Shown here in pieces: positions 1-64,000 of a stretch of DNA of 64,000 nt. The stretch lies in assembly GCA_951813575.1 (NCBI GenBank), contig OX638375.1, forward strand, positions 434,001 through 498,000. Direction: 5' to 3'. This DNA comes from Candidatus Binatia bacterium. GTDB taxonomy: Bacteria > Desulfobacterota > Binatia > UBA9968 > JAJDTQ01. The position numbers and the translations under genes were made by a program. The notes beneath the pieces were generated by a model. It searched no databases and was not told the DNA's origin. It was given only the letters and a program-made list of their open reading frames with translations. Position 1 is the first letter of the stretch, and the number at the start of each line of letters is the position of its first letter.

Positions 1-2
1 TC

Positions 3-1289
3 GTGAGTCCGGGCCTGATCAACTGCCACATTCACGCGGGCACCAACGCCCGTCACGTCATGCTGAACGACGCCAGCAAGGCGGACTACCTCGGCATGAA
101 CTTCCTTTCGTACGGCGCTACGCGGCGCGGCGCCAAGGGTATGGGACCGCCGCCGCGGGCGGACGTCGAGGGGAAGTTCGGGGTGTGGGCCGCCATGCGG
201 GGCGGCGCCACCACCATCCTGGACGTGGGCACCCGTGGCACCATGATCGAGGGCTTCACCGAGATGATCGGCGAGCTGGGCGCGCGGGCCTATCTGGGAG
301 CCGGTTACCGGAGCGCCGCCTACGTGCTGGACGACCAGGGACGCATTCAATGGGACTGGGACGAGGAGAACGGCGAGCGCGGTCTGGCCGCGGCGGAAGC
401 GTACGCGAAAAAGCATGACGGCGCCTTCAACGGCCGCATTCGGGCGATGCTCTATCCCGGCCAACTGGACACCTGCACGCCGGAGCTCCTCCAGGCGACG
501 AAGCGCACCGCCGGGGACCTGGGCATCGGCATCCAGCTCCACACCGCCATGAACATCGTGGAGTTCCAGTCGACGGTGCGGCAACGCGGGGTGACGCCGA
601 TCCAGTACCTCCACGACCTGGGATTCCTCGGCGAGGAGGTGATCCTCGGCCACTGCGTGTTCCACGGCGGGCATTCCTGGTGCCACTATCCGTACAGCGA
701 CGACCTGTCGATGCTGGCCGACAGCGGCGCTTCCGTGGCCCATGCTCCGTACAAGTACGCCAAGATGGGCATCGCCCTGGAATCCTTCGACGGCTACCGC
801 AGGCGCGGCATCAACGTGGTGCTGGGCACCGACACTTTCCCCCAGGACATGGTGCACGAGATGCGCCTTGCCGGACTCGCCTGCCGGCTGGTGGAAGGGA
901 GCTTCCGGGCCGGCAAGCCCTATGACGTGTACAATGCCGCCACGCTTGGCGCGGCCAGGGCGCTGCGGCGCGACGACCTGGGACGCATTGCGGCCGGAGC
1001 CAAGGCGGACCTGATCATCGTCGACCTTCGCCGCACCCACTTCGGCGCCGTGCGGGACCCCATCAAGTCCCTGGTGGAGGGGGGCAGCGGCAGCGACGTC
1101 GAGACCATCATCGTCGACGGAGAGACCTTGCTGGAAGGAGGCCGCGCCACGCGCTTCGACGAGGGAGAGCTGCTGGATCGGATTCAGACCGGAGCACAAC
1201 CCCTGTGGGACTCCGTCCCCGAATGGCGCGCGCTGGGCGAGACCATCGACGACGTGGCGCCCATGAGCTACCCGGTCCGGAAGCCGTAG
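3..1289 (+). CDS. Amidohydrolase family protein (TrzA/AtzA/guanine-deaminase-like), 5' end outside window
   Basis: This is the C-terminal 428 residues of a metal-dependent hydrolase of the amidohydrolase superfamily, which removes amino or halide groups from rings or hydrolyses cyclic amides. The visible part starts at the PGLINCHIH segment, whose HxH pair (about residues 9 and 11) binds the metal. Further ligands are seen as HTAMN (about 180), GHCVFH (about 218) and the aspartate of GTDTFPQD (about 276). The C-terminal strand region with KADLIIVDLRR is typical. The GTG at position 3 is only the first in-frame start codon in the window. Family members have about 50-60 more N-terminal residues, so the true start lies upstream. 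It precedes an alpha/beta hydrolase by 3 bp, so the two are probably one operon. The substrate cannot be read from the sequence. Confidence 0.85.
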   Translation: MSPGLINCHIHAGTNARHVMLNDASKADYLGMNFLSYGATRRGAKGMGPPPRADVEGKFGVWAAMRGGATTILDVGTRGTMIEGFTEMIGELGARAYLGAGYRSAAYVLDDQGRIQWDWDEENGERGLAAAEAYAKKHDGAFNGRIRAMLYPGQLDTCTPELLQATKRTAGDLGIGIQLHTAMNIVEFQSTVRQRGVTPIQYLHDLGFLGEEVILGHCVFHGGHSWCHYPYSDDLSMLADSGASVAHAPYKYAKMGIALESFDGYRRRGINVVLGTDTFPQDMVHEMRLAGLACRLVEGSFRAGKPYDVYNAATLGAARALRRDDLGRIAAGAKADLIIVDLRRTHFGAVRDPIKSLVEGGSGSDVETIIVDGETLLEGGRATRFDEGELLDRIQTGAQPLWDSVPEWRALGETIDDVAPMSYPVRKP

Positions 1290-1292
1290 GAC

Positions 1293-2096
1293 ATGCCGTT
1301 CATCGAAAGAAACGGGACCCGGCTCTACTACGAAAGCCACGGCGCGGGGCGGCCGTTGCTGTTCTTGAGCGAGACGGCGTGCCACTGCGACGTGTGGAAG
1401 CTTCACCAGGTGCCGGCCTTCTCGCGGGACCACCAGGTGATCCTGTGCGACTATCGCGGCACGGGCCGATCGGATTGGCCGTCGGAGCCGTACGGCGTCA
1501 AGGACTTCGCCGACGACGCGGCCGCGGTGCTGGAGCATCTGGACGCCCGGGACGCGGTGGTCTGCGGCCATTCCATGGGCGGTTCCGTGGCCCAGGTGAT
1601 GGCCCTGGACCATTCCGACCGGGTCTCGGCGCTCATCTGCGCCTCGGGCCGGGGCTTCAATCCTTATCCCGGGATTCCGCTCCGCATCGCCAGGGAAATG
1701 GTGGAGCGGGGTTACGAGCGGTACCTGCGGGACCATGGCATCCTCGTGGGATTTACCGACGCCTTCGTCAAGCGTTACCCGCAGCGCGTGGAAGGCTACC
1801 TGGCGGTGCGTATGGCGCATCTCAACCCGGTGGAGCAGTATTTCCGCCATGTCATCGCGCGCCAGCGCCACGACGTGAAGGACCGGCTGAAAGAGATCCG
1901 GATGCCGACCCTGATCCTGGTGGGCGAAGAGGAGCACAACGTCACCAGCGACACTTCGCTCAGGCAGGCGGCCGATGTGCTGGCGGCCGAGATTCCCGGC
2001 GCGTCCTTCGTGGAGCTCAAGGGCGAGAGGCACAGCTATTTTTTCGTGAACCCGGACGCGGCCCACGCCGCCATGCGGAAATTCCTGACCGCTTGA
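1293..2096 (+). CDS. Alpha/beta hydrolase
   Basis: A 267-residue alpha/beta-hydrolase-fold enzyme, likely a cytoplasmic esterase or C-C/amide hydrolase. The nucleophile elbow GHSMGGS lies near residues 91-97. The oxyanion region follows the first strands, and the catalytic histidine is probably in GERHSYFF near residue 247. The N-terminus (PFIERNGTRLYYE) is typical of the family and no signal peptide is seen. It starts 3 bp after the upstream amidohydrolase and is followed after 8 bp by a DoxX gene, suggesting a three-gene transcript. The ATG start fits the family's N-terminus. The exact substrate is unknown; its pairing with an amidohydrolase suggests stepwise breakdown of an organic compound, which is inference. 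Confidence 0.85.
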   Translation: MPFIERNGTRLYYESHGAGRPLLFLSETACHCDVWKLHQVPAFSRDHQVILCDYRGTGRSDWPSEPYGVKDFADDAAAVLEHLDARDAVVCGHSMGGSVAQVMALDHSDRVSALICASGRGFNPYPGIPLRIAREMVERGYERYLRDHGILVGFTDAFVKRYPQRVEGYLAVRMAHLNPVEQYFRHVIARQRHDVKDRLKEIRMPTLILVGEEEHNVTSDTSLRQAADVLAAEIPGASFVELKGERHSYFFVNPDAAHAAMRKFLTA

Positions 2097-2104
2097 GGTG
2101 AACC

Positions 2105-2539
2105 ATGAACGCGATTTTTCAAACCGAGCCGAATCTGGCTTTCGTCGTCCTGCGCCTGGGTCTGGCCGTCACCTTCTTCGCCCATGGCTCCCAGCATCTG
2201 CTGGGCTGGTTCGGCGGAAGGGGTCCCAAGGGGCAGGTCAGCAACTGGAAAGAGAAGTACCACATCCCCATCTGGATCGGGGTGATCGGAGTCGCTACGG
2301 AAGCCCTCGCCGTGCCCGCCATGCTGCTGGGCTTTCTGACCCGCCCCCTGGCCCTGGGGCTGGTGATCTTCACGGCGGTAGCCCTCTACAAGGGCCATTG
2401 GGAGTTCGGATTCTTCGTGTCGGGCGGCGGCCGCAAGGGCAGCGGCATCGAGTACTGCCTGGCGTTGTTCCTGATGGCGCTGGCGCTGCTGGTGGGCGGC
2501 GGCGGCGCGTTCTCCATCGACCACATGCTCAGCCGCTAG
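2105..2539 (+). CDS. DoxX family membrane protein
   Basis: A 144-residue integral membrane protein of the DoxX family with about four hydrophobic segments. The opening (LAFVVLRLGLAVTFFAHGSQHLLGWFGG) has the family's conserved helix with histidine and glycine-rich turn. A second conserved stretch (EALAVPAMLLGFLTRPLAL) follows. DoxX proteins are linked to redox or thiosulfate/quinone chemistry in a few organisms, but most members are uncharacterised. It ends the amidohydrolase/hydrolase gene set. Its TAG stop codon lies inside the CTAG that begins the palindromic repeat at 2536. Confidence 0.8.
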   Translation: MNAIFQTEPNLAFVVLRLGLAVTFFAHGSQHLLGWFGGRGPKGQVSNWKEKYHIPIWIGVIGVATEALAVPAMLLGFLTRPLALGLVIFTAVALYKGHWEFGFFVSGGGRKGSGIEYCLALFLMALALLVGGGGAFSIDHMLSR

Positions 2540-2700
2540 TGTGGTGTCTGGTTAATTCGCGTCATAATATGCGGAGGATTTTTTGTCGTCGGCAAGGCGC
2601 GATGACGAGCAGTGGCGGGCACCACGCGAGGAAGAGCAACGCAGCCGACGGCGAAAAAGACCCGCAGGTTATGATGCGAATTAACCAGACACCACACTAG
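2536..2700 (+). repeat. Palindromic CTAG-ended repeat, copy A
   Basis: A 165-bp inverted-repeat element bounded by CTAG at both ends. The outer arms begin CTAGTGTGGTGTCTGG and pair perfectly over 25 bp, then over TCATAA after one mismatch. Inside is a core of roughly 100 bp shared with copies B (12215) and C (50563), but in the opposite orientation. The core has its own inverted repeat (TTTTTTGTCGTCGGC against GCCGACGGCGAAAAA) and a small GTGG/CCAC hairpin at its centre. The element sits between convergent genes and its left CTAG supplies the DoxX stop codon. It encodes no transposase and looks like a non-autonomous MITE-like or REPIN-like element. Confidence 0.85.
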
Positions 2701-2706
2701 TATCCT

Positions 2707-2964
2707 TTACGAAGAGCGTTTGCGCGGTTTGGGCGCCGATGACCGGCGCGTCGCGGCCTTCTTCCTAGCCCCCGCTCTGGCCTTGCGGCGCCACCAGCCT
2801 GACGGGATCGCGGCCGTCACCATCCTGTAGACGATCCAGGCAATCGCCGAGGCAACCCATACGGGCAGGCTGGCCTGAATGATCAGCTCCCGGTCGCGGT
2901 AGAACAGGAAACAAAGCAGGGTCCAGAAAAGGCTGAGCCAGATGAGACCGATGGCTGAGCGCAT
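2707..2964 (-). CDS. Small two-helix membrane protein with basic tail, unknown function
   Basis: An 85-residue predicted protein with two hydrophobic segments (about residues 4-21 and 29-50). They are followed by a strongly basic, alanine/arginine/lysine-rich C-terminus of about 30 residues. The layout suggests a small inner-membrane protein with a cytoplasmic tail that could bind nucleic acid or acidic partners, but no family is recognised. It starts about 40 bp downstream of the molybdenum hydroxylase gene on the same strand and ends just beside repeat copy A. The composition (clear hydrophobic helices rather than scrambled arginine/proline) argues that it is a real gene rather than a shadow frame. 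Confidence 0.6.
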   Translation of the reverse strand: MRSAIGLIWLSLFWTLLCFLFYRDRELIIQASLPVWVASAIAWIVYRMVTAAIPSGWWRRKARAGARKKAATRRSSAPKPRKRSS

Positions 2965-3003
2965 GGAGTGTTTGCCGGCGGGTCGGAACCGGAGTTCAGG
3001 GCC

Positions 3004-5277
3004 TCACGGGTTATCTGAATTGGCCGTTCGCAACGCCCGCCAGACGCGTTCCGGGGTCAGCGGGAGTTCCTGGATGCGAACCCCCGTTGCCTGGGCCAGG
3101 GCGTTGCAGACGGCTGGCGCCACGGGAATGATGCCGCCCTCCCCCATCCCCTTGGCGCCGTAGGGTCCGGGCCCGTCGGCGTTCTCCACAAGGCACGACT
3201 CGAAGGTCCGGGGGATGTCCCGGAAACCCGGGACCCGGTAGTCCACGAGGTTGGGGTTGAGGGGCTGCCCGCCGGCGTAGATCAGCGACTCGAACAGGGT
3301 GTGGCCCATGGCCATGACCGCGGCGCCCTCGTCCTGCCCTTCCGCCTGACGCGGGTTGATGGCCCTGCCCACGTCCGCCACGCTGGTGTAGCGCTGAATC
3401 GTCACCTCGCCGGTATCGGCATCCACCGCCACCACGGCTCCGCCGATGCCCACTTCCCAGAAGATCGGCAGGATCGGCGATATGCCGCCGCCGGCACGGA
3501 CGTAGCCGCGCCCGATGAGCTCACCTCCGGGCATACCGAAATAACCCGCCACCACCTCGGCGAAAATCCGCCGGGCCTCGCCGCACCAGGCAGCGCCCTC
3601 TCTGAGCACCACCCGCTCGGGGTCGACGCCGAACTGTTCCGCGGCGATGGCCCGGATCTGGCGGTGCACATCGGCGGCGGCGAACTTCACCGCCGTTCCC
3701 ATGACGGTGGTGGAACGGCTGGCGCCGGTGGAGCGGTCGAAGGGGGTGGTGTGGGTATCGGTGCCGCGCAGCATCACCCGCTCGAAGGGAACGCACAGCT
3801 CTTCGGCCACGATCTGGCTCAGCACCGTGCGGGCCCCCTGCCCCACCTCGGTGCTGCCCGCCATGACCACGACGTTGCCGTCGCTCAACAGCCGGACGAT
3901 GGCGGTGGATACGGGGTTGGCCTCGCTGTCGGTGATGCCCACGGCGAAGCCGGCGCCGGACCCGGCGGCGGGCGGCCCGGCTTCCCGGACCATCCCGGCA
4001 ACCTTGCCCAGTCCCTCACGCAGGTCGCCATCGACGCCCCGGGAGTTGGGCCGGATCTGCTCGTCGCGGCCGAGCAGCTGCTCCATCCGGTACTCCACGG
4101 GATCCAGCCCCAAGGCCTCGGCGATCCGGTCCATCTGGGCTTCCACCGGCCAGATGGACTGGGGGCCGCCGATGGAGCGCATGGATCCGGCGGGGACCGA
4201 GTTGGTGTAGATGCCGTAACTGTCGGAACGGAAGTTGGCGCAGCGGTAGGCGCCGTGAACCCGCAGCACCGCCCGGGCCACCACCCGGGGGCCGTTGTCG
4301 GCATAGGCGCCGGTGTCCAGGTGGAGCTTGACCTCACGGGCCACGATGGCGCCGTTGCGCTTGACCCCGGTCTTGATCCAGCAGCGGGCGGAATGGCGCC
4401 GGGCGGTCAGCATGGACTCGGTGACCGAGTGTTCCAGGCGCACCGGGAGCCCTTGTGTCTTGCGCGCCAAGGCCACCACCAGCGGCTCTATCTTGAGATA
4501 GGACTTGCCTCCGAACGCGCCGCCCACGTAGGGAACCACCACCTGAACGTCCGTCATGGAGAGGCCGAACAGCCGTGCCAGCTCCGACCGGATGAGAAAC
4601 GGGTGCGCGGAGGCGGACCACAGCGTCAACTGCCCGCCCTGGAACCGGGCCGTGGTGGTGTGGGGCTCCATGGAGTAGTGGCACACCATGGGAAAGTGAA
4701 ACACGTCCTCGAAGACCTGGTCCGCCTGGGCGAAGCCCCGCTCCACGTCCCCGAGCTCGATGTGCTCGTGGTGGCAGATGTTCGGGTGCTCCCGGTCGTC
4801 GGAGAGGTTGACGTCGTGGAAGTCGCCTGAGCCCGCGGCCTGCTCGTGGAGCACCGGCGCGCCGTCGGCCAAGGCGTCGTCCAGGGTGGTGACGTAGGGG
4901 AGCTCTTCGTATTCGACCCGTATCAGGGACACGGCTTCCTCGGCCGCCAGCCTGTGCCGGGCCGCCACCGCGGCCACGGGCTCGCCCACGTGGCGCACCC
5001 GCTCCATGGCCAGGATGGGCCGGTCCCGCAGGCAGTGGCCGTAGTAGGGATCCAGGTCGCGGAGGTCGTCCCTGGAGAGCACAGCCACCACTCCGGGCAC
5101 CTGGAGCGCCGCACTCACGTCTATGGAACGGATGCGCGCGTGGGGATAGGTGCTGCGGAGCACCCGGGCGTCGAGCACGCCCGGTATGTCCAGGTCACCC
5201 GAGAACTTCGCCTCGCCGGTGACCTTCTCGACGCCCTCGATGCGGTTTCGGCGTTTGCCGACGACTTCCATTGTCAT
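3004..5277 (-). CDS. Xanthine dehydrogenase/aldehyde oxidase family molybdopterin-binding subunit
   Basis: A 757-residue large subunit of the molybdenum hydroxylase family (xanthine dehydrogenase, aldehyde oxidase, CO-dehydrogenase-like). The N-terminal hammerhead domain covers about residues 15-130 (GEAKFSGDL, HVGEPVAAVAA). Molybdopterin-binding motifs follow: VGGAFGGK near residue 253, MRSIGGPQ near 364, a STEVGQGA segment, and GAKGMGEGG near 722, whose glutamate is the expected catalytic base. No FAD or 2Fe-2S subunit gene lies beside it, although these enzymes usually need both. The next gene upstream is formaldehyde dehydrogenase, 19 bp away. The substrate is unknown; purine, aldehyde or N-heterocycle hydroxylation is possible. 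Confidence 0.88.
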   Translation of the reverse strand: MTMEVVGKRRNRIEGVEKVTGEAKFSGDLDIPGVLDARVLRSTYPHARIRSIDVSAALQVPGVVAVLSRDDLRDLDPYYGHCLRDRPILAMERVRHVGEPVAAVAARHRLAAEEAVSLIRVEYEELPYVTTLDDALADGAPVLHEQAAGSGDFHDVNLSDDREHPNICHHEHIELGDVERGFAQADQVFEDVFHFPMVCHYSMEPHTTTARFQGGQLTLWSASAHPFLIRSELARLFGLSMTDVQVVVPYVGGAFGGKSYLKIEPLVVALARKTQGLPVRLEHSVTESMLTARRHSARCWIKTGVKRNGAIVAREVKLHLDTGAYADNGPRVVARAVLRVHGAYRCANFRSDSYGIYTNSVPAGSMRSIGGPQSIWPVEAQMDRIAEALGLDPVEYRMEQLLGRDEQIRPNSRGVDGDLREGLGKVAGMVREAGPPAAGSGAGFAVGITDSEANPVSTAIVRLLSDGNVVVMAGSTEVGQGARTVLSQIVAEELCVPFERVMLRGTDTHTTPFDRSTGASRSTTVMGTAVKFAAADVHRQIRAIAAEQFGVDPERVVLREGAAWCGEARRIFAEVVAGYFGMPGGELIGRGYVRAGGGISPILPIFWEVGIGGAVVAVDADTGEVTIQRYTSVADVGRAINPRQAEGQDEGAAVMAMGHTLFESLIYAGGQPLNPNLVDYRVPGFRDIPRTFESCLVENADGPGPYGAKGMGEGGIIPVAPAVCNALAQATGVRIQELPLTPERVWRALRTANSDNP

Positions 5278-5296
5278 TCGCGTCCCGTCCGATCCG

Positions 5297-7881
<2,585 letters not shown>

Positions 7882-7890
7882 GAGGGCGCC

Positions 7891-8775
7891 CTAGCCGGAC
7901 CCTTTGCGGCCCGACAGGATGGAGAAGACCTCGCAGGCGATGCCGGTGGCCTCGTAGCCGTCCACGCCGTTGGCCTGCGCAATGGCGAACATCTGATCGA
8001 CCATGGAACTGAACGGTACGGGAATCTCCATCTCCCGGGCCACGTCGAGTCCGAAGCCGATATCCTTGGGCATCCACGACTTCCTCGGCTTGAACTCTCC
8101 GCTCACGATGATCCGCGTCACCCGTTCGAGGGCGTCGGAGTAGTTCTGAGAGCTGCGGATGAAGTTCTGGAAGTCCTCTTCGTTGAGGCCCCCGGTCTTC
8201 AGCCAGTTGTAGACTTCCACCATGCCCATGTGCATGATTCCGCTCAGCATGGCGTTGGCGGTCTTCACCAGCTTGGCGTTGCCCAACTCTCCCATATACA
8301 CGATCTTCTTGCCCATGACCTGGAACACCGCCATGTTCTCGTCGTAGAGCGCCCTGGGACCCGACGCCCAAATGGAGAGGGTCGCGGCGGCGGCCGCTTC
8401 CTCCACGCCGCTGACCGAAGCGTCCAGAAGCTGCCAGCCGTGGCCCCTCAGACTCTCGTTCACCTCGACGACGGTGTTCTTGTCGATGCTGCTGAAGTCC
8501 ACCCAGGTGCGCGCGCCTCCGGTCGCTTCCCGAAGCCCGCCGTCGCCGAGGCCGACTTCGCGCACGGCCGCGCCGAAGGGCAGCATGGAGAGCACCACGT
8601 CGCAGCCTTCGGCCACTTCCTTCGGGCTGCCGGCGAAAACCGCCCCTTTCTCCTCCAGCGGCCGGGCCACCTCCCGGCGGATGTCGTTGACCACCAGACC
8701 GAAGCCCGCGCCCAGCAGGTTCGCGGCCATGCCGCTGCCCATGCCTCCTGTACCGATGAATCCGAGTTGCTTCAC
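7891..8775 (-). CDS. NAD(P)-dependent oxidoreductase, 3-hydroxyisobutyrate dehydrogenase family
   Basis: A 294-residue beta-hydroxyacid dehydrogenase. The N-terminal Rossmann motif GFIGTGGMGSGMAANLL (residues 5-21) binds NAD(P). Further family motifs are DASVSGVEEAA, in the position of the substrate-binding DAPVSGG, and GNAKLVKTANAML, which carries the catalytic lysine (NxxK region) near 170. Members reduce or oxidise 3-hydroxyisobutyrate, tartronate semialdehyde, or succinic semialdehyde. The substrate here is not evident. The gene lies between an M48 protease and rmuC in a co-directional run, 9 bp from rmuC. No signal peptide is seen, so it should be cytoplasmic. Confidence 0.88.
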   Translation of the reverse strand: MKQLGFIGTGGMGSGMAANLLGAGFGLVVNDIRREVARPLEEKGAVFAGSPKEVAEGCDVVLSMLPFGAAVREVGLGDGGLREATGGARTWVDFSSIDKNTVVEVNESLRGHGWQLLDASVSGVEEAAAAATLSIWASGPRALYDENMAVFQVMGKKIVYMGELGNAKLVKTANAMLSGIMHMGMVEVYNWLKTGGLNEEDFQNFIRSSQNYSDALERVTRIIVSGEFKPRKSWMPKDIGFGLDVAREMEIPVPFSSMVDQMFAIAQANGVDGYEATGIACEVFSILSGRKGSG

Positions 8776-8806
8776 ATCCGTTCCTTTGTGTTCGGGGCCA
8801 CGCCGG

Positions 8807-9619
8807 TCAGCGACGGCGCCTGGTTGCCGTCTTCCGAAGCGCTTGCTGGACCTGCTCCAGCCTGCCGTTGTCGTTACGTTCCAGTTGGATTCCGGCGGGC
8901 AGCCTCCGGATCAACTCCCGGGTGTTGGCAATTCGGGCGGACGTGGCCGGATGACTGCTGAGAAACCCGGGCACCGATGCCCCTCCCCGATTCTTCAGGG
9001 ATTCGAAGAACGCCGTCAGGCCGCGCGGATCGTAGCCTGCTCTGAACATGAGCCGGACCGCGAAAGCGTCGGCCTCGTGTTCCGCCTCCCGGCTGAAGGT
9101 ATTGAGGTAGCCCATCGCCGCCAGACCCCCCAGGTTCTGAGCCGCTCTCCCCGCTTGGGGACCCGCCGCCACCTCCGCCGCGACAGCGCCCACCTGGCGC
9201 AGGATGTTGGTGGCCAGGGCGCGGTTGAAGTTGTTGGCGATGTGCCGCCTGGCCACGTGCCCGATCTCGTGGGCGATGATGCCGGCCAGCTCGCTGACGT
9301 TGCGGGCCTTGAGTATCGTTCCGGTGTAGATGTAAATGTAGCCGGCGGGTGCCGCGAAAGCGTTGACCTCGTCTTTCGGGACCACGTTGAAGCGGTAGGT
9401 GAAGGCTTGAACTCCCGCGTGTTTCAAGAGCCGCCGGCCGATGGCCGATACGTAGCCGACGACGGCGGGGTCCCGGACGAGAACGGTGCGGTGATTGAAG
9501 CGCCGGGAGAAGTCGGCGCCGAGCTCGCGTTCCTCCTCTACGCTCAGCGGCCCGCAGGCGGCGGCCAAGGCCGTGAGGAGGGCACACATCGCCAGCCGGA
9601 TGGCCCGGGTGAAAGGCAT
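8807..9619 (-). CDS. M48 family metalloprotease, lipoprotein
   Basis: A 270-residue zinc metallopeptidase of family M48 (BepA/LoiP/HtpX-like catalytic domain). The N-terminus is a lipoprotein signal with lipobox LAAAC near residues 18-22, so the protein is probably lipid-anchored in the periplasm. The zinc motif HEIGH sits near residue 128 in IIAHEIGHVARRH. The third ligand is likely the glutamate in EAEHEADAFAVRL, and SSHPATSARI is a conserved C-terminal motif. There are no TPR repeats, so it is closer to LoiP than to BepA. A role in outer-membrane protein quality control is inferred from the family. The gene is divergent from rpiA. Confidence 0.88.
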   Translation of the reverse strand: MPFTRAIRLAMCALLTALAAACGPLSVEEERELGADFSRRFNHRTVLVRDPAVVGYVSAIGRRLLKHAGVQAFTYRFNVVPKDEVNAFAAPAGYIYIYTGTILKARNVSELAGIIAHEIGHVARRHIANNFNRALATNILRQVGAVAAEVAAGPQAGRAAQNLGGLAAMGYLNTFSREAEHEADAFAVRLMFRAGYDPRGLTAFFESLKNRGGASVPGFLSSHPATSARIANTRELIRRLPAGIQLERNDNGRLEQVQQALRKTATRRRR

Positions 9620-9797
9620 GCCTAAGACTAACCGCCGCGCGGGGTCCTTTCAAGCGGCCACACCCCCCGGCGGCGCGGTCTGGCCCCGGCTGGCGATGTC
9701 CGGAAGCAACGCCCCCGGACTGGCTGTAAACGGAGGGTTTCTCAAGCGCGATACGTTGCGTTACAATTGCTGCTGGCACGCCTGTCAGTGGAAGACC

Positions 9798-10490
9798 ATG
9801 GCTCCGAATCCCAAGCAAATCGCCGGCGAGCGCGCGGCGGACTACGTGAACGACGATATGATCGTGGGGCTCGGTACGGGATCGACCGCCTACTTTGCCA
9901 TCGTCAGGCTCGCCGACAGGATACGCCGGGAGGGGCTTCGGGTCCGGTGCATTCCCACCTCCGAACGGTCGGCCACCCTGGCGCGGGAGTTGGGGATTCC
10001 CCTGACGAGTTTTGCGGAAACACTCTCCGTCGACGTCACCATCGACGGCGCCGACGAGGTCGACCCCGCCTTCAATCTCGTCAAGGGAGGCGGAGGAGCG
10101 CTGCTGCGCGAAAAGTTCGTCGCCACGGCGAGCCGCGCCGAACTGATCATCGTCGACGAGGGGAAGCTGAAGCAGCGCCTCGGAGCCTTTCCCTTGCCCG
10201 TGGAGGTGGTGCCGTTCGGCTGGCAGCTTACCCAGCGCCGACTTCAGGATATCGGCTGTGAGGCCAGCTTCCGTTCGTCTGACCGCGGCCCCTTCGTGAC
10301 CGACAACGGCAACTATATCCTCGACTGCTCGTTCAAGGTGATCGACGATCCGCCCGCGCTGGAGCGGGAGATCGTCGCCACCTGCGGCGTCGTGGAATGC
10401 GGCCTCTTCACCGGCCTCGCAACCCGGATCATCATCGGCAAGTCCGACGGCGATGTCGAGGAGCGAACAGAACCGGGGCCGCTGGACTGA
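9798..10490 (+). CDS. rpiA: Ribose-5-phosphate isomerase A
   Basis: A 230-residue cytoplasmic enzyme that interconverts ribulose 5-phosphate and ribose 5-phosphate in the pentose phosphate pathway. Family motifs are clear: GLGTGSTAYF (phosphate binding, about residue 26), TIDGADEVDP (about 83) and KGGGGALLREK with the catalytic glutamate (about 97-107). The ATG at 9798 was chosen because the protein then begins at the usual family position; the open frame extends further upstream without similarity. A TACAAT -10-like box lies at 9762-9767, about 30 bp upstream. The gene stands alone, divergent from the M48 protease and convergent with an RRM gene 8 bp away. Confidence 0.93.
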   Translation: MAPNPKQIAGERAADYVNDDMIVGLGTGSTAYFAIVRLADRIRREGLRVRCIPTSERSATLARELGIPLTSFAETLSVDVTIDGADEVDPAFNLVKGGGGALLREKFVATASRAELIIVDEGKLKQRLGAFPLPVEVVPFGWQLTQRRLQDIGCEASFRSSDRGPFVTDNGNYILDCSFKVIDDPPALEREIVATCGVVECGLFTGLATRIIIGKSDGDVEERTEPGPLD

Positions 10491-10498
10491 GAGTTTCG

Positions 10499-10828
10499 CT
10501 ACCAGCGATTGCGGCCGCCGCCGCCACCTCCGCCGCCACCACCACCACCTCCACCTCCGCCGCCGAAACCGCCGCGACGCTCCTGCGGGCGTGCCTCGCT
10601 GACCGTCAGCCTGCGGCCCCCCAGCTCCGAGTCATGCAGGGCCTCAATGGCCTTTTCCGCTTCTTCTCCGGACCCCATCTCCACGAAACCGAATCCCCTG
10701 GAGCGGCCGGTGAACTTGTCCGTGATGACCCTGGCGGAAACCACGGTTCCGTGCGCGGCGAAGATATCCTGGAGCTGGTCCTCGGTGGTCGAATACGGCA
10801 GACCGCCCACGTAAAGCTTCTCGTTCAT
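10499..10828 (-). CDS. Glycine-rich RRM RNA-binding protein
   Basis: A 109-residue single-stranded RNA-binding protein with one RRM domain (residues 1-80) and a C-terminal tail of about 18 consecutive glycines ending GRNRW. The RNP2 motif LYVGGL and RNP1 motif RGFGFVEM are intact. Bacterial RRM proteins of this size act as RNA chaperones or cold-responsive regulators in cyanobacteria and some proteobacteria. The ATG at 10828 has a GGAGGAGAG ribosome binding site. The glycine tract is encoded by a run of GGN triplets that may be prone to slippage. A close paralogue lies at 15876-16139. Confidence 0.88.
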   Translation of the reverse strand: MNEKLYVGGLPYSTTEDQLQDIFAAHGTVVSARVITDKFTGRSRGFGFVEMGSGEEAEKAIEALHDSELGGRRLTVSEARPQERRGGFGGGGGGGGGGGGGGGGGRNRW

Positions 10829-10922
10829 GCTCTCCTCCATCATTCTGTTCAACCCTGAGACAGGCACGGCGAAAGGAGCAGAGCACACGTGCGGCGATCA
10901 CGACACTCCGGTCGACTTCGGT

Positions 10923-10968
10923 CTTACACTGTCTCTAACCAGCCAAGCTCAAGAATCCGCGCTTGGCT
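10923..10968 (-). promoter_or_regulatory. Candidate promoter and inverted repeat upstream of RRM gene
   Basis: On the minus strand TTGAGC (10947-10952) and TGTAAG (10923-10928) are separated by 18 bp, each matching the sigma70 consensus at four of six positions. A perfect 8-bp inverted repeat, AGCCAAGC (10941-10948) and GCTTGGCT (10961-10968), overlaps the -35 box and could be an operator or the 3' hairpin of the MFS gene. It lacks a T-run. The predicted leader to the RRM start is roughly 90 nt. Assignment is by eye. Confidence 0.35.
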
Positions 10969-11058
10969 ATTACGCAGTTCCTTATATTGACCTCCGCTGC
11001 GCCTGTCAACAGCGCCTGGCGCGGCTTTGACGAATCGTGAAGGTGTTCTTCGAAGACA

Positions 11059-12213
11059 CTAGCGCAGAATCCGATAGACGAGCGGCGTGCCGACGGCAAC
11101 GAGGAGGAAGAAACACCCGGTGGCGAGAAACATTGCCCCGAAACCCCACGCATCCGCGGCCCAACCGAGGAGCAGCGGGAGAGCCATGGGGGCCATGTTC
11201 CAGCCCAGTCCGGTGGCGGCCATGACCGCGGAGCGGTCGCTCGCCCGGCTGAGATCGACGGCCTGGACCTGATTGAGGAGGTCGGCCACTCCCCCGGCCA
11301 TGCCGAGGCCGGTGATGCAAAGACCCAGCACCAGCAGCCCTTCGCTCCACGCGGTCGCAAGGATGCAAAGTCCCAGGCCCCCCATGCTGACGGCGTAGAA
11401 CACTCTCTCCCTCGCAATGGTGATTTCCGAGCCGAGGCCGAGGCCGATCACCACCGGGCCGATGGAACGCACCGCGATCACCACGCTGATCCAGCCCTCG
11501 GGGAAGCTGAGGCCGCTCATGTAGACCGGGTAGATGGACTGGGTAATACCGAACGGGACCGCGGCCGCGCACGAGCTGGTGAGCAGCAGCCAAGTGCGCC
11601 TCTCCATCAGCCGCCGGCTCATTCCCACCGTGACCTGCCAAACCGTGCGGCCTTCGGGTTTCGATCGGATCGGAGGCAGCGCGAACCCGAGCAGCATGCC
11701 GAGGCCGCATGTCAGCGCCACCAGGACGAAGGTCGTGCCGTAGCCGAGCCAGCCGGCCAGGATTCCTCCGAGAGCCAATCCCAGCAACTGTCCGGTGTAG
11801 TTGGCCGCCGACAGTTGGCCCAGCATCTTGCCGGGATTGCGTCGGGAGAGCTGGCTGGCCATGGATTGGGCCGGGACCCAGAAGACGCTGCGGGAAAGGT
11901 TCGCCAGCGCGCTGGACAGCATGAGCGAGAAGAAACCGTTCGCCATGCAGAGAGCTATCGCCGCCAGGACGTTGATCGAGTAGCAGGCCTGCAGCATGCG
12001 ATGCTCGCCGTAGCGGTCCGCGAACGCGCCGCCGACGAAACGCATGACGATGGTCACCAGATAGGGAAGCCCGATCACGGAGCCGATGTCGAGCACGGAC
12101 AGGCCGAGCGTCACGCCGAAGAGCGGCGTGAGCACGAACAGCATGCCGTTGCACATGTTCCACAGGAGCGCTCCCAGAAAGAGGACCCCGCGGACCGCCC
12201 GCCCGTCAGCCAT
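11059..12213 (-). CDS. MFS transporter
   Basis: A 384-residue polytopic membrane protein of the major facilitator superfamily with about 12 hydrophobic helices. It starts in GVLFLGALLWNMCNGMLFVLTPLFG. A motif-A-like loop (FADRYGEHRML) lies between the second and third helices. It is probably an inner-membrane exporter or solute carrier; the substrate is unknown. The ATG at 12213 lies 2 bp from repeat copy B. The only purine-rich ribosome-binding-like sequence (GGGACAGGACACTAGC) is part of that repeat's arm. The frame stays open for 30 codons into the repeat core, starting from GTG, so an extended N-terminus is possible but lacks family similarity. Confidence 0.85.
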   Translation of the reverse strand: MADGRAVRGVLFLGALLWNMCNGMLFVLTPLFGVTLGLSVLDIGSVIGLPYLVTIVMRFVGGAFADRYGEHRMLQACYSINVLAAIALCMANGFFSLMLSSALANLSRSVFWVPAQSMASQLSRRNPGKMLGQLSAANYTGQLLGLALGGILAGWLGYGTTFVLVALTCGLGMLLGFALPPIRSKPEGRTVWQVTVGMSRRLMERRTWLLLTSSCAAAVPFGITQSIYPVYMSGLSFPEGWISVVIAVRSIGPVVIGLGLGSEITIARERVFYAVSMGGLGLCILATAWSEGLLVLGLCITGLGMAGGVADLLNQVQAVDLSRASDRSAVMAATGLGWNMAPMALPLLLGWAADAWGFGAMFLATGCFFLLVAVGTPLVYRILR

Positions 12214-12214
12214 G

Positions 12215-12378
12215 CTAGTGTCCTGTCCCACGCAATTCTTTACCGATCTGCTGGTCTTTCTCGTCGTCGGCTGCGTTGCTCTTCCTCGCGTGGTGTCCGC
12301 CACTGCTCGTCATCGCGCCTTGCCGACAACAAGAAATCCTGCGCATCTCGGTAAAGAAATACATGGGACAGGACACTA
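12215..12378 (-). repeat. Palindromic CTAG-ended repeat, copy B
   Basis: A 164-bp copy of the element seen at 2536 and 50563, in the same orientation as copy C. The outer arms begin (C)TAGTGTCCTGTCCCA. They pair internally through TTCTTTACCGA with a few mismatches, although most of this arm sequence differs from copy A. The core is about 96 % identical to copy C by eye. The right end reads ACACTA and continues directly into a second partial arm. The element lies in the 5' leader of the MFS gene, between it and the end of the upstream amidohydrolase gene. Confidence 0.85.
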
Positions 12379-12414
12379 TGTCCTGTCCGGTTCATTCGTA
12401 CGGCAGGCCACTAG
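12379..12414. repeat. Partial second repeat arm abutting copy B
   Basis: This 36-bp piece starts TGTCCTGTCC, an exact inversion of the end of copy B. The two form a 10-bp perfect hairpin around CTA at 12366-12388. It continues GGTTCATTCG, resembling the copy A arm (GGTTAATTCG), and ends in CACTAG, whose CTAG gives the TAG stop of the amidohydrolase gene on the minus strand. It looks like the remnant of a second element joined to copy B with its core deleted. Confidence 0.4.
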
Positions 12415-13538
12415 TCCAGGGAATAGTAGGCGGCGCAGTTGTCCCAAAGGATCTTGTGCTTGTCTTCCTCGCTGATGGTGGAGAGCTCCAGGAAGCTTTC
12501 CACCGCGTGGGGAAACTTGGAATCCCCGTGGGGGTAGTCGGTGGAGAACACGATGCGCTCGTTCCCCATGTAGTCGATGACGTACTTGACCGGGGCCTCG
12601 TCCGGCTCCACCGACACGAAGCATTGTCTCTTGAAGTAGTCGCTCGGCGCCATGGTCAGATCCGGAGACCACACGTCCGCCTCTCTTACGTATCCCTCGT
12701 CCATACGCCAGAGCAGCCACGGGAGCCAACCGCAGTTGGCCTCCAGAAAGGCCACCCGCAGGTTCGGATGACGGGCCAGAACCCCGCCCGAGCAGATGCT
12801 GCCCAGAGCCAGCATCTGTTCCACCGGTTGTGCGAACACGCGCCGGAGCATGAAGTTGGGCTCGAACTGATCACCCACCTGACGTGCGCCGGAGGAAGAG
12901 GATTCGTGGAGGCCCAGGGGCATGCCGAGCTCTTCGAGCGCGGTCCACAGCGGTTCGTAGTAGTCGTCGTGGAAGTTGCGGCCGTTCACCGGGTTGGAAC
13001 GCATGAAGATGCCGCGGAAACCGAGTTCCCGAGCGCACCTTCGAGTCTCGGCCACGGCCTCGTCCACGTCGAAGGGGGAGAGCATTCCCGCCCCCAGCAA
13101 GCGGACCGGGTCGGCGCGGCAGAAATCGTAGAGCCAGTTGTTGTACGCCCGCGCCAGCGCGGCGGCGAAACGGGGCTCCATATCCGGCTCGCTGAGCGCC
13201 TGAAGCCCCCGCGTGGGGTAAAGCACGGCGACGTCGATACCCTCGATGTCCATGGCCTCCAGTTGGACCTCCGGCATCCAGCCCCGTGCGGCGTGGGCGC
13301 CGTAGATGCCCTGGTTCTTCTCGAAGTTGTGCCCCTTCGTGACGTTGCCGGCATGCACCTGGGGCAACCCCCACAAGCGGCCATCGGGATGCTGCATGCG
13401 CAGGTCACGGACGTTCTCGCTGGTCACGCCGCGCGGCGCCAAGGACTTGAACTCCGGCTCCAGATACCTCTCCCACAAGTCCGGCGGTTCCATGATGTGC
13501 ATGTCGCTGTCGAGTATCCTGTATCCGTTCTTGGCCAT
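12411..13538 (-). CDS. Amidohydrolase family 2 (metal-dependent TIM-barrel hydrolase)
   Basis: A 375-residue protein of the Amidohydro_2 group, which includes decarboxylases such as ACMS decarboxylase and gamma-resorcylate decarboxylase. The N-terminus has DSDMHIMEPPDLW, where DMH replaces the usual HxH first ligand pair, a common variant in this subgroup. A middle histidine lies in LGLHESS, and the C-terminal FSTDYPHGDSKFP has the metal/catalytic aspartate and histidine. Such proteins are abundant in environmental lineages; most have unknown substrates, probably aromatic acids. It lies 19 bp downstream of the DUF423 gene. Its TAG stop lies within a CTAG of the repeat remnant. Confidence 0.85.
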   Translation of the reverse strand: MAKNGYRILDSDMHIMEPPDLWERYLEPEFKSLAPRGVTSENVRDLRMQHPDGRLWGLPQVHAGNVTKGHNFEKNQGIYGAHAARGWMPEVQLEAMDIEGIDVAVLYPTRGLQALSEPDMEPRFAAALARAYNNWLYDFCRADPVRLLGAGMLSPFDVDEAVAETRRCARELGFRGIFMRSNPVNGRNFHDDYYEPLWTALEELGMPLGLHESSSSGARQVGDQFEPNFMLRRVFAQPVEQMLALGSICSGGVLARHPNLRVAFLEANCGWLPWLLWRMDEGYVREADVWSPDLTMAPSDYFKRQCFVSVEPDEAPVKYVIDYMGNERIVFSTDYPHGDSKFPHAVESFLELSTISEEDKHKILWDNCAAYYSLD

Positions 13539-13557
13539 TTCCCTCTCCTCGGAACGG

Positions 13558-13932
13558 TCAGCCCTTCCACGCGCCCCAGGCGATGGCGAGCCAGCCCAGC
13601 AGAAACGCGAGGCCGCCGACGGGGGTAACGGCGCCCAGCCACCGGACGCCGGAAAGGCTCAGGGCGTAGAGGCTTCCGGAGAACACCACCGTGCCGAACA
13701 CGAAAAACCATCCAGCCACGGAGAACTCCCCGCGGGGCCAGCGGGACAGCAGCAACGCCACCATGAGCAGCGCCAGGGCGTGATAGATCTGGTAACGGAC
13801 CCCCACCTCGAAGACGTTCAGCATCTCGTCCGGCAACTTTCCCTTCAGGCCATGTGCTGCGAACGCACCGAGCACCACCCCGGTGAAACCGGAAAGAGCG
13901 CCCAGCAAGAGAAATAGACGATCCGTGCTCAT
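13558..13932 (-). CDS. DUF423 family small membrane protein
   Basis: A 124-residue inner-membrane protein with four hydrophobic helices, matching the DUF423 (YgdD-like) family. Typical features are the first helix with GALSGFTGVVLGAFAAHGL and the later RYQIYHALALL and GVRWLGAVTPVGGLAFLLGW segments. Function is unknown. It is followed 19 bp downstream by the amidohydrolase on the same strand, and is divergent from infA with a 222-bp spacer. That spacer contains a GC-rich 7-bp hairpin at 14010-14035 but no clear promoter by eye. Confidence 0.85.
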   Translation of the reverse strand: MSTDRLFLLLGALSGFTGVVLGAFAAHGLKGKLPDEMLNVFEVGVRYQIYHALALLMVALLLSRWPRGEFSVAGWFFVFGTVVFSGSLYALSLSGVRWLGAVTPVGGLAFLLGWLAIAWGAWKG

Positions 13933-14154
13933 AGGTGTCCGGAACCGTTTTCGGTTTGGCGTAGTCTTCCACAGGGGCGGGTTGATTGCAACGCGCCGCG
14001 GGGAGGGAGGGCGCGGGGCGAAGCCTCTCCGCGCCGGCCCAAGCCGAGATCGAGCGGGATGGACAATTCGCGGCCCTTGGGCTAGGCTACGATGTCATAA
14101 GACGGAGCGTTACGCGCTTCCGGAAAGGGAGGACAGGCGTCTGAGGCACGCGAT

Positions 14155-14376
14155 ATGAGCAAACAAGACAATATAGAGGTTACCGGCACGGTGATGGAAA
14201 GCCTGCCGAATGCCATGTTCAAGGTCGAGTTGGACAACAAGCACAACGTCCTCGCCTATACCGCGGGGAAGATGCGGAAATTCTACATCAAGATTCTACC
14301 CGGGGACCGGGTCACTCTGGAGTTGTCTCCCTACGACCTGAGCCGCGGCCGAATCACCTACCGGCACCGGAACTGA
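14155..14376 (+). CDS. infA: Translation initiation factor IF-1
   Basis: A 73-residue S1-fold (OB) protein that occupies the ribosomal A site during initiation. The sequence matches the family end to end: [22 protein letters not shown], then [30 protein letters not shown] and the terminal YRHR. Length is the standard 72-73 residues. It stands alone here rather than in a ribosomal protein operon. A GGGAGGACAGGCG purine-rich stretch lies about 20 bp upstream of the ATG. Confidence 0.96.
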
Positions 14377-14380
14377 CCGA

Positions 14381-14401
14381 TGGCGCCGGAAGCGGCGCCC
14401 A
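14381..14401. terminator. GC-rich hairpin between convergent infA and amidohydrolase
   Basis: GGCGCC and GGCGCC form a 6-bp stem around a short loop immediately after the infA stop. There is no T-run on either strand, so it would be a weak or factor-assisted terminator at best. Confidence 0.3.
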
Positions 14402-14428
14402 CCAAGAATATGAACAGACCCGTCGCGC

Positions 14429-15799
14429 TCACGCGGCGGGCATGCGTTCCATGAGATCGCGACGCGCGGCCTGAGCGCGTCGCAGGGTCTCGCCCTCATC
14501 CAGCCACACACACTCGCGACCCCGCATCAGCACCTTACCGTCCACCAGCACGGTATCCACGTCGGTGGCCTTGGCGCAGTGCACCAATTGGCTCACCACG
14601 TCGTTGACCGGCTGGAAATGCGGTTTCTGTATGTCCACCAGGATCAGGTCCGCCCGTTTGCCCGCCTCCACCGACCCGCAAACGGAACCGAGGCCCAGCG
14701 CGTGGGCGCCGTCGATGGTGCCCATGCGGAGCACCTGGTGTGGATCGATGACGCCCGCGTCCTGGTGCTTGACCTTCTGAAGCAAGGACGCCGCCTTCAT
14801 GGTCTCGAAGAGATCCTGGCCGTGATTGCTGGCCGCTCCGTCGGAGCCGAGGCCGACCTTGACTCCGGCGGCCAGCATCTCCACCACGGGTGCGATGCCG
14901 TCGCCCAGCATCATGTTGCTGACCGGGTTGTGGGACACCGCCGTGTTCGTATCCGCCAGTTGAACGATCTCTTCGGGCGAGACATGGACGCTGTGGGCGA
15001 AGATGGCGTCTTCTCCCGGTATGTCGAAGTCTGCCAGATGGGCGACGACGCCGGCCCGGTTGCACTGGCGGCGGGTGACCTCCACCACCGATGCCGATTC
15101 GGCGACGTGCGCGCTGATGCCGATGGAGTGATGGTCCGCGAAACCCCGAATCTCCCGAAGCAGGTCGGGCGAGGCATTGATGGGCGGCGTGTTGGGTCCG
15201 GTGCGAAAGGTAAGACGGCGAGACTCCTCCGGCGAGCCGTTCAGCCGCTGACGCGACATCAATTCCTCGATGCGGGCAAAGGCCGTCTCCGGCGTCTCCC
15301 TGGTGCAGTCCGGCACGATGTCTCCGGTGTCCATGATGGTGCGGGCGAAGACCCCCCTCAGGCCCGACCGGGAGATGGCCTCGACCGCCGCCACGGCGCA
15401 CTCCGGGCCCGGGTTCAGGAAGTTGTGCTCACAGACGGTGGTGACGCCCCCCTTGAGGTTCTCCAGGCACCCCAACAAGGTGCCGGCCAGCACGTGTTCC
15501 GGATTCAGGGCCTCCGCCACGCCGTAGATGCGCTTCAGCCAGGCCAGGAACGGCAGGTCTTCCCATACGGCCCTCAGCAACACCTGATACAGATGGGTAT
15601 GAGCGTTGATCAGCCCGGGCATCAGCACCTTCCCGCGGCCGTCAATGCGCAAGCCTCGTTCCATGGCCGGCGGATCCCCTGCCCCGACCTCGACGATCAC
15701 GCCGTCGATCGCCGTCACGTAGCCGGATTCAATGACATTCCCGCCGACGGTCATGGGCAGGAGGGTGGCATCCGAAATGATGATCACCGATTCGTCCAT
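14429..15799 (-). CDS. Amidohydrolase family protein (ATZ/TRZ, cytosine/guanine/SAH deaminase-like)
   Basis: A 456-residue metal-dependent deaminase-like enzyme. PGLINAHTHLYQ (HxH, about residue 66) gives the first ligands. HVAESA (about 224) and AHSVHV (about 264) give the next histidines, and LGSDGAASNHG (about 312) holds the catalytic aspartate. KRADLILVDIQKPHFQP is the family's C-terminal beta segment. The family includes S-adenosylhomocysteine/5'-methylthioadenosine deaminases and chlorotriazine hydrolases; the true substrate is undetermined. The ATG at 15799 has a GGAG ribosome binding site 6 bp away, preferred over the TTG four codons upstream. It lies directly downstream of a terminator for the RRM gene. 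Its start is therefore close to that terminator and needs its own promoter or read-through. Confidence 0.88.
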   Translation of the reverse strand: MDESVIIISDATLLPMTVGGNVIESGYVTAIDGVIVEVGAGDPPAMERGLRIDGRGKVLMPGLINAHTHLYQVLLRAVWEDLPFLAWLKRIYGVAEALNPEHVLAGTLLGCLENLKGGVTTVCEHNFLNPGPECAVAAVEAISRSGLRGVFARTIMDTGDIVPDCTRETPETAFARIEELMSRQRLNGSPEESRRLTFRTGPNTPPINASPDLLREIRGFADHHSIGISAHVAESASVVEVTRRQCNRAGVVAHLADFDIPGEDAIFAHSVHVSPEEIVQLADTNTAVSHNPVSNMMLGDGIAPVVEMLAAGVKVGLGSDGAASNHGQDLFETMKAASLLQKVKHQDAGVIDPHQVLRMGTIDGAHALGLGSVCGSVEAGKRADLILVDIQKPHFQPVNDVVSQLVHCAKATDVDTVLVDGKVLMRGRECVWLDEGETLRRAQAARRDLMERMPAA

Positions 15800-15808
15800 T
15801 GAGCGCTC

Positions 15809-15841
15809 CAAAAAACAAAGGGGCGGCGCTTCCGCCGCCCC
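15809..15841 (-). terminator. Rho-independent terminator of the RRM gene
   Basis: On the minus strand GGGGCGGC (15834-15841) pairs perfectly with GCCGCCCC (15820-15827) around a GGAAGC loop, followed by TTTGTTTTTT. It lies 35 bp after the RRM stop codon and just before the amidohydrolase start. Confidence 0.85.
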
Positions 15842-15875
15842 GTCCGGTTTGCTTCCTTGCCGCCGTATCAGCTCC

Positions 15876-16139
15876 TCAGGTATCTCTGGTACGTCGTTCG
15901 TGGGCCTCGTTCACCTTCAACATCCGCCCCTGAAGCTCCGTGCCGTCCAACGCTTCCATGGCGGCCCTCGCCTCCGCCTCGGAGCCCATCTCGACGAACC
16001 CGAAGCCCCGGGACCGGCCGCTGAACCGGTCGGTGATGATTCGGGCCGATGCCACCGTGCCGTGTTCCGCGAAGAGGTCATGCAATTGGGCTTCGGTCAC
16101 GGCGTAGGGAAGTCCGCTCACGTATAGTCTGTCACCCAT
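15876..16139 (-). CDS. RRM RNA-binding protein
   Basis: An 87-residue single-RRM protein with RNP2 LYVSGL and RNP1 RGFGFVEM. It is closely similar to the RRM protein at 10499-10828, with the same register through TEAQLHDLFAEHGTVASARIITDRFSG, but lacks the glycine tail. It probably binds single-stranded RNA as a chaperone or post-transcriptional regulator. It has a promoter candidate about 70 bp upstream with a leader of around 60 nt, and a strong terminator downstream, so it appears to be a single-gene unit. Confidence 0.9.
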   Translation of the reverse strand: MGDRLYVSGLPYAVTEAQLHDLFAEHGTVASARIITDRFSGRSRGFGFVEMGSEAEARAAMEALDGTELQGRMLKVNEAHERRTRDT

Positions 16140-16206
16140 GGCAATACTCCGTGTTCACGGTGCGGATACGATATCCGAAACCGATGGCAGAGCCGTAATC
16201 GCCGCC

Positions 16207-16235
16207 ATATTATCCCCGCGCACGATGCAATGCAA
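16207..16235 (-). promoter_or_regulatory. Candidate sigma70 promoter of RRM gene
   Basis: On the minus strand TTGCAT (16230-16235) is 17 bp from TAATAT (16207-16212). It lies in an AT-richer patch of an otherwise GC-rich region, about 68 bp before the RRM start codon. Confidence 0.4.
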
Positions 16236-16258
16236 ACCTCGACCCCGTGCCTGAACCG

Positions 16259-17062
16259 TCATCCGTCCGAATCATAGCCATCCAGGAGACAACTCCAATC
16301 GTCCGGGCCGAGGCGTGCACGATCGGGGTCGAGCTTGTTCACCGATCGCAGCAAGCGGCGCAGGTTGCGCCGTGCCCTGGCGGCCGGCACCGGCCCGGGG
16401 AACAGGCGCGCCTTGTCGAAGTCGATAATATGGATCTCCGGGCACGACCCCTCGTGACCAACGAGGATGTTGCGGAGGTTGAGGTCCGCATGGTCGATGC
16501 CGCGGGCGTGCATGAAGCGCAACGAACGCCCGGCCCGACGGAGAAACGCCTGCTTCATCTCAAGTGGCGGTTCCCGCTGAAGCTCGGCCCAGAGGTCCCG
16601 TACGTTCTTCAACTCCCGCGTCACCAACCAGCCCCGATACCAGGGACCGAACCCTCGGGCCACCAGGGCGGCCAGCACCTCCGGGGCCGCCAGTCCCCGT
16701 TCCCGGGCAGCCACCGTCACGGCCAGTTCCACGAACGGCCGTGGCGGACGGCTCACGAACCACCCCCGCGTCAACCCCCGCAGCACACCTCCATGGCGGT
16801 AGGAACGAATAAGTCCGTCGCCGCCCGGGAGCTGCACGGCATGCAAGCCGGCACGGCCGAAATAGCGGGCCTGTCCATGGGCCGGCACGGCCGGAGCCGC
16901 CAGAATCCGTGACGCCAACTCGGTTGCATCCAGCCCGCGGGCCACCAGCATGTCCAAGGCGGGTCCGGGGGCCGCGCGATCGAATCCTTCCGGAATCCCG
17001 CCGCGCGGCATGTCGGGGAGGGCGGCGTGACGGCGACGATCCGGTGCGGGCCTCGGCGTCAT
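16259..17062 (-). CDS. 3-deoxy-D-manno-octulosonic acid kinase-like (KdkA/lipopolysaccharide kinase family)
   Basis: A 267-residue kinase-fold protein of the lipopolysaccharide kinase family. The N-terminal lobe has GLIRSYRHGGVLRGL, matching the KdkA-type nucleotide-binding segment. The catalytic loop is seen as GIDHADLNLRNILV (Asp, Asn; about residue 197) and the metal-binding motif as IIDFDKARLF (about 221). Such enzymes phosphorylate Kdo or heptose in the LPS inner core at the cytoplasmic face. Its start overlaps the lpxK stop by 4 bp, and it is the last gene of the long lpx cluster, which supports an LPS role. The exact sugar phosphorylated is inferred. Confidence 0.82.
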   Translation of the reverse strand: MTPRPAPDRRRHAALPDMPRGGIPEGFDRAAPGPALDMLVARGLDATELASRILAAPAVPAHGQARYFGRAGLHAVQLPGGDGLIRSYRHGGVLRGLTRGWFVSRPPRPFVELAVTVAARERGLAAPEVLAALVARGFGPWYRGWLVTRELKNVRDLWAELQREPPLEMKQAFLRRAGRSLRFMHARGIDHADLNLRNILVGHEGSCPEIHIIDFDKARLFPGPVPAARARRNLRRLLRSVNKLDPDRARLGPDDWSCLLDGYDSDG

Positions 17063-18174
17063 TTCGCGCGGGCCCTTCCCACGACCTCCGTGATACGGTC
17101 CAGCAGCGTCTCCGGCCGGTCGATGGACATCTGCACCCGCAAAGCCAGCAGTCTGCCGCTCAGGAAGGGAAACCGCGCCAGCTTGACGAAATCCTTCTCG
17201 GTGGTGACGATCCTGTCGACCCCGTTCCGATGGCGATTGATCTCACGCCAGTCCTTCTCCGAGTACCGATGGTGGTCGGCGAATTCCAGTGTATCGACGA
17301 TGGTGGCCTCGCAATCACGGACCATGGCATAGAAGGACCCGGGGTCGGCAACAGCCGAAACCACCAGCACCCGCGTGCCCGCCAGGGTGCCGAGGGTCAG
17401 CTCGGTGAGCCCCTCGTCCGTGCGGGTGAGGACCGCCCGGGGTTCCAGGGAGGCGTAGAAGACCCTTGCGCCGTCGCAACGGCCGCGAAGCAGCGTCCGC
17501 CACCGGTCGTGGGCGCCGGTGACCACCAGGATGTCGGCCCGCCGCAAGCCATGGAGGGGCTCCCGGAAGGGTCCCGCCGGCAACACCGAACCGACGCAGT
17601 CGGAACCGAGGAGGAGAAGATCCAGGTCTCTTGCAACCCGCCGGTGCTGGAAACCGTCGTCCAGCAGGAAGAGATGGAAGTCTCCGGGTTCCCGGACGAA
17701 CTCCATGGCGACTCGATGACGGTCGCCGCCGACTCCGACGGTTTGCCCGTACAGTGCGCTCAGCATGACGGGCTCGTCTCCGTAATCGAGAGGTCCGCCC
17801 CCGGGCTCCCTCAGCCACCCGCGCGCGGTTTCGGGGTCGAGCCTCGCCGGCCGCCGGCCCGTTGAAGGCCCGCCGTAGCCACGAGTCAGGATCGCCGCCT
17901 TGAGGCCCCGGCGCCGCAGGTTCTGCGCCAGCCACAGGCTGGTGGGCGTCTTGCCCGTGCCGCCCACGGTAAGATTCCCGACGCTTACCACGGGAAGTGC
18001 CAGTTTCCGGGCGTTGAGGCAGCGAATGTCGTACAGGAAGTTCCGCAGCTCCATCAGAAGACGGAAGCTGACGCTCCAGGGCCACAGCAGCCCCCAGAGG
18101 AACCAGCCGCCGATGCCGTGGCGGCTCCAGGCCAGCCGGGCCAGCCGGGTCCATCTTCTATTCGACGCCGCCAT
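17059..18174 (-). CDS. lpxK: Tetraacyldisaccharide 4'-kinase
   Basis: A 371-residue lipid A kinase that phosphorylates the 4' position of tetraacyldisaccharide 1-phosphate at the inner membrane. The N-terminus has a membrane-associated hydrophobic helix (WFLWGLLWPWSVSFRLLM). The Walker A site GNLTVGGTGKTP is near residue 63. Later motifs include FLLDDGFQHRRVARDLDLLLL and the C-terminal TTEKDFVKL. Length is normal for LpxK (about 330-370). It overlaps waaA by 17 bp at its start and the Kdo kinase gene by 4 bp at its end, so these are translationally coupled. Confidence 0.92.
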   Translation of the reverse strand: MAASNRRWTRLARLAWSRHGIGGWFLWGLLWPWSVSFRLLMELRNFLYDIRCLNARKLALPVVSVGNLTVGGTGKTPTSLWLAQNLRRRGLKAAILTRGYGGPSTGRRPARLDPETARGWLREPGGGPLDYGDEPVMLSALYGQTVGVGGDRHRVAMEFVREPGDFHLFLLDDGFQHRRVARDLDLLLLGSDCVGSVLPAGPFREPLHGLRRADILVVTGAHDRWRTLLRGRCDGARVFYASLEPRAVLTRTDEGLTELTLGTLAGTRVLVVSAVADPGSFYAMVRDCEATIVDTLEFADHHRYSEKDWREINRHRNGVDRIVTTEKDFVKLARFPFLSGRLLALRVQMSIDRPETLLDRITEVVGRARAK

Positions 18175-19453
18175 GCGATGGGTGGTCTTGAAGCTGTCGC
18201 CGGATCAAACCCATGCTTCGCGACACCACGTCCCCGTCCGCCTCCACCGCCTGCCGGGCACGGCCGCCCATGGCCGCGGCCCGGACGGGGTCCGACAGCA
18301 GATCTGCAATCTCCCTGAACAAGTCCTGGCGATCACGGACCTCAACGCCGCCGCCCTGCTCCAGCATCTTCCGGGCGGTCTCCGCGATGTTGGTCTGGTG
18401 GGGGCCGAACAGCACCGGTTTACCCCAACGAGCCGGCTCCATGACGTTGTGTCCTCCCGCCGGCACCAGGGTGCCGCCCACGAACGCAACCGTCGCACAG
18501 CCATAGAACCGTGGCAACTCACCCAGCGTGTCCAGCAGCAAGACATGACTGTCGCCGGGCTGCGGGCCGTTCATCCCGCTCCGCTTGCGGTAGCTGAGCT
18601 TCCGTTCCCGGAGAAGCCGTTCCACGTCGCCAAAGCGCTCCGGATGGCGCGGGGCGAGAATCATCAGCAGCTCCGGGTGAAGGCGGCGCAAGTCGGGAAG
18701 GATATCCAGAAGGATCTCCTCTTCTCCCCGGTGGGTGCTGCCGGCCACGATCACGGGGCCGCCTTCGCGACCGGGGCCAAAGGGATCGGGAACCGGCTCC
18801 GTTCCTGTCTCCCCGTACTTCAAATTGCCCGTCACGGCGACCCTTGCCCGATCCACCCCCAAGCCGAGGACGCGCCCCGCGTTTTCATCGTCTTGCATGC
18901 CGAACTCCGACACTGCGTTCAGGACCGGCCCGAAGAGCCGCCGGAAACGCCGGTATCGCAGGGCGCAATGCGGAGACAGGCGTCCGCTGAGCAGGACCGT
19001 CGGAATTCCCAGCCGGTAAGCCGTCAGGATGAAATTCGGCCAGATCTCGGTTTCCAGGAGGATGATGACCTCCGGGCGGAAGCGCCGCAGACTGCGCGCC
19101 ACCAGCCATGGAAGGTCCAGCGGCAAATACGTTACGCCGTCCACCTCGGTCAGCGCCTCCTGGGCGGTCCGGCGTCCGGTGGCCGTCATCGTCGACACCA
19201 GCAGCCTGCGTCCCGGCAGCGCCGTCCTTATCTCCCGCACCAGCGCGGCGGCGGACCGCACCTCGCCTACCGAGGCGGCGTGGAGCCAGATCGGCCGGGA
19301 ACCGGCGAGAGCCGCCAGGAGGTTCGCGGGATAGCAGGTGAAGCGCTCCCTCAACCCCCGGTAAGGACGTCGCCGCGACAACAACCCCAAGGGCCAAAGC
19401 AAGAGGCCCAGGATCAGTCCCGCGTGCAAAAGCGCATTATAAAGGGCCAACAC
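18158..19453 (-). CDS. waaA: 3-deoxy-D-manno-octulosonic acid transferase
   Basis: A 431-residue GT30-family Kdo transferase (KdtA) that adds Kdo to lipid IVA at the inner membrane. Motifs seen are an N-terminal membrane anchor, IWLHAASVGEVRSAAALVREI with the catalytic glutamate, LETEIWPNF, VTGNLKYG and GGHNVMEPARWGKPVLFGPH. The GTG at 19453 was chosen because the protein then begins like other WaaA proteins (LALYNALLHAG) and a CGGAG sequence lies about 10 bp upstream. The frame is open further into msbA, but that part is a shadow. It is 43 bp downstream of msbA and overlaps lpxK. Confidence 0.92.
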   Translation of the reverse strand: MLALYNALLHAGLILGLLLWPLGLLSRRRPYRGLRERFTCYPANLLAALAGSRPIWLHAASVGEVRSAAALVREIRTALPGRRLLVSTMTATGRRTAQEALTEVDGVTYLPLDLPWLVARSLRRFRPEVIILLETEIWPNFILTAYRLGIPTVLLSGRLSPHCALRYRRFRRLFGPVLNAVSEFGMQDDENAGRVLGLGVDRARVAVTGNLKYGETGTEPVPDPFGPGREGGPVIVAGSTHRGEEEILLDILPDLRRLHPELLMILAPRHPERFGDVERLLRERKLSYRKRSGMNGPQPGDSHVLLLDTLGELPRFYGCATVAFVGGTLVPAGGHNVMEPARWGKPVLFGPHQTNIAETARKMLEQGGGVEVRDRQDLFREIADLLSDPVRAAAMGGRARQAVEADGDVVSRSMGLIRRQLQDHPSHGGVE

Positions 19454-19496
19454 AAGCGTGGCGCTCCGTCGAAGGGCTCCGTCCCGTACCGCGGAC

Positions 19497-21239
19497 TCAG
19501 AGGGTGCCCCTCTCACTCCCTTCCATGGCCTGGAGATTGTAGAGAAGACTGTATTCCCTTCCTCTCGCCAGCAGCTCCCGATGCGTCCCCTCCTCCACGA
19601 CCCTTCCCTCGGCCAACACCACGATGCGGCTGGCATTTTTGATGGTCGACAACCGGTGAGCGATGACGAGGCTCGTGCGGTTCTCCATGAGACCGTCGAG
19701 GGCATCCTGGACCAGCCGCTCCGATTCGGAGTCCAGGGACGAGGTAGCCTCATCGAGGATCAGGATGGGGGCGTTCTTGAGCACGGCGCGGGCGATGGCG
19801 ATCCGTTGCCGCTGTCCTCCCGAGAGTCTGAGGCCCATCTCGCCGATGACGGTGTCGTACGCCGCCGGCAACGCCATGATGAAGTCGTGGGCGTTGGCGG
19901 CCTCGGCCGCCTTGATGATCTCCTCCATGCCCTTGGACGGGTCTCCATACGAGATGTTGTTCCGGACGGTGTCGTTGAAGAGAAAGGTGTGCTGGGTCAC
20001 GATGGCGATCTGGCGGCGAAGGGACTCCAGGCTGAGCTTGCGGATGTCGACGCCGTCCAGGGTGATGCTGCCGGAGGATACGTCGTAGAAACGCGGCAGC
20101 AGCGCGGAAAGGGTCGTTTTGCCGGCCCCGCTCATACCCACGAAGGCCACCATCTCGCCGCACCGGATCTCGATATCGATCCCCGTCAGCACCGGCTCGG
20201 CAAGGTAGCCGAAAGCCACGTTCCGGAAGCCGATACGGTCGGCGAAGGCCCGCGCCGGCACCGCGTCCGGCGCGTCGGCGATGTCCAGCGGCACGTCCAG
20301 CAACTCGAAGATCCGCTCCCCGCCGACGATACCCTGATAGATCTCGGGAACGGCTTGCGTCAGGCGCTTGAAGGGCTCGTAGGTCAGGAACATGGCGGTG
20401 ATAAAGGCGAAAAACTCGCCCGACGTACGTCCGCCATCCATGACGGCCTTGCCGCCGTACCAAACCACCCCGGCAATGCCCAGTCCCGCAAGAATCTCCA
20501 TGGCGGCGGGCATGATGGCCTTGGCGCGGCTGGCTCTCAACTGGTGCCGCAGGATTGCGCGGTTCTCACGATTGAACCGGGCCATCTCGTGGCGCTCCAT
20601 GCCGAACGCCTTGACGATGGAGCTGCCCTGAAGACTCTCCTGGAGAATCGTGGTCAACAGGCCCATGCTCACCTGGGTTCTCGTGGTGGCCGTCTTGACA
20701 CGTCCGGCGAGCCGTCGGACCGGCAGCACCGCGGCGGGAAACACCACGAACGCTATGGATGCCAGGAACCAGTCCATGTAAAAGGCCACTGCTGTCAGCG
20801 CCAGCACCGAAGTACTGTTGCGGGCCACCGAGACCACCGCGCTGGTGAGGGCGTTGCGCACCAGCATGACGTCGTTGGTCACCCGTGACAGCAGCGTTCC
20901 CGTGGGATGCCGATGGATATACGACAGCGAGAGCCACTGGAGCTTCTCGCACAGGACCGCCCGCAGGTCCCGGACGATCCGCTGTCCGACGCACTCCATA
21001 AGGTAGGTTTGGCCGAAGTTGAAGAGGCCGCGAAGGGTGAAGACGGCCACGATCGCCAAGGGGATGTACACCAGCATCGCGCGGTCTTTGTGGACGAACA
21101 TATGGTCCACCGCGTCCCGGACCACGAACGGGAAACCCGCGGTGGAGCCGCTGAACAGCAGCATGCAGAGAATGCCGCCGCAGAAATACGGCCATATGTA
21201 CGGCCTCAGGTAGTGGAGCAGGCGGATGTAGACCTTCAT
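19497..21239 (-). CDS. msbA: Lipid A export permease/ATP-binding protein MsbA
   Basis: A 580-residue ABC half-transporter with six transmembrane helices fused to an ATPase. It flips lipid A-core across the inner membrane. Motifs in the nucleotide-binding domain are Walker A GMSGAGKTTL, signature LSGGQRQRIAIARA and Walker B ILILDEATSSLDSESE followed by the H-loop in VIAHRLST. The ATG at 21239 was chosen because it begins the first helix region (MKVYIRLLHYLRPYIWPY) and lies 2 bp after the lpxB stop. The frame continues upstream inside lpxB without meaning. Placement between lpxB and waaA supports MsbA over other type I exporters. Confidence 0.92.
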   Translation of the reverse strand: MKVYIRLLHYLRPYIWPYFCGGILCMLLFSGSTAGFPFVVRDAVDHMFVHKDRAMLVYIPLAIVAVFTLRGLFNFGQTYLMECVGQRIVRDLRAVLCEKLQWLSLSYIHRHPTGTLLSRVTNDVMLVRNALTSAVVSVARNSTSVLALTAVAFYMDWFLASIAFVVFPAAVLPVRRLAGRVKTATTRTQVSMGLLTTILQESLQGSSIVKAFGMERHEMARFNRENRAILRHQLRASRAKAIMPAAMEILAGLGIAGVVWYGGKAVMDGGRTSGEFFAFITAMFLTYEPFKRLTQAVPEIYQGIVGGERIFELLDVPLDIADAPDAVPARAFADRIGFRNVAFGYLAEPVLTGIDIEIRCGEMVAFVGMSGAGKTTLSALLPRFYDVSSGSITLDGVDIRKLSLESLRRQIAIVTQHTFLFNDTVRNNISYGDPSKGMEEIIKAAEAANAHDFIMALPAAYDTVIGEMGLRLSGGQRQRIAIARAVLKNAPILILDEATSSLDSESERLVQDALDGLMENRTSLVIAHRLSTIKNASRIVVLAEGRVVEEGTHRELLARGREYSLLYNLQAMEGSERGTL

Positions 21240-21241
21240 CC

Positions 21242-22420
21242 TCAAGCCCGTGCGCCGGTCTGGGCCAGCAGCTCCATGACCATGTCCGCCACGCGTCCCG
21301 GCGCTCCCGGGGGTCCCAGCAGACGCTGCACCCCCGCAAGCTTGCCAATCACGGCCTGACGGACCTCCGGCTGCAGCATGCGTTGGGTCTCGGCCAGGAT
21401 ACGGTCGGCGGTGACCTCGCTCTGAAGGAGCTCGGGGACCACGCGCTCCCCGGCGACGATGTTTATCATGCCGATGTCGTTCACCCGGATGAGGCGACGT
21501 CCGAGCCAATAGCTCAGGGGCGACAACCGATAGGTGATGACCATGGGCTTCTTCAACAAGCCCGCCTCGAGCGTGGCGGTGCCGGACGCCACCCAAACGA
21601 GATCGGCCGCCGCCAACATGTTGTAGGTGTCGCCGTCGACGATACGAACGGTGATCGGCGACCCCGCCACGGCCGCTTCCAGATCGTCGCGTTCGATGGT
21701 GTTCGCACGGATCAGGATGAACTGCACGTCCCGCTCGCGGGCGAGCCGGCCGGCCGCTTCCACCATGGGCCCGATCAGCGAAGCCACTTCCGTCTTCCGG
21801 CTGCCGGGCATCAAGGCGATGGTGAGCATGGTGCGGTCCAGTCCCAGCTCCTCAAGGCTCGTGCCCCGGTCCCGGTCAGGTCTGACGACGTCCACGAGCG
21901 GGTGCCCCACGAAAGTCACGTCCTTCATGCCGAACGATTTGTAGAGTTCCGCTTCGAAAGGAAACACGACGGCCATGGCATCGACTCTCGAGGCGATCTT
22001 CCGGATGCGATAGGGACGCCATGCCCATATCTGCGGACTGATGTAGTAGAGGACCGTGATGCCGTGCCGCCGCGCGACGCGCGCCAGCGCCATGTTGAAC
22101 TCCGGGAAGTCGATGAGGATGAGCAAGGAAGGCCGGTGTTCCACCAGCAACCGGCGCAACAGGCGGTAGGCCAGCCAGAGGTTGCGGAGGTTTGCCAGCA
22201 CTTCCGAGACTCCCACCGAGGCCACTTTCGCGACATCGTAGACTACCCGCATGCCGGCCTGGCGCAGGTTGGCTCCGCCCATGCCGAACACTTCCATGCC
22301 CGGGTTACGTTGTCGCAGGGTGCGTACCAGCTCCGCTCCCCGGGCATCTCCCGAGGCTTCGCCGGCCACCAGCATGACGCCTGGCGACCCCGGATCTGCG
22401 GAGGTGTAACGAGCCATCAA
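21242..22420 (-). CDS. lpxB: Lipid-A-disaccharide synthase
   Basis: A 392-residue GT19 glycosyltransferase that joins UDP-2,3-diacylglucosamine and lipid X. Family motifs are present: MLVAGEASGDARGAELVRTL at the N-terminus, GMGGANLRQAGM, IDFPEFNMALAR, YYISPQIWAWRPYRIRKI and the C-terminal LVWVASGTATLEAGLLKKPMVI. The start overlaps the stop of the Gfo/Idh gene by 4 bp (ATGA), and msbA begins 2 bp after its end. The protein acts peripherally at the cytoplasmic membrane face. Confidence 0.95.
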   Translation of the reverse strand: MMARYTSADPGSPGVMLVAGEASGDARGAELVRTLRQRNPGMEVFGMGGANLRQAGMRVVYDVAKVASVGVSEVLANLRNLWLAYRLLRRLLVEHRPSLLILIDFPEFNMALARVARRHGITVLYYISPQIWAWRPYRIRKIASRVDAMAVVFPFEAELYKSFGMKDVTFVGHPLVDVVRPDRDRGTSLEELGLDRTMLTIALMPGSRKTEVASLIGPMVEAAGRLARERDVQFILIRANTIERDDLEAAVAGSPITVRIVDGDTYNMLAAADLVWVASGTATLEAGLLKKPMVITYRLSPLSYWLGRRLIRVNDIGMINIVAGERVVPELLQSEVTADRILAETQRMLQPEVRQAVIGKLAGVQRLLGPPGAPGRVADMVMELLAQTGARA

Positions 22421-23343
22421 AGCCGTTCGCTGATTGCCGATGCAATCCGGAGCGCATGCAACCCGTCCTCTCCGCTCACCAACGGGGTCCTTCGGGTGGC
22501 CACCGACTCCAGAAACGCCGCGATCTGGTCTCGGAGGGCGTCGCCGTTCTCCGTGGCGATGCTCTCTCCCCGAATACCCTCCCAGCCCCGGGTGCGGTCT
22601 TCCATACGGTAGACCTGCGCCGTCTTGGCATCATAGTCCAGGGAAATGTAAGCGTCCGACTGGAAGAAACGGATCTTGCGCTCACGCTTCATCGAAACGC
22701 GGCTCGCCGTCACGTTGGCAACGCAGCCGTCGTCGAAACGGATGCGCGCGTTGGCGATGTCCGGCTTGTCCGTGAGGACGGCGACGCCGTTGGCGTCGAT
22801 GCTGGCGACCGGGGCATGAACGAGGCTGGAGATGACATCGATGTCGTGGATCATCAGATCGAATACCACATCCACGTCGGTCCCCCGGGTAATGAACGGC
22901 GCCAGGCGGTGGCATTCCACGAACTTCGGCTCGGAGACGACCTTGCTGAGTTCCCGCACCACCGGATTGAAACGCTCCAGGTGGCCGACCTGCAGGATGC
23001 GGCCCTTCTGCCGCGCCAGCTCCACGAGCCGGCAACCGTCGGAGACCGTCGAGGTGATGGGCTTCTCCACCAGGACATCGATGCCTGCGGCGAGGAAATC
23101 CCGGGCGACCCTATAGTGTATCCGGGTCGGAACCGCGATGCTGACACAGCGGACCTTGTCGAAGAGCTCACGGTAGTCGGTAACGGCGGGGACCCCGTAG
23201 CGCTCCTCCGTCTCCCGGGCGCGCCGCTCGTCGATGTCGGCGACGCACACGAGCTCTGCGGAGGACAACGCGGCATACTTGGCGGCATGAAGGCTCCCCG
23301 CGTACCCCAGACCGACGACTCCTGCGGCGATACGTTCACTCAT
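22417..23343 (-). CDS. Gfo/Idh/MocA family oxidoreductase in lpx operon, possible GnnA-like
   Basis: A 308-residue NAD(P)-dependent sugar oxidoreductase. The Rossmann motif GVVGLGYAGSLHA is at residues 8-20. The EKP motif (VEKPIT) is near 95, GHLERFNPVV near 122 and the histidine-containing DLMIHDIDVI near 160. It overlaps lpxI upstream and lpxB downstream by 4 bp each, so it is embedded in lipid A synthesis. In Acidithiobacillus the related GnnA gene sits between lpxA and lpxB and, with the aminotransferase GnnB, makes UDP-GlcNAc3N for amide-linked lipid A. No gnnB is present in this window, so GnnA function is an inference. The start at 23343 is set by the overlap; the upstream frame is a shadow of lpxI. 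Confidence 0.85.
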   Translation of the reverse strand: MSERIAAGVVGLGYAGSLHAAKYAALSSAELVCVADIDERRARETEERYGVPAVTDYRELFDKVRCVSIAVPTRIHYRVARDFLAAGIDVLVEKPITSTVSDGCRLVELARQKGRILQVGHLERFNPVVRELSKVVSEPKFVECHRLAPFITRGTDVDVVFDLMIHDIDVISSLVHAPVASIDANGVAVLTDKPDIANARIRFDDGCVANVTASRVSMKRERKIRFFQSDAYISLDYDAKTAQVYRMEDRTRGWEGIRGESIATENGDALRDQIAAFLESVATRRTPLVSGEDGLHALRIASAISERL

Positions 23344-24182
23344 TCGGCGTCCGGCGCTACGGCGACCACGGCGATTCCCGCCGCGTCCGCGGCCGCAAGC
23401 AGCTCTTCCCTGTCCAGCAGAACGGACCGCCGTTGCTCGACGGCCAACACGCCCCCGCCCGCCTCCCGCAGCACCTCGATGGTACCGGGGCCCACCGCGG
23501 GCACATCGAACCGCAGGTCCTGCTGCGGCTTGCTCATCTTGACGACGACCAAGGACCCTCCCGCCACGCTTCCGCCGCGGCGAATGGCGGCATCCGTCCC
23601 TTCGATGGCCTCCACCGCGACAACGACGCCCTGCTTCAGGATCAGCGTCTGACCGATCCCCATCCGGCCCAGCGCCTTGACCATGGGGACGCCCAAACGC
23701 ACGTCCTTCCACTGCTCCGCAGTGGGCTCGGTCCGGGTCAACACACCGGCTTCACGGGGAATGATCCGTTCCAGGAAGAGTGTCGATTCCAGGATGCGAA
23801 TTCCCTCACTCTCGAGCTCGGCCGCCACGCCTCTCAGAAGATGGTCGTCGTCACGACGCTTCATGCGGGCCAGGAGGGCCAGGCCCCTGGGGTCCGGCCT
23901 GAAGTTCGAGAACATCCGTACCTTGCGGATGCCCCCCGCCATCACGGCATGCCGGACTTCCGCGTTCCGGAACGTGCGGATGATTCTCCCGAGTTGTCCC
24001 ACGCGGACCCACGTCACTTCATGCGCGAACCTTTCGATCTCATGCGCCGTCTCGCCGTGATGAGCCACCGCGATCACGCGGATTCCCGATTCCCGCGCGT
24101 TCTGGGCGAATATCAACGGGAAGCGGCCGCTGCCGGCGATCAGGCCGACTCTGTCGACGGCCATTTCGGCGGGAATGGACAC
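23340..24182 (-). CDS. lpxI: UDP-2,3-diacylglucosamine pyrophosphatase LpxI
   Basis: A 280-residue LpxI (DUF1009) protein that cleaves UDP-2,3-diacylglucosamine to lipid X, replacing LpxH in lineages that lack it. The N-terminus VGLIAGSGRFPLIFAQNARESG and the motifs VMAGGIRKVR, RRDDDHLLRGVAAELESEGI and the C-terminal DLRFDVPAVGPGTIEVL are characteristic. The GTG start at 24182 overlaps the lpxA stop by one base; an ATG seven codons in is an alternative. The end overlaps the Gfo/Idh gene. It completes the lipid A steps between lpxA/lpxD and lpxB. Confidence 0.92.
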   Translation of the reverse strand: MSIPAEMAVDRVGLIAGSGRFPLIFAQNARESGIRVIAVAHHGETAHEIERFAHEVTWVRVGQLGRIIRTFRNAEVRHAVMAGGIRKVRMFSNFRPDPRGLALLARMKRRDDDHLLRGVAAELESEGIRILESTLFLERIIPREAGVLTRTEPTAEQWKDVRLGVPMVKALGRMGIGQTLILKQGVVVAVEAIEGTDAAIRRGGSVAGGSLVVVKMSKPQQDLRFDVPAVGPGTIEVLREAGGGVLAVEQRRSVLLDREELLAAADAAGIAVVAVAPDAE

Positions 24183-24958
24183 TAGCGGCAGACCCCTCGT
24201 TGAGAGTCTTCCACGAAACGGATCATCTGTTCCACCTCATGCGTCCTGGGGACCTCCTGACGGACCCGTTCCAGCGCCGGCTTCAATCGCAGCTGCGACC
24301 GAAACAGGATACGGTACACCTGCCTGAGAGCATCGATGCGTTGCCTGTCGACCCCGCGCCGCTTGAGCCCCTCGTAGTTCAGTCCGCGCAGCCGCACCCG
24401 GTCGCCGGTGGCGTTACAGTAGGGCGGCACGTCCTTGGATACCATCGAACCCGCCCCGATGATGGCGCCGCTGCCGATGGCCACGAACTGATGGACTCCC
24501 ACGAGCCCCCCGATGATGACATGGTCCCCCACTGCCACATGGCCGCCGAGGGTAGCGCCGTTGGCCACGATGTTGTCGTCGCCGATGACGCAGTCGTGAG
24601 CGATGTGGCATTGCATCATCAGCAGGTTGCGCTGTCCGATCCGGGTCACCAACCCCCCTCCCGCGGTGCCCGGATTGAGGGAGGCGAACTCACGGATCGT
24701 GTTCCCGTCACCGATGATCAATCGACTCTCCTCGCCCCGATATTTCAGGTCCTGGGGGTTGGAGCCGACGGTGGCGAACGGATAGATGACGTTGTCCCTG
24801 CCGATCCAGGTGTTGCCCTCGATGACCACGTGGGACCTTATCCGGGTCCCCTTTCCAATCCTCGTCCCGGCGCCGATGACGGAGTAGGGGCCGACTTCAA
24901 CGTCGTCGTCCAACTCGGCGGCCGGATCCACCACGGCCGTGGGATGCCTGCGGACCAT
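24182..24958 (-). CDS. lpxA: UDP-N-acetylglucosamine O-acyltransferase
   Basis: A 258-residue left-handed beta-helix acyltransferase that starts lipid A synthesis by moving 3-hydroxyacyl from acyl carrier protein to UDP-GlcNAc (or a diamino analogue). Hexapeptide repeats run from residue 15 to about 180. The catalytic histidine is H121 in HIAHDC (E. coli H125), and HQF at 156 matches E. coli H160. The residue aligned with E. coli Gly173, which sets acyl chain length, is Ala169 here. C-terminal helices follow, including LNYEGLKRRGV. The gene sits 18 bp after fabZ and overlaps lpxI by one base. Confidence 0.95.
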   Translation of the reverse strand: MVRRHPTAVVDPAAELDDDVEVGPYSVIGAGTRIGKGTRIRSHVVIEGNTWIGRDNVIYPFATVGSNPQDLKYRGEESRLIIGDGNTIREFASLNPGTAGGGLVTRIGQRNLLMMQCHIAHDCVIGDDNIVANGATLGGHVAVGDHVIIGGLVGVHQFVAIGSGAIIGAGSMVSKDVPPYCNATGDRVRLRGLNYEGLKRRGVDRQRIDALRQVYRILFRSQLRLKPALERVRQEVPRTHEVEQMIRFVEDSQRGVCR

Positions 24959-24976
24959 CCTTCGCGCCCCTCGCCA

Positions 24977-25405
24977 CTACACGGATATCTCCATGGCGGA
25001 AAACTCCGCTTCCGCCACCCGCTTGCCGTCCACCGCTACCGTCCCCGTCAGACGCCAGTAGCGCTTGCGGCGCCGGGAGACCTCCAGCTCGATCCGCAAC
25101 TGGTCGCCCGGTTCCACCGGGCGCTTGAATTTGGCCCGTTCGAGGCCCGTAAGGACGAAGACCGTGTCGTGTTCCTGTTCGCTGCATCGCGCGAGAACGG
25201 CGGCCACCTGGGCCATGGTCTCACAGATCAACACTCCCGGCATCATGGGCTTCTCGGGGAAGTGGCCCTGGAAGAACTCCTCGTTGACGGTCACGTTCTT
25301 GATGCCCACGGCGCGTCGGTTGGGTTCGAGCTCGACGATCCGATCCACCAGGAGGAAGGGATATCTGTGCGGGATCAGCTTCCGTATCTCGGTTACGTCC
25401 ATCAT
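24977..25405 (-). CDS. fabZ: 3-hydroxyacyl-ACP dehydratase FabZ
   Basis: A 142-residue hot-dog-fold dehydratase of fatty acid synthesis. It competes with LpxA/LpxD for 3-hydroxyacyl-ACP, which explains its placement in lpx operons. The conserved opening IPHRYPFLLVDRI is followed by FFQGHFPEKPMMPGVLICETMAQ, which holds the catalytic histidine and glutamate. The length is standard. It is 4 bp after lpxD and 18 bp before lpxA. Confidence 0.95.
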   Translation of the reverse strand: MMDVTEIRKLIPHRYPFLLVDRIVELEPNRRAVGIKNVTVNEEFFQGHFPEKPMMPGVLICETMAQVAAVLARCSEQEHDTVFVLTGLERAKFKRPVEPGDQLRIELEVSRRRKRYWRLTGTVAVDGKRVAEAEFSAMEISV

Positions 25406-25409
25406 GTCG

Positions 25410-26465
25410 TTACGAGACCCCCTTGTCTTCCCGCGACACGAGCGACCGGATGTTTCGTTCCAGTTCCGAAACCCGGTGCCACAGCGTCGGCAGCCTCGGC
25501 AACAGCCGCATCACCCTGAGCCACTGCTTGTGGGGAGCGGCCGTCACCGCGCCCGAAAGCACGGACCCGGGCGGAACCGACTGGAGCACCGTGCTCCGCG
25601 GTCCGATGACGGATCCGTTGCCGATCTCCAAGTGGTCGCTGATGCCCGCCTGGCCGGCCAGAATCACGTCGTCGCCAATCACGGTACTGCCCGCGATACC
25701 CGTCTGGGCAACGATCAGACACCTTTCGCCGATCACGACGTTGTGGGCGATCTGAACGAGGTTGTCGATCTTGGTCCCGGCTCCGATCCGGGTGCTCCCG
25801 ATGGTCGCCCGGTCGACGGTCGTGTTCGCGCCGATCTCCACCTGGTCGCCGATCTCCACGATCCCCGCCTGAGGGACCTTGATCCTTTGCCGGCCGCCAC
25901 CTGCGTAGCCGAACCCGTCGCTGCCGACCACGACGCCCGCATGGAGGATCACACCATCGCCGACTCGGCAGCGGTGGGCCACCGTTACGTTGGGATTGAG
26001 CACGCAGCGTCTTCCGACCCAGGCATCCGGACCGACGGTCACGCCAGGCATGAGCACCGTCCTCTCCCCGACACGAGCGCCCCTGCCGACGTAGCAGTGG
26101 GGGTAGAGGGCCACGTCCGGTCCGATGACGGCGCTGGGATGGACTACCGCCAGCGGGCTGATGGCCGGTTCGTGCGCCGGGGGAGGATTGAAAATCCCGT
26201 GGATTTCCGCGAAGGCCCGATTGGGATCCTCGACCTCGAGTCGATTCAAGGTCGCCGGAACGCTCGACCCGTCGTTGACGATGACCGCACCGGCCGTGCT
26301 GGAGTCGAGATATTTGCGGTACCGTGGGTGGGCCAGGAAGGTAATCTGTCCGGGACCGGCGTCCTCAATGGCGGCGACCCCTTCGATCATCACGTCGGGG
26401 TCGCCCACGACCCGGCCGCCGACCAGCCCGGCGAGGTCGGCAAGAGATTTCCCCGAGCCCGTCAC
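25410..26465 (-). CDS. lpxD: UDP-3-O-(3-hydroxyacyl)glucosamine N-acyltransferase
   Basis: A 351-residue LpxD that adds the second (N-linked) acyl chain in lipid A synthesis. The N-terminal uridine-binding domain (about residues 1-100) precedes a left-handed beta-helix of hexapeptide repeats (about 100-310) and a C-terminal helix. The catalytic histidine is in VQIAHNVVIG near 246. Motifs such as GVVVGSDGFGYA match the family. Its start overlaps the skp stop by 4 bp, and fabZ begins 4 bp after its end. Confidence 0.95.
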   Translation of the reverse strand: MTGSGKSLADLAGLVGGRVVGDPDVMIEGVAAIEDAGPGQITFLAHPRYRKYLDSSTAGAVIVNDGSSVPATLNRLEVEDPNRAFAEIHGIFNPPPAHEPAISPLAVVHPSAVIGPDVALYPHCYVGRGARVGERTVLMPGVTVGPDAWVGRRCVLNPNVTVAHRCRVGDGVILHAGVVVGSDGFGYAGGGRQRIKVPQAGIVEIGDQVEIGANTTVDRATIGSTRIGAGTKIDNLVQIAHNVVIGERCLIVAQTGIAGSTVIGDDVILAGQAGISDHLEIGNGSVIGPRSTVLQSVPPGSVLSGAVTAAPHKQWLRVMRLLPRLPTLWHRVSELERNIRSLVSREDKGVS

Positions 26466-26992
26466 TTTTTCTTGTCGCCGGTCGTGCTGTCCTGGGAGCG
26501 CTCGTCGTAAAGCTTGATCACGTCGTCGGTGATGTCCGTTCCCTTGTCCGTGTAAAGCAGTTGACTCCGTTCGAGAATCATCGTGAACTTGCCCGTCTTG
26601 CCTACGTCGGTGATGATCTTATGAAGGTCCTTGAGGATCTCGCCGGTCATTTCCCGCTCTTTGAGAGCCATCTCTTCCCGGACGTCCCTGGCACTTCGCT
26701 CATAGTCCCTCATGCGTAGCTGCAAACGGCGACGGGCCCTGGTCCGTTCACTCTCCTTCATCAGAACCGCCTGCTTGTCCAGCTGCCTGCGCTCCTTCTC
26801 GATGGCCTGCTCTTCCCGCAGCAGCGTCGCCCGCCTGTCCTTGAGGGCGCCCCGGAAGGTCTCCCGAGCCGCCTTTCCGCGCTGCGACTGGCTGATGGCC
26901 TTTTGGACGTTGACGAAGCCGACCTTGAGCTCCTGCCCCCATGCGGAGCCCGTTGCCACTGCCAGCAGAACAACCATCAATATTCGGATCAC
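26462..26992 (-). CDS. skp: OmpH/Skp family periplasmic chaperone
   Basis: A 176-residue periplasmic chaperone that holds unfolded outer-membrane proteins for the Bam complex. The signal peptide covers about residues 1-20, ending around SAWGQ. The mature protein starts ELKVGFVNVQKAIS, the typical Skp opening. A long charged coiled coil (about 40-130) forms the tentacles. The GTG start at 26992 was chosen for its GGAGG ribosome binding site 5 bp upstream. It follows bamA by 37 bp and overlaps lpxD, the usual bamA-skp-lpxD order. Confidence 0.9.
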   Translation of the reverse strand: MIRILMVVLLAVATGSAWGQELKVGFVNVQKAISQSQRGKAARETFRGALKDRRATLLREEQAIEKERRQLDKQAVLMKESERTRARRRLQLRMRDYERSARDVREEMALKEREMTGEILKDLHKIITDVGKTGKFTMILERSQLLYTDKGTDITDDVIKLYDERSQDSTTGDKKK

Positions 26993-27029
26993 CGTAACCT
27001 CCAGAAGGAATTCCCGTCTCACGCGTTGT

Positions 27030-29399
27030 CTACAGGTCCCCTGCCGTACCGATGGTGAAACCCAGAACCTCTTTGTCGTCCGTCGGCTTCGCATTGAGGG
27101 GGACTGCCCAACTCAGTCTGATCGGACCGATGGGCGACAGCCACTGGGTGCCCACGCCCACCGACCGCCTGAGAGCCTTGATGTCGATGTTCTGCGACGT
27201 TCCGAACGCCTGCCCCTGATCGAAGAACAGGGAGCCCCTGAGACCCAATTCGTCAAGGATGGGGAAAAGAAGCTCCGCCTTGGTGAGGAGTTGCTTATTG
27301 CCCCCGATATTGAAGGGGTTCGTGCAATTCGGCGTATTTCTGGGACATTCCCGCGGCCCCAGCGAGCGAAATTCGAACCCTCGCACCGAACCGATGCCGC
27401 CCGCGTAGTAACGTTCGAAAAGGGGCAGTTCCCTGCGCGTCCAGGACGCCGCGTAACCGACCCGGGCCCCGACGGAGAGGGCTATCTTCCTGCCCCACTC
27501 GAAATCCTTGAACACCGGGAAATATCGCGTCATGACGACGTCGCTGCGGATGAACTTGTTGTCTCCGCCGAGTCCCGCGAGTTTTACCGACATCACCGAA
27601 CGCGTTCCCTCGGTGGGCACGAAGAAATGATTTCGCGTGTCGTACGAGAGCGTCGGCGTAACGGCGCTGGTGATGGTTTTTCCGGGTGCGATGCTCAATG
27701 GAGCCGTGGGCTGGACGTCGGTGATCTTGTTGCGGGCCAGGGTGTATCCAATGCCTCCGGCAAGATGGTCGAGAATCGAGAACCGGGGGTCGTCATCGAG
27801 CTCTTCCTGGCGTTGACGGTCTATGCGCCGCCCGACGAAAGGCAGGTTCAGGTAACGAAGGGGCGCGCTGACGTGGGTGGCGAAACCGCTTTGCCGGCTG
27901 TCCCAGGTACTGAACTCGGAGGTGCTGTGGAAGACGTCCAGCTCCAGGTCCACGCGGGTGTCGAACACCCGCGGTTCCACCAGCCCGAGAACGATCTCCT
28001 GATCCGCGTCGCTGAACGACAGCTCCGCCGATGCGCCCCTCCCGGTTCCGAACAGGTTTCGTTCCTCGAGGGACGTCTGAACGGAGAACCCCGTTGCGGT
28101 GCTGTAGCCCGCTCCGATGCTGAAGGTCCCCGTGGGGGCCTCTTCCACGTTGAGGGCGAGATCGACCGTATCCTCCCTGTCGGTCTTCTCGGTCTCCACG
28201 GTCACGTCCTTGAAGAAACCGGTCCGCAGCAGAGCGTTCCGGCTCTCGAGGATCTTCCTCGAGGAATACCTCTCCTTCTCCGCGAACTCCATCTCGCGGC
28301 GAATCACCTTGTCCCTGGTCTTGACGTTTCCCGTGATCTTCACCTGATCGAAGTAGACCAACGGTCCCCGCTTGATCATGAACGTCACGTCCACCAGTCG
28401 GTCGGCGGGTTTCGCCTTGGTAACCGGGGCGATGTCCGCGAAGGCGTATCCCCGGTCGGCGTATCGCCGCCGCAATGCGGTCAGGTCGTTGCGCACCCGG
28501 CTGCCGCGAAAGATCTGCCCGGAAGTCATGCTGACGCGCTCGAGCAATCGCGCCGGATCGCCCACGAGCTCCCCGCCCACCTGTACCACGCCCACCCGAT
28601 AGCGCTCGCCCTCTTCCACCCGGATGACGACCTCCAGCCCGCTGCCGCGGTTCAGGACGATGGGCTCGTCGATCTTGTGATCGATGTAGCCGTTGTCGTA
28701 GTAGAGGGAGGCCAGCAGGGCGATGTCGTTGGTCAGGACATCCGGGTCCAGGCGGCCGCGGCTGGTAAACGGGATGATCCAATCCTCCTTGGTCTGCATG
28801 ACGTCCTTGAGCTCATCCTCGGTAAACCCCTTGTTCCCCTCGAAGGTGATCTTCTTGATCAGGAGCGTCTGGCCCTCCACGATCGCCAGCGTAATGATGG
28901 TCTGATTGTTCTCGTCGGGTGTCAGCGTGTAGTCCACCCGCGTGTTGACATGCCCCGCCTCGCTGTAGAGCCTCAGAACCCTCTGGAGTCCTTCCTGGAG
29001 CCGTCCCGTATCCAGAGCTGTTCGTGGCCTCATTCCCAGGGCCGCCTCGATGTCCTCCGTCGACACCTGGTCGTTGCCGAGGATCTCCACCCCCTTGACG
29101 TAGGGCCGCTCCGCAACCGTATAGGTGAGGACTCCGTCCGAGGAGAACTCGACGGTCACGTCGTCGAAGAAACCCATCCGGTAGATCGCCTTGACATCCC
29201 GATCCACGACCTCGGGGTCGAAAGGTTGCCCCGCCTGAGCCTGAATGCTCAGGCGGATGGCGTCCTCCTCGATTCGAAGGTGCCCCTGGACGCGGACTTC
29301 GTTGACCACGGAGGCGGCCGCAAAAATACCTTGCCATCCCGCAAGCCACCACGCGGCGGTCAGCAGGATCGCCGCAATTTTCCGGTCGGTTACAAGCAC
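27030..29399 (-). CDS. bamA: Outer membrane protein assembly factor BamA
   Basis: A roughly 789-residue Omp85 protein that inserts beta-barrels into the outer membrane. A signal peptide (AAILLTAAWWLAGWQGIFAAA) is followed by five POTRA-like repeats to about residue 400, then a 16-strand barrel. The conserved loop-6 motif is GGIGSVRGFEFRSLGPR near residue 667. The GTG at 29399 gives a normal signal peptide; a TTG at 29447 is possible but adds a long positively charged lead. The C-terminus ends GFTIGTAGDL rather than in an aromatic residue, which is unusual. It lies between lolD and skp. Confidence 0.92.
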   Translation of the reverse strand: MLVTDRKIAAILLTAAWWLAGWQGIFAAASVVNEVRVQGHLRIEEDAIRLSIQAQAGQPFDPEVVDRDVKAIYRMGFFDDVTVEFSSDGVLTYTVAERPYVKGVEILGNDQVSTEDIEAALGMRPRTALDTGRLQEGLQRVLRLYSEAGHVNTRVDYTLTPDENNQTIITLAIVEGQTLLIKKITFEGNKGFTEDELKDVMQTKEDWIIPFTSRGRLDPDVLTNDIALLASLYYDNGYIDHKIDEPIVLNRGSGLEVVIRVEEGERYRVGVVQVGGELVGDPARLLERVSMTSGQIFRGSRVRNDLTALRRRYADRGYAFADIAPVTKAKPADRLVDVTFMIKRGPLVYFDQVKITGNVKTRDKVIRREMEFAEKERYSSRKILESRNALLRTGFFKDVTVETEKTDREDTVDLALNVEEAPTGTFSIGAGYSTATGFSVQTSLEERNLFGTGRGASAELSFSDADQEIVLGLVEPRVFDTRVDLELDVFHSTSEFSTWDSRQSGFATHVSAPLRYLNLPFVGRRIDRQRQEELDDDPRFSILDHLAGGIGYTLARNKITDVQPTAPLSIAPGKTITSAVTPTLSYDTRNHFFVPTEGTRSVMSVKLAGLGGDNKFIRSDVVMTRYFPVFKDFEWGRKIALSVGARVGYAASWTRRELPLFERYYAGGIGSVRGFEFRSLGPRECPRNTPNCTNPFNIGGNKQLLTKAELLFPILDELGLRGSLFFDQGQAFGTSQNIDIKALRRSVGVGTQWLSPIGPIRLSWAVPLNAKPTDDKEVLGFTIGTAGDL

Positions 29400-29516
29400 T
29401 GGTTCAATATACCGATAAGACTTGAGTTTCTCTTTTCCTGCTAACAAGTTACCACGCCGTTGTAAAGCATCGAACGCGCATGCGGCCTTGTTCGCGGCGC
29501 CGTCCGGGCGTGCCGG

Positions 29517-30200
29517 TCAATCCGCCGACGGGAACAGCCGACCGTCGCGCAACTCGAGCTGCCGGCTCATCCGCCGGGCCAACTGCCGGTTGTGAGTGGT
29601 TACGACGAGGGCAAGTCCGCGCGTCTCGTTCAACTCGCAGAGGAGGTCCTCGATCTCGCCCCCGGTGGCCGGGTCGAGGTTCCCGGTGGGTTCGTCGGCC
29701 AGCATGAGCCGGGGCTCGAGAATCAGGGAACGCGCGATGGCCACCCGTTGTTGTTCGCCGCCCGACAACTCACCCGGCCGGTGTCCGAGCCGTTCCGCGA
29801 GGCCCACGGTCTCCAGCAGTTCGCCGGCGGACCGCCGCGCCCGGGCCTGGTCCCATCGCGCGATGAGCGCGGGCATCATCACGTTCTCGAGCGCGTTGAA
29901 ATCAGGCAGCAGGTGATGGAACTGGAAGATGAAGCCGATGGTCCGGTTGCGGAAACGCGAAAGCTCGTCGTCGTTCCAGCCGGTGACATCGTGTCCCTCG
30001 TAGCGCAACGTCCCCCGGTCGGGGCGTTCCAGCGTCCCGATGGTGTACAGGAGGGTGCTCTTGCCGACTCCCGATTCACCGGTAATCGCCAGCCGCTCGC
30101 CGCGGCCCAACGACAGATCCAGATTCCGCAGAACGTCCACCCGGCGCTCGCCGCCGGCGTAGGACTTGCTCAGTCCGGATATCTCCACCAGGACCGACAT
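29517..30200 (-). CDS. lolD: Lipoprotein-releasing system ATP-binding protein
   Basis: A 227-residue ABC ATPase that powers extraction of lipoproteins from the inner membrane. Walker A is [11 protein letters not shown] near residue 39, the signature [15 protein letters not shown] near 143 and Walker [13 protein letters not shown] near 163. The family's [23 protein letters not shown] segment, with the Q-loop and LolD-type FHHLLPDF, supports LolD over FtsE or MacB. It lies 6 bp after the permease gene and 69 bp before bamA. Confidence 0.92.
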
Positions 30201-30206
30201 GCGACG

Positions 30207-31451
30207 CTACTCGTACCGGATGACATCCACGGGATGCAGCTTGGTCGCCTGTCGCGCCGGATAGATGCTGGCGAGGACGCAGATGCTGAAGGAAGCCAGC
30301 GCCACCAGCCCGAAATACAGGGGCGAAATGCTCACCGGCACCGTGGAGACGAGAAACACGTCATCAGGCAACTCGATGAACTGGTAACGCTGGATCAAAA
30401 GGGCCAACCCATAGCCGGCCACGACCCCGGCCACGGTGCCCACCGCCCCGATGATCCAGCCCTTGATGAGGAAGATCAGGCGGATACTGCTCCTGGACGC
30501 ACCCATGGATCGCAACACGCCGATATCCTTGCGTTTCTCCATAACGACCATGATCAGGGTCGAGACGATGTTGAAGGCCGCGATCAGCACCATCAGCAAC
30601 AGTACGAGAAAGTACACGGTCTTCTCCAGCCGCAACGCGGCGAAGAGGTTGGGCCAGAGACGCGACCAGTCCTCTACCAGATAGGTGGAGCCCACCCACT
30701 TCTGAATGTCCGCGGCAACCGCTCCGGCGGTGGCCACGTCCGCCACCGTGATCTCGATGCTCGTGGCCACGTCATCCACGCCGAAGAAATCCTGCGCGTC
30801 CGTCAGGTTCATGAACACCAGACCGCTGTCGTACTCGCGCATGCCCGAGTCGAAGATGCCGGTGATCGCGAAACGCCTGATGCGCGGAATGATGCCCACC
30901 GCGGTGGGGCTGCCGATGGGCGACACCGCCTGCAGCGCATCCCCCTTGCCCACACCGAGCCGGCCGGCCAGCCGGTCCCCGACGATGATGCCGGGCAGGT
31001 GCAGATCCCGTCCGTTGATCCTCGCCGGCGTCCGGGACCCGAGATCGCGAAGTCCCCCCTCCTTCAGGTACTTTCCCAGGTCCACGTGGGAGCGTTCCGG
31101 GTCGACCCCACGGACCACCGCGCCCGTTACCCGATTCCCGGACGTGAGAATGATCTGCCCGCTGAGGGACGGAGCGGCGGCGGTCACGTCGTCGCGGCCT
31201 TCCAGGCGCCTGGCGAGCGCATCGTATCCGGTCAGGTAGGTGGCCGGCTTGACCAGCAGGACGTGCGCGTTCAGACCGAGGAGCCGGTCCCGAAGCACTT
31301 CCTCGAAGCCCGTCATCACCGCGATCACGACGTTGAGAGTGACCACGGCGATCATGACGCCCAGGACGGAGATCAGGGTTAGCAGGGAAATGAACCGTTC
31401 GCTGCGGCGTGCCCGAAGATAGCGCAGTCCTACGAACAATTCGTAACGCAT
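30207..31451 (-). CDS. Lipoprotein-releasing ABC transporter permease (LolC/LolE)
   Basis: A 414-residue permease with four transmembrane helices and a large periplasmic MacB-PCD-like domain between helices 1 and 2. The N-terminus (ELFVGLRYLRARRSERFISLLTLISVLGVMIAV) is the LolC/E signature. The coupling region LRSMGASRSSIRLIFLIKGWIIG and the final LHPVDVIRYE follow. Only one permease gene is present, so the transporter is probably a homodimer as in other non-enteric bacteria with a LolCE fusion-type system. It starts 2 bp after lysS and is 6 bp from lolD. Confidence 0.92.
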   Translation of the reverse strand: MRYELFVGLRYLRARRSERFISLLTLISVLGVMIAVVTLNVVIAVMTGFEEVLRDRLLGLNAHVLLVKPATYLTGYDALARRLEGRDDVTAAAPSLSGQIILTSGNRVTGAVVRGVDPERSHVDLGKYLKEGGLRDLGSRTPARINGRDLHLPGIIVGDRLAGRLGVGKGDALQAVSPIGSPTAVGIIPRIRRFAITGIFDSGMREYDSGLVFMNLTDAQDFFGVDDVATSIEITVADVATAGAVAADIQKWVGSTYLVEDWSRLWPNLFAALRLEKTVYFLVLLLMVLIAAFNIVSTLIMVVMEKRKDIGVLRSMGASRSSIRLIFLIKGWIIGAVGTVAGVVAGYGLALLIQRYQFIELPDDVFLVSTVPVSISPLYFGLVALASFSICVLASIYPARQATKLHPVDVIRYE

Positions 31452-31453
31452 GT

Positions 31454-32935
31454 TCAGGAGCGGAGGAGCGGGAAAAGGATCACGTCGCGGATCGAGGCCG
31501 AATCCGTCAGCAGCATCACCAGTCGATCGATGCCGATGCCCTCTCCGGCGGCCGGAGGCATGGCGTATTCCAGCGCGCGCACGTAATCTTCATCGACCTC
31601 GCAGGCAGTGTCGTCGCCGGCCCGCCTGGCGGCGGCCTGTTCCTCGAACCGGCGCTGCTGGTCCTCGGGATCGTTCAGCTCGGAAAATGCGTTGGCCAAC
31701 TCCCGTCCGCCGATGAAGAGCTCGAAGCGGTCGACGAACTGCGGGTCGTCGTCGTTCCGTCGCGCCAGAGGAGAGACCTCCAGGGGATAGTCCAGCACGA
31801 ACGTGGGCTGGATGAGCCGCGGCTCCACCAACTGCTCGAAGAGCTCCACCAACAGCTTGCCCCGGCCCAGCCTGGGATCGACCTGGAGCCCGAGCTTGTC
31901 CGCGACCCTCAACAGATCGGGCAACGTTTCCAGCGCCGATTCCTCCACACCGGCGGCCCGGGCCACGCCTGCCGTCAGCGAGAGCCGCTCCCAGGGAGGT
32001 TCCAGACTCACTTCCCGGCCGCCGCAAGGAATCCGCAGGTTTCCGCGGATCTCTTTCGCCAACATCACGAAGAGGTCCTCGGTGAGTGACATCATGTCCT
32101 CGTAGTCCGCGTAGGCCTGATAGAGCTCGAGCATGGTAAACTCGGGGTTGTGGCGCGTGGAAAGGCCTTCGTTGCGGAAGTTGCGGTTCAACTCGAACAC
32201 GCGGTCGAAGCCGCCCACCAACAGCCTCTTGAGAAACAGCTCCGGCGCCACCCGCAGGTAGAGGTCCAGGTCCAGGGCGTTGTGGTGGGTGACGAAAGGC
32301 CTGGCAGCGGCGCCGCCGGCCATCGGCTGCATCATCGGAGTCTCGACCTCGAGGAAGCCGCGTTGCCGGAGGAACTCGCGCACGAATCCGATGATCCGTG
32401 ACCGGCTGCGGAACACCTCGCGGACCTCGGGATTGACCATCAGGTCCACGTAGCGCTGCCGGTAGCGCGTCTCCACGTCCTTCAGGCCGTGCCACTTCTC
32501 GGGCAACGGCCGGATGCACTTGGTCAACAGCGTGACTTCTCCGGCCTGGATGGTGAGCTCGTCGGTGCGGGTCCGGAAGAGACGGCCGCGCACTCCGGCG
32601 ATGTCGCCCACGTCCAGGGAACGGACCCGTTCGTAGGCTTCATCCCCCAGCCCGTCCTTGCGCGCGTAGACCTGCAGCCGCCCGGTAGCATCCTCGATCT
32701 CGAAGAACGCCGCCTTGCCGTGGGGTCGGAAGGCTCTTATCCGGCCCGCCAGCGCGAACTCGTCCGACAAGGCTTCCAGCTCCTGCGGATCGAGATCGCC
32801 GGAGCGGTCACGGATGGCCTGGACGGTGTGACTGGGACGAAAGTCATTGCGGAATGCCAGGCGGCGGTCCGGCCCCAACTGCGCCAACTTGTCGCGGCGC
32901 ACCTTGATCTGCTCGTGCTCGTTGACTTCGTCCAT
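31454..32935 (-). CDS. lysS: Lysyl-tRNA synthetase, class II
   Basis: A 493-residue class II synthetase. The N-terminal OB-fold anticodon-binding domain lies at about residues 45-150 ([21 protein letters not shown]). Motif 1 is [15 protein letters not shown]. Motif 2 is [15 protein letters not shown] followed by [11 protein letters not shown]. Motif 3 is [23 protein letters not shown] at the C-terminus. The ATG at 32935 was chosen for its match to the family N-terminus. It lies in a continuous run between sufT (26 bp upstream) and the Lol permease (2 bp downstream), so it may be co-expressed with both. Confidence 0.94.
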
Positions 32936-32961
32936 CGTGATGTGAGACGGGTTCCGCGGTG

Positions 32962-33285
32962 TCACAGCATGCCGAGCTGCAGCTTGGCGGCGTCCGACAT
33001 GCGGCTGGGGTCCCAAGGGGGCTCCCAGACGATCTCCACGTGGACGTCCTTGACCCCGTCCACCGACCGGGCCTTCTCCTCCACCTCCATGGGAAGCGAT
33101 TGGGCGGCGGGGCAGTTCGGCGCGGTCAGGGTCATGGAGACGGACACGTTGCCGAGGGGATCCACCTCCACCCCATAGATCAACCCCATTTCATAGATGT
33201 TGACGGGAACCTCGGGATCGTAGCATGTCTGCAACGCCTCGATCACCCGCCCTTCCATGTCTTTCTGATCCGCGACGGTTTCCAC
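32962..33285 (-). CDS. sufT: MIP18/DUF59 family Fe-S assembly protein SufT
   Basis: A 107-residue DUF59-domain protein that helps mature Fe-S proteins. The conserved opening [20 protein letters not shown] and the cysteine-containing [19 protein letters not shown] segment are typical, and the C-terminal [20 protein letters not shown] is the family end. It follows sufU by 16 bp as the last gene of the suf set before lysS. Length is normal. Its exact step in cluster transfer is not settled for the family. Confidence 0.92.
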
Positions 33286-33301
33286 CAGAAGTCTCGCTCC
33301 C

Positions 33302-33754
33302 CTATTCGGTGCTTACGGCCTGTGCGTCACCCTCCAAGGCCGCGCGCAACGTGTGCCACGCCAGCGTAGCGCACTTGACCCGGGCCGGATAGTGCCGCAC
33401 CCCCGCGAACGCCGCCAGTTTGCCCATTTCCGGGGGGTGCGACGCCGGACCGTCATCAACCGCCACCATTTGATGAAAGCGCTCGAAGAGGTTCCTGGCG
33501 TCGCCGCAGGTGCGCCCCTTCAGGCTTTCGGTCATGACCGACGCCGAGGCGATGGAAATGGCGCAACCCGTACCTTCGAAGCGGATTTCCTTCACTTCTT
33601 CGTCTTCCACGCGCAGGTGAACGGCAACCTTGTCGCCGCACAGCGGGTTGACCCCCCGGGCGCTTCGATTGGCCTCCGTCAGCGAGCCGAAATTGCGGGG
33701 CCGGCGGTTATGGTCCAGAATCAGCTCCTGGTAGAGATCCGTGAGATCAGACAC
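33302..33754 (-). CDS. sufU: SufU-type Fe-S cluster assembly scaffold/sulfur acceptor
   Basis: A 150-residue NifU/IscU-like protein of the SufU type, which accepts sulfur from SufS through a zinc-bound cysteine. Conserved ligands are seen in NPLCGDKV (Cys and Asp), GTGCAISIASASVM, and YPARVKCATLAWHTL. The insertion after GTGCAIS (MTESLKGRTCGDARNLFERFHQM) distinguishes SufU from IscU. The GTG start at 33754 overlaps the sufS end by 8 bp; the upstream open frame is a shadow of sufS. It precedes sufT by 16 bp. Confidence 0.92.
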   Translation of the reverse strand: MSDLTDLYQELILDHNRRPRNFGSLTEANRSARGVNPLCGDKVAVHLRVEDEEVKEIRFEGTGCAISIASASVMTESLKGRTCGDARNLFERFHQMVAVDDGPASHPPEMGKLAAFAGVRHYPARVKCATLAWHTLRAALEGDAQAVSTE

Positions 33755-35015
33755 GGGCGAATATCCTCCGTACCTTCTCCAGCCCGTCCGCGAGGACGTC
33801 CACCTCGGCCTCGGTGTTGTAGCAGGCGAAGGACGCCCGGACGGTGGCGGGGACGCCAAACCGATCCATCACCGGCATGGCGCAGTGATGCCCCGTCCTC
33901 ACCGCGATTCCTTCCTGGTCGAGGATGGTGCCGACGTCGTGGGCGTGGACGTCGCCGAGAACGAACGAAACCAGCGACGCCCGGCGTTCGGGCGTTCCCA
34001 CCAGCCGCACGCCGGCAACGCTCCGCAGCCGTTCCACGGCATAGGCGACCACCCGGTCCTCGTGTGCGGCCACCGCCTCCACTCCCAGGTTCGTGAGATA
34101 TCCCACCGCCGCCCCCAGACCGATGACCCCGGCGATATGAGGGGTGCCGGCCTCGAACTTGTAAGGCAGCGCGTTGTATTCGGTATGCTCGAAGCTGACC
34201 GACAGGATCATGTCGCCACCGCCCTGGTAGGGCGGCATGTCCTCCAGCAGAGCGGCCTTGCCGTACAGCACGCCGATGCCGGTGGGCCCGTAGAGCTTGT
34301 GGCCGGAAAAAGCGTAGAAATCGCAATCGAGGTCCCGGACGTCCACGTTGGCGTGCGGGGCGCCCTGGGCGCCGTCGACCAGCACCGGAGCGCCGGCCGC
34401 GTGGGCCTCCGCGATCATCTCCTTGATGGGATTTACGGTGCCGAGAGCATTGGAGACATGGGGCAGGGCCACCATGCGGGTCTTGTCGCTCAACATGCGG
34501 CGGTACTCGTCCATCACGATGTCGCCGTCGTCGTCCACCGGGATGACCCTCAGGACGGCTCCCTTCTCCTGGCAGATGAGCTGCCAGGGGACGATGTTGG
34601 AGTGGTGTTCCATGGCCGAGATGACGACCTCGTCCCCGGGGCGTAGACGGCTCCCGCCGTAACAGCGCGCCACGAGATTGATAGCCTCGGTGGTGCCCCG
34701 CACGAACACGATCTCCCGCTCCTCCGCGGCGTTGAGAAATCCCTTGACGGTGGACCTGGCATCCTCGTAGGCACGCGTGGCGATCTCGCTCAGCCGGTGC
34801 ACGCCTCGATGGATGTTGGAGTTTTCGGTCTCGTAGTACCGCGCGAGCCGCTGGATCACCGCCCGCGGCTTCTGGGCGGTGGCGGCATTGTCCAGGTAGA
34901 CCAGGGGTTTCCCGTGGACGGTTTCGCCCAGGACCGGGAAATCTTCCCGCACGCGGGCCACGTCATACGAGTCGTCCGCGCTTTTCCACTCCGCCGTCTT
35001 GATCTGCTGTTTCAT
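33747..35015 (-). CDS. sufS: Cysteine desulfurase SufS
   Basis: A 422-residue PLP enzyme of the group II cysteine desulfurases, which supplies sulfur to Fe-S clusters. Motifs seen are LVYLDNAATAQKP at the start, SAMEHHSNIVPWQ, the PLP lysine in FSGHKLYGPTGIGVLYGK (about residue 230) and the catalytic cysteine in RTGHHCAMPVMDRFGV (about 370). The ATG at 35015 is preferred to the TTG two codons earlier. It lies 19 bp after sufD and overlaps sufU by 8 bp. Confidence 0.94.
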   Translation of the reverse strand: MKQQIKTAEWKSADDSYDVARVREDFPVLGETVHGKPLVYLDNAATAQKPRAVIQRLARYYETENSNIHRGVHRLSEIATRAYEDARSTVKGFLNAAEEREIVFVRGTTEAINLVARCYGGSRLRPGDEVVISAMEHHSNIVPWQLICQEKGAVLRVIPVDDDGDIVMDEYRRMLSDKTRMVALPHVSNALGTVNPIKEMIAEAHAAGAPVLVDGAQGAPHANVDVRDLDCDFYAFSGHKLYGPTGIGVLYGKAALLEDMPPYQGGGDMILSVSFEHTEYNALPYKFEAGTPHIAGVIGLGAAVGYLTNLGVEAVAAHEDRVVAYAVERLRSVAGVRLVGTPERRASLVSFVLGDVHAHDVGTILDQEGIAVRTGHHCAMPVMDRFGVPATVRASFACYNTEAEVDVLADGLEKVRRIFARV

Positions 35016-35034
35016 GGGCAATTACGCGGACCGC

Positions 35035-36342
35035 TCAGGCCTCCAGCTCGGAGAACACCTGGGCGGTCAACCCGTCCTTGAGCAGCTCGATGGCGATGCC
35101 GTCGAGAATCTCGCTGGCGAACCCGTGAACCAGCAGCTTCCTGGCCACCGCCGGGTCCAGCCCCCTCGACCGCAGGTAGAACAACTCGTCCTCCTCGAGC
35201 TGTCCGATGGTGGTGCCGTGGGAGCAGCGGACGTCGTCCGCCAGGATCTCCAGTTGCGGCTTGCTGTCGATCTCCGCGTCCCGGGACAAGATCAAGTTCT
35301 TGTTGGACTGACGGGCGTCGGTCTTTTGGGCCTCCTCGTGCACCACGATCTTGCCGTTGAATACCGCCCGCGCCCGGTCGTTCAATACGCCCTTGTAGAG
35401 CTCCCGGCTGGTGCCGTGGGGCTTCGCGTGCTCGATGACGGTGCGGCTGTCCACGTGCTGCCGTCCTCCGGCCACGTAGAGGCCCTGGAGTTGGCAATCG
35501 GCGCCCTCGCCGTCGAGCCGGGCGTTGATCTCGACCCGGGTGATGGCGCCACCGGAGGTGACCGAATGAGACCGGTAGCGGCTGTTCCGCGCCTGATAGA
35601 CTTGCACCGTGCCGATATGGAACGCCTTCTCGCCCTGCCGCAGCAACCGGTAGTGGTCCAGGACCGCATCTTCCTCCAGCACGATCTCGGTGACGGCGTT
35701 GGTGCAGCAGGTGTCCGCATCCGATCCGGTGTAGGTCTCCACCAGCGTGAGCCGGCTGCCGGCCCCCACCACAACCAGCGTCCGCGGGTGAGCGATGCGG
35801 TTCCGCGCCTCTCCCGAAGGAGCCGGGAACGCCAGGTGGACGGGCTTGTCCAGGGTCCGGCCCGGATCCAGCCTGACGGCCGCGCCGTCCTCCATGAAGG
35901 CGGTATTCAAGGCCCGGAACGCATGGTCCTCGTAGTCGGCGTGACGTGCCAGGTGGGACTCGACCCATGGCAAACGCGCATCCACGGCATCGGCCAACGG
36001 ACCGATGAAGACCCCGTCACTCCTGGCGCCACCGGCGCCGTTGCCGGTGCCCGGAAAGGCCAGCTCGTAGCGATCCCATCCGGCGGCGGCGAAGGGGGCA
36101 GGGCTCCGGACCGTGTCCGCGCCCGAAGAGTCCGCGATGCGCAGGGGGGCTTTCCGGACGGCCTCGACGCTCGTGTATTTCCACTCTTCGTCCCGGGTGG
36201 ACGGAAAACCCAGCGCACGGAAGCGCTTCATCGCACGGTTGCGCAAATCGGCAAGCCACGCGCCCCCGTTCGACGACACCCGTGCCGTGAGCTTCTCGAA
36301 ATCCTCGAGGTAGCCCTGCTCCTCGGCGCCCCTTTCCATCAT
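35035..36342 (-). CDS. sufD: Fe-S cluster assembly protein SufD
   Basis: A 435-residue SufD subunit that pairs with SufB and SufC in the SUF scaffold. The N-terminus contains FPSTRDEEWKYTSVEAVRKAPL, a family hallmark. The beta-helix core (about 150-380) includes VEINARLDGEGADCQLQGLYVAGG and RSNKNLIL-like segments (SNKNLILSRDAEIDSKPQLEI) followed by DVRCSHGTTIGQLEEDELFYL with the conserved histidine. It overlaps sufC by 4 bp and is 19 bp from sufS. Confidence 0.93.
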   Translation of the reverse strand: MMERGAEEQGYLEDFEKLTARVSSNGGAWLADLRNRAMKRFRALGFPSTRDEEWKYTSVEAVRKAPLRIADSSGADTVRSPAPFAAAGWDRYELAFPGTGNGAGGARSDGVFIGPLADAVDARLPWVESHLARHADYEDHAFRALNTAFMEDGAAVRLDPGRTLDKPVHLAFPAPSGEARNRIAHPRTLVVVGAGSRLTLVETYTGSDADTCCTNAVTEIVLEEDAVLDHYRLLRQGEKAFHIGTVQVYQARNSRYRSHSVTSGGAITRVEINARLDGEGADCQLQGLYVAGGRQHVDSRTVIEHAKPHGTSRELYKGVLNDRARAVFNGKIVVHEEAQKTDARQSNKNLILSRDAEIDSKPQLEILADDVRCSHGTTIGQLEEDELFYLRSRGLDPAVARKLLVHGFASEILDGIAIELLKDGLTAQVFSELEA

Positions 36343-37133
36343 GCCGCGGGACCCCTCTCGCCCAGACCGGAGCCTTCTCCCGCCTCTTCCTCCACCCAGG
36401 CGTAGCCGCTGTCCTCCAGCTGCCGTGCGAGATCCTTGCCGCCCGACTTCACCAACCGTCCGTTCTGGATCACGTGGACGAAGTCGGGCACCACGTAGTC
36501 GAGCAGCCGCTGATAATGGGTCACCAGGATGATCGCCCTTTCGGGGCTGCGGAAAAGATTGATGCCGTGCGCCACCACCTTCAGGGCATCGATGTCGAGT
36601 CCCGAATCGGTCTCGTCCAGGATCGCCAGGGCCGGCTCCAGCATCGTCATCTGGAAGATCTCGGCGCGCTTTTTCTCCCCGCCCGAGAAACCCGCGTTGA
36701 CCGGGCGGCGCAGCAGATCCTCGCCCATCTCCACCGCCTTCATCTTCTCCTGCGCCAGCGCCATGAAATCCACCGCGTCCAGCTCCTCCTCTCCGCGGTG
36801 GGTCCGCACGGCGTTGACCGCGGCCCGCAGGAAGTAAAGGCTGTTCAAGCCGGGAATCTCCACCGGGTACTGGAAACCGAGGAAGACCCCCTCCACCGCG
36901 CGCAGCTCCGGCGCCATGCCCAGCAGGTCCTGCCCCTTGTACAGCACTTCGCCGGCCGTTACCTCGTAGGTGTCGCGGCCCGCCAGCACCTGGGCCAGCG
37001 TGCTCTTGCCGGAGCCGTTGGGCCCCATGATGGCGTGCACTTCCCCCGCTCCCACGGCGAGATCGATGCCGCGGAGAATCTCCTTGCCCTCCACGCGCGC
37101 ATGCAGGTTTCGAACTTCAAGCATCCTTGGCAC
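36339..37133 (-). CDS. sufC: Fe-S cluster assembly ATPase SufC
   Basis: A 264-residue ABC-type ATPase that drives conformational change in the SufBD scaffold. Walker A is GPNGSGKSTL near residue 37, the signature SGGEKKR near 149 and Walker B LAILDETDSGLDIDAL near 168. FLGFQYPVEIPG is the SufC-specific stretch before the helical domain. Either the GTG at 37133 or the ATG three codons later could start it. It is 6 bp after sufB and overlaps sufD by 4 bp. Confidence 0.94.
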   Translation of the reverse strand: MPRMLEVRNLHARVEGKEILRGIDLAVGAGEVHAIMGPNGSGKSTLAQVLAGRDTYEVTAGEVLYKGQDLLGMAPELRAVEGVFLGFQYPVEIPGLNSLYFLRAAVNAVRTHRGEEELDAVDFMALAQEKMKAVEMGEDLLRRPVNAGFSGGEKKRAEIFQMTMLEPALAILDETDSGLDIDALKVVAHGINLFRSPERAIILVTHYQRLLDYVVPDFVHVIQNGRLVKSGGKDLARQLEDSGYAWVEEEAGEGSGLGERGPAA

Positions 37134-37139
37134 CGTTCC

Positions 37140-38588
37140 TCAACCGACACTCCCCTCGAGGCTGACCCCAAGCAGCTTCTGGGCTTCCACGGCAAATTCC
37201 ATGGGCAGCTCACGGAAGACTTCACGGCAGAAACCGTTGACGATCATGCCCACGGCGTCCTCTTCCTTGATGCCGCGCTGCCGGCAGTAGAAAATCTGGT
37301 CCTCGCCGATCTTCGATGTGGACGCCTCGTGCTCGATATGGGCCGAGTTGTTCTTCACCTCCAGATAGGGAAAGGTGTGGGCGCCGCACTCGCTGCCCAT
37401 CAACAGGGAATCACACTGGGAATAGTTGCGCGCATTGTCGGCGCCCTTGAGCACCTTCACCAGGCCGCGGTAGCTGTTTTGCCCGTGGCCGGCGGAGATC
37501 CCCTTGGAGATGATGGTGCTGCGGGTGTTCCGGCCCATGTGGATCATCTTGGTGCCGGTGTCCGCCTGCTGGCGGTTGTTGGTCACCGCCACGGAGTAGA
37601 ATTCGCCGATGGAGCCGTCCCCCTGCAGGATGCAGCTCGGGTACTTCCAGGTGATGGCCGACCCGGTCTCCACCTGGGTCCAGGAGATCTTCGAGTTCCG
37701 GCCCGCGCACTTGCCCCGCTTGGTGACGAAGTTGTAGATGCCGCCCTTGCCGTCCTTGTCGCCGGGGTACCAGTTCTGCACCGTGGAGTACTTGATCTGC
37801 GCATCGTCGAGGGCCACCAACTCCACCACCGCGGCATGGAGCTGGTTCTCGTCGCGCATGGGCGCCGTGCATCCCTCCAGATAGCTCACGTGGCTGCCTT
37901 CATCGGCGACGATCAGGGTGCGCTCGAACTGGCCCGTCTGGGCCGCGTTGATGCGGAAGTAGGTGGAAAGCTCCATGGGGCACCGGACGCCCTTGGGGAT
38001 GTAGCAGAACGAACCGTCGCTGAAGACCGCCGAGTTCAGGGAGGCGAAGAAGTTGTCGCTGTAGGGCACCACCGAACCCAGGTACTGCCGCACCAGCTCC
38101 GGATGCTCCCGCACCGCCTCGGAGAACGAGCAGAAGATGATGCCCATATCCGCCAGCTTGTCCTTGAAGGTGGTCGCCACGGACACGCTGTCGAACACGG
38201 CGTCCACGGCCACCCCGGCCAGCGCCTCGCGCTCGTTCAGCGGAATCCCCAGCTTCTCGTAGGTGGCCAGCAGCTCCGGGTCCACCTCATCCAGGCTCTT
38301 GGGGGCGTCTTTCTTCGCCTTGGGCGCCGAGTAGTAGATGATGCTCTGGTAGTCGATGGCCGGATAGCGCACGTTGGCCCACTTGGGCTCGGCCTCCGAC
38401 TTCTCGAGCTTCACCCAGTAGCGGTAAGCCTTCAGCCGCCAGTCCAGCAGCCACTCCGGCTCGCCCTTCTTCTCCGAGATCAGCCGGACCACGTCCTCGC
38501 TCAGGCCGGGAGGCACGTGGTCCGCCTCGATCTCGGTGACGAAACCGTACTTGTACTCGCTGCCGACCAGCTCGTTGTCCAGTTCCAT
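37140..38588 (-). CDS. sufB: Fe-S cluster assembly protein SufB
   Basis: A 482-residue SufB scaffold subunit. The family motifs [65 protein letters not shown]-like ([21 protein letters not shown]) and [25 protein letters not shown] are intact. The C-terminal [20 protein letters not shown] carries the conserved cysteine. The ATG at 38588 follows a GGAG; a GTG six codons upstream is possible. It is the first structural gene after the Rrf2 regulator, 58 bp away. Confidence 0.95.
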
Positions 38589-38646
38589 GTCTCTCCGTTC
38601 CTTCACGCCGAAGACCGACTCCCGGTCCTACTCGGGCGTACGAAAA

Positions 38647-39138
38647 TCAGCTATCCAGCCGGTTCAACCGGTCCTTGAGCCCTTCCCGGTCGGCGATGCT
38701 GCCGATGGAGATCCCCGCCAGGTAGTCCGCCAACAGGATCTGCGCCCTCTCCCACACCGAAATCTGCGTGCACACGGAGTCGTACGCGCAGCGGTGGTCC
38801 CGTTCCAGGCACGCCATCAGGGTCAAGGGCTTCTCCACCGCCTCGTAGACTTCCTTGAGGTTGATGGACTCGGGGAGTTTCGCCAGGCTGAACCCGCCCT
38901 TGCGGCCCACGTGGGAGTCCACCAGCCCCGCCGAGGCCAGATCCTTCATGATCTTCGACATGAAGTGGGTGGGGATATCCTGCCGCTCGGCGATCTCCTT
39001 GCTGCCCACCACCCAGCGTTGCGGCTGGGCCGCAAGATACGAGAGCGCCCGCACGGCGTAGTCGACCTTCCTCCCGATGTTCATGAGCGAGCTTCGGTCG
39101 GTAGTGGCCCTGGCGGTATTCACAGCGGCTTCTTGCAT
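38647..39138 (-). CDS. Rrf2 family Fe-S-type transcriptional regulator
   Basis: A winged-helix Rrf2 regulator (IscR/SufR-like). The HTH region follows KVDYAVRALSYLAAQ and includes ERQDIPTHFMSKIMKDLASAGLVDSHVGRKGGFSLAK. Three cysteines in the C-x6-C-x5-C arrangement (ACLERDHRCAYDSVC) match those that bind a 2Fe-2S cluster in IscR. The start is uncertain. ATG 39138 has the best ribosome binding site (GGGGAC), ATG 39084 gives the usual family N-terminus, and ATG 39183 is also open. It heads the suf operon, and a palindromic operator overlaps its promoter, so autoregulation by Fe-S status is likely. Confidence 0.9.
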   Translation of the reverse strand: MQEAAVNTARATTDRSSLMNIGRKVDYAVRALSYLAAQPQRWVVGSKEIAERQDIPTHFMSKIMKDLASAGLVDSHVGRKGGFSLAKLPESINLKEVYEAVEKPLTLMACLERDHRCAYDSVCTQISVWERAQILLADYLAGISIGSIADREGLKDRLNRLDS

Positions 39139-39216
39139 GCCGAGTCCCCTAGTGTTGCGTTCCGTAAGTGCCTGAACACTCATGAATACAAGTCTTCGAA
39201 CAATCCGCTTGCACCA

Positions 39217-39246
39217 AATATAGACCTAATAGCTCTATATTGTCAA
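39217..39246 (-). promoter_or_regulatory. suf operon promoter with overlapping 23-bp palindromic operator
   Basis: On the minus strand a perfect -35 TTGACA (39241-39246) and TATATT -10 (39217-39222) are 18 bp apart. The interval 39218-39240 is a 23-bp palindrome, ATATAGA...TCTATAT, matching its own reverse complement at 20 of 23 positions. It fills the spacer and -10 box exactly, as expected for a repressor site. The adjacent Rrf2 gene is the obvious candidate binder. Peptide deformylase diverges from the same region. Confidence 0.75.
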
Positions 39247-39311
39247 ACCGTCGACACGGACCGGAAGAGTGGCTTCTTGAAGGATCCGAAAACCGCGTGC
39301 TAGGAAGCCCC

Positions 39312-39845
39312 ATGGCCATTCTCAAGGTAGCGCGCCTCGGCAATCCCGTGCTGCGCAATCCCGCCCGGGAAGTTTCCGTGGAGCGGCTGGCGCAACCCGA
39401 CTTCCAACGCCTCATCGACGACATGGTGACCACCATGCGCGAATACCAGGGCGTCGGCCTCGCCGCCGTGCAGGTCCACGAACCCATACAGGTGGCCGTG
39501 CTGGAGGTCGCCGACAACGCCCGTTACCCTGGGAAAGCCCCGCTGCCCCTTTCGGTCCTCGTCAACCCGGAGATCGTCCCCTTGGGGGACGAGACCGAGG
39601 AGGACTGGGAGGGATGCCTCAGCATCCCCGAGATCCGCGGCAGGGTGCCTCGCTACAGCAGTTTGCGGGTGACCGCCCTGGACCGTCATGGCAACGAACT
39701 GGATTTCGTTGCGTCCGGTTTCCACGCCCGGGTCATTCAGCACGAGGTGGATCACCTGCGCGGTCACGTCTACCTGGACCGCATGCCCGACCTCTCGACG
39801 CTGACCTACCTGACGGAGCTGTCCCGCTACTGGACGGACCGATAG
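39312..39845 (+). CDS. def: Peptide deformylase
   Basis: A 177-residue iron/zinc hydrolase that removes the formyl group from new proteins. All three motifs are present: GVGLAAVQV near residue 45 (GxGxAAxQ), EGCLSIPE near 101 with the metal cysteine, and HEVDH near 143 with the two metal histidines and catalytic glutamate. The ATG at 39312 gives the usual start (AILKVARLGNPVLR). No fmt gene is next to it. It is divergent from the rrf2-suf operon and converges on aspS with a 16-bp gap. Confidence 0.95.
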   Translation: MAILKVARLGNPVLRNPAREVSVERLAQPDFQRLIDDMVTTMREYQGVGLAAVQVHEPIQVAVLEVADNARYPGKAPLPLSVLVNPEIVPLGDETEEDWEGCLSIPEIRGRVPRYSSLRVTALDRHGNELDFVASGFHARVIQHEVDHLRGHVYLDRMPDLSTLTYLTELSRYWTDR

Positions 39846-39861
39846 GAACCTCGCGGCCTTG

Positions 39862-41661
39862 CTACGGCTCCCCCGTCAGGGTCCTGATCTGCAACTCCGA
39901 AAGCTGGCGGGCATCCACCGCCGTCGGCGCCTCCGTCAGCATGCACACCGCGCGCTGGCTCTTGGGGAACGCGATGACGTCCCGGATGGCGGGCGAATCG
40001 CTCAGGAGCATGGCCAGCCGGTCGACGCCGAAGGCGATGCCGCCATGGGGCGGAGCGCCGAGGTCCAGCGCCTCCAGGAGAAATCCGAACTGCTCCTCTA
40101 TCGTTTCGGGCGTCACGTCGAGCAGGGACAGCACTTGCCGCTGGAGCTCGGGTGAATGGATCCGGATGCTGCCGCCGCCCATCTCCATGCCGTTCAGAAC
40201 CAGGTCGTATGCGCGGGACTTCACCCGGGCGGGATCGGACTCGAGCAGCGGCAGGTCCTCCTCCTGCGGCGCGGTGAACGGATGATGCACGGCGCTGTAG
40301 CGGCCTTCCGCCTTCTTCCACTCCACCAGCGGGAAGTCGAGGACCCAGGCGAAGGCGTGCGCGCCTTCCGGCACCAACCCCAGCCTCCGTCCCATCTCCA
40401 GCCGCAGGTTGGCGAGGCCCTCGTTGACGACGTCGAAATCGTCGGCGAGCATGAAGATGACGTCGCCGGGTTGTACCCGGGTGAGGGTCCGTAGCGCTTC
40501 CTTCTCGCTTTCGCTCAGGAACTTCGTCAGCGGCGACTGCCACTCGCTATCCAGCACCTTGATCCAGGCCAGCCCCTTGGCGCCGTAGCGGCCCACCAGT
40601 CCGGTCAGGTCGTCCAGCTCCTTGCGCGACAGGTCGGCGGCTCCCGGCACCTTCAGGCCCTTGACGATGCCGCCGGCCGCCAGCGCCCGCTTGAAAATGG
40701 CCACCCCGGAGTCCCGGAACGCCTCCGACAGCTCCACCAGCTCCAGGCCGAAGCGCAGGTCCGGCTTGTCCGTTCCGTACCGCGACATGGCCTCTTCCCA
40801 GCTCAAACGGCGAAAGGGCGTCTCCAGCTCGACCCCCTTCACCTCCCGGAAGACCCGCGCCATCATGCCCTCGACCATGGCGAAGATGTCCTCGGGACGC
40901 ACGAACGACATCTCGATGTCGAGCTGGGTGAACTCGGGCTGCCGGTCCATGCGCAGGTCTTCATCCCGGAAGCAGCGCACCACCTGGAAATAACGATCCA
41001 CCCCGCCCACCATGAGAATCTGCTTGAATAGCTGCGGCGACTGCGGCAGCGCATAGAACTTGCCCGGGTGCATCCTGCTGGGCACCAGGTAGTCCCGGGC
41101 CCCCTCCGGCGTGCTCTTGGTAAGGACCGGCGTTTCCACCTCCATGAACGAGAGGTCGTTCAGATGGCTCCGGATGGCCGTCAGCATGCGGTGCCGGATC
41201 TCCAGCGCGCGCAGGCTGCGGGGCCGCCTCAGGTCGAGATAGCGGTAGCGGAAACGGCTGGCCTCGGTGGGCTCGATGTCGTCGTCCACCGGGAACGGCG
41301 GCACCCGCGACGGGTTCAGCACGCGCAGTTCCTGCGCCATGAGCTCCACCGTGCCGGTGGGGATAGTCGGGTTGATGGTTTCCTCCGACCGGCGTACCAG
41401 CGATCCACGCACGGCCAGCACGTCCTCGGAGCGCACCCGCTTGGCTTTCTCGTGGGCCTCGGGCGTCACCTCGGGGTTCACCACCACCTGGACGAAGCCG
41501 GTCCGGTCCCGGAGGTCGATGAACAGCAGGCCGCCGTGATCCCTCAACGACCGGGTCCAACCCATGAGGGTGAGCTCACGGCCCACCTCGCTCTCCCGGG
41601 GCTCGCCACAAAGGCAGCTCCGCTGCCAGTCGCCCATCAAGTCCACATTCCTGTTGTTCAC
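39862..41661 (-). CDS. aspS: Aspartyl-tRNA synthetase
   Basis: A roughly 599-residue bacterial-type class II synthetase. The N-terminal OB domain ([27 protein letters not shown]) is followed by motif 1 ([23 protein letters not shown]), motif 2 ([25 protein letters not shown]) and a bacterial GAD insert (about 300-410). Motif 3 is [30 protein letters not shown]. The GTG start at 41661 is 4 bp after the hisS stop; an ATG at 41637 is an alternative. The hisS-aspS order is common in many bacteria. Whether it also charges tRNA-Asn cannot be told here. Confidence 0.94.
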
Positions 41662-41665
41662 GTGA

Positions 41666-42952
41666 TCACCCGGAAACCTGGTCTGCTCTTTCACGAAGCG
41701 AGACCAGAGTGTTGTCGACGTCCGCGAAGTCCACCTCGGTCTGTTCCCTCGTCGCCATGTCGCGTATGAGCGCCTTGCCGTTCGTCATTTCGTCGGGGCC
41801 CACGATGAGGACCGCACCGGCGCCCAGCTTGTCCGCACGGCGCATCTGGCTCTTGAGGCTCCTGGACTCGCCTTCCAGATCCACCCGGAGACCCCGTCGG
41901 CGCAGGCGATGGGCCAGGGCGAACGTCCACCGTTGCGCCTCCTCGCCCATCCAGGCAAGGTACAGTAGCGGCGCGGCCGGTCCGCCCGCCTCGTCCGTCG
42001 AAAGCAGCAACGCAAGCCGCTCCACGCCCAGCGCGAAGCCGACGCCGGCCACCGGCGGACCTCCCAGGGACTGCACCAGGCCGTCATAGCGTCCCCCCGC
42101 GGCCACGGTGTTCTGGCTCCCCAGGCCCTCGCCGGCCTTCCACTCGAACGTGGTCCGGCAATAGTAGTCCAGCCCGCGCGCCAGCCGTTCGTTGACCACC
42201 GGCTCCGGACGCAACTCTTTCAGCAGGCCGAGCACGGTGTCGAAGTGGTCCCGGCACTCCGCGCACAGGTGCGACCGGATCGAGGGCGCCGCGGTCACGA
42301 TCCCCGCGCACGACTCGCGCTTGCAGTCCAGCACCCGGAGGGGGTTCCGCTCCAGCCGCCGGTCGCAGTCTGCGCACAGCTCTTCCCGATGCCCTTCCAG
42401 AAAGGCCACCAGCGCGGCGCGGTAACCGGGGCGGCATTGGGCGCAGCCGATGGAGTTCACCTCCAGGACCGTGCCCGCCACTCCCAGTTCCTCCCAGAGG
42501 TCCCGCAACAGCAGCAGCAGCTCCGCGTCAATGAAGGGGTCGGTGCGGCCGAAGACCTCGGCGCCGATCTGGTGGAACTGCCGCAGCCTTCCCTTCTGGG
42601 GCCGCTCGCGGCGGAACATGGGGCCCAGGTAATAGAGCTTTCGCACCGGTTCCGCCTGGTGGAGCTGGCCCTCGCCGTACGCCCGCACCACGCCGGCCGT
42701 GCCCTCGGGCCTCAGGCTCAGGAGAGTCGCCTTGGCGTCCCGGTCGGCAAAGGTGTACATCTCCTTCTCGATGACGTCGGTGGACTCCCCCAACGAACGC
42801 GAGAAGAGCTCCGCCTTCTCCAGGACCGGAATTCGAATCTCCTTGAAGTTGTAGCCGGCAAATACGCGTTCTGCTGCGTCCTCGATCCTCTGCCAGGTCT
42901 CGACTTCTCCGGGGAGAACGTCGGAGAACCCCTTGATGCGTGTCAGTTTCAT
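41666..42952 (-). CDS. hisS: Histidyl-tRNA synthetase
   Basis: A 428-residue class II synthetase. The opening [24 protein letters not shown] is typical. [29 protein letters not shown] contains motif 2. The histidine-specific motifs are [15 protein letters not shown] and [15 protein letters not shown], and motif 3 is [17 protein letters not shown]-terminal anticodon-binding domain follows. The insert has a zinc-finger-like set of cysteines ([22 protein letters not shown]). The ATG at 42952 has a GGGTG ribosome binding site; the upstream frame lacks similarity. Confidence 0.95.
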
Positions 42953-43102
42953 ATGCACCCCCGAACGGGCGCCCGCGACGAAATCATGGTTGTCATAAGG
43001 GGAGTCGTGACCGCTGACAGGAGGATTTACACGCGCCGGGAGCCGCGTGCCGACAGGCATACCCGCTAACAGAGGCGTGCCCGAAAGTCAATCCAGGGCC
43101 GT

Positions 43103-44671
43103 TTACGGCGCTCTCGGCAGGAACCGGTAGGCGCACGCGGCCGACGCCAGAATCAACAGGTAAGCAAGCCCTACCGTCGTCCAGTCGGGCCTCGGCACGG
43201 AAAGGGCGGCCAGCGGCAAGGCGGCGAGGAGACCGACAGCCCACAGGAAGCCCGAGACGGATATTTCCACCACGCCCACCAACAATGTCGCCCCCGCGGG
43301 AAAGAGCAGGCACAGGAAGCCCATGAGCAGGCCCGCGGGCACGATGAGGAATCCCACCAGCGGCACCAGCAGAGGGTTGGCGATGAAGCCGGCGAGGGAC
43401 AGGTAGCCGAAATGGTGCGCCACCACCGGTCCGGTGCCCACGGCGGCGAAGAAAGGCACGAGGATGGACAGCAGGACGACCGGGCGAAGCCTTTGCAGCC
43501 AACCCCGCTCGGGACCATCCGGAGGCCGCAGGAGTCGCGTCTGCCGGAAGAGCCGGATGGCGCCGACAATGGACAGCACCGCCAGGAAGGAAAGCTGAAA
43601 CGACACCTCCATGATCGCCCCCGGCCAGCACAGGGCCGCGATGAGGGCTGCCAGCGCCAGGCCGCCGAAGACGTTGGCATGGCGCCCGTTCATCACGGCC
43701 AGATGGTACAGCCCGATCATGATGGCGGCTCGCACCGTGGGAATGCGCGCCCCCGCCACCGCCGCGTAGAGGATCACCGCAACCAGCGACCCGGCGGCCG
43801 CCAGCTTGTAGACCGGCGCGGACAACAGCAGCCGGGTGCTGCGCGACGCGAGCCCGCGGAACACCAGGAAGGCCGCATAGCCGAGCATGCCCACGTGCAG
43901 GCCCGAGATGGACAGCACATGGGACATGCCGACGGCGGCGAAGCGTTCCCGCATCTCACGGGAGAGGCCGCCCCGGTCCCCCAGCACCAGCGCCTTGACC
44001 AGCCCGCCGCTGTCCGGCTCGAAGCGGCGTTCCACGAACCGCCGTATCCAGCGCCGCGCCGTCTCGATCCAGCCGCGGACCCCGCCGCCGCGTTCCACCC
44101 TCACCGCCTCCCAGTCGTTGTGCAGGTAGGCGACCCGGTAGATCGCCCGGCGCGCAAGGAAGGCCCGGTAGTCGAAGCCGCCGTCCCGGTTCCGGGGCAG
44201 CCTCAAACGCAGAGGGACCCGGACCACGTCGCCGTAACGCCAGTGGCGGTACGCGTTCCGGACCGTGACCCGTACGTTCCCCGAGACCTTCCGCGGACCC
44301 TCCTTCGTCCATGCCCGTTCCGCCGCGAGATGCCAGCGGCTCCAATCGCCCCGGCCTTCGGGTTCGCGGTAGAGGCGTCCCTGGATGAGGACGGGCTCCT
44401 TCCCCTCCGGGAGTTGACGGACATCGCCCGGTGAAAACCCGGGATGCAGCAGCCGGTGATGAGCGGCCAGACCCCAATGGAACGCCAGCGCGCATGCCAA
44501 CGCCAGCAAACCCCAACCACGGTGAATGAAGCAAAGGACCAGGCCCGGCGCCAACAGCGCCCCGCCCCACCAGGATGGGCCGCCGGGACCGGCCGGAAGC
44601 GCCGCGGCCTGCCCGGCGAGGAGCGCCAGCAGCGGCAGGACCAGGAGCGCGATGGGCCCCGGCGCTCTCAC
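43103..44671 (-). CDS. ComEC/Rec2 family competence protein without metallo-beta-lactamase domain
   Basis: A 522-residue membrane protein with the N-terminal DUF4131 region and the Competence channel domain. ComEC carries DNA across the inner membrane in naturally competent bacteria. The motif GDRGGLSREMRERFAAVGMSHVLSISGLHVGMLGY is the family hallmark near residues 230-265. Many hydrophobic helices follow to residue 515. The full-length family is about 700-800 residues with a C-terminal metallo-beta-lactamase domain; here the protein stops after the membrane part with FLPRAP. No separate lactamase-domain frame follows before hisS. It overlaps uvrC by 4 bp. Confidence 0.85.
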   Translation of the reverse strand: MRAPGPIALLVLPLLALLAGQAAALPAGPGGPSWWGGALLAPGLVLCFIHRGWGLLALACALAFHWGLAAHHRLLHPGFSPGDVRQLPEGKEPVLIQGRLYREPEGRGDWSRWHLAAERAWTKEGPRKVSGNVRVTVRNAYRHWRYGDVVRVPLRLRLPRNRDGGFDYRAFLARRAIYRVAYLHNDWEAVRVERGGGVRGWIETARRWIRRFVERRFEPDSGGLVKALVLGDRGGLSREMRERFAAVGMSHVLSISGLHVGMLGYAAFLVFRGLASRSTRLLLSAPVYKLAAAGSLVAVILYAAVAGARIPTVRAAIMIGLYHLAVMNGRHANVFGGLALAALIAALCWPGAIMEVSFQLSFLAVLSIVGAIRLFRQTRLLRPPDGPERGWLQRLRPVVLLSILVPFFAAVGTGPVVAHHFGYLSLAGFIANPLLVPLVGFLIVPAGLLMGFLCLLFPAGATLLVGVVEISVSGFLWAVGLLAALPLAALSVPRPDWTTVGLAYLLILASAACAYRFLPRAP

Positions 44672-46521
44672 CGTTGGTCCACGGCCTCGAAGGAATCGCG
44701 AATGCGTTCGGCCAGGGGCCGGGTCATGGACGGCACCTCCAGCAACTCCTCCAACGAGGCGTCGCGGAGGCGTTTCAGGCTGCCGAAACGCCGCAGCAGC
44801 GCCCGCCTGCGGGCGGGCCCGACGCCGGGAATCCCGTCCAGTCCGGAACGCAGGGTTTCGCGGCCGCGGACGGTCCGGTGATAGGTGATGGCGAACCGGT
44901 GGGCTTCATCCCGTATGCGTTGCAGCAGGAACAGCGCGTTGGAGTTGCGCCGCAGCACCACCGGGTTGCTGCGGTGGGGCAGGAAGAGCCGCTCCTCCGA
45001 CCGTTCGATCTCCGCCAGCCGCGGCGACGCCGTGACCCGCATCTTGGCCATGGCCACCACGTCCACGTCCTTCACGCCAAGATCCGACAACGCGGCAAGG
45101 GCGACCTGCAACTGCCCCTTGCCGCCGTCCACCACCATCAGGTCCGGCAGGTCGGTCTCGCGCAGGCCCCGCTGGAACCTCCGCTTGATCACTTCGTACA
45201 TCATGGCGAAATCGTCTCCGCGGGTCTCGGGCGAGACCGTGCGGACGCGGTAGCGCCGGTAGTTCTGCTTGTCCGGCTGTCCGTCGAAGAACGAGACCCG
45301 GGACCCCACCGCGTGACTGCCCTGGATCATGGAGATGTCGTAGCATTCGATCCGTTGCGGATACCGCCTCAGGCGGAGCTTCTGCTGCAGCTCCCGCAGC
45401 ATCTTCTCTCGTTCCCGCTCTTGGTCGTGGCGTTCGCTGAAACTCTGGCGGGCGTTGTCCAGCGCCATTTCCAGCAGCTTGTGCTTCTCGCCCCGGCGCG
45501 GCCGGTGCAGCGTCACCCTCCTGCCCTTCCGCTCCTCCAGGTAGTCCTCGTGCACCGCCCGGTCCTCCAGCTCCACCGGCAGCAGGATCTCGTCGGGAAC
45601 GAAACGGTTGCCCTGGTAGAACTGGGTCAGCAGCGCGGCGACGATCTCCTCGTCGTCGAACTGGTGGTCTTCCAGGGAATAGGCCTGGTTGCCGGTAAGC
45701 TTGCCCTGCCGCACGAAGATCACCTGGGCCTCGATGAAGCCTCCCTCCCGGTAGAGCCCGAAGATGTCCTGGTCGGCGCCCCAGTGGGAGACCATGCGCT
45801 GCTTCTCCAGGGTCTTCTCCACGGCCCGGATGCGGTCCCGCACCTTGGCCGCCTGCTCGAACTCCAGCGCTTCGGCGCGCTCCTGCATGCGGACGCGCAG
45901 TTGCCGCAACAGGTCGGCGCTCTTCCCCTCGATGAAGAGCACCGCCTGCCGGAGGTTTCCGGCGTAGTCCTCCGGGTCCACGGAATGGACACACGGCGCG
46001 GGACAGCGCTTGATCTGGAATTGGAGGCACGGCCGGTCCCGGTTGCGGAAGTTGTAGTCGGTGCAGGTCCGCAGCAGAAAGTGCTTCTCGATGACCTCCA
46101 GGGTCTCCCGCACGGCAACGGCGGAAGCGTAGGGGCCGAAGTAGCGGCTGCCGTCCTTGACGATGCTGCGGGTGGCCAGGATGCGCGGCCAGGCGCCGGC
46201 GGTGACCTTGATGCTCAGGTAGCTCTTGTCGTCCTTGAGGCGGATGTTGTAGCGGGGCTTGTACTGCTTGATCAGGTTGTTCTCGAGGATCAGCGCTTCC
46301 TTCTCGTTGCTCGTCACCAGGGTCTCGATGTCCTCGGCCTGGCGCATGAGGAAGGCGACATGCGGCCGTCCGTCGCCGCCCCGCAGATAGGAACGCACCC
46401 GGGCGCGCAACTCCTTCGCCTTGCCCACGTAGATCACCTTTCCGGCCGAATCCCGCATCAGGTAGACGCCGGGGCCGGCGGGCAGGGTGTCGAGCCGTTC
46501 GTTGAGTTCCTCGATCTTCAT
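44668..46521 (-). CDS. uvrC: Excinuclease ABC subunit C
   Basis: A 617-residue dual-incision nuclease of nucleotide excision repair. The N-terminal GIY-YIG domain (GPGVYLMRDSAGKVIYVGKAKELRARV) makes the 3' cut. A UVR domain that binds UvrB lies near 200-235 (LEFEQAAKVRDRIRAVEK). The RNase H-like domain for the 5' cut includes ECYDISMIQGSHAVGS. Tandem helix-hairpin-helix motifs are at the end (DGIPGVGPARRRALLRRFGSL). It starts 18 bp after uvrB and overlaps comEC by 4 bp. Confidence 0.96.
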   Translation of the reverse strand: MKIEELNERLDTLPAGPGVYLMRDSAGKVIYVGKAKELRARVRSYLRGGDGRPHVAFLMRQAEDIETLVTSNEKEALILENNLIKQYKPRYNIRLKDDKSYLSIKVTAGAWPRILATRSIVKDGSRYFGPYASAVAVRETLEVIEKHFLLRTCTDYNFRNRDRPCLQFQIKRCPAPCVHSVDPEDYAGNLRQAVLFIEGKSADLLRQLRVRMQERAEALEFEQAAKVRDRIRAVEKTLEKQRMVSHWGADQDIFGLYREGGFIEAQVIFVRQGKLTGNQAYSLEDHQFDDEEIVAALLTQFYQGNRFVPDEILLPVELEDRAVHEDYLEERKGRRVTLHRPRRGEKHKLLEMALDNARQSFSERHDQEREREKMLRELQQKLRLRRYPQRIECYDISMIQGSHAVGSRVSFFDGQPDKQNYRRYRVRTVSPETRGDDFAMMYEVIKRRFQRGLRETDLPDLMVVDGGKGQLQVALAALSDLGVKDVDVVAMAKMRVTASPRLAEIERSEERLFLPHRSNPVVLRRNSNALFLLQRIRDEAHRFAITYHRTVRGRETLRSGLDGIPGVGPARRRALLRRFGSLKRLRDASLEELLEVPSMTRPLAERIRDSFEAVDQR

Positions 46522-46539
46522 GAATCGGGGTGGCGGGTA

Positions 46540-48576
46540 TCAGGCCCGCCCGTCGCCGGAGGCGCGCCGGAGGTAGGGACCGGACAGCTCCTTTTCCTGC
46601 AACCCGCGGATACGGTCCCTGAGCTCGGCGGCCTTCTCGAATTCCAGCCGGTCGGACGCCTGCTTCATTTCCTTCCTGAGCTTCTCCACCATCCGCGGTA
46701 TCTCGCCGGGAGAGGGGCCGTCGTCGGCTACCAGCGGGACGTCCACGTAATCGGCGTCGTAGGCCTGTATCAGCGGCTCGTCGAGCTGCTTCACCACGCT
46801 CCGGGGAACGATGCCGTGCTCCTCGTTGAAGGCCTGCTGGACCCGCCGCCGGCGTTCGGTCTCGCCGATGGCCAGCTTCATGGAATCGGTCATGACGTCG
46901 GCGTAGAGGATCACCGTGCCCTCCAGGTTGCGCGCGGCCCGGCCGATGGTCTGGATCAGCGACCGCTCCGAACGGAGGAACCCCTCCTTGTCCGCGTCGA
47001 GGATGGCCACCAGCGAGACTTCCGGGAGGTCCAGACCCTCCCGCAGGAGATTGATGCCCACCAGGACGTCGAACACCCCTTTGCGGAGGTCCCGGATGAT
47101 CTCCACCCGCTCGATGGCGTCGATATCCGAGTGCAGATAGCGGACCTTGACGTTGAGGTCCTGGTAGTAGTCGGTGAGGTCCTCGGCCATGCGCTTGGTG
47201 AGAGTGGTCACCAGCACCCGGGCGTCCACCGCCGTGCGCTTGCGGATCTCCTCCAGGAGGTCGTCCACCTGGGTGGCGGCGGGCCGCACCACGATCTCCG
47301 GGTCCGTCAGGCCCGTGGGCCGGATCAACTGCTCCACCCGGACGTTGCCGCTCTTCATGATTTCATAGTCGGCAGGAGTCGCCGAAACATAAACCGTCTG
47401 GTGGACGGCGGCTTCGAATTCCTCGAAGTTCAACGGCCGGTTGTCCAGCGCCGAGGGCAGCCGGAAGCCGAAATCCACCAGGGTCTCCTTGCGAGAGCGG
47501 TCGCCCCGGTACATGCCGCCGATCTGCGGCACGGTGACGTGGCTCTCGTCCACGAACAGCACGAAGTCCTCGGGAAAGTAGTTCAGCAGCGTGGGCGGAG
47601 GCTCGCCGGGAAGCCGTCCGGTGAGGTGCCGGGAATAGTTTTCCAGGCCCGGGCAGTAGCCCATCTCCTCCAGCAGCTCCAGGTCGTACAGCGTCCGTTG
47701 CCGCAGGCGTTGCGCCTCCAGCAGCTTGTCCTCCCGCTTGAGCTCGCCCAGCCGCTCCCGGAGCTCCTCCCGGATCGCGGCCACCGCCGCCTTCATGCGT
47801 TCGGCGGTGGTGACGTAGTGGCTGGCGGGATAGACCGTGGCCTTGTCCACCCGGCGGCGCACCTTGCCGCGCAGCGGGTCCACCTCCAGCAGCGACTCCA
47901 CCACGTCGTCGAAGAACTCGATGCGCAGCGCGGACCTGTCCTCGTAGGCCGGAAACACCTCCACGGTATCCCCCCGGACCCGGAACGTGCCGCGATGGAA
48001 GTCGTAGTCCACCCGCTCGTACTGGATGTCCACCAGCTTGCGCAACATCCGGTCCCGGTCGATGCGCATCCCTTCCTCGAGATAGACCATCAGGTCGAAG
48101 TAGGCCTCGGGGGAGCCGAGTCCGTAGATGCAGGAGACGCTGGCGACGATGACCACGTCCCGCCGCTCCAGCAGCGCCATGGTGGCGGCGTGCCGCAGCT
48201 TGTCGATTTCGTCGTTGATGGAAGCGTCCTTGGCGATGTAGGTGTCGGTGGAGGGGACGTAGGCCTCGGGCTGGTAGTAGTCGTAGTAGCTGATGAAGTA
48301 GCGGACCGCGTTGTCCGGCAGCAGCAACCGGAACTCGTTGTAGAGCTGCGCCGCCAGGGTCTTGTTGGGCGCCATCACCAACGTGGGGCGGTTGATGCGG
48401 CTGATGACGTTGGCCATCGTAAAGGTCTTGCCGGAGCCGGTGACCCCCAGCAGCACCTGGTGCCGGCGCCCTTCCTCGATCCCTTCCACCAGTTGCTCGA
48501 TGGCCCGGGGCTGGTCCCCCTGGGGCTGGAAGTCAGCCACCAGACGAAACCGGCCCGTCTTCCGTTCCTTGAGCAT
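46540..48576 (-). CDS. uvrB: Excinuclease ABC subunit B
   Basis: A 678-residue damage-verifying helicase of nucleotide excision repair. The opening [14 protein letters not shown] precedes Walker [11 protein letters not shown] near residue 42. Helicase motifs include the beta-hairpin region [22 protein letters not shown] in [13 protein letters not shown], and [29 protein letters not shown] with [11 protein letters not shown]-terminal UVR domain ([24 protein letters not shown]) binds UvrC. ATG 48576 is chosen; a TTG two codons earlier is also open. No usual ribosome binding site is seen and the candidate promoter is very close. Confidence 0.96.
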
Positions 48577-48584
48577 CTCCAACG

Positions 48585-48612
48585 AATATCACCGCGGGCC
48601 GGGAGTGTGCAA
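48585..48612 (-). promoter_or_regulatory. Candidate promoter of uvrB operon
   Basis: On the minus strand TTGCAC (48607-48612) and GATATT (48585-48590) are 16 bp apart. The -10 box ends only 8 bp before the uvrB ATG, which would make the transcript nearly leaderless. No LexA-type box is recognised in the 150-bp gap. Confidence 0.35.
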
Positions 48613-48729
48613 AACAACGGAACGACCGGTTCCCCGTTCTCTCTCTGGACACGGTTGGAACGAAGCTGTTAAGGTCTCCTGTCGCGGACGGCTACCTCAA
48701 CCGGCGCTCGGTGGCCTCCCGTTTATCTC

Positions 48730-49971
48730 ATGGAAGAATTCGATCTGACGGTCATCGGCGGCGGCATCGTGGGTTTGGCCACGGCCATGCGCATGGTACG
48801 GGACCATCCGGGGTCGCGATGCGTGCTGCTGGAGAAGGAAACGGAGATCGGACGGCATCAGACCGGCCACAACAGCGGCGTGCTCCACTCCGGCATCTAC
48901 TACCGGCCCGGGTCCGTCAAGGCACAGACCTGCGTTGCCGGAAAGAAGGCGCTGCTGGAATTCTGTGACGAGCACGGCATTCGCTATGATCTGTGCGGCA
49001 AGGTCATCGTCGCCACGCGCCCCGAGGAGCTGCCGCGCCTGGACGAGTTGAACCGCCGCGCCGAGGCCAACGGCGTGGACGGGGTGCGCATGATCGGACC
49101 CGAGGAGCTCCGGGAAATCGAGCCCCACTGCACCGGCTTGAAGGCGCTCCACGCCCCCTTCACGGGGATCATCGACTTCGGCGACGTGGCCCGCGCCTAC
49201 GCGCGGTTGTTCGAAGCGGGAGGCGGCGCCATCCGGACGTCGTGCGAGGTCACCGGCATCGCCCGGGCGTCCGACGGTTTTGTCATCGAGACCTCGCGGG
49301 ACGCCCTCGAGACCCGCAGGCTCATCAACTGCGCGGGACTGTTCGTCGACCGGGTGGCGGCCATGACCCCCGGGTTCGCCTCCAGCGTTCGCGGCGGCAT
49401 CGACGAACCGGTTCGGATCGTCCCCTTCCGGGGCGAGTACCATCGTCTCAAGCCGGAGAAACAGGAATTCGTAAAGGGTCTCGTCTATCCCGTACCCGAT
49501 CCCCAGTTCCCTTTTCTGGGAGTTCACTTCACGCCGACGGTGCATGGCCGCGTGGAGGTGGGACCCAACGCCGTGCTGGCGTTCGCACGGCAGGGCTACC
49601 GCCAGAGCGACGTCAACCTGCGGGACTTGTACGAAATCTTCTCCTACGGCGGTTTCTGGGGCATGGCGCGAAAGCACTGGAAGACCTCCCTGCCGGAGCT
49701 TCGGCGCTCCTTCGACAAACGCGCCTTCACCCGGGAGCTCCAGCGCCTCATTCCCGCCATCGAGTCGCGGGACCTGGAGTACAGCGGCGCCGGCGTGCGC
49801 GCCCAGGCCGTATCGGCCAGCGGGAGACTGGTGGACGACTTCGTCATCGCCGAGTCCGAGGGCGCCATTCACGTGCTCAACGCCCCGTCGCCCGGCGCCA
49901 CTTCGTCACTGGGCATCGCGGACACCATTTGCCGCACGGCGACGCAACATTTCGATCTCCCGGCCGCTTGA
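48730..49971 (+). CDS. lhgO: L-2-hydroxyglutarate oxidase
   Basis: A 413-residue FAD-dependent oxidoreductase (DAO family) that oxidises L-2-hydroxyglutarate to 2-oxoglutarate, usually passing electrons to quinone. The FAD-binding motif LTVIGGGIVGLATAMRM is at the N-terminus. LhgO-specific segments follow: TGHNSGVLHSGIYYRPGSVKAQTC, KVIVATRPEELPRL, FTGIIDFGDVARAYA, and VPFRGEYHRLKPEK. The C-terminal VLNAPSPGATSSLGIADTI is typical. It is followed by a carbonic-anhydrase-like gene 56 bp downstream. No D-2-hydroxyglutarate pathway gene is nearby, so context adds little. Confidence 0.92.
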   Translation: MEEFDLTVIGGGIVGLATAMRMVRDHPGSRCVLLEKETEIGRHQTGHNSGVLHSGIYYRPGSVKAQTCVAGKKALLEFCDEHGIRYDLCGKVIVATRPEELPRLDELNRRAEANGVDGVRMIGPEELREIEPHCTGLKALHAPFTGIIDFGDVARAYARLFEAGGGAIRTSCEVTGIARASDGFVIETSRDALETRRLINCAGLFVDRVAAMTPGFASSVRGGIDEPVRIVPFRGEYHRLKPEKQEFVKGLVYPVPDPQFPFLGVHFTPTVHGRVEVGPNAVLAFARQGYRQSDVNLRDLYEIFSYGGFWGMARKHWKTSLPELRRSFDKRAFTRELQRLIPAIESRDLEYSGAGVRAQAVSASGRLVDDFVIAESEGAIHVLNAPSPGATSSLGIADTICRTATQHFDLPAA

Positions 49972-50027
49972 TCCGGCCGAACTTCCAAACCACGGTATTT
50001 CCCGTCGGCGCCCAAGGAGGTATGTGA

Positions 50028-50555
50028 ATGCTCATCCAGTACAAGGGCCACCGCCCCAGGGTCTCGGCGGAGGCCTTCGTCGCCCCCACCGCCGTGCTCA
50101 TCGGCGACGTCACCGTGGAAGCCGGAGCCAGCATCTGGTTCGGCGCCGTGCTCCGCTCCGACGAGAACCAGAACCCCATCGTGATCGGCGCCAGGACCAG
50201 CATCCAGGACAACTGCGTGCTCCACTCGGGGGAAGGCGCGGTGATCATCGAAGCGGACGTGACGGTGGGACACGCCGCCATCATGGAAGGCGCCACCATC
50301 CGGCGCTCCGCCATCATCGGCATGAACGCGACACTGCTGGAGGACACGGAGGTCGGCGAGGAATCCCTCATCGCCGCCGGCAGCGTGGTGGTGCCCCACA
50401 CCCGGATTCCCGCGCGCTGTCTGGCCGCGGGCACTCCCGCGAAGGTCAAGAAGGAAATCAGCGGCGAGGCCCTCAACTGGATCAAGATGGGCTCGTCCAC
50501 CTACACGGAGCTGTGCAGGAGCTACCTGGGCGGCGACTACAAGGTGCTGGACTGA
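50028..50555 (+). CDS. Gamma-carbonic-anhydrase-like hexapeptide-repeat protein
   Basis: A 175-residue left-handed beta-helix protein of the gamma-carbonic anhydrase (YrdA/CaiE/Cam) group. Hexapeptide turns span about residues 12-130, with VLRSDENQNPIVIGARTSIQDNCVLHS closely matching the family. The first two metal histidines are H66 and H82 (VGH). The third, expected in GHxxxxHG, is replaced by Glu87 (GHAAIMEG). The protein may therefore bind metal differently or lack carbonic anhydrase activity. A strong AAGGAGG ribosome binding site precedes the ATG. It is 8 bp from repeat copy C and probably co-transcribed with lhgO. Confidence 0.88.
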   Translation: MLIQYKGHRPRVSAEAFVAPTAVLIGDVTVEAGASIWFGAVLRSDENQNPIVIGARTSIQDNCVLHSGEGAVIIEADVTVGHAAIMEGATIRRSAIIGMNATLLEDTEVGEESLIAAGSVVVPHTRIPARCLAAGTPAKVKKEISGEALNWIKMGSSTYTELCRSYLGGDYKVLD

Positions 50556-50562
50556 CAGGCCG

Positions 50563-50727
50563 CTAGTGTCGTGTCCCACGTAAATGTTGACAAATCTGCT
50601 GGTCTTTTTCGTCGTCGGCTGCGTTGCTCTTCCTCGCGTGGTAACCGCCACTGCTCGTCATCGCGCCTTGCCGACAACAAAAAATCCTGCGCATCTTTGT
50701 CAACATTTACGTGGGACACGACACTAG
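50563..50727 (-). repeat. Palindromic CTAG-ended repeat, copy C
   Basis: A 165-bp copy with CTAG at both ends. The outer arms begin CTAGTGTCGTGTCCCACG and pair perfectly over about 35 bp, including AAATGTTGACAAA, which is not found in copies A or B. The core differs from copy B at about 4 of 102 positions. The core also holds the inner arms TTTTTCGTCGTCGGC and GCCGACAACAAAAAA and the GTGG/CCAC central hairpin. The right CTAG supplies the mutM stop codon. It lies between convergent genes and could also serve as a bidirectional terminator. Confidence 0.87.
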
Positions 50728-51545
50728 CGCTGACACCGCGGGCAGTAGAACACGCCGCGGTTTCCGAGGCCGATCCTCTTGATGAGCGTGCCGCAGTCGC
50801 TGCAGGGCGCGCCCTTCCGGTCGTACACGCGAAGGCGCCACTGAAAGCCGCCGCGATCGTCGTTGCCGTCGCGGTAGTCCGACACCGAGCTGCCGCGCCA
50901 CCGGATGGCCTCGCGCAGCAACGCGCGGATCTCGCGCACCAGCTCCGCGCTCAAGGCCCTGGAGACGCGATGGCACCGGCGGGTGGGACGGACCCCGATG
51001 CGGGAAAGCACTTCGTTGACGTATATGTTGCCGAGCCCGCAGACGATCTGCTGATCCAGCAGCAGGTCCCGCAGGCTCCTGCGCGACCGGTGCAGGAACG
51101 GATAGAGGTAGTCGCCGGTGAAACGGCGGTCCAGGGGATCCATCCCGAGTCTGGCGAAGGGCGGCCAGGCATCCAGCTCCCGGCTGGGCAGGGCCACGCA
51201 GAGCCCGAAGCGGCGCGGGTCATGATAGCGAAGCTCGCCGCCCTCGCCGAGGGTGAACACCAGGTGGTCGTGCTTCTCCAGCGACGCGTCCCGCTCCCGG
51301 AAGGTCAGCTTGCCCGACATGCCCAGGTGCGAGACCCACGTCCAGCCCCCCTCCAAACCCGCCACGATGTACTTGCCGCGCCGGGTCACGGCGGCCACCG
51401 TCCTGCCCTCCAGCCGGGCGGCGAAATCCGCGGCCACGGGCTGGCGCAGGCGGCCTTCGATGACCCGGACCTGGAGGATTTTGACCCCCTGAAGGCGCTC
51501 CCGCAACGTGCGGCACACGGTCTCGACTTCAGGCAGCTCAGGCAT
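50724..51545 (-). CDS. mutM: Formamidopyrimidine-DNA glycosylase
   Basis: A 273-residue bifunctional DNA glycosylase/AP lyase that removes 8-oxoguanine. The start MPELPEVETVCRTL has the catalytic Pro2 and Glu3 after methionine removal. KYIVAGLEGGWTWVSHLGMSGKL contains the conserved lysine. The helix-two-turn-helix includes LLLDQQIVCGLGNIYVNEVL. A C-terminal zinc finger (PCSDCGTLIKRIGLGNRGVFYCPRCQ) is complete. The ATG at 51545 is fixed by this motif. It overlaps ksgA by 8 bp and ends in the CTAG of repeat copy C. Confidence 0.96.
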   Translation of the reverse strand: MPELPEVETVCRTLRERLQGVKILQVRVIEGRLRQPVAADFAARLEGRTVAAVTRRGKYIVAGLEGGWTWVSHLGMSGKLTFRERDASLEKHDHLVFTLGEGGELRYHDPRRFGLCVALPSRELDAWPPFARLGMDPLDRRFTGDYLYPFLHRSRRSLRDLLLDQQIVCGLGNIYVNEVLSRIGVRPTRRCHRVSRALSAELVREIRALLREAIRWRGSSVSDYRDGNDDRGGFQWRLRVYDRKGAPCSDCGTLIKRIGLGNRGVFYCPRCQR

Positions 51546-52389
51546 TGCCGTCGCCGCCCGCCTCCCCGAACGCGCGGGCCAGGCGGGCGAACTCCTCCAG
51601 CTCCAGCGTTTCGGCCCGGCGCCGGGGGTCGACGGCCGCCCGGTCGAAGATCTCCCCGGCACGGCTATCGAACAGGCCTGCCAACGCGTTGCCCAGCATC
51701 TTGCGCCGGCGGGCGAAGCCGGCCCGCACCACCGACCGGAGCCGCGGAATCTCCCCGGCCGGCACCAGCGGCTCCGGGTGCAGCTCGATCCTCAAGAGCG
51801 TCGAGTCGACCCTGGGCCGGGGCGTAAACGCTTCCGGCGACACCGCCACCTTCCGGGTCACCTTCCCGTAGAGCCGGCACCAGAGCGAGAGAACGCCGTA
51901 GGCGGCGGTGCCCGGCTCCGCCGCCAGCCTGCGCGCCACTTCCTTCTGCAGCATGACCACCAGAACCGAGAAGCGGTGCCCGGCCTCGAAGAGACGCAGC
52001 AGCGCCGGCGCGGCCACGCTGTAGGGGAGGTTTGCCACCACCTTGACCCGGTGTTCGGGCAGGAGCCTGTCGAAGTCCGTGGTCAGGACGTCCTGGTGGA
52101 CGAGATGGAACCCCGCGCGCGACCCCAGCGGGCCGTCCCGCAGCCACCGTACCAGCAACGGATCCACCTCTACGGCCCAGACGTTCCGGCTCTCGCCGAC
52201 CAGACAGCGGGTGACGAAGCCCAGTCCCGGTCCCACCTCCAGGATCCCGTCGTCTTCGTCCAGGTCGAGGAGTTGGATGATGGTATCGATGACGCGCCGA
52301 TGGACAAGGAAATTCTGACCGCGGGCCCGACTGGGCGTAAAGCCCAGTTCACGCCAGGCGCTCCTCGCCTCTTGATGAAGGGTGGTCAT
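51538..52389 (-). CDS. rsmA: 16S rRNA dimethyladenosine transferase
   Basis: A 283-residue SAM-dependent methyltransferase (KsgA/RsmA) that dimethylates two adjacent adenines near the 3' end of 16S rRNA. RARGQNFLVHRRVIDTIIQ is the N-terminal signature. The SAM motif ILEVGPGLGFVTRCLV is near residue 48, and VVANLPYSVAAPALLRLFE holds the catalytic NLPY. The C-terminal helical domain includes TPRPRVDSTLLRIE and VRAGFARRRKMLGNAL. It overlaps mutM by 8 bp and follows tsaD by 68 bp. Confidence 0.95.
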   Translation of the reverse strand: MTTLHQEARSAWRELGFTPSRARGQNFLVHRRVIDTIIQLLDLDEDDGILEVGPGLGFVTRCLVGESRNVWAVEVDPLLVRWLRDGPLGSRAGFHLVHQDVLTTDFDRLLPEHRVKVVANLPYSVAAPALLRLFEAGHRFSVLVVMLQKEVARRLAAEPGTAAYGVLSLWCRLYGKVTRKVAVSPEAFTPRPRVDSTLLRIELHPEPLVPAGEIPRLRSVVRAGFARRRKMLGNALAGLFDSRAGEIFDRAAVDPRRRAETLELEEFARLARAFGEAGGDGNA

Positions 52390-52457
52390 GAGGTCCTTCG
52401 AGTTGGCTTCGCTACACTCAGGACCGGCTTCGATGGCGGCGGATGATCGGTGACTCC

Positions 52458-53453
52458 TCAGAGGATCAGCGCGGGATCGGCATTCAGGCGGGGGCCGCTG
52501 CCGCCGCCCTGCTCCAGCCGGTGGCTCCCGACCAGGGCCACCATGGCGCCGTTGTCGGTGCAGAAGCGGAGCGACGGGCAGTGGAGCTCCGCCTCCGCCT
52601 CGCCGGCCTTCTCCGCCAGCTTTGCCCGGAGACGGCTGTTGGCGGCGACGCCCCCGCCCAGGACGATGTTCCTGATGCCGAACTCCTCCACCGCCCTGAG
52701 GGTCGGCGCGATCAACATGTCCACCACGGCTTCCTGGAAGCTTGCCGCGATGTCGGCCATCTCCTCACGCCAGTGGTCCGGCCGCTTGCGGGTCAGGTAG
52801 TGCCAGACGGAGGTCTTGAGGCCGCTGAAGCTGAAATCGTAGGGGGTGCGCAAGCGCGCCCGGGGAAAGGCCACGGCCCGCGGATCGCCCTGCCTGGCCA
52901 GGTCGTCGATGACCCGCCCGCCGGGGAACCCGAGCCCCATCATCTTGGCCACCTTGTCGTAAGCTTCGCCGGCGGCGTCGTCGAGGGTGCCTCCGAGATG
53001 GTCGTACTCGCCAACCGCCCGGACGATGTAGAGCAGCGTGTGCCCGCCGGAAGCCACCAGGGCCAGATAGGGGAAAGCCACCTCCTTCTCCAGGAAAATG
53101 GACAGCACGTGGGCTTCCAGGTGGTTGACCCCCACGTAGGGAATCCCTGAACGGAAGGACCATCCCTTGACGAAGGAGAGACCCACCAGGAGCGAGCCCG
53201 TCAAACCGGGGCCGTAGGTGACCGCCAGGCCGTCCAGGTCGCCGGCGGCGACGCCCGCCTGCTCCAGGGCCCGGTCCACCATGGGCTGGATGGCGCGGAT
53301 GTGCTGGCGCGAGGCCATCTCCGGGACGATGCCGCCGTAGGGCGCGTGCACGGCGTCCTGGGACGACACCAGGTTGGCCCGCACGGATCTGCCGTCTTCA
53401 AGAACCGCCGCGGCGGTGTCGTCACACGACGTCTCGACGCCCAATACGATCAC
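52458..53453 (-). CDS. tsaD: tRNA N6-adenosine threonylcarbamoyltransferase
   Basis: A 331-residue Kae1/Qri7/YgjD ASKHA-fold enzyme that completes t6A synthesis at position 37 of ANN-decoding tRNAs. The start VLGVETSCDDTAAAVL, the middle GIVPEMASRQH, TYGPGLTGSLLVGLSFVKG and the metal-binding GVNHLEAHVLS (two histidines), PYLALVASGGHTLL and GGVAANSRLR are all present. The metal aspartate is in CTDNGAMVA. The length is standard. It lies between the PBP gene (34 bp upstream) and rsmA on the same strand. Confidence 0.95.
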   Translation of the reverse strand: MIVLGVETSCDDTAAAVLEDGRSVRANLVSSQDAVHAPYGGIVPEMASRQHIRAIQPMVDRALEQAGVAAGDLDGLAVTYGPGLTGSLLVGLSFVKGWSFRSGIPYVGVNHLEAHVLSIFLEKEVAFPYLALVASGGHTLLYIVRAVGEYDHLGGTLDDAAGEAYDKVAKMMGLGFPGGRVIDDLARQGDPRAVAFPRARLRTPYDFSFSGLKTSVWHYLTRKRPDHWREEMADIAASFQEAVVDMLIAPTLRAVEEFGIRNIVLGGGVAANSRLRAKLAEKAGEAEAELHCPSLRFCTDNGAMVALVGSHRLEQGGGSGPRLNADPALIL

Positions 53454-53487
53454 GACTCACCTCCGTGGGACAGGATACTCGTCACCC

Positions 53488-55791
53488 TCACCCGCATGTC
53501 TCCACCGGCTGCATCCGACCTCCCCCCTGTATTCCGGGGGCCGTCCGCCGTCCGCCTTCCGGACAACGGAAGACATCGCCGGCGCGGGCGTCCGTCCCCG
53601 TGTCGGAGACACCGGGGGGAGTGATGAAGTCCGTGACCGGCAACCGGCTGGTGGCCTGCTTCATGAAGTCCGTCCATATCGGAAGGGCCGCCCGGGATCC
53701 GGAGAGGCCGAGCTCGGACTGGCGGTCGAAACCGACCCAGACCAACGCCAGCAACTCGGGAGTGTAACCCGCGAACCAGGCGTCCCTGGAGTCGTTGGTG
53801 GTGCCGGTCTTGCCGGCGGCCGGACGCGTGAATCCCAAACTGCGCGCGCCTCGCGCCGTGCCCCGATCCACCACCCCTCGCAGCATGTTGTTCATGTCGA
53901 AGGCTACCTTGGGCGATATGACGCGCTTCACCCGGATATTCCGCTTCTCCAGAACGGTTCCGTTGCGGTCCACCACGTTCTTGACGGACAACAGGTGGGT
54001 ACGCACGCCGTTGTTCGCCAGTGCGGAAAACGCACCCGCCATCTCAAGCGGCGTCACCTCCACCGCGCCAAGGGCCAGGGAAGGCAGCAACGGCAGGCGG
54101 CTTTCGATGCCCATGCGATAAGCCATCTCCCGCACCTTCTTGATGCCGACGTCCTGAGCGATACGGGCGGTTGCGGCGTTCAGGGACTTTTCCATGGCTT
54201 CGCGCATGGTCACGTGGCCATAGTATCGTTGGTTGTAGTTTTCCGGGGCCCAGTCCTGGCGCCCGAAGCTCCACGTGAAGGGCGCGTCCTCGACCAGCGT
54301 GGCGCTGTTGTACGATTCATGGTTCCGGCTCGACCCATGGGTCAAGGCGGCCAGATACACGAACGGCTTGAACACCGAGCCGGGCTGCCGTTTGGCCTGG
54401 GCCACGCGGTTGAACTGCGACTTGCGGTAGTCCCGTCCGCCGACCATGGCCTTGATCTCGCCCGTCTGGGGCTTGATCACCACCAGCGCCCCTTCGAGAT
54501 CGTCCTTCTTGGCGATCTTGCGGAGGTGACGGTAATCCTTTTCCAGCCTCGCGAGCCCCCGGGTCATGGACGTTTCGGCGGCCTGCTGCAGCTCCCGGTC
54601 CAGACTGGTGAAGATGCGCAGCCCCTCCGCGGTCAACACCTCGTTGCTGTAATGGGCCGCCAACTCCTTCTTCACGTAGTCCGTGAAATAGGGGGCGCTG
54701 TTGGTGAGGCGTATGGGCTCCCGCTTCTCGAAGACCTCCTGCAAGGCTCTCTCGTACGCGCGCCGCGTAATGATGCCGTCGTTCGTCAGCTTGGCGAGGA
54801 TGACGTTGCGGCGTCGGATGGCGTCCTCGATGTTCCGGTAGGGAGAGTACCGGTTGGGAGCCCGGATCAGGCCCGCCAGCATGGCTATCTCGCCGACGGT
54901 GAGCTGCTCGGGTTCCTTGACGAAGTAGAACCGGGCTGCCTCCCAGAGGCCGAAGATACCCTGGGCGCCGTTCTGCCCGAGATAGATCTCGTTCAGGTAG
55001 TTCTCCAGGATCTCGTCCTTGGAGTACATCCACTCGGCAACCATCGCCATGAGCGCTTCCTTGACCTTGCGCTCGATGGTGCGGTCGCTTTCCAGGAAGA
55101 AATTCTTCATCAGTTGCTGGGTCAAGGTGCTGCCGCCCTGCACCACCCCTCCCCGTCGCAGGTTGGCCACGAAAGCCCGCAATACCGCCACCGGATCCAC
55201 GCCGCGGTGATAGTAGAAGCGCTCGTCTTCCACCGCCAGCACCGCTTTCCTGATCTGCACGGGCACCTCGTCCAGCCGCACCACCCGTCGTTGTTCCCGC
55301 ACCCGATCGTAGAATCCGGTGACCACCTCGGGTTCCAGCTCCAGCGACGGCAGGACCTCGCCGTCGTCGAGCCGCTGTATGCGGTGAATGGCTCCGGCCT
55401 TCAAGGAAATGCGCACGGGAAACCCGCGGAAATCACGCAACGGGTACTGAAAGTCGTGCAGGAAGATCTCGACGACCGCGTTCTTGGCGCGTATCCGGTA
55501 TTCGCCCTTGGCCCGCGGTTCGTGCCGGGAAGATCGATACCCCAGCCGCCGGAGCTTCTCCCGGAGTTGGTCCGCGGTGAGGCTGACCCCCGGATAGACG
55601 ATCTTGCTGTCCGAATAGATCTTCGAGGGGAACTCCCATTTCTGCCCCTCGAACTTCGCCTTCACGACCCCGCTGAGGTGCCAGACGTACCAGCCCCCCA
55701 CGCCCAGCCCGCCGAGGAACACCAGCACCAACAGCGTGGCGGTGACCTTGAGCAGCCGCTTGAAGAATCTCTTGACGCCGCCGCCTTTCAT
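53488..55791 (-). CDS. Class A penicillin-binding protein (PBP1B-like)
   Basis: A 767-residue bifunctional peptidoglycan synthase anchored by one N-terminal helix (about residues 13-35). A UB2H-like segment follows (about 45-130; SLTADQLREKLRRLGYR). The GT51 glycosyltransferase has VEDERFYYHRGVDP with the catalytic glutamate and GGSTLTQQLMKNFFL. The transpeptidase has the SxxK serine in GSVFKPFVYLAAL, SLN as SxN, and KTGTTND as KTG. The C-terminal tail is proline/glycine-rich. The UB2H-like region favours PBP1B over PBP1A. It lies downstream of degP by 19 bp. Confidence 0.93.
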   Translation of the reverse strand: MKGGGVKRFFKRLLKVTATLLVLVFLGGLGVGGWYVWHLSGVVKAKFEGQKWEFPSKIYSDSKIVYPGVSLTADQLREKLRRLGYRSSRHEPRAKGEYRIRAKNAVVEIFLHDFQYPLRDFRGFPVRISLKAGAIHRIQRLDDGEVLPSLELEPEVVTGFYDRVREQRRVVRLDEVPVQIRKAVLAVEDERFYYHRGVDPVAVLRAFVANLRRGGVVQGGSTLTQQLMKNFFLESDRTIERKVKEALMAMVAEWMYSKDEILENYLNEIYLGQNGAQGIFGLWEAARFYFVKEPEQLTVGEIAMLAGLIRAPNRYSPYRNIEDAIRRRNVILAKLTNDGIITRRAYERALQEVFEKREPIRLTNSAPYFTDYVKKELAAHYSNEVLTAEGLRIFTSLDRELQQAAETSMTRGLARLEKDYRHLRKIAKKDDLEGALVVIKPQTGEIKAMVGGRDYRKSQFNRVAQAKRQPGSVFKPFVYLAALTHGSSRNHESYNSATLVEDAPFTWSFGRQDWAPENYNQRYYGHVTMREAMEKSLNAATARIAQDVGIKKVREMAYRMGIESRLPLLPSLALGAVEVTPLEMAGAFSALANNGVRTHLLSVKNVVDRNGTVLEKRNIRVKRVISPKVAFDMNNMLRGVVDRGTARGARSLGFTRPAAGKTGTTNDSRDAWFAGYTPELLALVWVGFDRQSELGLSGSRAALPIWTDFMKQATSRLPVTDFITPPGVSDTGTDARAGDVFRCPEGGRRTAPGIQGGGRMQPVETCG

Positions 55792-55810
55792 GCCTTGGTC
55801 TTTCGGTTGA

Positions 55811-57223
55811 CTAACGCGGGAATCGCAACGCGAGGAAGAGGGTCGTATCCTCGCGTTTGACCAGGAACAGGATGCCGCTCCCCTTGGTCAACTCGCTCAC
55901 GACCTGCCCGAAGTCCCGCAGGCCGCCGATCGGTTTGCGGTCGATCTCCAGGATCACGTCGCCGACCCGGATGCCCGCGTGCTCGGCCGGGCTGCCCGTC
56001 TCCACCCCCGTCACCACCACGCCTTGCCGGTCCTGGGCACCCGGCACGCCGGAGAACTGGCGGTTCATCTCCCTCACGGTCAGGCCAAGCTCGTTGCCGC
56101 GCTCCAGCGCAACCATGGCTTCATCGTCGCGCAACTTGCCGATCCGGACCGTCAGGGATACCGGCCGGCCGTCGCGCAGGACCATGACGTCCACGGCCTT
56201 GCCGACGGACGTCCGGGCAACGATCAACGAGAGATCGCTGGACTTCTTGATGGCGGCGCCGTCGAACCGCACGATGACGTCCCCCACCCGGCAACCGGCC
56301 GCCGCCGCCGGGCTGCCCTGCGTCACGTTGGCCACCAGGGCTCCTTGAGCCTCGTTCATGCCCAGGGCCGCCGCCGTCTCGGCGTTGACGTCCTCGATCA
56401 CCACGCCCAGCCAGCCCCGCGTGACCTTGCCCTTGTCCTTGAGCTGAGGAAGGAGTCCCTTCACCAGGTTGATCGGGATAGCGAAACCGATTCCGATGTT
56501 GCCGCCGCCACGGCTGAAGATCGCGGTGTTGACGCCGACCACCTCGCCGCGCAGGTTGATCAGCGGTCCACCGGAGTTGCCCGGATTGATGGAGGCGTCG
56601 GTCTGTATGAAATTGTCGTAGGGGCCGGCGCCGATACGGCGTCCCTTGGCGCTGACGATCCCGGACGTCACCGTGTGCTCGAGACCGAACGGGTTGCCGA
56701 TGGCCAGCACCCACTCACCCACCTCGAGAGCCGCGGAGTCTCCGAGACGCACCACCGGCAGCTTTCGCTCGACGTCGATCTTGATCAACGCGATGTCGGT
56801 CTTGGGATCCCGGCCGGCGACCCTGGCCCGGTGCTCGGAACCGTCCGAGAGCTTGACCGTGAGCTCGTCTTCATCCTCGACCACGTGGTCGTTGGTGACG
56901 ATGAAGCCGCCGGGATCGACGATGAAACCGGAACCCACGCTGCGCCGAGGACTCGGCACGGGGCCCCGCGGAAGCCGCTCGCCGAAGAAGCGTTGCCAGA
57001 AATCGCCAAAAGGACCTTCTTCCCGAGAGCTGCCGGAACCCGGCACGGAAGGCCTGGAAGAGATATGCACGACCAGCGGCCGCAGTTGCTTGGAAAGGGT
57101 GACGAAATCGGGAAGGTCCATGCGGGTGCTCGCATGGGGGGTCCCCGCGGCGAGCAGCACGGCGGCCGTGAAGACCGCCGCCAGGGCGCGGCCGCGCATG
57201 GATCGTGGCGACGCAGGCGTCAT
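55811..57223 (-). CDS. DegP/HtrA-family periplasmic serine protease Do
   Basis: A 470-residue periplasmic protease/chaperone. A signal peptide (about residues 9-31) is followed by a trypsin-like domain. The catalytic triad is in VTNDHVVEDEDE (His), PKTDIALIKID (Asp) and SINPGNSGGPLIN (Ser, near 205). Two PDZ domains lie at about 265-355 and 380-465 (RGWLGVVIEDV; QGVVVTGVETGSPAEHAGIRVGDVILEID). The ATG at 57223 overlaps the DUF1844 stop by 4 bp. Members degrade misfolded envelope proteins under stress. It precedes the PBP gene by 19 bp. Confidence 0.93.
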   Translation of the reverse strand: MTPASPRSMRGRALAAVFTAAVLLAAGTPHASTRMDLPDFVTLSKQLRPLVVHISSRPSVPGSGSSREEGPFGDFWQRFFGERLPRGPVPSPRRSVGSGFIVDPGGFIVTNDHVVEDEDELTVKLSDGSEHRARVAGRDPKTDIALIKIDVERKLPVVRLGDSAALEVGEWVLAIGNPFGLEHTVTSGIVSAKGRRIGAGPYDNFIQTDASINPGNSGGPLINLRGEVVGVNTAIFSRGGGNIGIGFAIPINLVKGLLPQLKDKGKVTRGWLGVVIEDVNAETAAALGMNEAQGALVANVTQGSPAAAAGCRVGDVIVRFDGAAIKKSSDLSLIVARTSVGKAVDVMVLRDGRPVSLTVRIGKLRDDEAMVALERGNELGLTVREMNRQFSGVPGAQDRQGVVVTGVETGSPAEHAGIRVGDVILEIDRKPIGGLRDFGQVVSELTKGSGILFLVKREDTTLFLALRFPR

Positions 57224-57651
57224 GTCGTCCGGACGGCCTCCACGTACTTCATCCGGAGGTTGTAGAGAACTTCCTTCAAGAGCTGCTCCTCGGTATCGTC
57301 CAGATTCCCCTTGCTCTTCTCGCTCAGCATGGCGATGATGTCGATGGTCTGCTTCGCCACCGCCACGTCCTTCTCGACCTGGCCGGTAACCGGGTTGTCG
57401 ATCTCTCCGAGATGCATGAGCGCCTGGGTGCTCAGACTGATGATGAACGTGGGGAAATTGACGGACGGCAACTCCTCCTGGCGGTCAGGCGTCTGCTGAG
57501 CCGGCTCCGCACCTGCCTGGACCTCCGCCTCCGTCCGCGGGGCCGGTTCTTCCCGCGTCTCCTGTTCCCCCCGCGCCTCGCCTTCCTCGGTAAAACGGCG
57601 CTTGTCGCTTACCTTGAACCCTTTCGGGGCGTCTGTTTCTTCTTCGGACAT
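57220..57651 (-). CDS. DUF1844 domain protein
   Basis: A 143-residue protein with a disordered, acidic, glutamate/alanine-rich N-terminus (about 1-60) and a C-terminal DUF1844 helical domain. The domain starts LPSVNFPTFIISLSTQALMHLGEI and continues with AKQTIDIIAMLSEKSKGNLDDTEEQLLKEVLYNLRMKYVE. The family occurs in deltaproteobacteria, Planctomycetes and related phyla, and its function is unknown. It overlaps degP by 4 bp, which suggests translational coupling and perhaps an envelope-related role. No signal peptide is seen. Confidence 0.88.
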   Translation of the reverse strand: MSEEETDAPKGFKVSDKRRFTEEGEARGEQETREEPAPRTEAEVQAGAEPAQQTPDRQEELPSVNFPTFIISLSTQALMHLGEIDNPVTGQVEKDVAVAKQTIDIIAMLSEKSKGNLDDTEEQLLKEVLYNLRMKYVEAVRTT

Positions 57652-57735
57652 GCGCTTCTCCTCGACAAGGGCCGTGCGCCGCCGTATCGCCCGCCCACCT
57701 GCCGGTGCGGCGACAGCGCCTCTCCAGCCCCTTCA

Positions 57736-58731
57736 TCAGCGTATTTTACCACCAACGTCAGGGATTGCCCAACTCAACTCCCGGATCACTTCGTTCACGC
57801 TCACGTCTCCGGCACAACCGCCTCCGCCGTGCCTCGGTGGACCCAGCACGGCCACGCGAGGGCCCCAGGGCGTCCATTCCCGCGGGTCGGTGACCCGGAA
57901 GATGGCCGCCGTGGGAACGCCGAGGGCCGCCGAAAGATGGGTCGGTCCACTGTCGTTGCCCGCGTAGGCATCGCAACCGGCCAGCACCGCCGCCAACCGG
58001 CTGAGAGACAGACCCCGAAGCGGCAGCGCGACGTCGCGGGACACGAGCTCCTCGAGGCCCGACTCCTCCTCCACGGGACCCACCAGGAGCAGAGAGGAGC
58101 CTCGTGTCTTGTCACGCCACCAGCGGCAAACCTGCAGGAAGCGGTCCAGCGGCCAGTTCTTTCGGGGCGCCCCGCTCCCCGGCGCCACGGCGAGCACCGG
58201 CCTGCCGTAGAGCCGCTGCCGCCGCCAAAGCGATTCACGCCACTCCACCGCGGCGGGCGCCGGCGGCATACGCACCGAACGCAGGTGTTCGGCGTCCGCT
58301 CCGACGCACGAGAGGAAATACTCCGCCCACCTGTTCCCGTCTCCAGGGGGTCGAAACGGGAACAGGTGCACTCGGCCGCGGGCGGCGCTCCGGAGATTGG
58401 CGGCGAAGACAGCCTCGCCGGCGCCGCTCCACGCATAGATCCGATCGTAGGGGGAAAGATAACGCCGCACCGCCGGCTCCGCGGCTGCTCCTTCGACGAA
58501 CAAGCGGGAGACCTCGGGACGGTCCAGCCGTCCGGCGCGGAGCCCGGACCCTTCCGGAAGGAGCTCGCCGAGGGGACCCCGAAGCAGCACCGTCACGCGC
58601 GCATTGCGGGTCGCCAACACATCGAGCGCGGGATAGAAGCAGACGAAATCGCCCAGGGCGCCGGGAAAGAGAACCAGCGCCCGGCCGCCGGCGGGACGCG
58701 CGCCCCCGGACGTTCGCGGTATCTCGCTCAT
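57736..58731 (-). CDS. Glycosyltransferase family 9 (heptosyltransferase-like)
   Basis: A 331-residue GT9-family protein with a GT-B fold, related to ADP-heptose:LPS heptosyltransferases. The N-terminal ALVLFPGALGDFVCFYPALDVLATRN matches the family's nucleotide-free acceptor region. The C-terminal domain has VAPGSGAPRKNWPLDRFLQVC and the donor-binding CDAYAGNDSGPTHLSAALGVPTAAIF. It is likely cytoplasmic and builds LPS core or a glycolipid. It is separated by about 85 bp from the DUF1844 gene and diverges from cysK. Confidence 0.87.
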   Translation of the reverse strand: MSEIPRTSGGARPAGGRALVLFPGALGDFVCFYPALDVLATRNARVTVLLRGPLGELLPEGSGLRAGRLDRPEVSRLFVEGAAAEPAVRRYLSPYDRIYAWSGAGEAVFAANLRSAARGRVHLFPFRPPGDGNRWAEYFLSCVGADAEHLRSVRMPPAPAAVEWRESLWRRQRLYGRPVLAVAPGSGAPRKNWPLDRFLQVCRWWRDKTRGSSLLLVGPVEEESGLEELVSRDVALPLRGLSLSRLAAVLAGCDAYAGNDSGPTHLSAALGVPTAAIFRVTDPREWTPWGPRVAVLGPPRHGGGGCAGDVSVNEVIRELSWAIPDVGGKIR

Positions 58732-58811
58732 GTCCTGCCCATCCGTGTTGACTTCGATTCAGGCTGACTCTATCATAACAACCCGCGGACAACCCTCACC
58801 CTCCCGAACCC

Positions 58812-59732
58812 ATGACGACACCCTCCACTTGCACGGGGTCCATCCTCGACCTTATCGGCTCGACGCCGGTGGCTCGCCTGACACGGCTGGCGGGCAAGGA
58901 AGACGCCGAGATCTGGGGCAAGCTGGAATCCCTCAATCCCGGAGGATCGGTCAAGGACCGTATTTGCCGCAGCATGGTGGAGGACGCGGAGCGCCGGGGT
59001 CTGCTGAAGTCGGGAGGGACCATCGTGGAACCCACCAGCGGCAACACCGGCATCGGCCTCGCGCTGGTAGCGGCGGTGAAGGGGTATCGGTTGATCCTCA
59101 CCATGCCCGATACGATGTCCGAGGAGAGACGCAACCTGCTTGTGGCGTACGGCGCACGACTCATCCTGACCCCCGACACCAAGGGAATGGGCGGCGCCAT
59201 CCGCCGGGCCGAGGAACTGGCGGCCGAGCATCCCGATTTCTTCATGCCGCAGCAGTTCACCAATCCCGCCAACCCGGCGGCCCACAGGAGGACCACCGCG
59301 GTCGAGTTGTGGAGCCAGCTCGGTCACGTGGACGCCTTCGTCAGCGGCGTCGGTACCGGCGGCACCATCACCGGCGTGGGCGAGGTGCTCCGGGAAAGGA
59401 ACCCTTCCGTACGGATCTACGCCGTCGAGCCCGCCGCTTCACCGGTGCTGTCCAACGGAGAGCCGGGTTACCACAAGATCCAGGGGATCGGCGCGGGTTT
59501 CGTGCCGCCGGTTCTGAACACCCGCGTTTACGACGAGATCATCACCGTCAGCGACGAGGATGCGGCCGCCACCACCAAGCGTCTTGCGGTGGAAGAAGGC
59601 ATCTTCGTGGGCATCTCGTCCGGCGCCAACTGCTTCGCGGCCATGCAGGTGGCCCGGACCCTTGGAAAGGGACACCGGGTCGCGACCATGCTGTGCGACA
59701 GCGGCGAACGCTACCTCAGCACCCGGCTTTAG
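58812..59732 (+). CDS. cysK: Cysteine synthase A (O-acetylserine sulfhydrylase)
   Basis: A 306-residue fold-type II PLP enzyme that makes cysteine from O-acetylserine and sulfide. The PLP lysine is in [11 protein letters not shown] near residue 44. The substrate loop is [16 protein letters not shown], and the phosphate-binding loop is [15 protein letters not shown] near 180. [13 protein letters not shown] and [11 protein letters not shown] are further conserved segments. CysK and CysM are hard to separate; [16 protein letters not shown] and the length favour CysK. No clear ribosome binding site precedes the ATG. It is divergent from the GT9 gene and is followed by tRNA-Glu. Confidence 0.92.
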
Positions 59733-59846
59733 CGGCCCGCCACGGCCACCCATCCCCGGATCGCCCGCTGCGGAGGTTTTCAACGGGCCGGTTTTCTGCT
59801 AGCCTTGACTACCGGCCCTGATAGCCCCCTGCCGCTGCTCGGAACC

Positions 59847-59924
59847 GTCCCCGTCGTCTAGCCTGGCCCAGGACACCGGCCTTTCACGCCGGCAACACGG
59901 GTTCAAATCCCGTCGGGGACGCCA
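59847..59924 (+). tRNA. tRNA-Glu (TTC anticodon)
   Basis: A cloverleaf can be folded with the acceptor stem GTCCCCG/CGGGGAC. The anticodon stem is CCGGC/GCCGG around loop CTTTCAC, which gives TTC. The T arm is CGGGTTCAAATCCCG. The CCA end is encoded (59922-59924). The tRNA starts about 115 bp after cysK. Confidence 0.95.
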
Positions 59925-59949
59925 TCGCCGCTCCACCCCCATCGAGCCC

Positions 59950-60639
59950 TCATACCAGCCCTTGAGCGACCAGCACCTCCGCGAAAGGAAGGTCCTCGGG
60001 GTAGGTCACCTTGAGGTTCGTCGTACTTCCTTCCACGACCCACACCGGCACCCCGAGCTGCTCCACCAGCATGGCGTCATCGGTGGCATCCACCCCGTCC
60101 CGTTGCGCCTTCTCATAGGCCGCCCGGAGCGTCCGCACCGGAAACGCCTGGGGCGTCTGTATCTCCCAAAGGCGGTTCCGCGGCAAGGTCTCCTCCACCT
60201 GCCCCTGGCGTACGGTCTTGATGGTGTTGCGCGCCGGCACCGCCGCCGTCACCGAACGGTTCTCGCGGGCTTCGCGCGCACAGCGGTCGATGAGTTCGGG
60301 CGCGGAGAACGGCCGGGCGCCGTCGTGAACCACCACCACCGCGCAGTCCGAGTCGAGTGCGTCGAGGCCCGCGCGCACGGAATCCTGCCGGCGGGCCCCG
60401 CCCGGGTGAACGGCGATGGCCAGCCCTGCCGGCGGCGACGTCCGCAGCAGCTTCTCGTATGCGTCCATCTCCTCCGCGGGTACCACCAGCACTGCCTTGC
60501 CGACCTCCGCCGACTTGCCGAAGCGCTCCAGGGTATGAAGGATCAGCGGCCGCCCCGACACCGGCATAAGCACCTTCGGGGCCTCGCCCCCCACTCGGAT
60601 CCCCCGCCCCGCGGCCACGATGACGGCATTGACATGCAC
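59950..60639 (-). CDS. ispD: 2-C-methyl-D-erythritol 4-phosphate cytidylyltransferase
   Basis: A 229-residue nucleotidyltransferase of the MEP isoprenoid pathway. The N-terminal VIVAAGRGIRVGGEAPKVLMPVSGRPLI is the CTP-binding signature with the conserved lysine. VVVHDGARPFSAPELIDR near residue 103 and the C-terminal TDDAMLVEQLG and STTNLKVTYPEDL are typical. It is not fused to IspF, and no ispF lies beside it in the window. A terminator separates it from carD, so it needs read-through or its own promoter. Confidence 0.94.
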   Translation of the reverse strand: MHVNAVIVAAGRGIRVGGEAPKVLMPVSGRPLILHTLERFGKSAEVGKAVLVVPAEEMDAYEKLLRTSPPAGLAIAVHPGGARRQDSVRAGLDALDSDCAVVVVHDGARPFSAPELIDRCAREARENRSVTAAVPARNTIKTVRQGQVEETLPRNRLWEIQTPQAFPVRTLRAAYEKAQRDGVDATDDAMLVEQLGVPVWVVEGSTTNLKVTYPEDLPFAEVLVAQGLV

Positions 60640-60657
60640 GAAAATCCTCCCTGCGAC

Positions 60658-60692
60658 AAAAAAAGAGCTGAAGGCAGGCCCCCAGCTCTTTC
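60658..60692 (-). terminator. Rho-independent terminator downstream of carD
   Basis: On the minus strand CAGCTCT (60664-60670 complement) pairs with AGAGCTG (60683-60689 complement) around a GGGGCCTGCCTT loop, followed by a run of seven T. It lies 21 bp after the carD stop and 19 bp before the ispD start. Confidence 0.85.
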
Positions 60693-60712
60693 AATCATTG
60701 AGGACGACGCCG

Positions 60713-61198
60713 CTATTGCGTGAAGATATGACTCAGTTCCTCCATGATCTTTTCCTCGGTGTGCGACCGTGCGATGGACAACTCCTTGACCAGCAGATTC
60801 CTGGCCGTGTCCAGCACTTTCCGCTCGCCGAAAGATAGCTCCTTGTCGCCCTTCAACAGGAACAGATCCCTCAGCACCGCCGCGATTTCGATAACGGACC
60901 CGGTCTTGATCTTCTCGGTATACTCCCGATATCTGCGGTTCCACGTCTGTTGGTCCACCGGCGTCTTCTTTTTCTCCCGCAGTATACGGTACACACGAGT
61001 CACGGTCGTCTTGTCGATGATCTTTCTCAGGCCCACGGCCATGGCGTTGTCCACCGGCACCATGATCTTCATGTCCGTGTCGAGAATACGCAGCATGTAG
61101 AACTTCTTCTGGGTCCCCGATATCACCTGAATTCTTACCGCTTCGATCTCACCGACTCCATGCGCAGGATAGACAACCTTCTCTCCGACCTTGAACAT
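60713..61198 (-). CDS. carD: CarD family transcriptional regulator
   Basis: A 161-residue CarD/CdnL-type factor. The N-terminal Tudor-like RNA-polymerase-binding domain (FKVGEKVVYPAHGVGEIEAV... KKFYMLRILDTDMKIMVPVDNA) covers residues 2-60. The helical DNA-binding C-terminus (RYREYTEKIKTG, AAVLRDLFLLKGDKELSFGERKVLDTARNLLVKEL) stabilises open promoter complexes in known members. A strong AAGGAGG ribosome binding site lies 6 bp upstream. It has a consensus-like promoter with a leader of about 147 nt and its own terminator. Confidence 0.95.
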   Translation of the reverse strand: MFKVGEKVVYPAHGVGEIEAVRIQVISGTQKKFYMLRILDTDMKIMVPVDNAMAVGLRKIIDKTTVTRVYRILREKKKTPVDQQTWNRRYREYTEKIKTGSVIEIAAVLRDLFLLKGDKELSFGERKVLDTARNLLVKELSIARSHTEEKIMEELSHIFTQ

Positions 61199-61351
61199 TC
61201 AGTCCTCCTTGAAAATCAGAACCCGTGTGCGAAAAAGGGACGAGAGGAGATCGACCGGCCGGGCCGGAGGAAGGTGTTTCTGGAAGGGAAGGCCAGGAGT
61301 AGAGATGGACGTTTCAAATGATGTTCTCTTTCAGAACCGATGGCTCCCCTT

Positions 61352-61381
61352 TATATACAATGCTGACGGAGAGGGCGTCAA
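61352..61381 (-). promoter_or_regulatory. Candidate sigma70 promoter of carD
   Basis: On the minus strand TTGACG (61376-61381) and TATATA (61352-61357) are 18 bp apart. They lie in an AT-rich patch (61320-61447) between rimI and carD. The predicted leader to the carD start is about 147 nt. Confidence 0.55.
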
Positions 61382-61447
61382 GGGAAGCGTATGGAAAAGA
61401 TAGCTGTTGATTTACAACATGTTATAATGATAAAACTAGAAAGCAAA

Positions 61448-61927
61448 TTAGTTTCTATCGAAGCCCGCCTGGAGCTTTCGCTCCATGACCCAAGCGTCCT
61501 CGCCGTTGTCGGAGTAGTAACCCTTGCGTAGCCCGCAGACCTCGAATCCCAGTGAACGATAGAGGGTCTGGGCGGGATCGTTGGACCTTCTCACCTCCAG
61601 CGTCATCCGCCGGAACCCCCGCCTGGCCGCACTCTCGATAATGTCGTTGAGCATCGCCCTGGCGACTCCCTGTCGCCGGTGTTTGGGGTGGACCGCGACG
61701 TTGTGGATGTCAAGCTCCCCGGTCAACTCCCAGTAGATCACGTAGCCGACGGGCCGGCCGTCCCGTTGGCACAACACCGACCGGGCGCAGGCGGCCTGCA
61801 ACTCCTCCAGGAAGAACTGCCGGCTCCACGGACTGGCGAACGCCGACGTCTCGATGGCCATGACATCGTCCAGATCGGCGACCGTCATGCGTCGAAAGTA
61901 CAACTCGCCCCTGGGCTGTACGGACAT
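61448..61927 (-). CDS. rimI: Ribosomal-protein-alanine N-acetyltransferase
   Basis: A 159-residue GNAT acetyltransferase that acetylates the N-terminal alanine of ribosomal protein S18. The family sequence is clear: FRRMTVADLDDVMAIETSAFASPWSRQFFLEEL at the start, HNVAVHPKHRRQGVARAMLNDII (acetyl-CoA-binding RxxGxA loop, about residue 86), and FRRMTLEVRRSNDPAQTLYRSLGFEVCGLRKGYY. It is 19 bp downstream of the ferredoxin-fusion gene on the same strand, so the two may share a transcript. TsaD, its frequent partner, is elsewhere at 52458. Confidence 0.92.
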   Translation of the reverse strand: MSVQPRGELYFRRMTVADLDDVMAIETSAFASPWSRQFFLEELQAACARSVLCQRDGRPVGYVIYWELTGELDIHNVAVHPKHRRQGVARAMLNDIIESAARRGFRRMTLEVRRSNDPAQTLYRSLGFEVCGLRKGYYSDNGEDAWVMERKLQAGFDRN

Positions 61928-61946
61928 TTGAAACCGCGTGGCGCTA

Positions 61947-63410
<1,464 letters not shown>

Positions 63411-63456
63411 TCAAAATAGTAGATTTTTCGCCTTACTTCAATGTCTCCGGCGCGGC

Positions 63457-63486
63457 TTGAAAATCCCCGGCCGGCTGTGTTAGACA
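63457..63486 (+). promoter_or_regulatory. Candidate promoter of tRNA-Cys
   Basis: TTGAAA (63457-63462) is followed after 17-18 bp by TTAGAC/TAGACA (63480-63486), and the tRNA begins 14 bp further on. The -35 is good and the -10 is weak. Confidence 0.4.
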
Positions 63487-63500
63487 ATCAGGTTCTATTG

Positions 63501-63576
63501 GGCGGCGTACCCAAGTGGTTAAGGGAGAGGTCTGCAAAACCTCCATGCGGCGGTTCGAATCCGCCCGCCGCCTCCA
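63501..63576 (+). tRNA. tRNA-Cys (GCA anticodon)
   Basis: The acceptor stem GGCGGCG/CGCCGCC, the anticodon stem GAGGT/ACCTC around loop CTGCAAA (anticodon GCA), and the T arm GGCGGTTCGAATCCGCC fold normally. The CCA end is encoded (63574-63576). It is divergent from the ferredoxin-fusion gene and converges on the acyl-CoA ligase gene. Confidence 0.95.
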
Positions 63577-63586
63577 CCCTGCCGGA

Positions 63587-64000
63587 TCAACGCTGCTTCA
63601 CCATCTCGTCAAGCAGATCCCCGTGGCGCTCCACCACGACCCGCCGTTTCAGCTTCATGCTGGGGGTGAGCTCGCCGGTGTCCGTGGAGAAATCCCCCGG
63701 CAGCACGCGAAAATCGCGGACCGCTTCGAACGGCGCCAGCGCCCTGTTCCGTTCGCGGATACGCTGCCTGAGGTGCGCGAACAATCGGGGATCCGTGTCC
63801 GCTTCACCGCCCTCCAGCTCGAGGCCTTCCTTTTGCGCCCAGCGGGCTACCTCGTCGGGGGCGAGCGTGATCAGCGCCACCAGATGGCTGGTCTTGTCGC
63901 CCCATACCATCGCCTGACTGATCAACGCCTCCTCCCGCAGGTGATTCTCGATCATCTGCGGCGCGATGTTCTTTCCGCCGGACGTTACGATGAGATCCTT
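63587..64000 (-). CDS. AMP-dependent synthetase / long-chain acyl-CoA ligase, 5' part outside window
   Basis: The C-terminal 137 residues of an adenylate-forming enzyme, running off the right edge. The visible sequence starts KDLIVTSGGKNIAPQMIEN, the A8/hinge motif of long-chain fatty acid CoA ligases (FadD15/FAA type). It continues with SHLVALITLAPDEVARWAQKEG and ends with PGDFSTDTGELTPSMKLKRRVVVERH, where the catalytic lysine region (TPSMKLKR) is present. It likely activates fatty acids with ATP and CoA at the membrane. The start and size cannot be seen. Confidence 0.88.
   Translation of the reverse strand, partial: KDLIVTSGGKNIAPQMIENHLREEALISQAMVWGDKTSHLVALITLAPDEVARWAQKEGLELEGGEADTDPRLFAHLRQRIRERNRALAPFEAVRDFRVLPGDFSTDTGELTPSMKLKRRVVVERHGDLLDEMVKQR

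Follow-up and report, generated by a model that had tools for sequence, protein, structure and literature searches.

The question raised by this locus, a 64,000-nucleotide stretch of a Candidatus Binatia genome (the window), is how the ends of a repeat can differ between copies and pair within each copy around an inside that stays the same. Such a combination of conserved inside and variable ends is the opposite of the usual MITE pattern. The elements described here are very probably MITEs mobilised by IS630 transposases, carrying a core of Correia type and the ends of several IS630 lineages. Each element would be a non-autonomous transposon of the IS630/Tc1 type, immobile alone, whose arms would serve IS630 transposases, acting in trans, as terminal inverted repeats. 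Insertion occurs at CTAG with duplication of TA, and around a single conserved core the copies would bear ends from different IS630 lineages.

Three copies in the window

Copy A occupies positions 2536..2700 on the minus strand (arm type ...TGGTTAATTCGCATCATAA), copy B positions 12215..12379 on the plus strand (...CCCACGCAATTCTTTACCGA) and copy C positions 50563..50727 on the plus strand (...CCCACGTAAATGTTGACAAA); copy A is thus inverted relative to B and C. The plus strand of copy C is that of the core as aligned, and the presumed RNA would correspond to the opposite strand. The three elements of about 165 bp proposed in a first-pass annotation of this DNA are all present as full elements of 165 bp, with a single correction to the end of copy B, which lies at 12379 and not at 12378. 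The annotation also described a core shared at high identity and arms that are unlike between copies. Both descriptions agree with the measured numbers of identical bases, which are 94/103 (A/B), 95/103 (A/C) and 99/103 (B/C) in the core (element positions 32-134, 91-96% with A re-oriented), and 3/18, 3/18 and 12/18, respectively, in the arm interiors (14-31). Arm pairing, said to be perfect in C and almost so in A, extends over 32 and 31 of positions 1-32, and over 28 in copy B, which has four mismatched positions.

The left arm of copy C (50563..50594, plus strand) consists of the CTAG target and an IS630-like terminal repeat, and all 32 of its bases pair with the right arm (50696..50727, minus strand), its reverse complement; the TA duplication at this copy is read from the empty sites of other copies. 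The structured core of copy C (50593..50697, minus strand) is a Correia-type hairpin with the internal loop CAAGGCGCGA/GCAACGCAG. Using R3, the third of our covariance models of the core (R1 served for a search of the phylum and R2 for one of Pseudomonadota), it is recovered with 90.2 bits (E=2.3e-23), and the cores of copy A (2566..2670, plus strand) and copy B (12245..12349, minus strand) with 90.8 bits (E=1.5e-23) and 84.6 bits (E=9.2e-22); E-values from these home-made models are rough here and throughout. The predicted fold of copy C has an energy of -88 kcal/mol (z -13.8). The tip pattern has seven matches within the window, compared with 0.7 expected, and 100 occurrences genome-wide, compared with none for a reversed control. 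Elements with pairing arms are therefore present in the window far above chance expectation.

The genome (4,210,610 bases in one contig) yields 75 BLAST matches to copy C, reverse and partial ones included. About 46 copies in this 4.2-Mb genome are full length, the window's three among them, and about five are truncated. An arm-A-like fragment (TGTCCTGTCCGGTTCATTCG) adjoins copy B at positions 12380-12422, and the site of copy B has probably been hit more than once. In a relative, the target site of copy C is where a truncated element with another arm (L204, G001:C1:2913500-2913950) ends. We considered this locus as a case of in-place arm change at an orthologous site and rejected it, as it is the only one to share the site, is truncated and may represent an independent insertion.

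Variable arms and paired changes

Among 117 full-length copies from the genus, the tips (1-13) have a mean pairwise diversity of 0.14 and the core one of 0.06-0.12, compared with 0.54 for the arm interiors (14-31, 135-152). Interior arm positions are paired in 93% of cases, compared with 46% when mates are shuffled. The first-pass annotation had suggested that compensatory changes be looked for in the arms, and these are abundant in a set of 33 copies picked for unlike arms: standard pairs occupy 95.5% of cells, both partners have changed in 25 of 31 pairs, and covariation scores 0.679, compared with 0.171 for shuffled arms (0/500 shuffles) and at most 0.103 for slid ones. The arms are thus copy-specific around a conserved core and change jointly, as had been proposed.

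Comparison of close copies shows that many of these changes come in pairs. In 48 disjoint pairs of close copies, double changes in the arms were paired in 35 cases and unpaired in one, alongside 81 one-sided arm changes and 138 differences in the core. If mutations were independent, the 81 one-sided changes in 3072 sites would lead one to expect about one double change, a third of which (about 0.4) would be paired. The copies L008 and L009, and likewise L150 and L151, differ by one paired arm change and have identical cores. One-sided changes look like decay after insertion. The pattern of paired changes, together with the fact that replication template switching can create, repair and maintain hairpins (PMC8794818), makes copying from arm to arm likely. 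A perfect hairpin would let template switching write a change from one arm into its partner in a single event, and pairing would also persist because both ends must suit the same transposase. The series of symmetric arm changes may thus be regarded as a natural record of hairpin-templated mutation.

The first-pass annotation had offered two sources for the arms, copying from one another or from the target, and the two fare differently. Copying between arms fits the paired changes among near-identical copies, while a target origin is at odds with the empty sites examined in relatives, from which arm sequence is absent. Its statement that the two arms of a copy still pair holds for the Binatia copies (the 93% above) but not as an obligation, since elements of other genera may have two unlike arms, comparable to the unlike left and right end of a single IS630, and two chimeric copies, described below, occur in one genome. 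These observations bear on the alternative that the hairpin itself is selected, either as RNA or as cruciform DNA, through independent compensatory mutations and with IS630 irrelevant beyond the tips. Selection of this kind would account for the strong covariation of the arms and for the G.U-type asymmetry in them that is described below. We nevertheless consider it unlikely, because paired double changes between near-identical copies are too frequent for two independent hits, because the elements of other genera have unlike arms, and because the arm interiors match IS630 ends.

A structured core shared with Correia elements

The alignments show the core as a hairpin whose stem covaries around a conserved internal loop, CAAGGCG/GCAACGC. 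In an alignment made from sequence only, the blocks CAAGGCGCGA and GCAACGCAG are opposed in the stem, their flanks covary, and 18 of 23 stem pairs have changed on both sides (0/500 shuffles); as the structure was derived from the same sequences, the shuffles somewhat overstate this result, and slid controls (0.08-0.15, compared with 0.567) are fairer. When 45 sequences are aligned, compensatory change is seen in 20 of 23 pairs (score 0.697 versus 0.174). Searching the genome and its relatives with a model of the core, as the first-pass annotation had advised, recovered it in 26 of 395 genomes of the phylum (R1) and in 79 of 399 Pseudomonadota genomes (R2), several of which have nine scored copies. 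Outside the core, the flanking arms vary from genus to genus. All nine sampled genomes of the genus have the element, and a DNA-level search of 11 sampled genomes from other genera of the order found it in none. The occurrence of a Correia-type core in about a fifth of the sampled Pseudomonadota species and in Binatia makes this a widespread family and no local curiosity.

The family had gone unrecognised in the first-pass annotation, and no Rfam covariance model matches the element; a match to sRNA-Xcc1 just over threshold (L304:166-251) falls outside the element and has nothing to do with it. The core is, however, homologous to that of the Correia element. In 33 kb of Neisseria gonorrhoeae, R3 finds a full-length match of 109 bp (L352:13127-13235, 38.0 bits, E=1.5e-8) that spans the TATAGTGGATTAA end, CAAGGCG, GCAACGC and then the other end, which is the short Correia form. 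The same copy is found by R2 with E=9.4e-5 and a second Correia copy with E=1.4e-4, whereas the best R3 match in 46 kb of Escherichia coli, used as a control, reaches only E=1.6. No Correia sequence had been deliberately included in R2 or R3.

Descriptions of Correia elements go back to the 1980s. The CREE/NEMIS of Neisseria and the Binatia elements have in common the core hairpin with the internal loop CAAGGCG/GCAACGC and TA at the ends, and CREE likewise have inverted-repeat ends in symmetric variants (PMC2649163). The Binatia elements differ in that their arms begin with CTAGTGTNNTGTC and lack the 26-bp TATAGTGGATTAA... inverted repeats, in that many arm types surround one core, and in that they occur outside Neisseria. 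Judged by sequence, they share the CREE core without being CREE in the strict sense, and we do not file them as CREE because the ends differ. In the open-licence literature, Correia repeats are reported only from Neisseria (PMC2649163, PMC5039591), so that an earlier report from elsewhere is possible. Their mobilising mechanism is described as undetermined in the same papers, and they have been listed among IS630-derived elements (PMC2817692). The ERIC/IRU of enterobacteria are also small with TA at their termini (PMC2229807), and their motif GAGCGAACGCAGCC, which faces CAAGCG, looks by eye like the internal loop. ERIC is at most a possible relative, its similarity to the core being non-significant (9.9 bits, E=3.3 with R2, in the correct place and strand; no match with R3).

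Read on the strand CAAGGCG...GCAACGC, 84 cells of the core pairs hold G.U and 14 hold A.C, a count taken from an alignment that was itself fitted to a model of that strand and, for that reason, not proof by itself. The arms are asymmetric in the same sense (48 versus 14 position-by-cluster events), and core changes in general have no wobble bias (35/300 versus 38/276). These counts favour selection on a transcribed RNA of the strand CAAGGCG...GCAACGC, and any function of the core would probably lie at the RNA level. In this reading the core is a Correia-type hairpin, not derived from the IS630s with matching ends and kept across phyla, most likely as RNA transcribed from the strand 5'-...CAAGGCGCGA...GCAACGCAG.... 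The binding and cleavage of CREE transcripts by RNase III (PMC2649163) would be the obvious parallel for such an RNA. An apparent bias in gene orientation relative to the presumed RNA strand (39 genes reading into it versus 17) was set aside, as the calling of open reading frames was crude.

Target sites and IS630 ends

Empty sites in relatives contain a single CTAG (L002 compared with L197 and L202; L005 with L200) or CTAT/TTAG (L014 compared with L194, L003 with L195), and filled sites have the same four bases at both element ends. Since the outer C/G of CTAG occasionally varies among filled sites, the duplication is TA, with CTAG as its preferred context. Duplication of a TA target is characteristic of IS630-type MITEs, and ISY100, of the IS630 family, likewise inserts at TA and duplicates it (PMC2170065). 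Genes that end in the TAG of the element seemed to be in excess, which had suggested insertion exactly at stop codons. We dropped this idea because the neighbour of copy C has its own conserved TGA upstream and the element supplies TAG in one of three frames.

The first-pass annotation had advised looking for a transposase that shares the ends, and IS630 transposons with this property occur in the genus and across phyla. L128, from the genus-mate G005, is a complete IS630 of 1149 bp (DDE_3 E=1.4e-23, with HTH domains) whose ends are CTAGTGTCCCGTCCCATTTAATAATTGACAA and CTAGTGTCCTGTCCCATATAATTCTTTACAA (matching end ...CCTGTCCCATATAATTCTTTACAA); contig JAJDXX010000180.1 (L214) is the one that carries the IS630 of this genus-mate. 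The HTH domains recall the ISY100 transposase, in which such domains bind ends of about 24 bp (PMC2170065). Two further IS630s of the genus have matching ends: L131 (G001) and L129 (G008), the latter with ends TAGTGTTGCGTTTCC and adjoining a copy of the element. IS630s are scarce in the genus (eight hits in nine genomes), which speaks against the IS630 reading. IS630s of other phyla whose transposases are related to that of L128 show the same layout of ends (Acidobacteria TAGTGTCCTGTCTCAGATAATTCTTTAC, Marinobacter TAGTGTTTCGTCCGGTTAATTCGC, Streptomyces TAGTGTTGCGTGTTTGAAGTAG, Acidithrix TAGTGTCCCCTCTCATAATTTCCC), and a Marinobacter IS630 end (CGGTTAATTCGC) resembles arm A. Elsewhere in the phylum, elements have TAGTACCCTGTAAC arms (L282, L291, L292); the IS630 L309 (TAGTACCTTGTAAC), from the same genus as one of them, has their tip, with an interior match of only p=0.07.

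We compared arms with a library of IS630 ends, excluding the first 12 bases (the tip) and using shuffled arms as control. Six of the ten Binatia arm groups match (A, p=0.019; B, 0.001; C, 0.001; D, 0.004; E, 0.012; F, 0.009), and groups G, H, I and J and the sub-variants D2 and E2 have no significant match in this library. The elements thus have ends in common with autonomous IS630s, as expected of IS630-type MITEs, with four of ten arm groups unmatched. The matches to IS630s of the same genus name a candidate mobiliser that can be tested. We also considered whether arms C and B are the left and right end of one IS630, for which the sequence letters were indecisive. The IS630s L100 and L101 of the genome that holds the window, an inverted pair about 2 kb apart (genome 1548364 and 1550678), were our first mobiliser candidates and were rejected, their ends (TATAGTGACATT) being unlike the arms; their tip TATAGTG is that of Correia ends.

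The core was not found in any IS630 examined; the sole match, in L129, is the neighbouring element. The autonomous IS630s of the genus, about 1.15 kb long, thus lack it, and the elements are not simple internal deletions of them. Ordinary internal-deletion MITEs, with one IS630 source per arm type and a core shared by gene conversion within the genome, are therefore a very improbable explanation, although IS630-derived MITEs are common (PMC2817692). Exchange through the core may indeed occur: two reciprocal chimeras in G005 (L107:463-627 and L114:1501-1665) have one arm each of two types, on short metagenome contigs where mis-assembly through the repeat would look identical. The single-contig genome has no chimera among its listed copies. 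Compensatory conservation of the core across phyla, however, goes beyond conversion in a single genome. The long hairpin, the intergenic position and the multiple copies would also suit a REP/REPIN-like element that a Y1 (RAYT) transposase moves via a single-stranded intermediate in hairpin form. This reading can be practically dismissed, since Y1 elements are not known to produce a TA duplication on insertion, the empty sites reveal insertion at CTAG with repeated TA, and the ends correspond to those of DDE-type IS630s.

IS630-mobilised MITEs with a Correia-type core thus remain the favoured explanation. A new arm type could arise in two steps, by recombination through the core and subsequent copying from arm to arm. 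More broadly, we give even chances to a history in which an ancient structured RNA/DNA module, hitherto known only as the Correia core, is a cross-phylum passenger that has repeatedly swapped its terminal repeats to follow new IS630s, with arms entering by recombination in the core and made symmetric by hairpin template switching, and with the RNA core providing a selective advantage. One passenger would then appear to ride many transposon engines across bacterial phyla. The RUP of Streptococcus pneumoniae is comparable in its TA duplication, its ends shared with an IS630 and its length of about 100-200 bp (PMC2229807); RUP is tied to one IS630 and the Binatia core to several, the RUP core itself being outside this comparison. 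The elements behave like other IS630 MITEs; the novelty lies in the range of the core, in its independence of the ends and in the symmetry with which the arms evolve.

Variant forms of the element are also present. Length variants of 187, 210 and 255 bp (L008:1501-1687, L017:1501-1710 and L099, genome 1690056-1690310) carry a GC-rich hairpin (CCCCGGGCTTGACCCGGGG and longer forms) at one insertion point in the core, a second small repeat nested inside the first; copies of this kind are themselves multicopy. About 25 solitary TAGTGTNNTGTC tips have no partner within 400 bp (for example at genome 318186, 1083518, 2504491, 2750869 and 3547598). Palindromes of 25-48 bp at genome 1675435-1675474, 2239986-2240024, 3455951-3455975, 3612690-3612735 and 1886282-1886329 consist of two arm ends without a core and are perhaps remnants of deletion.
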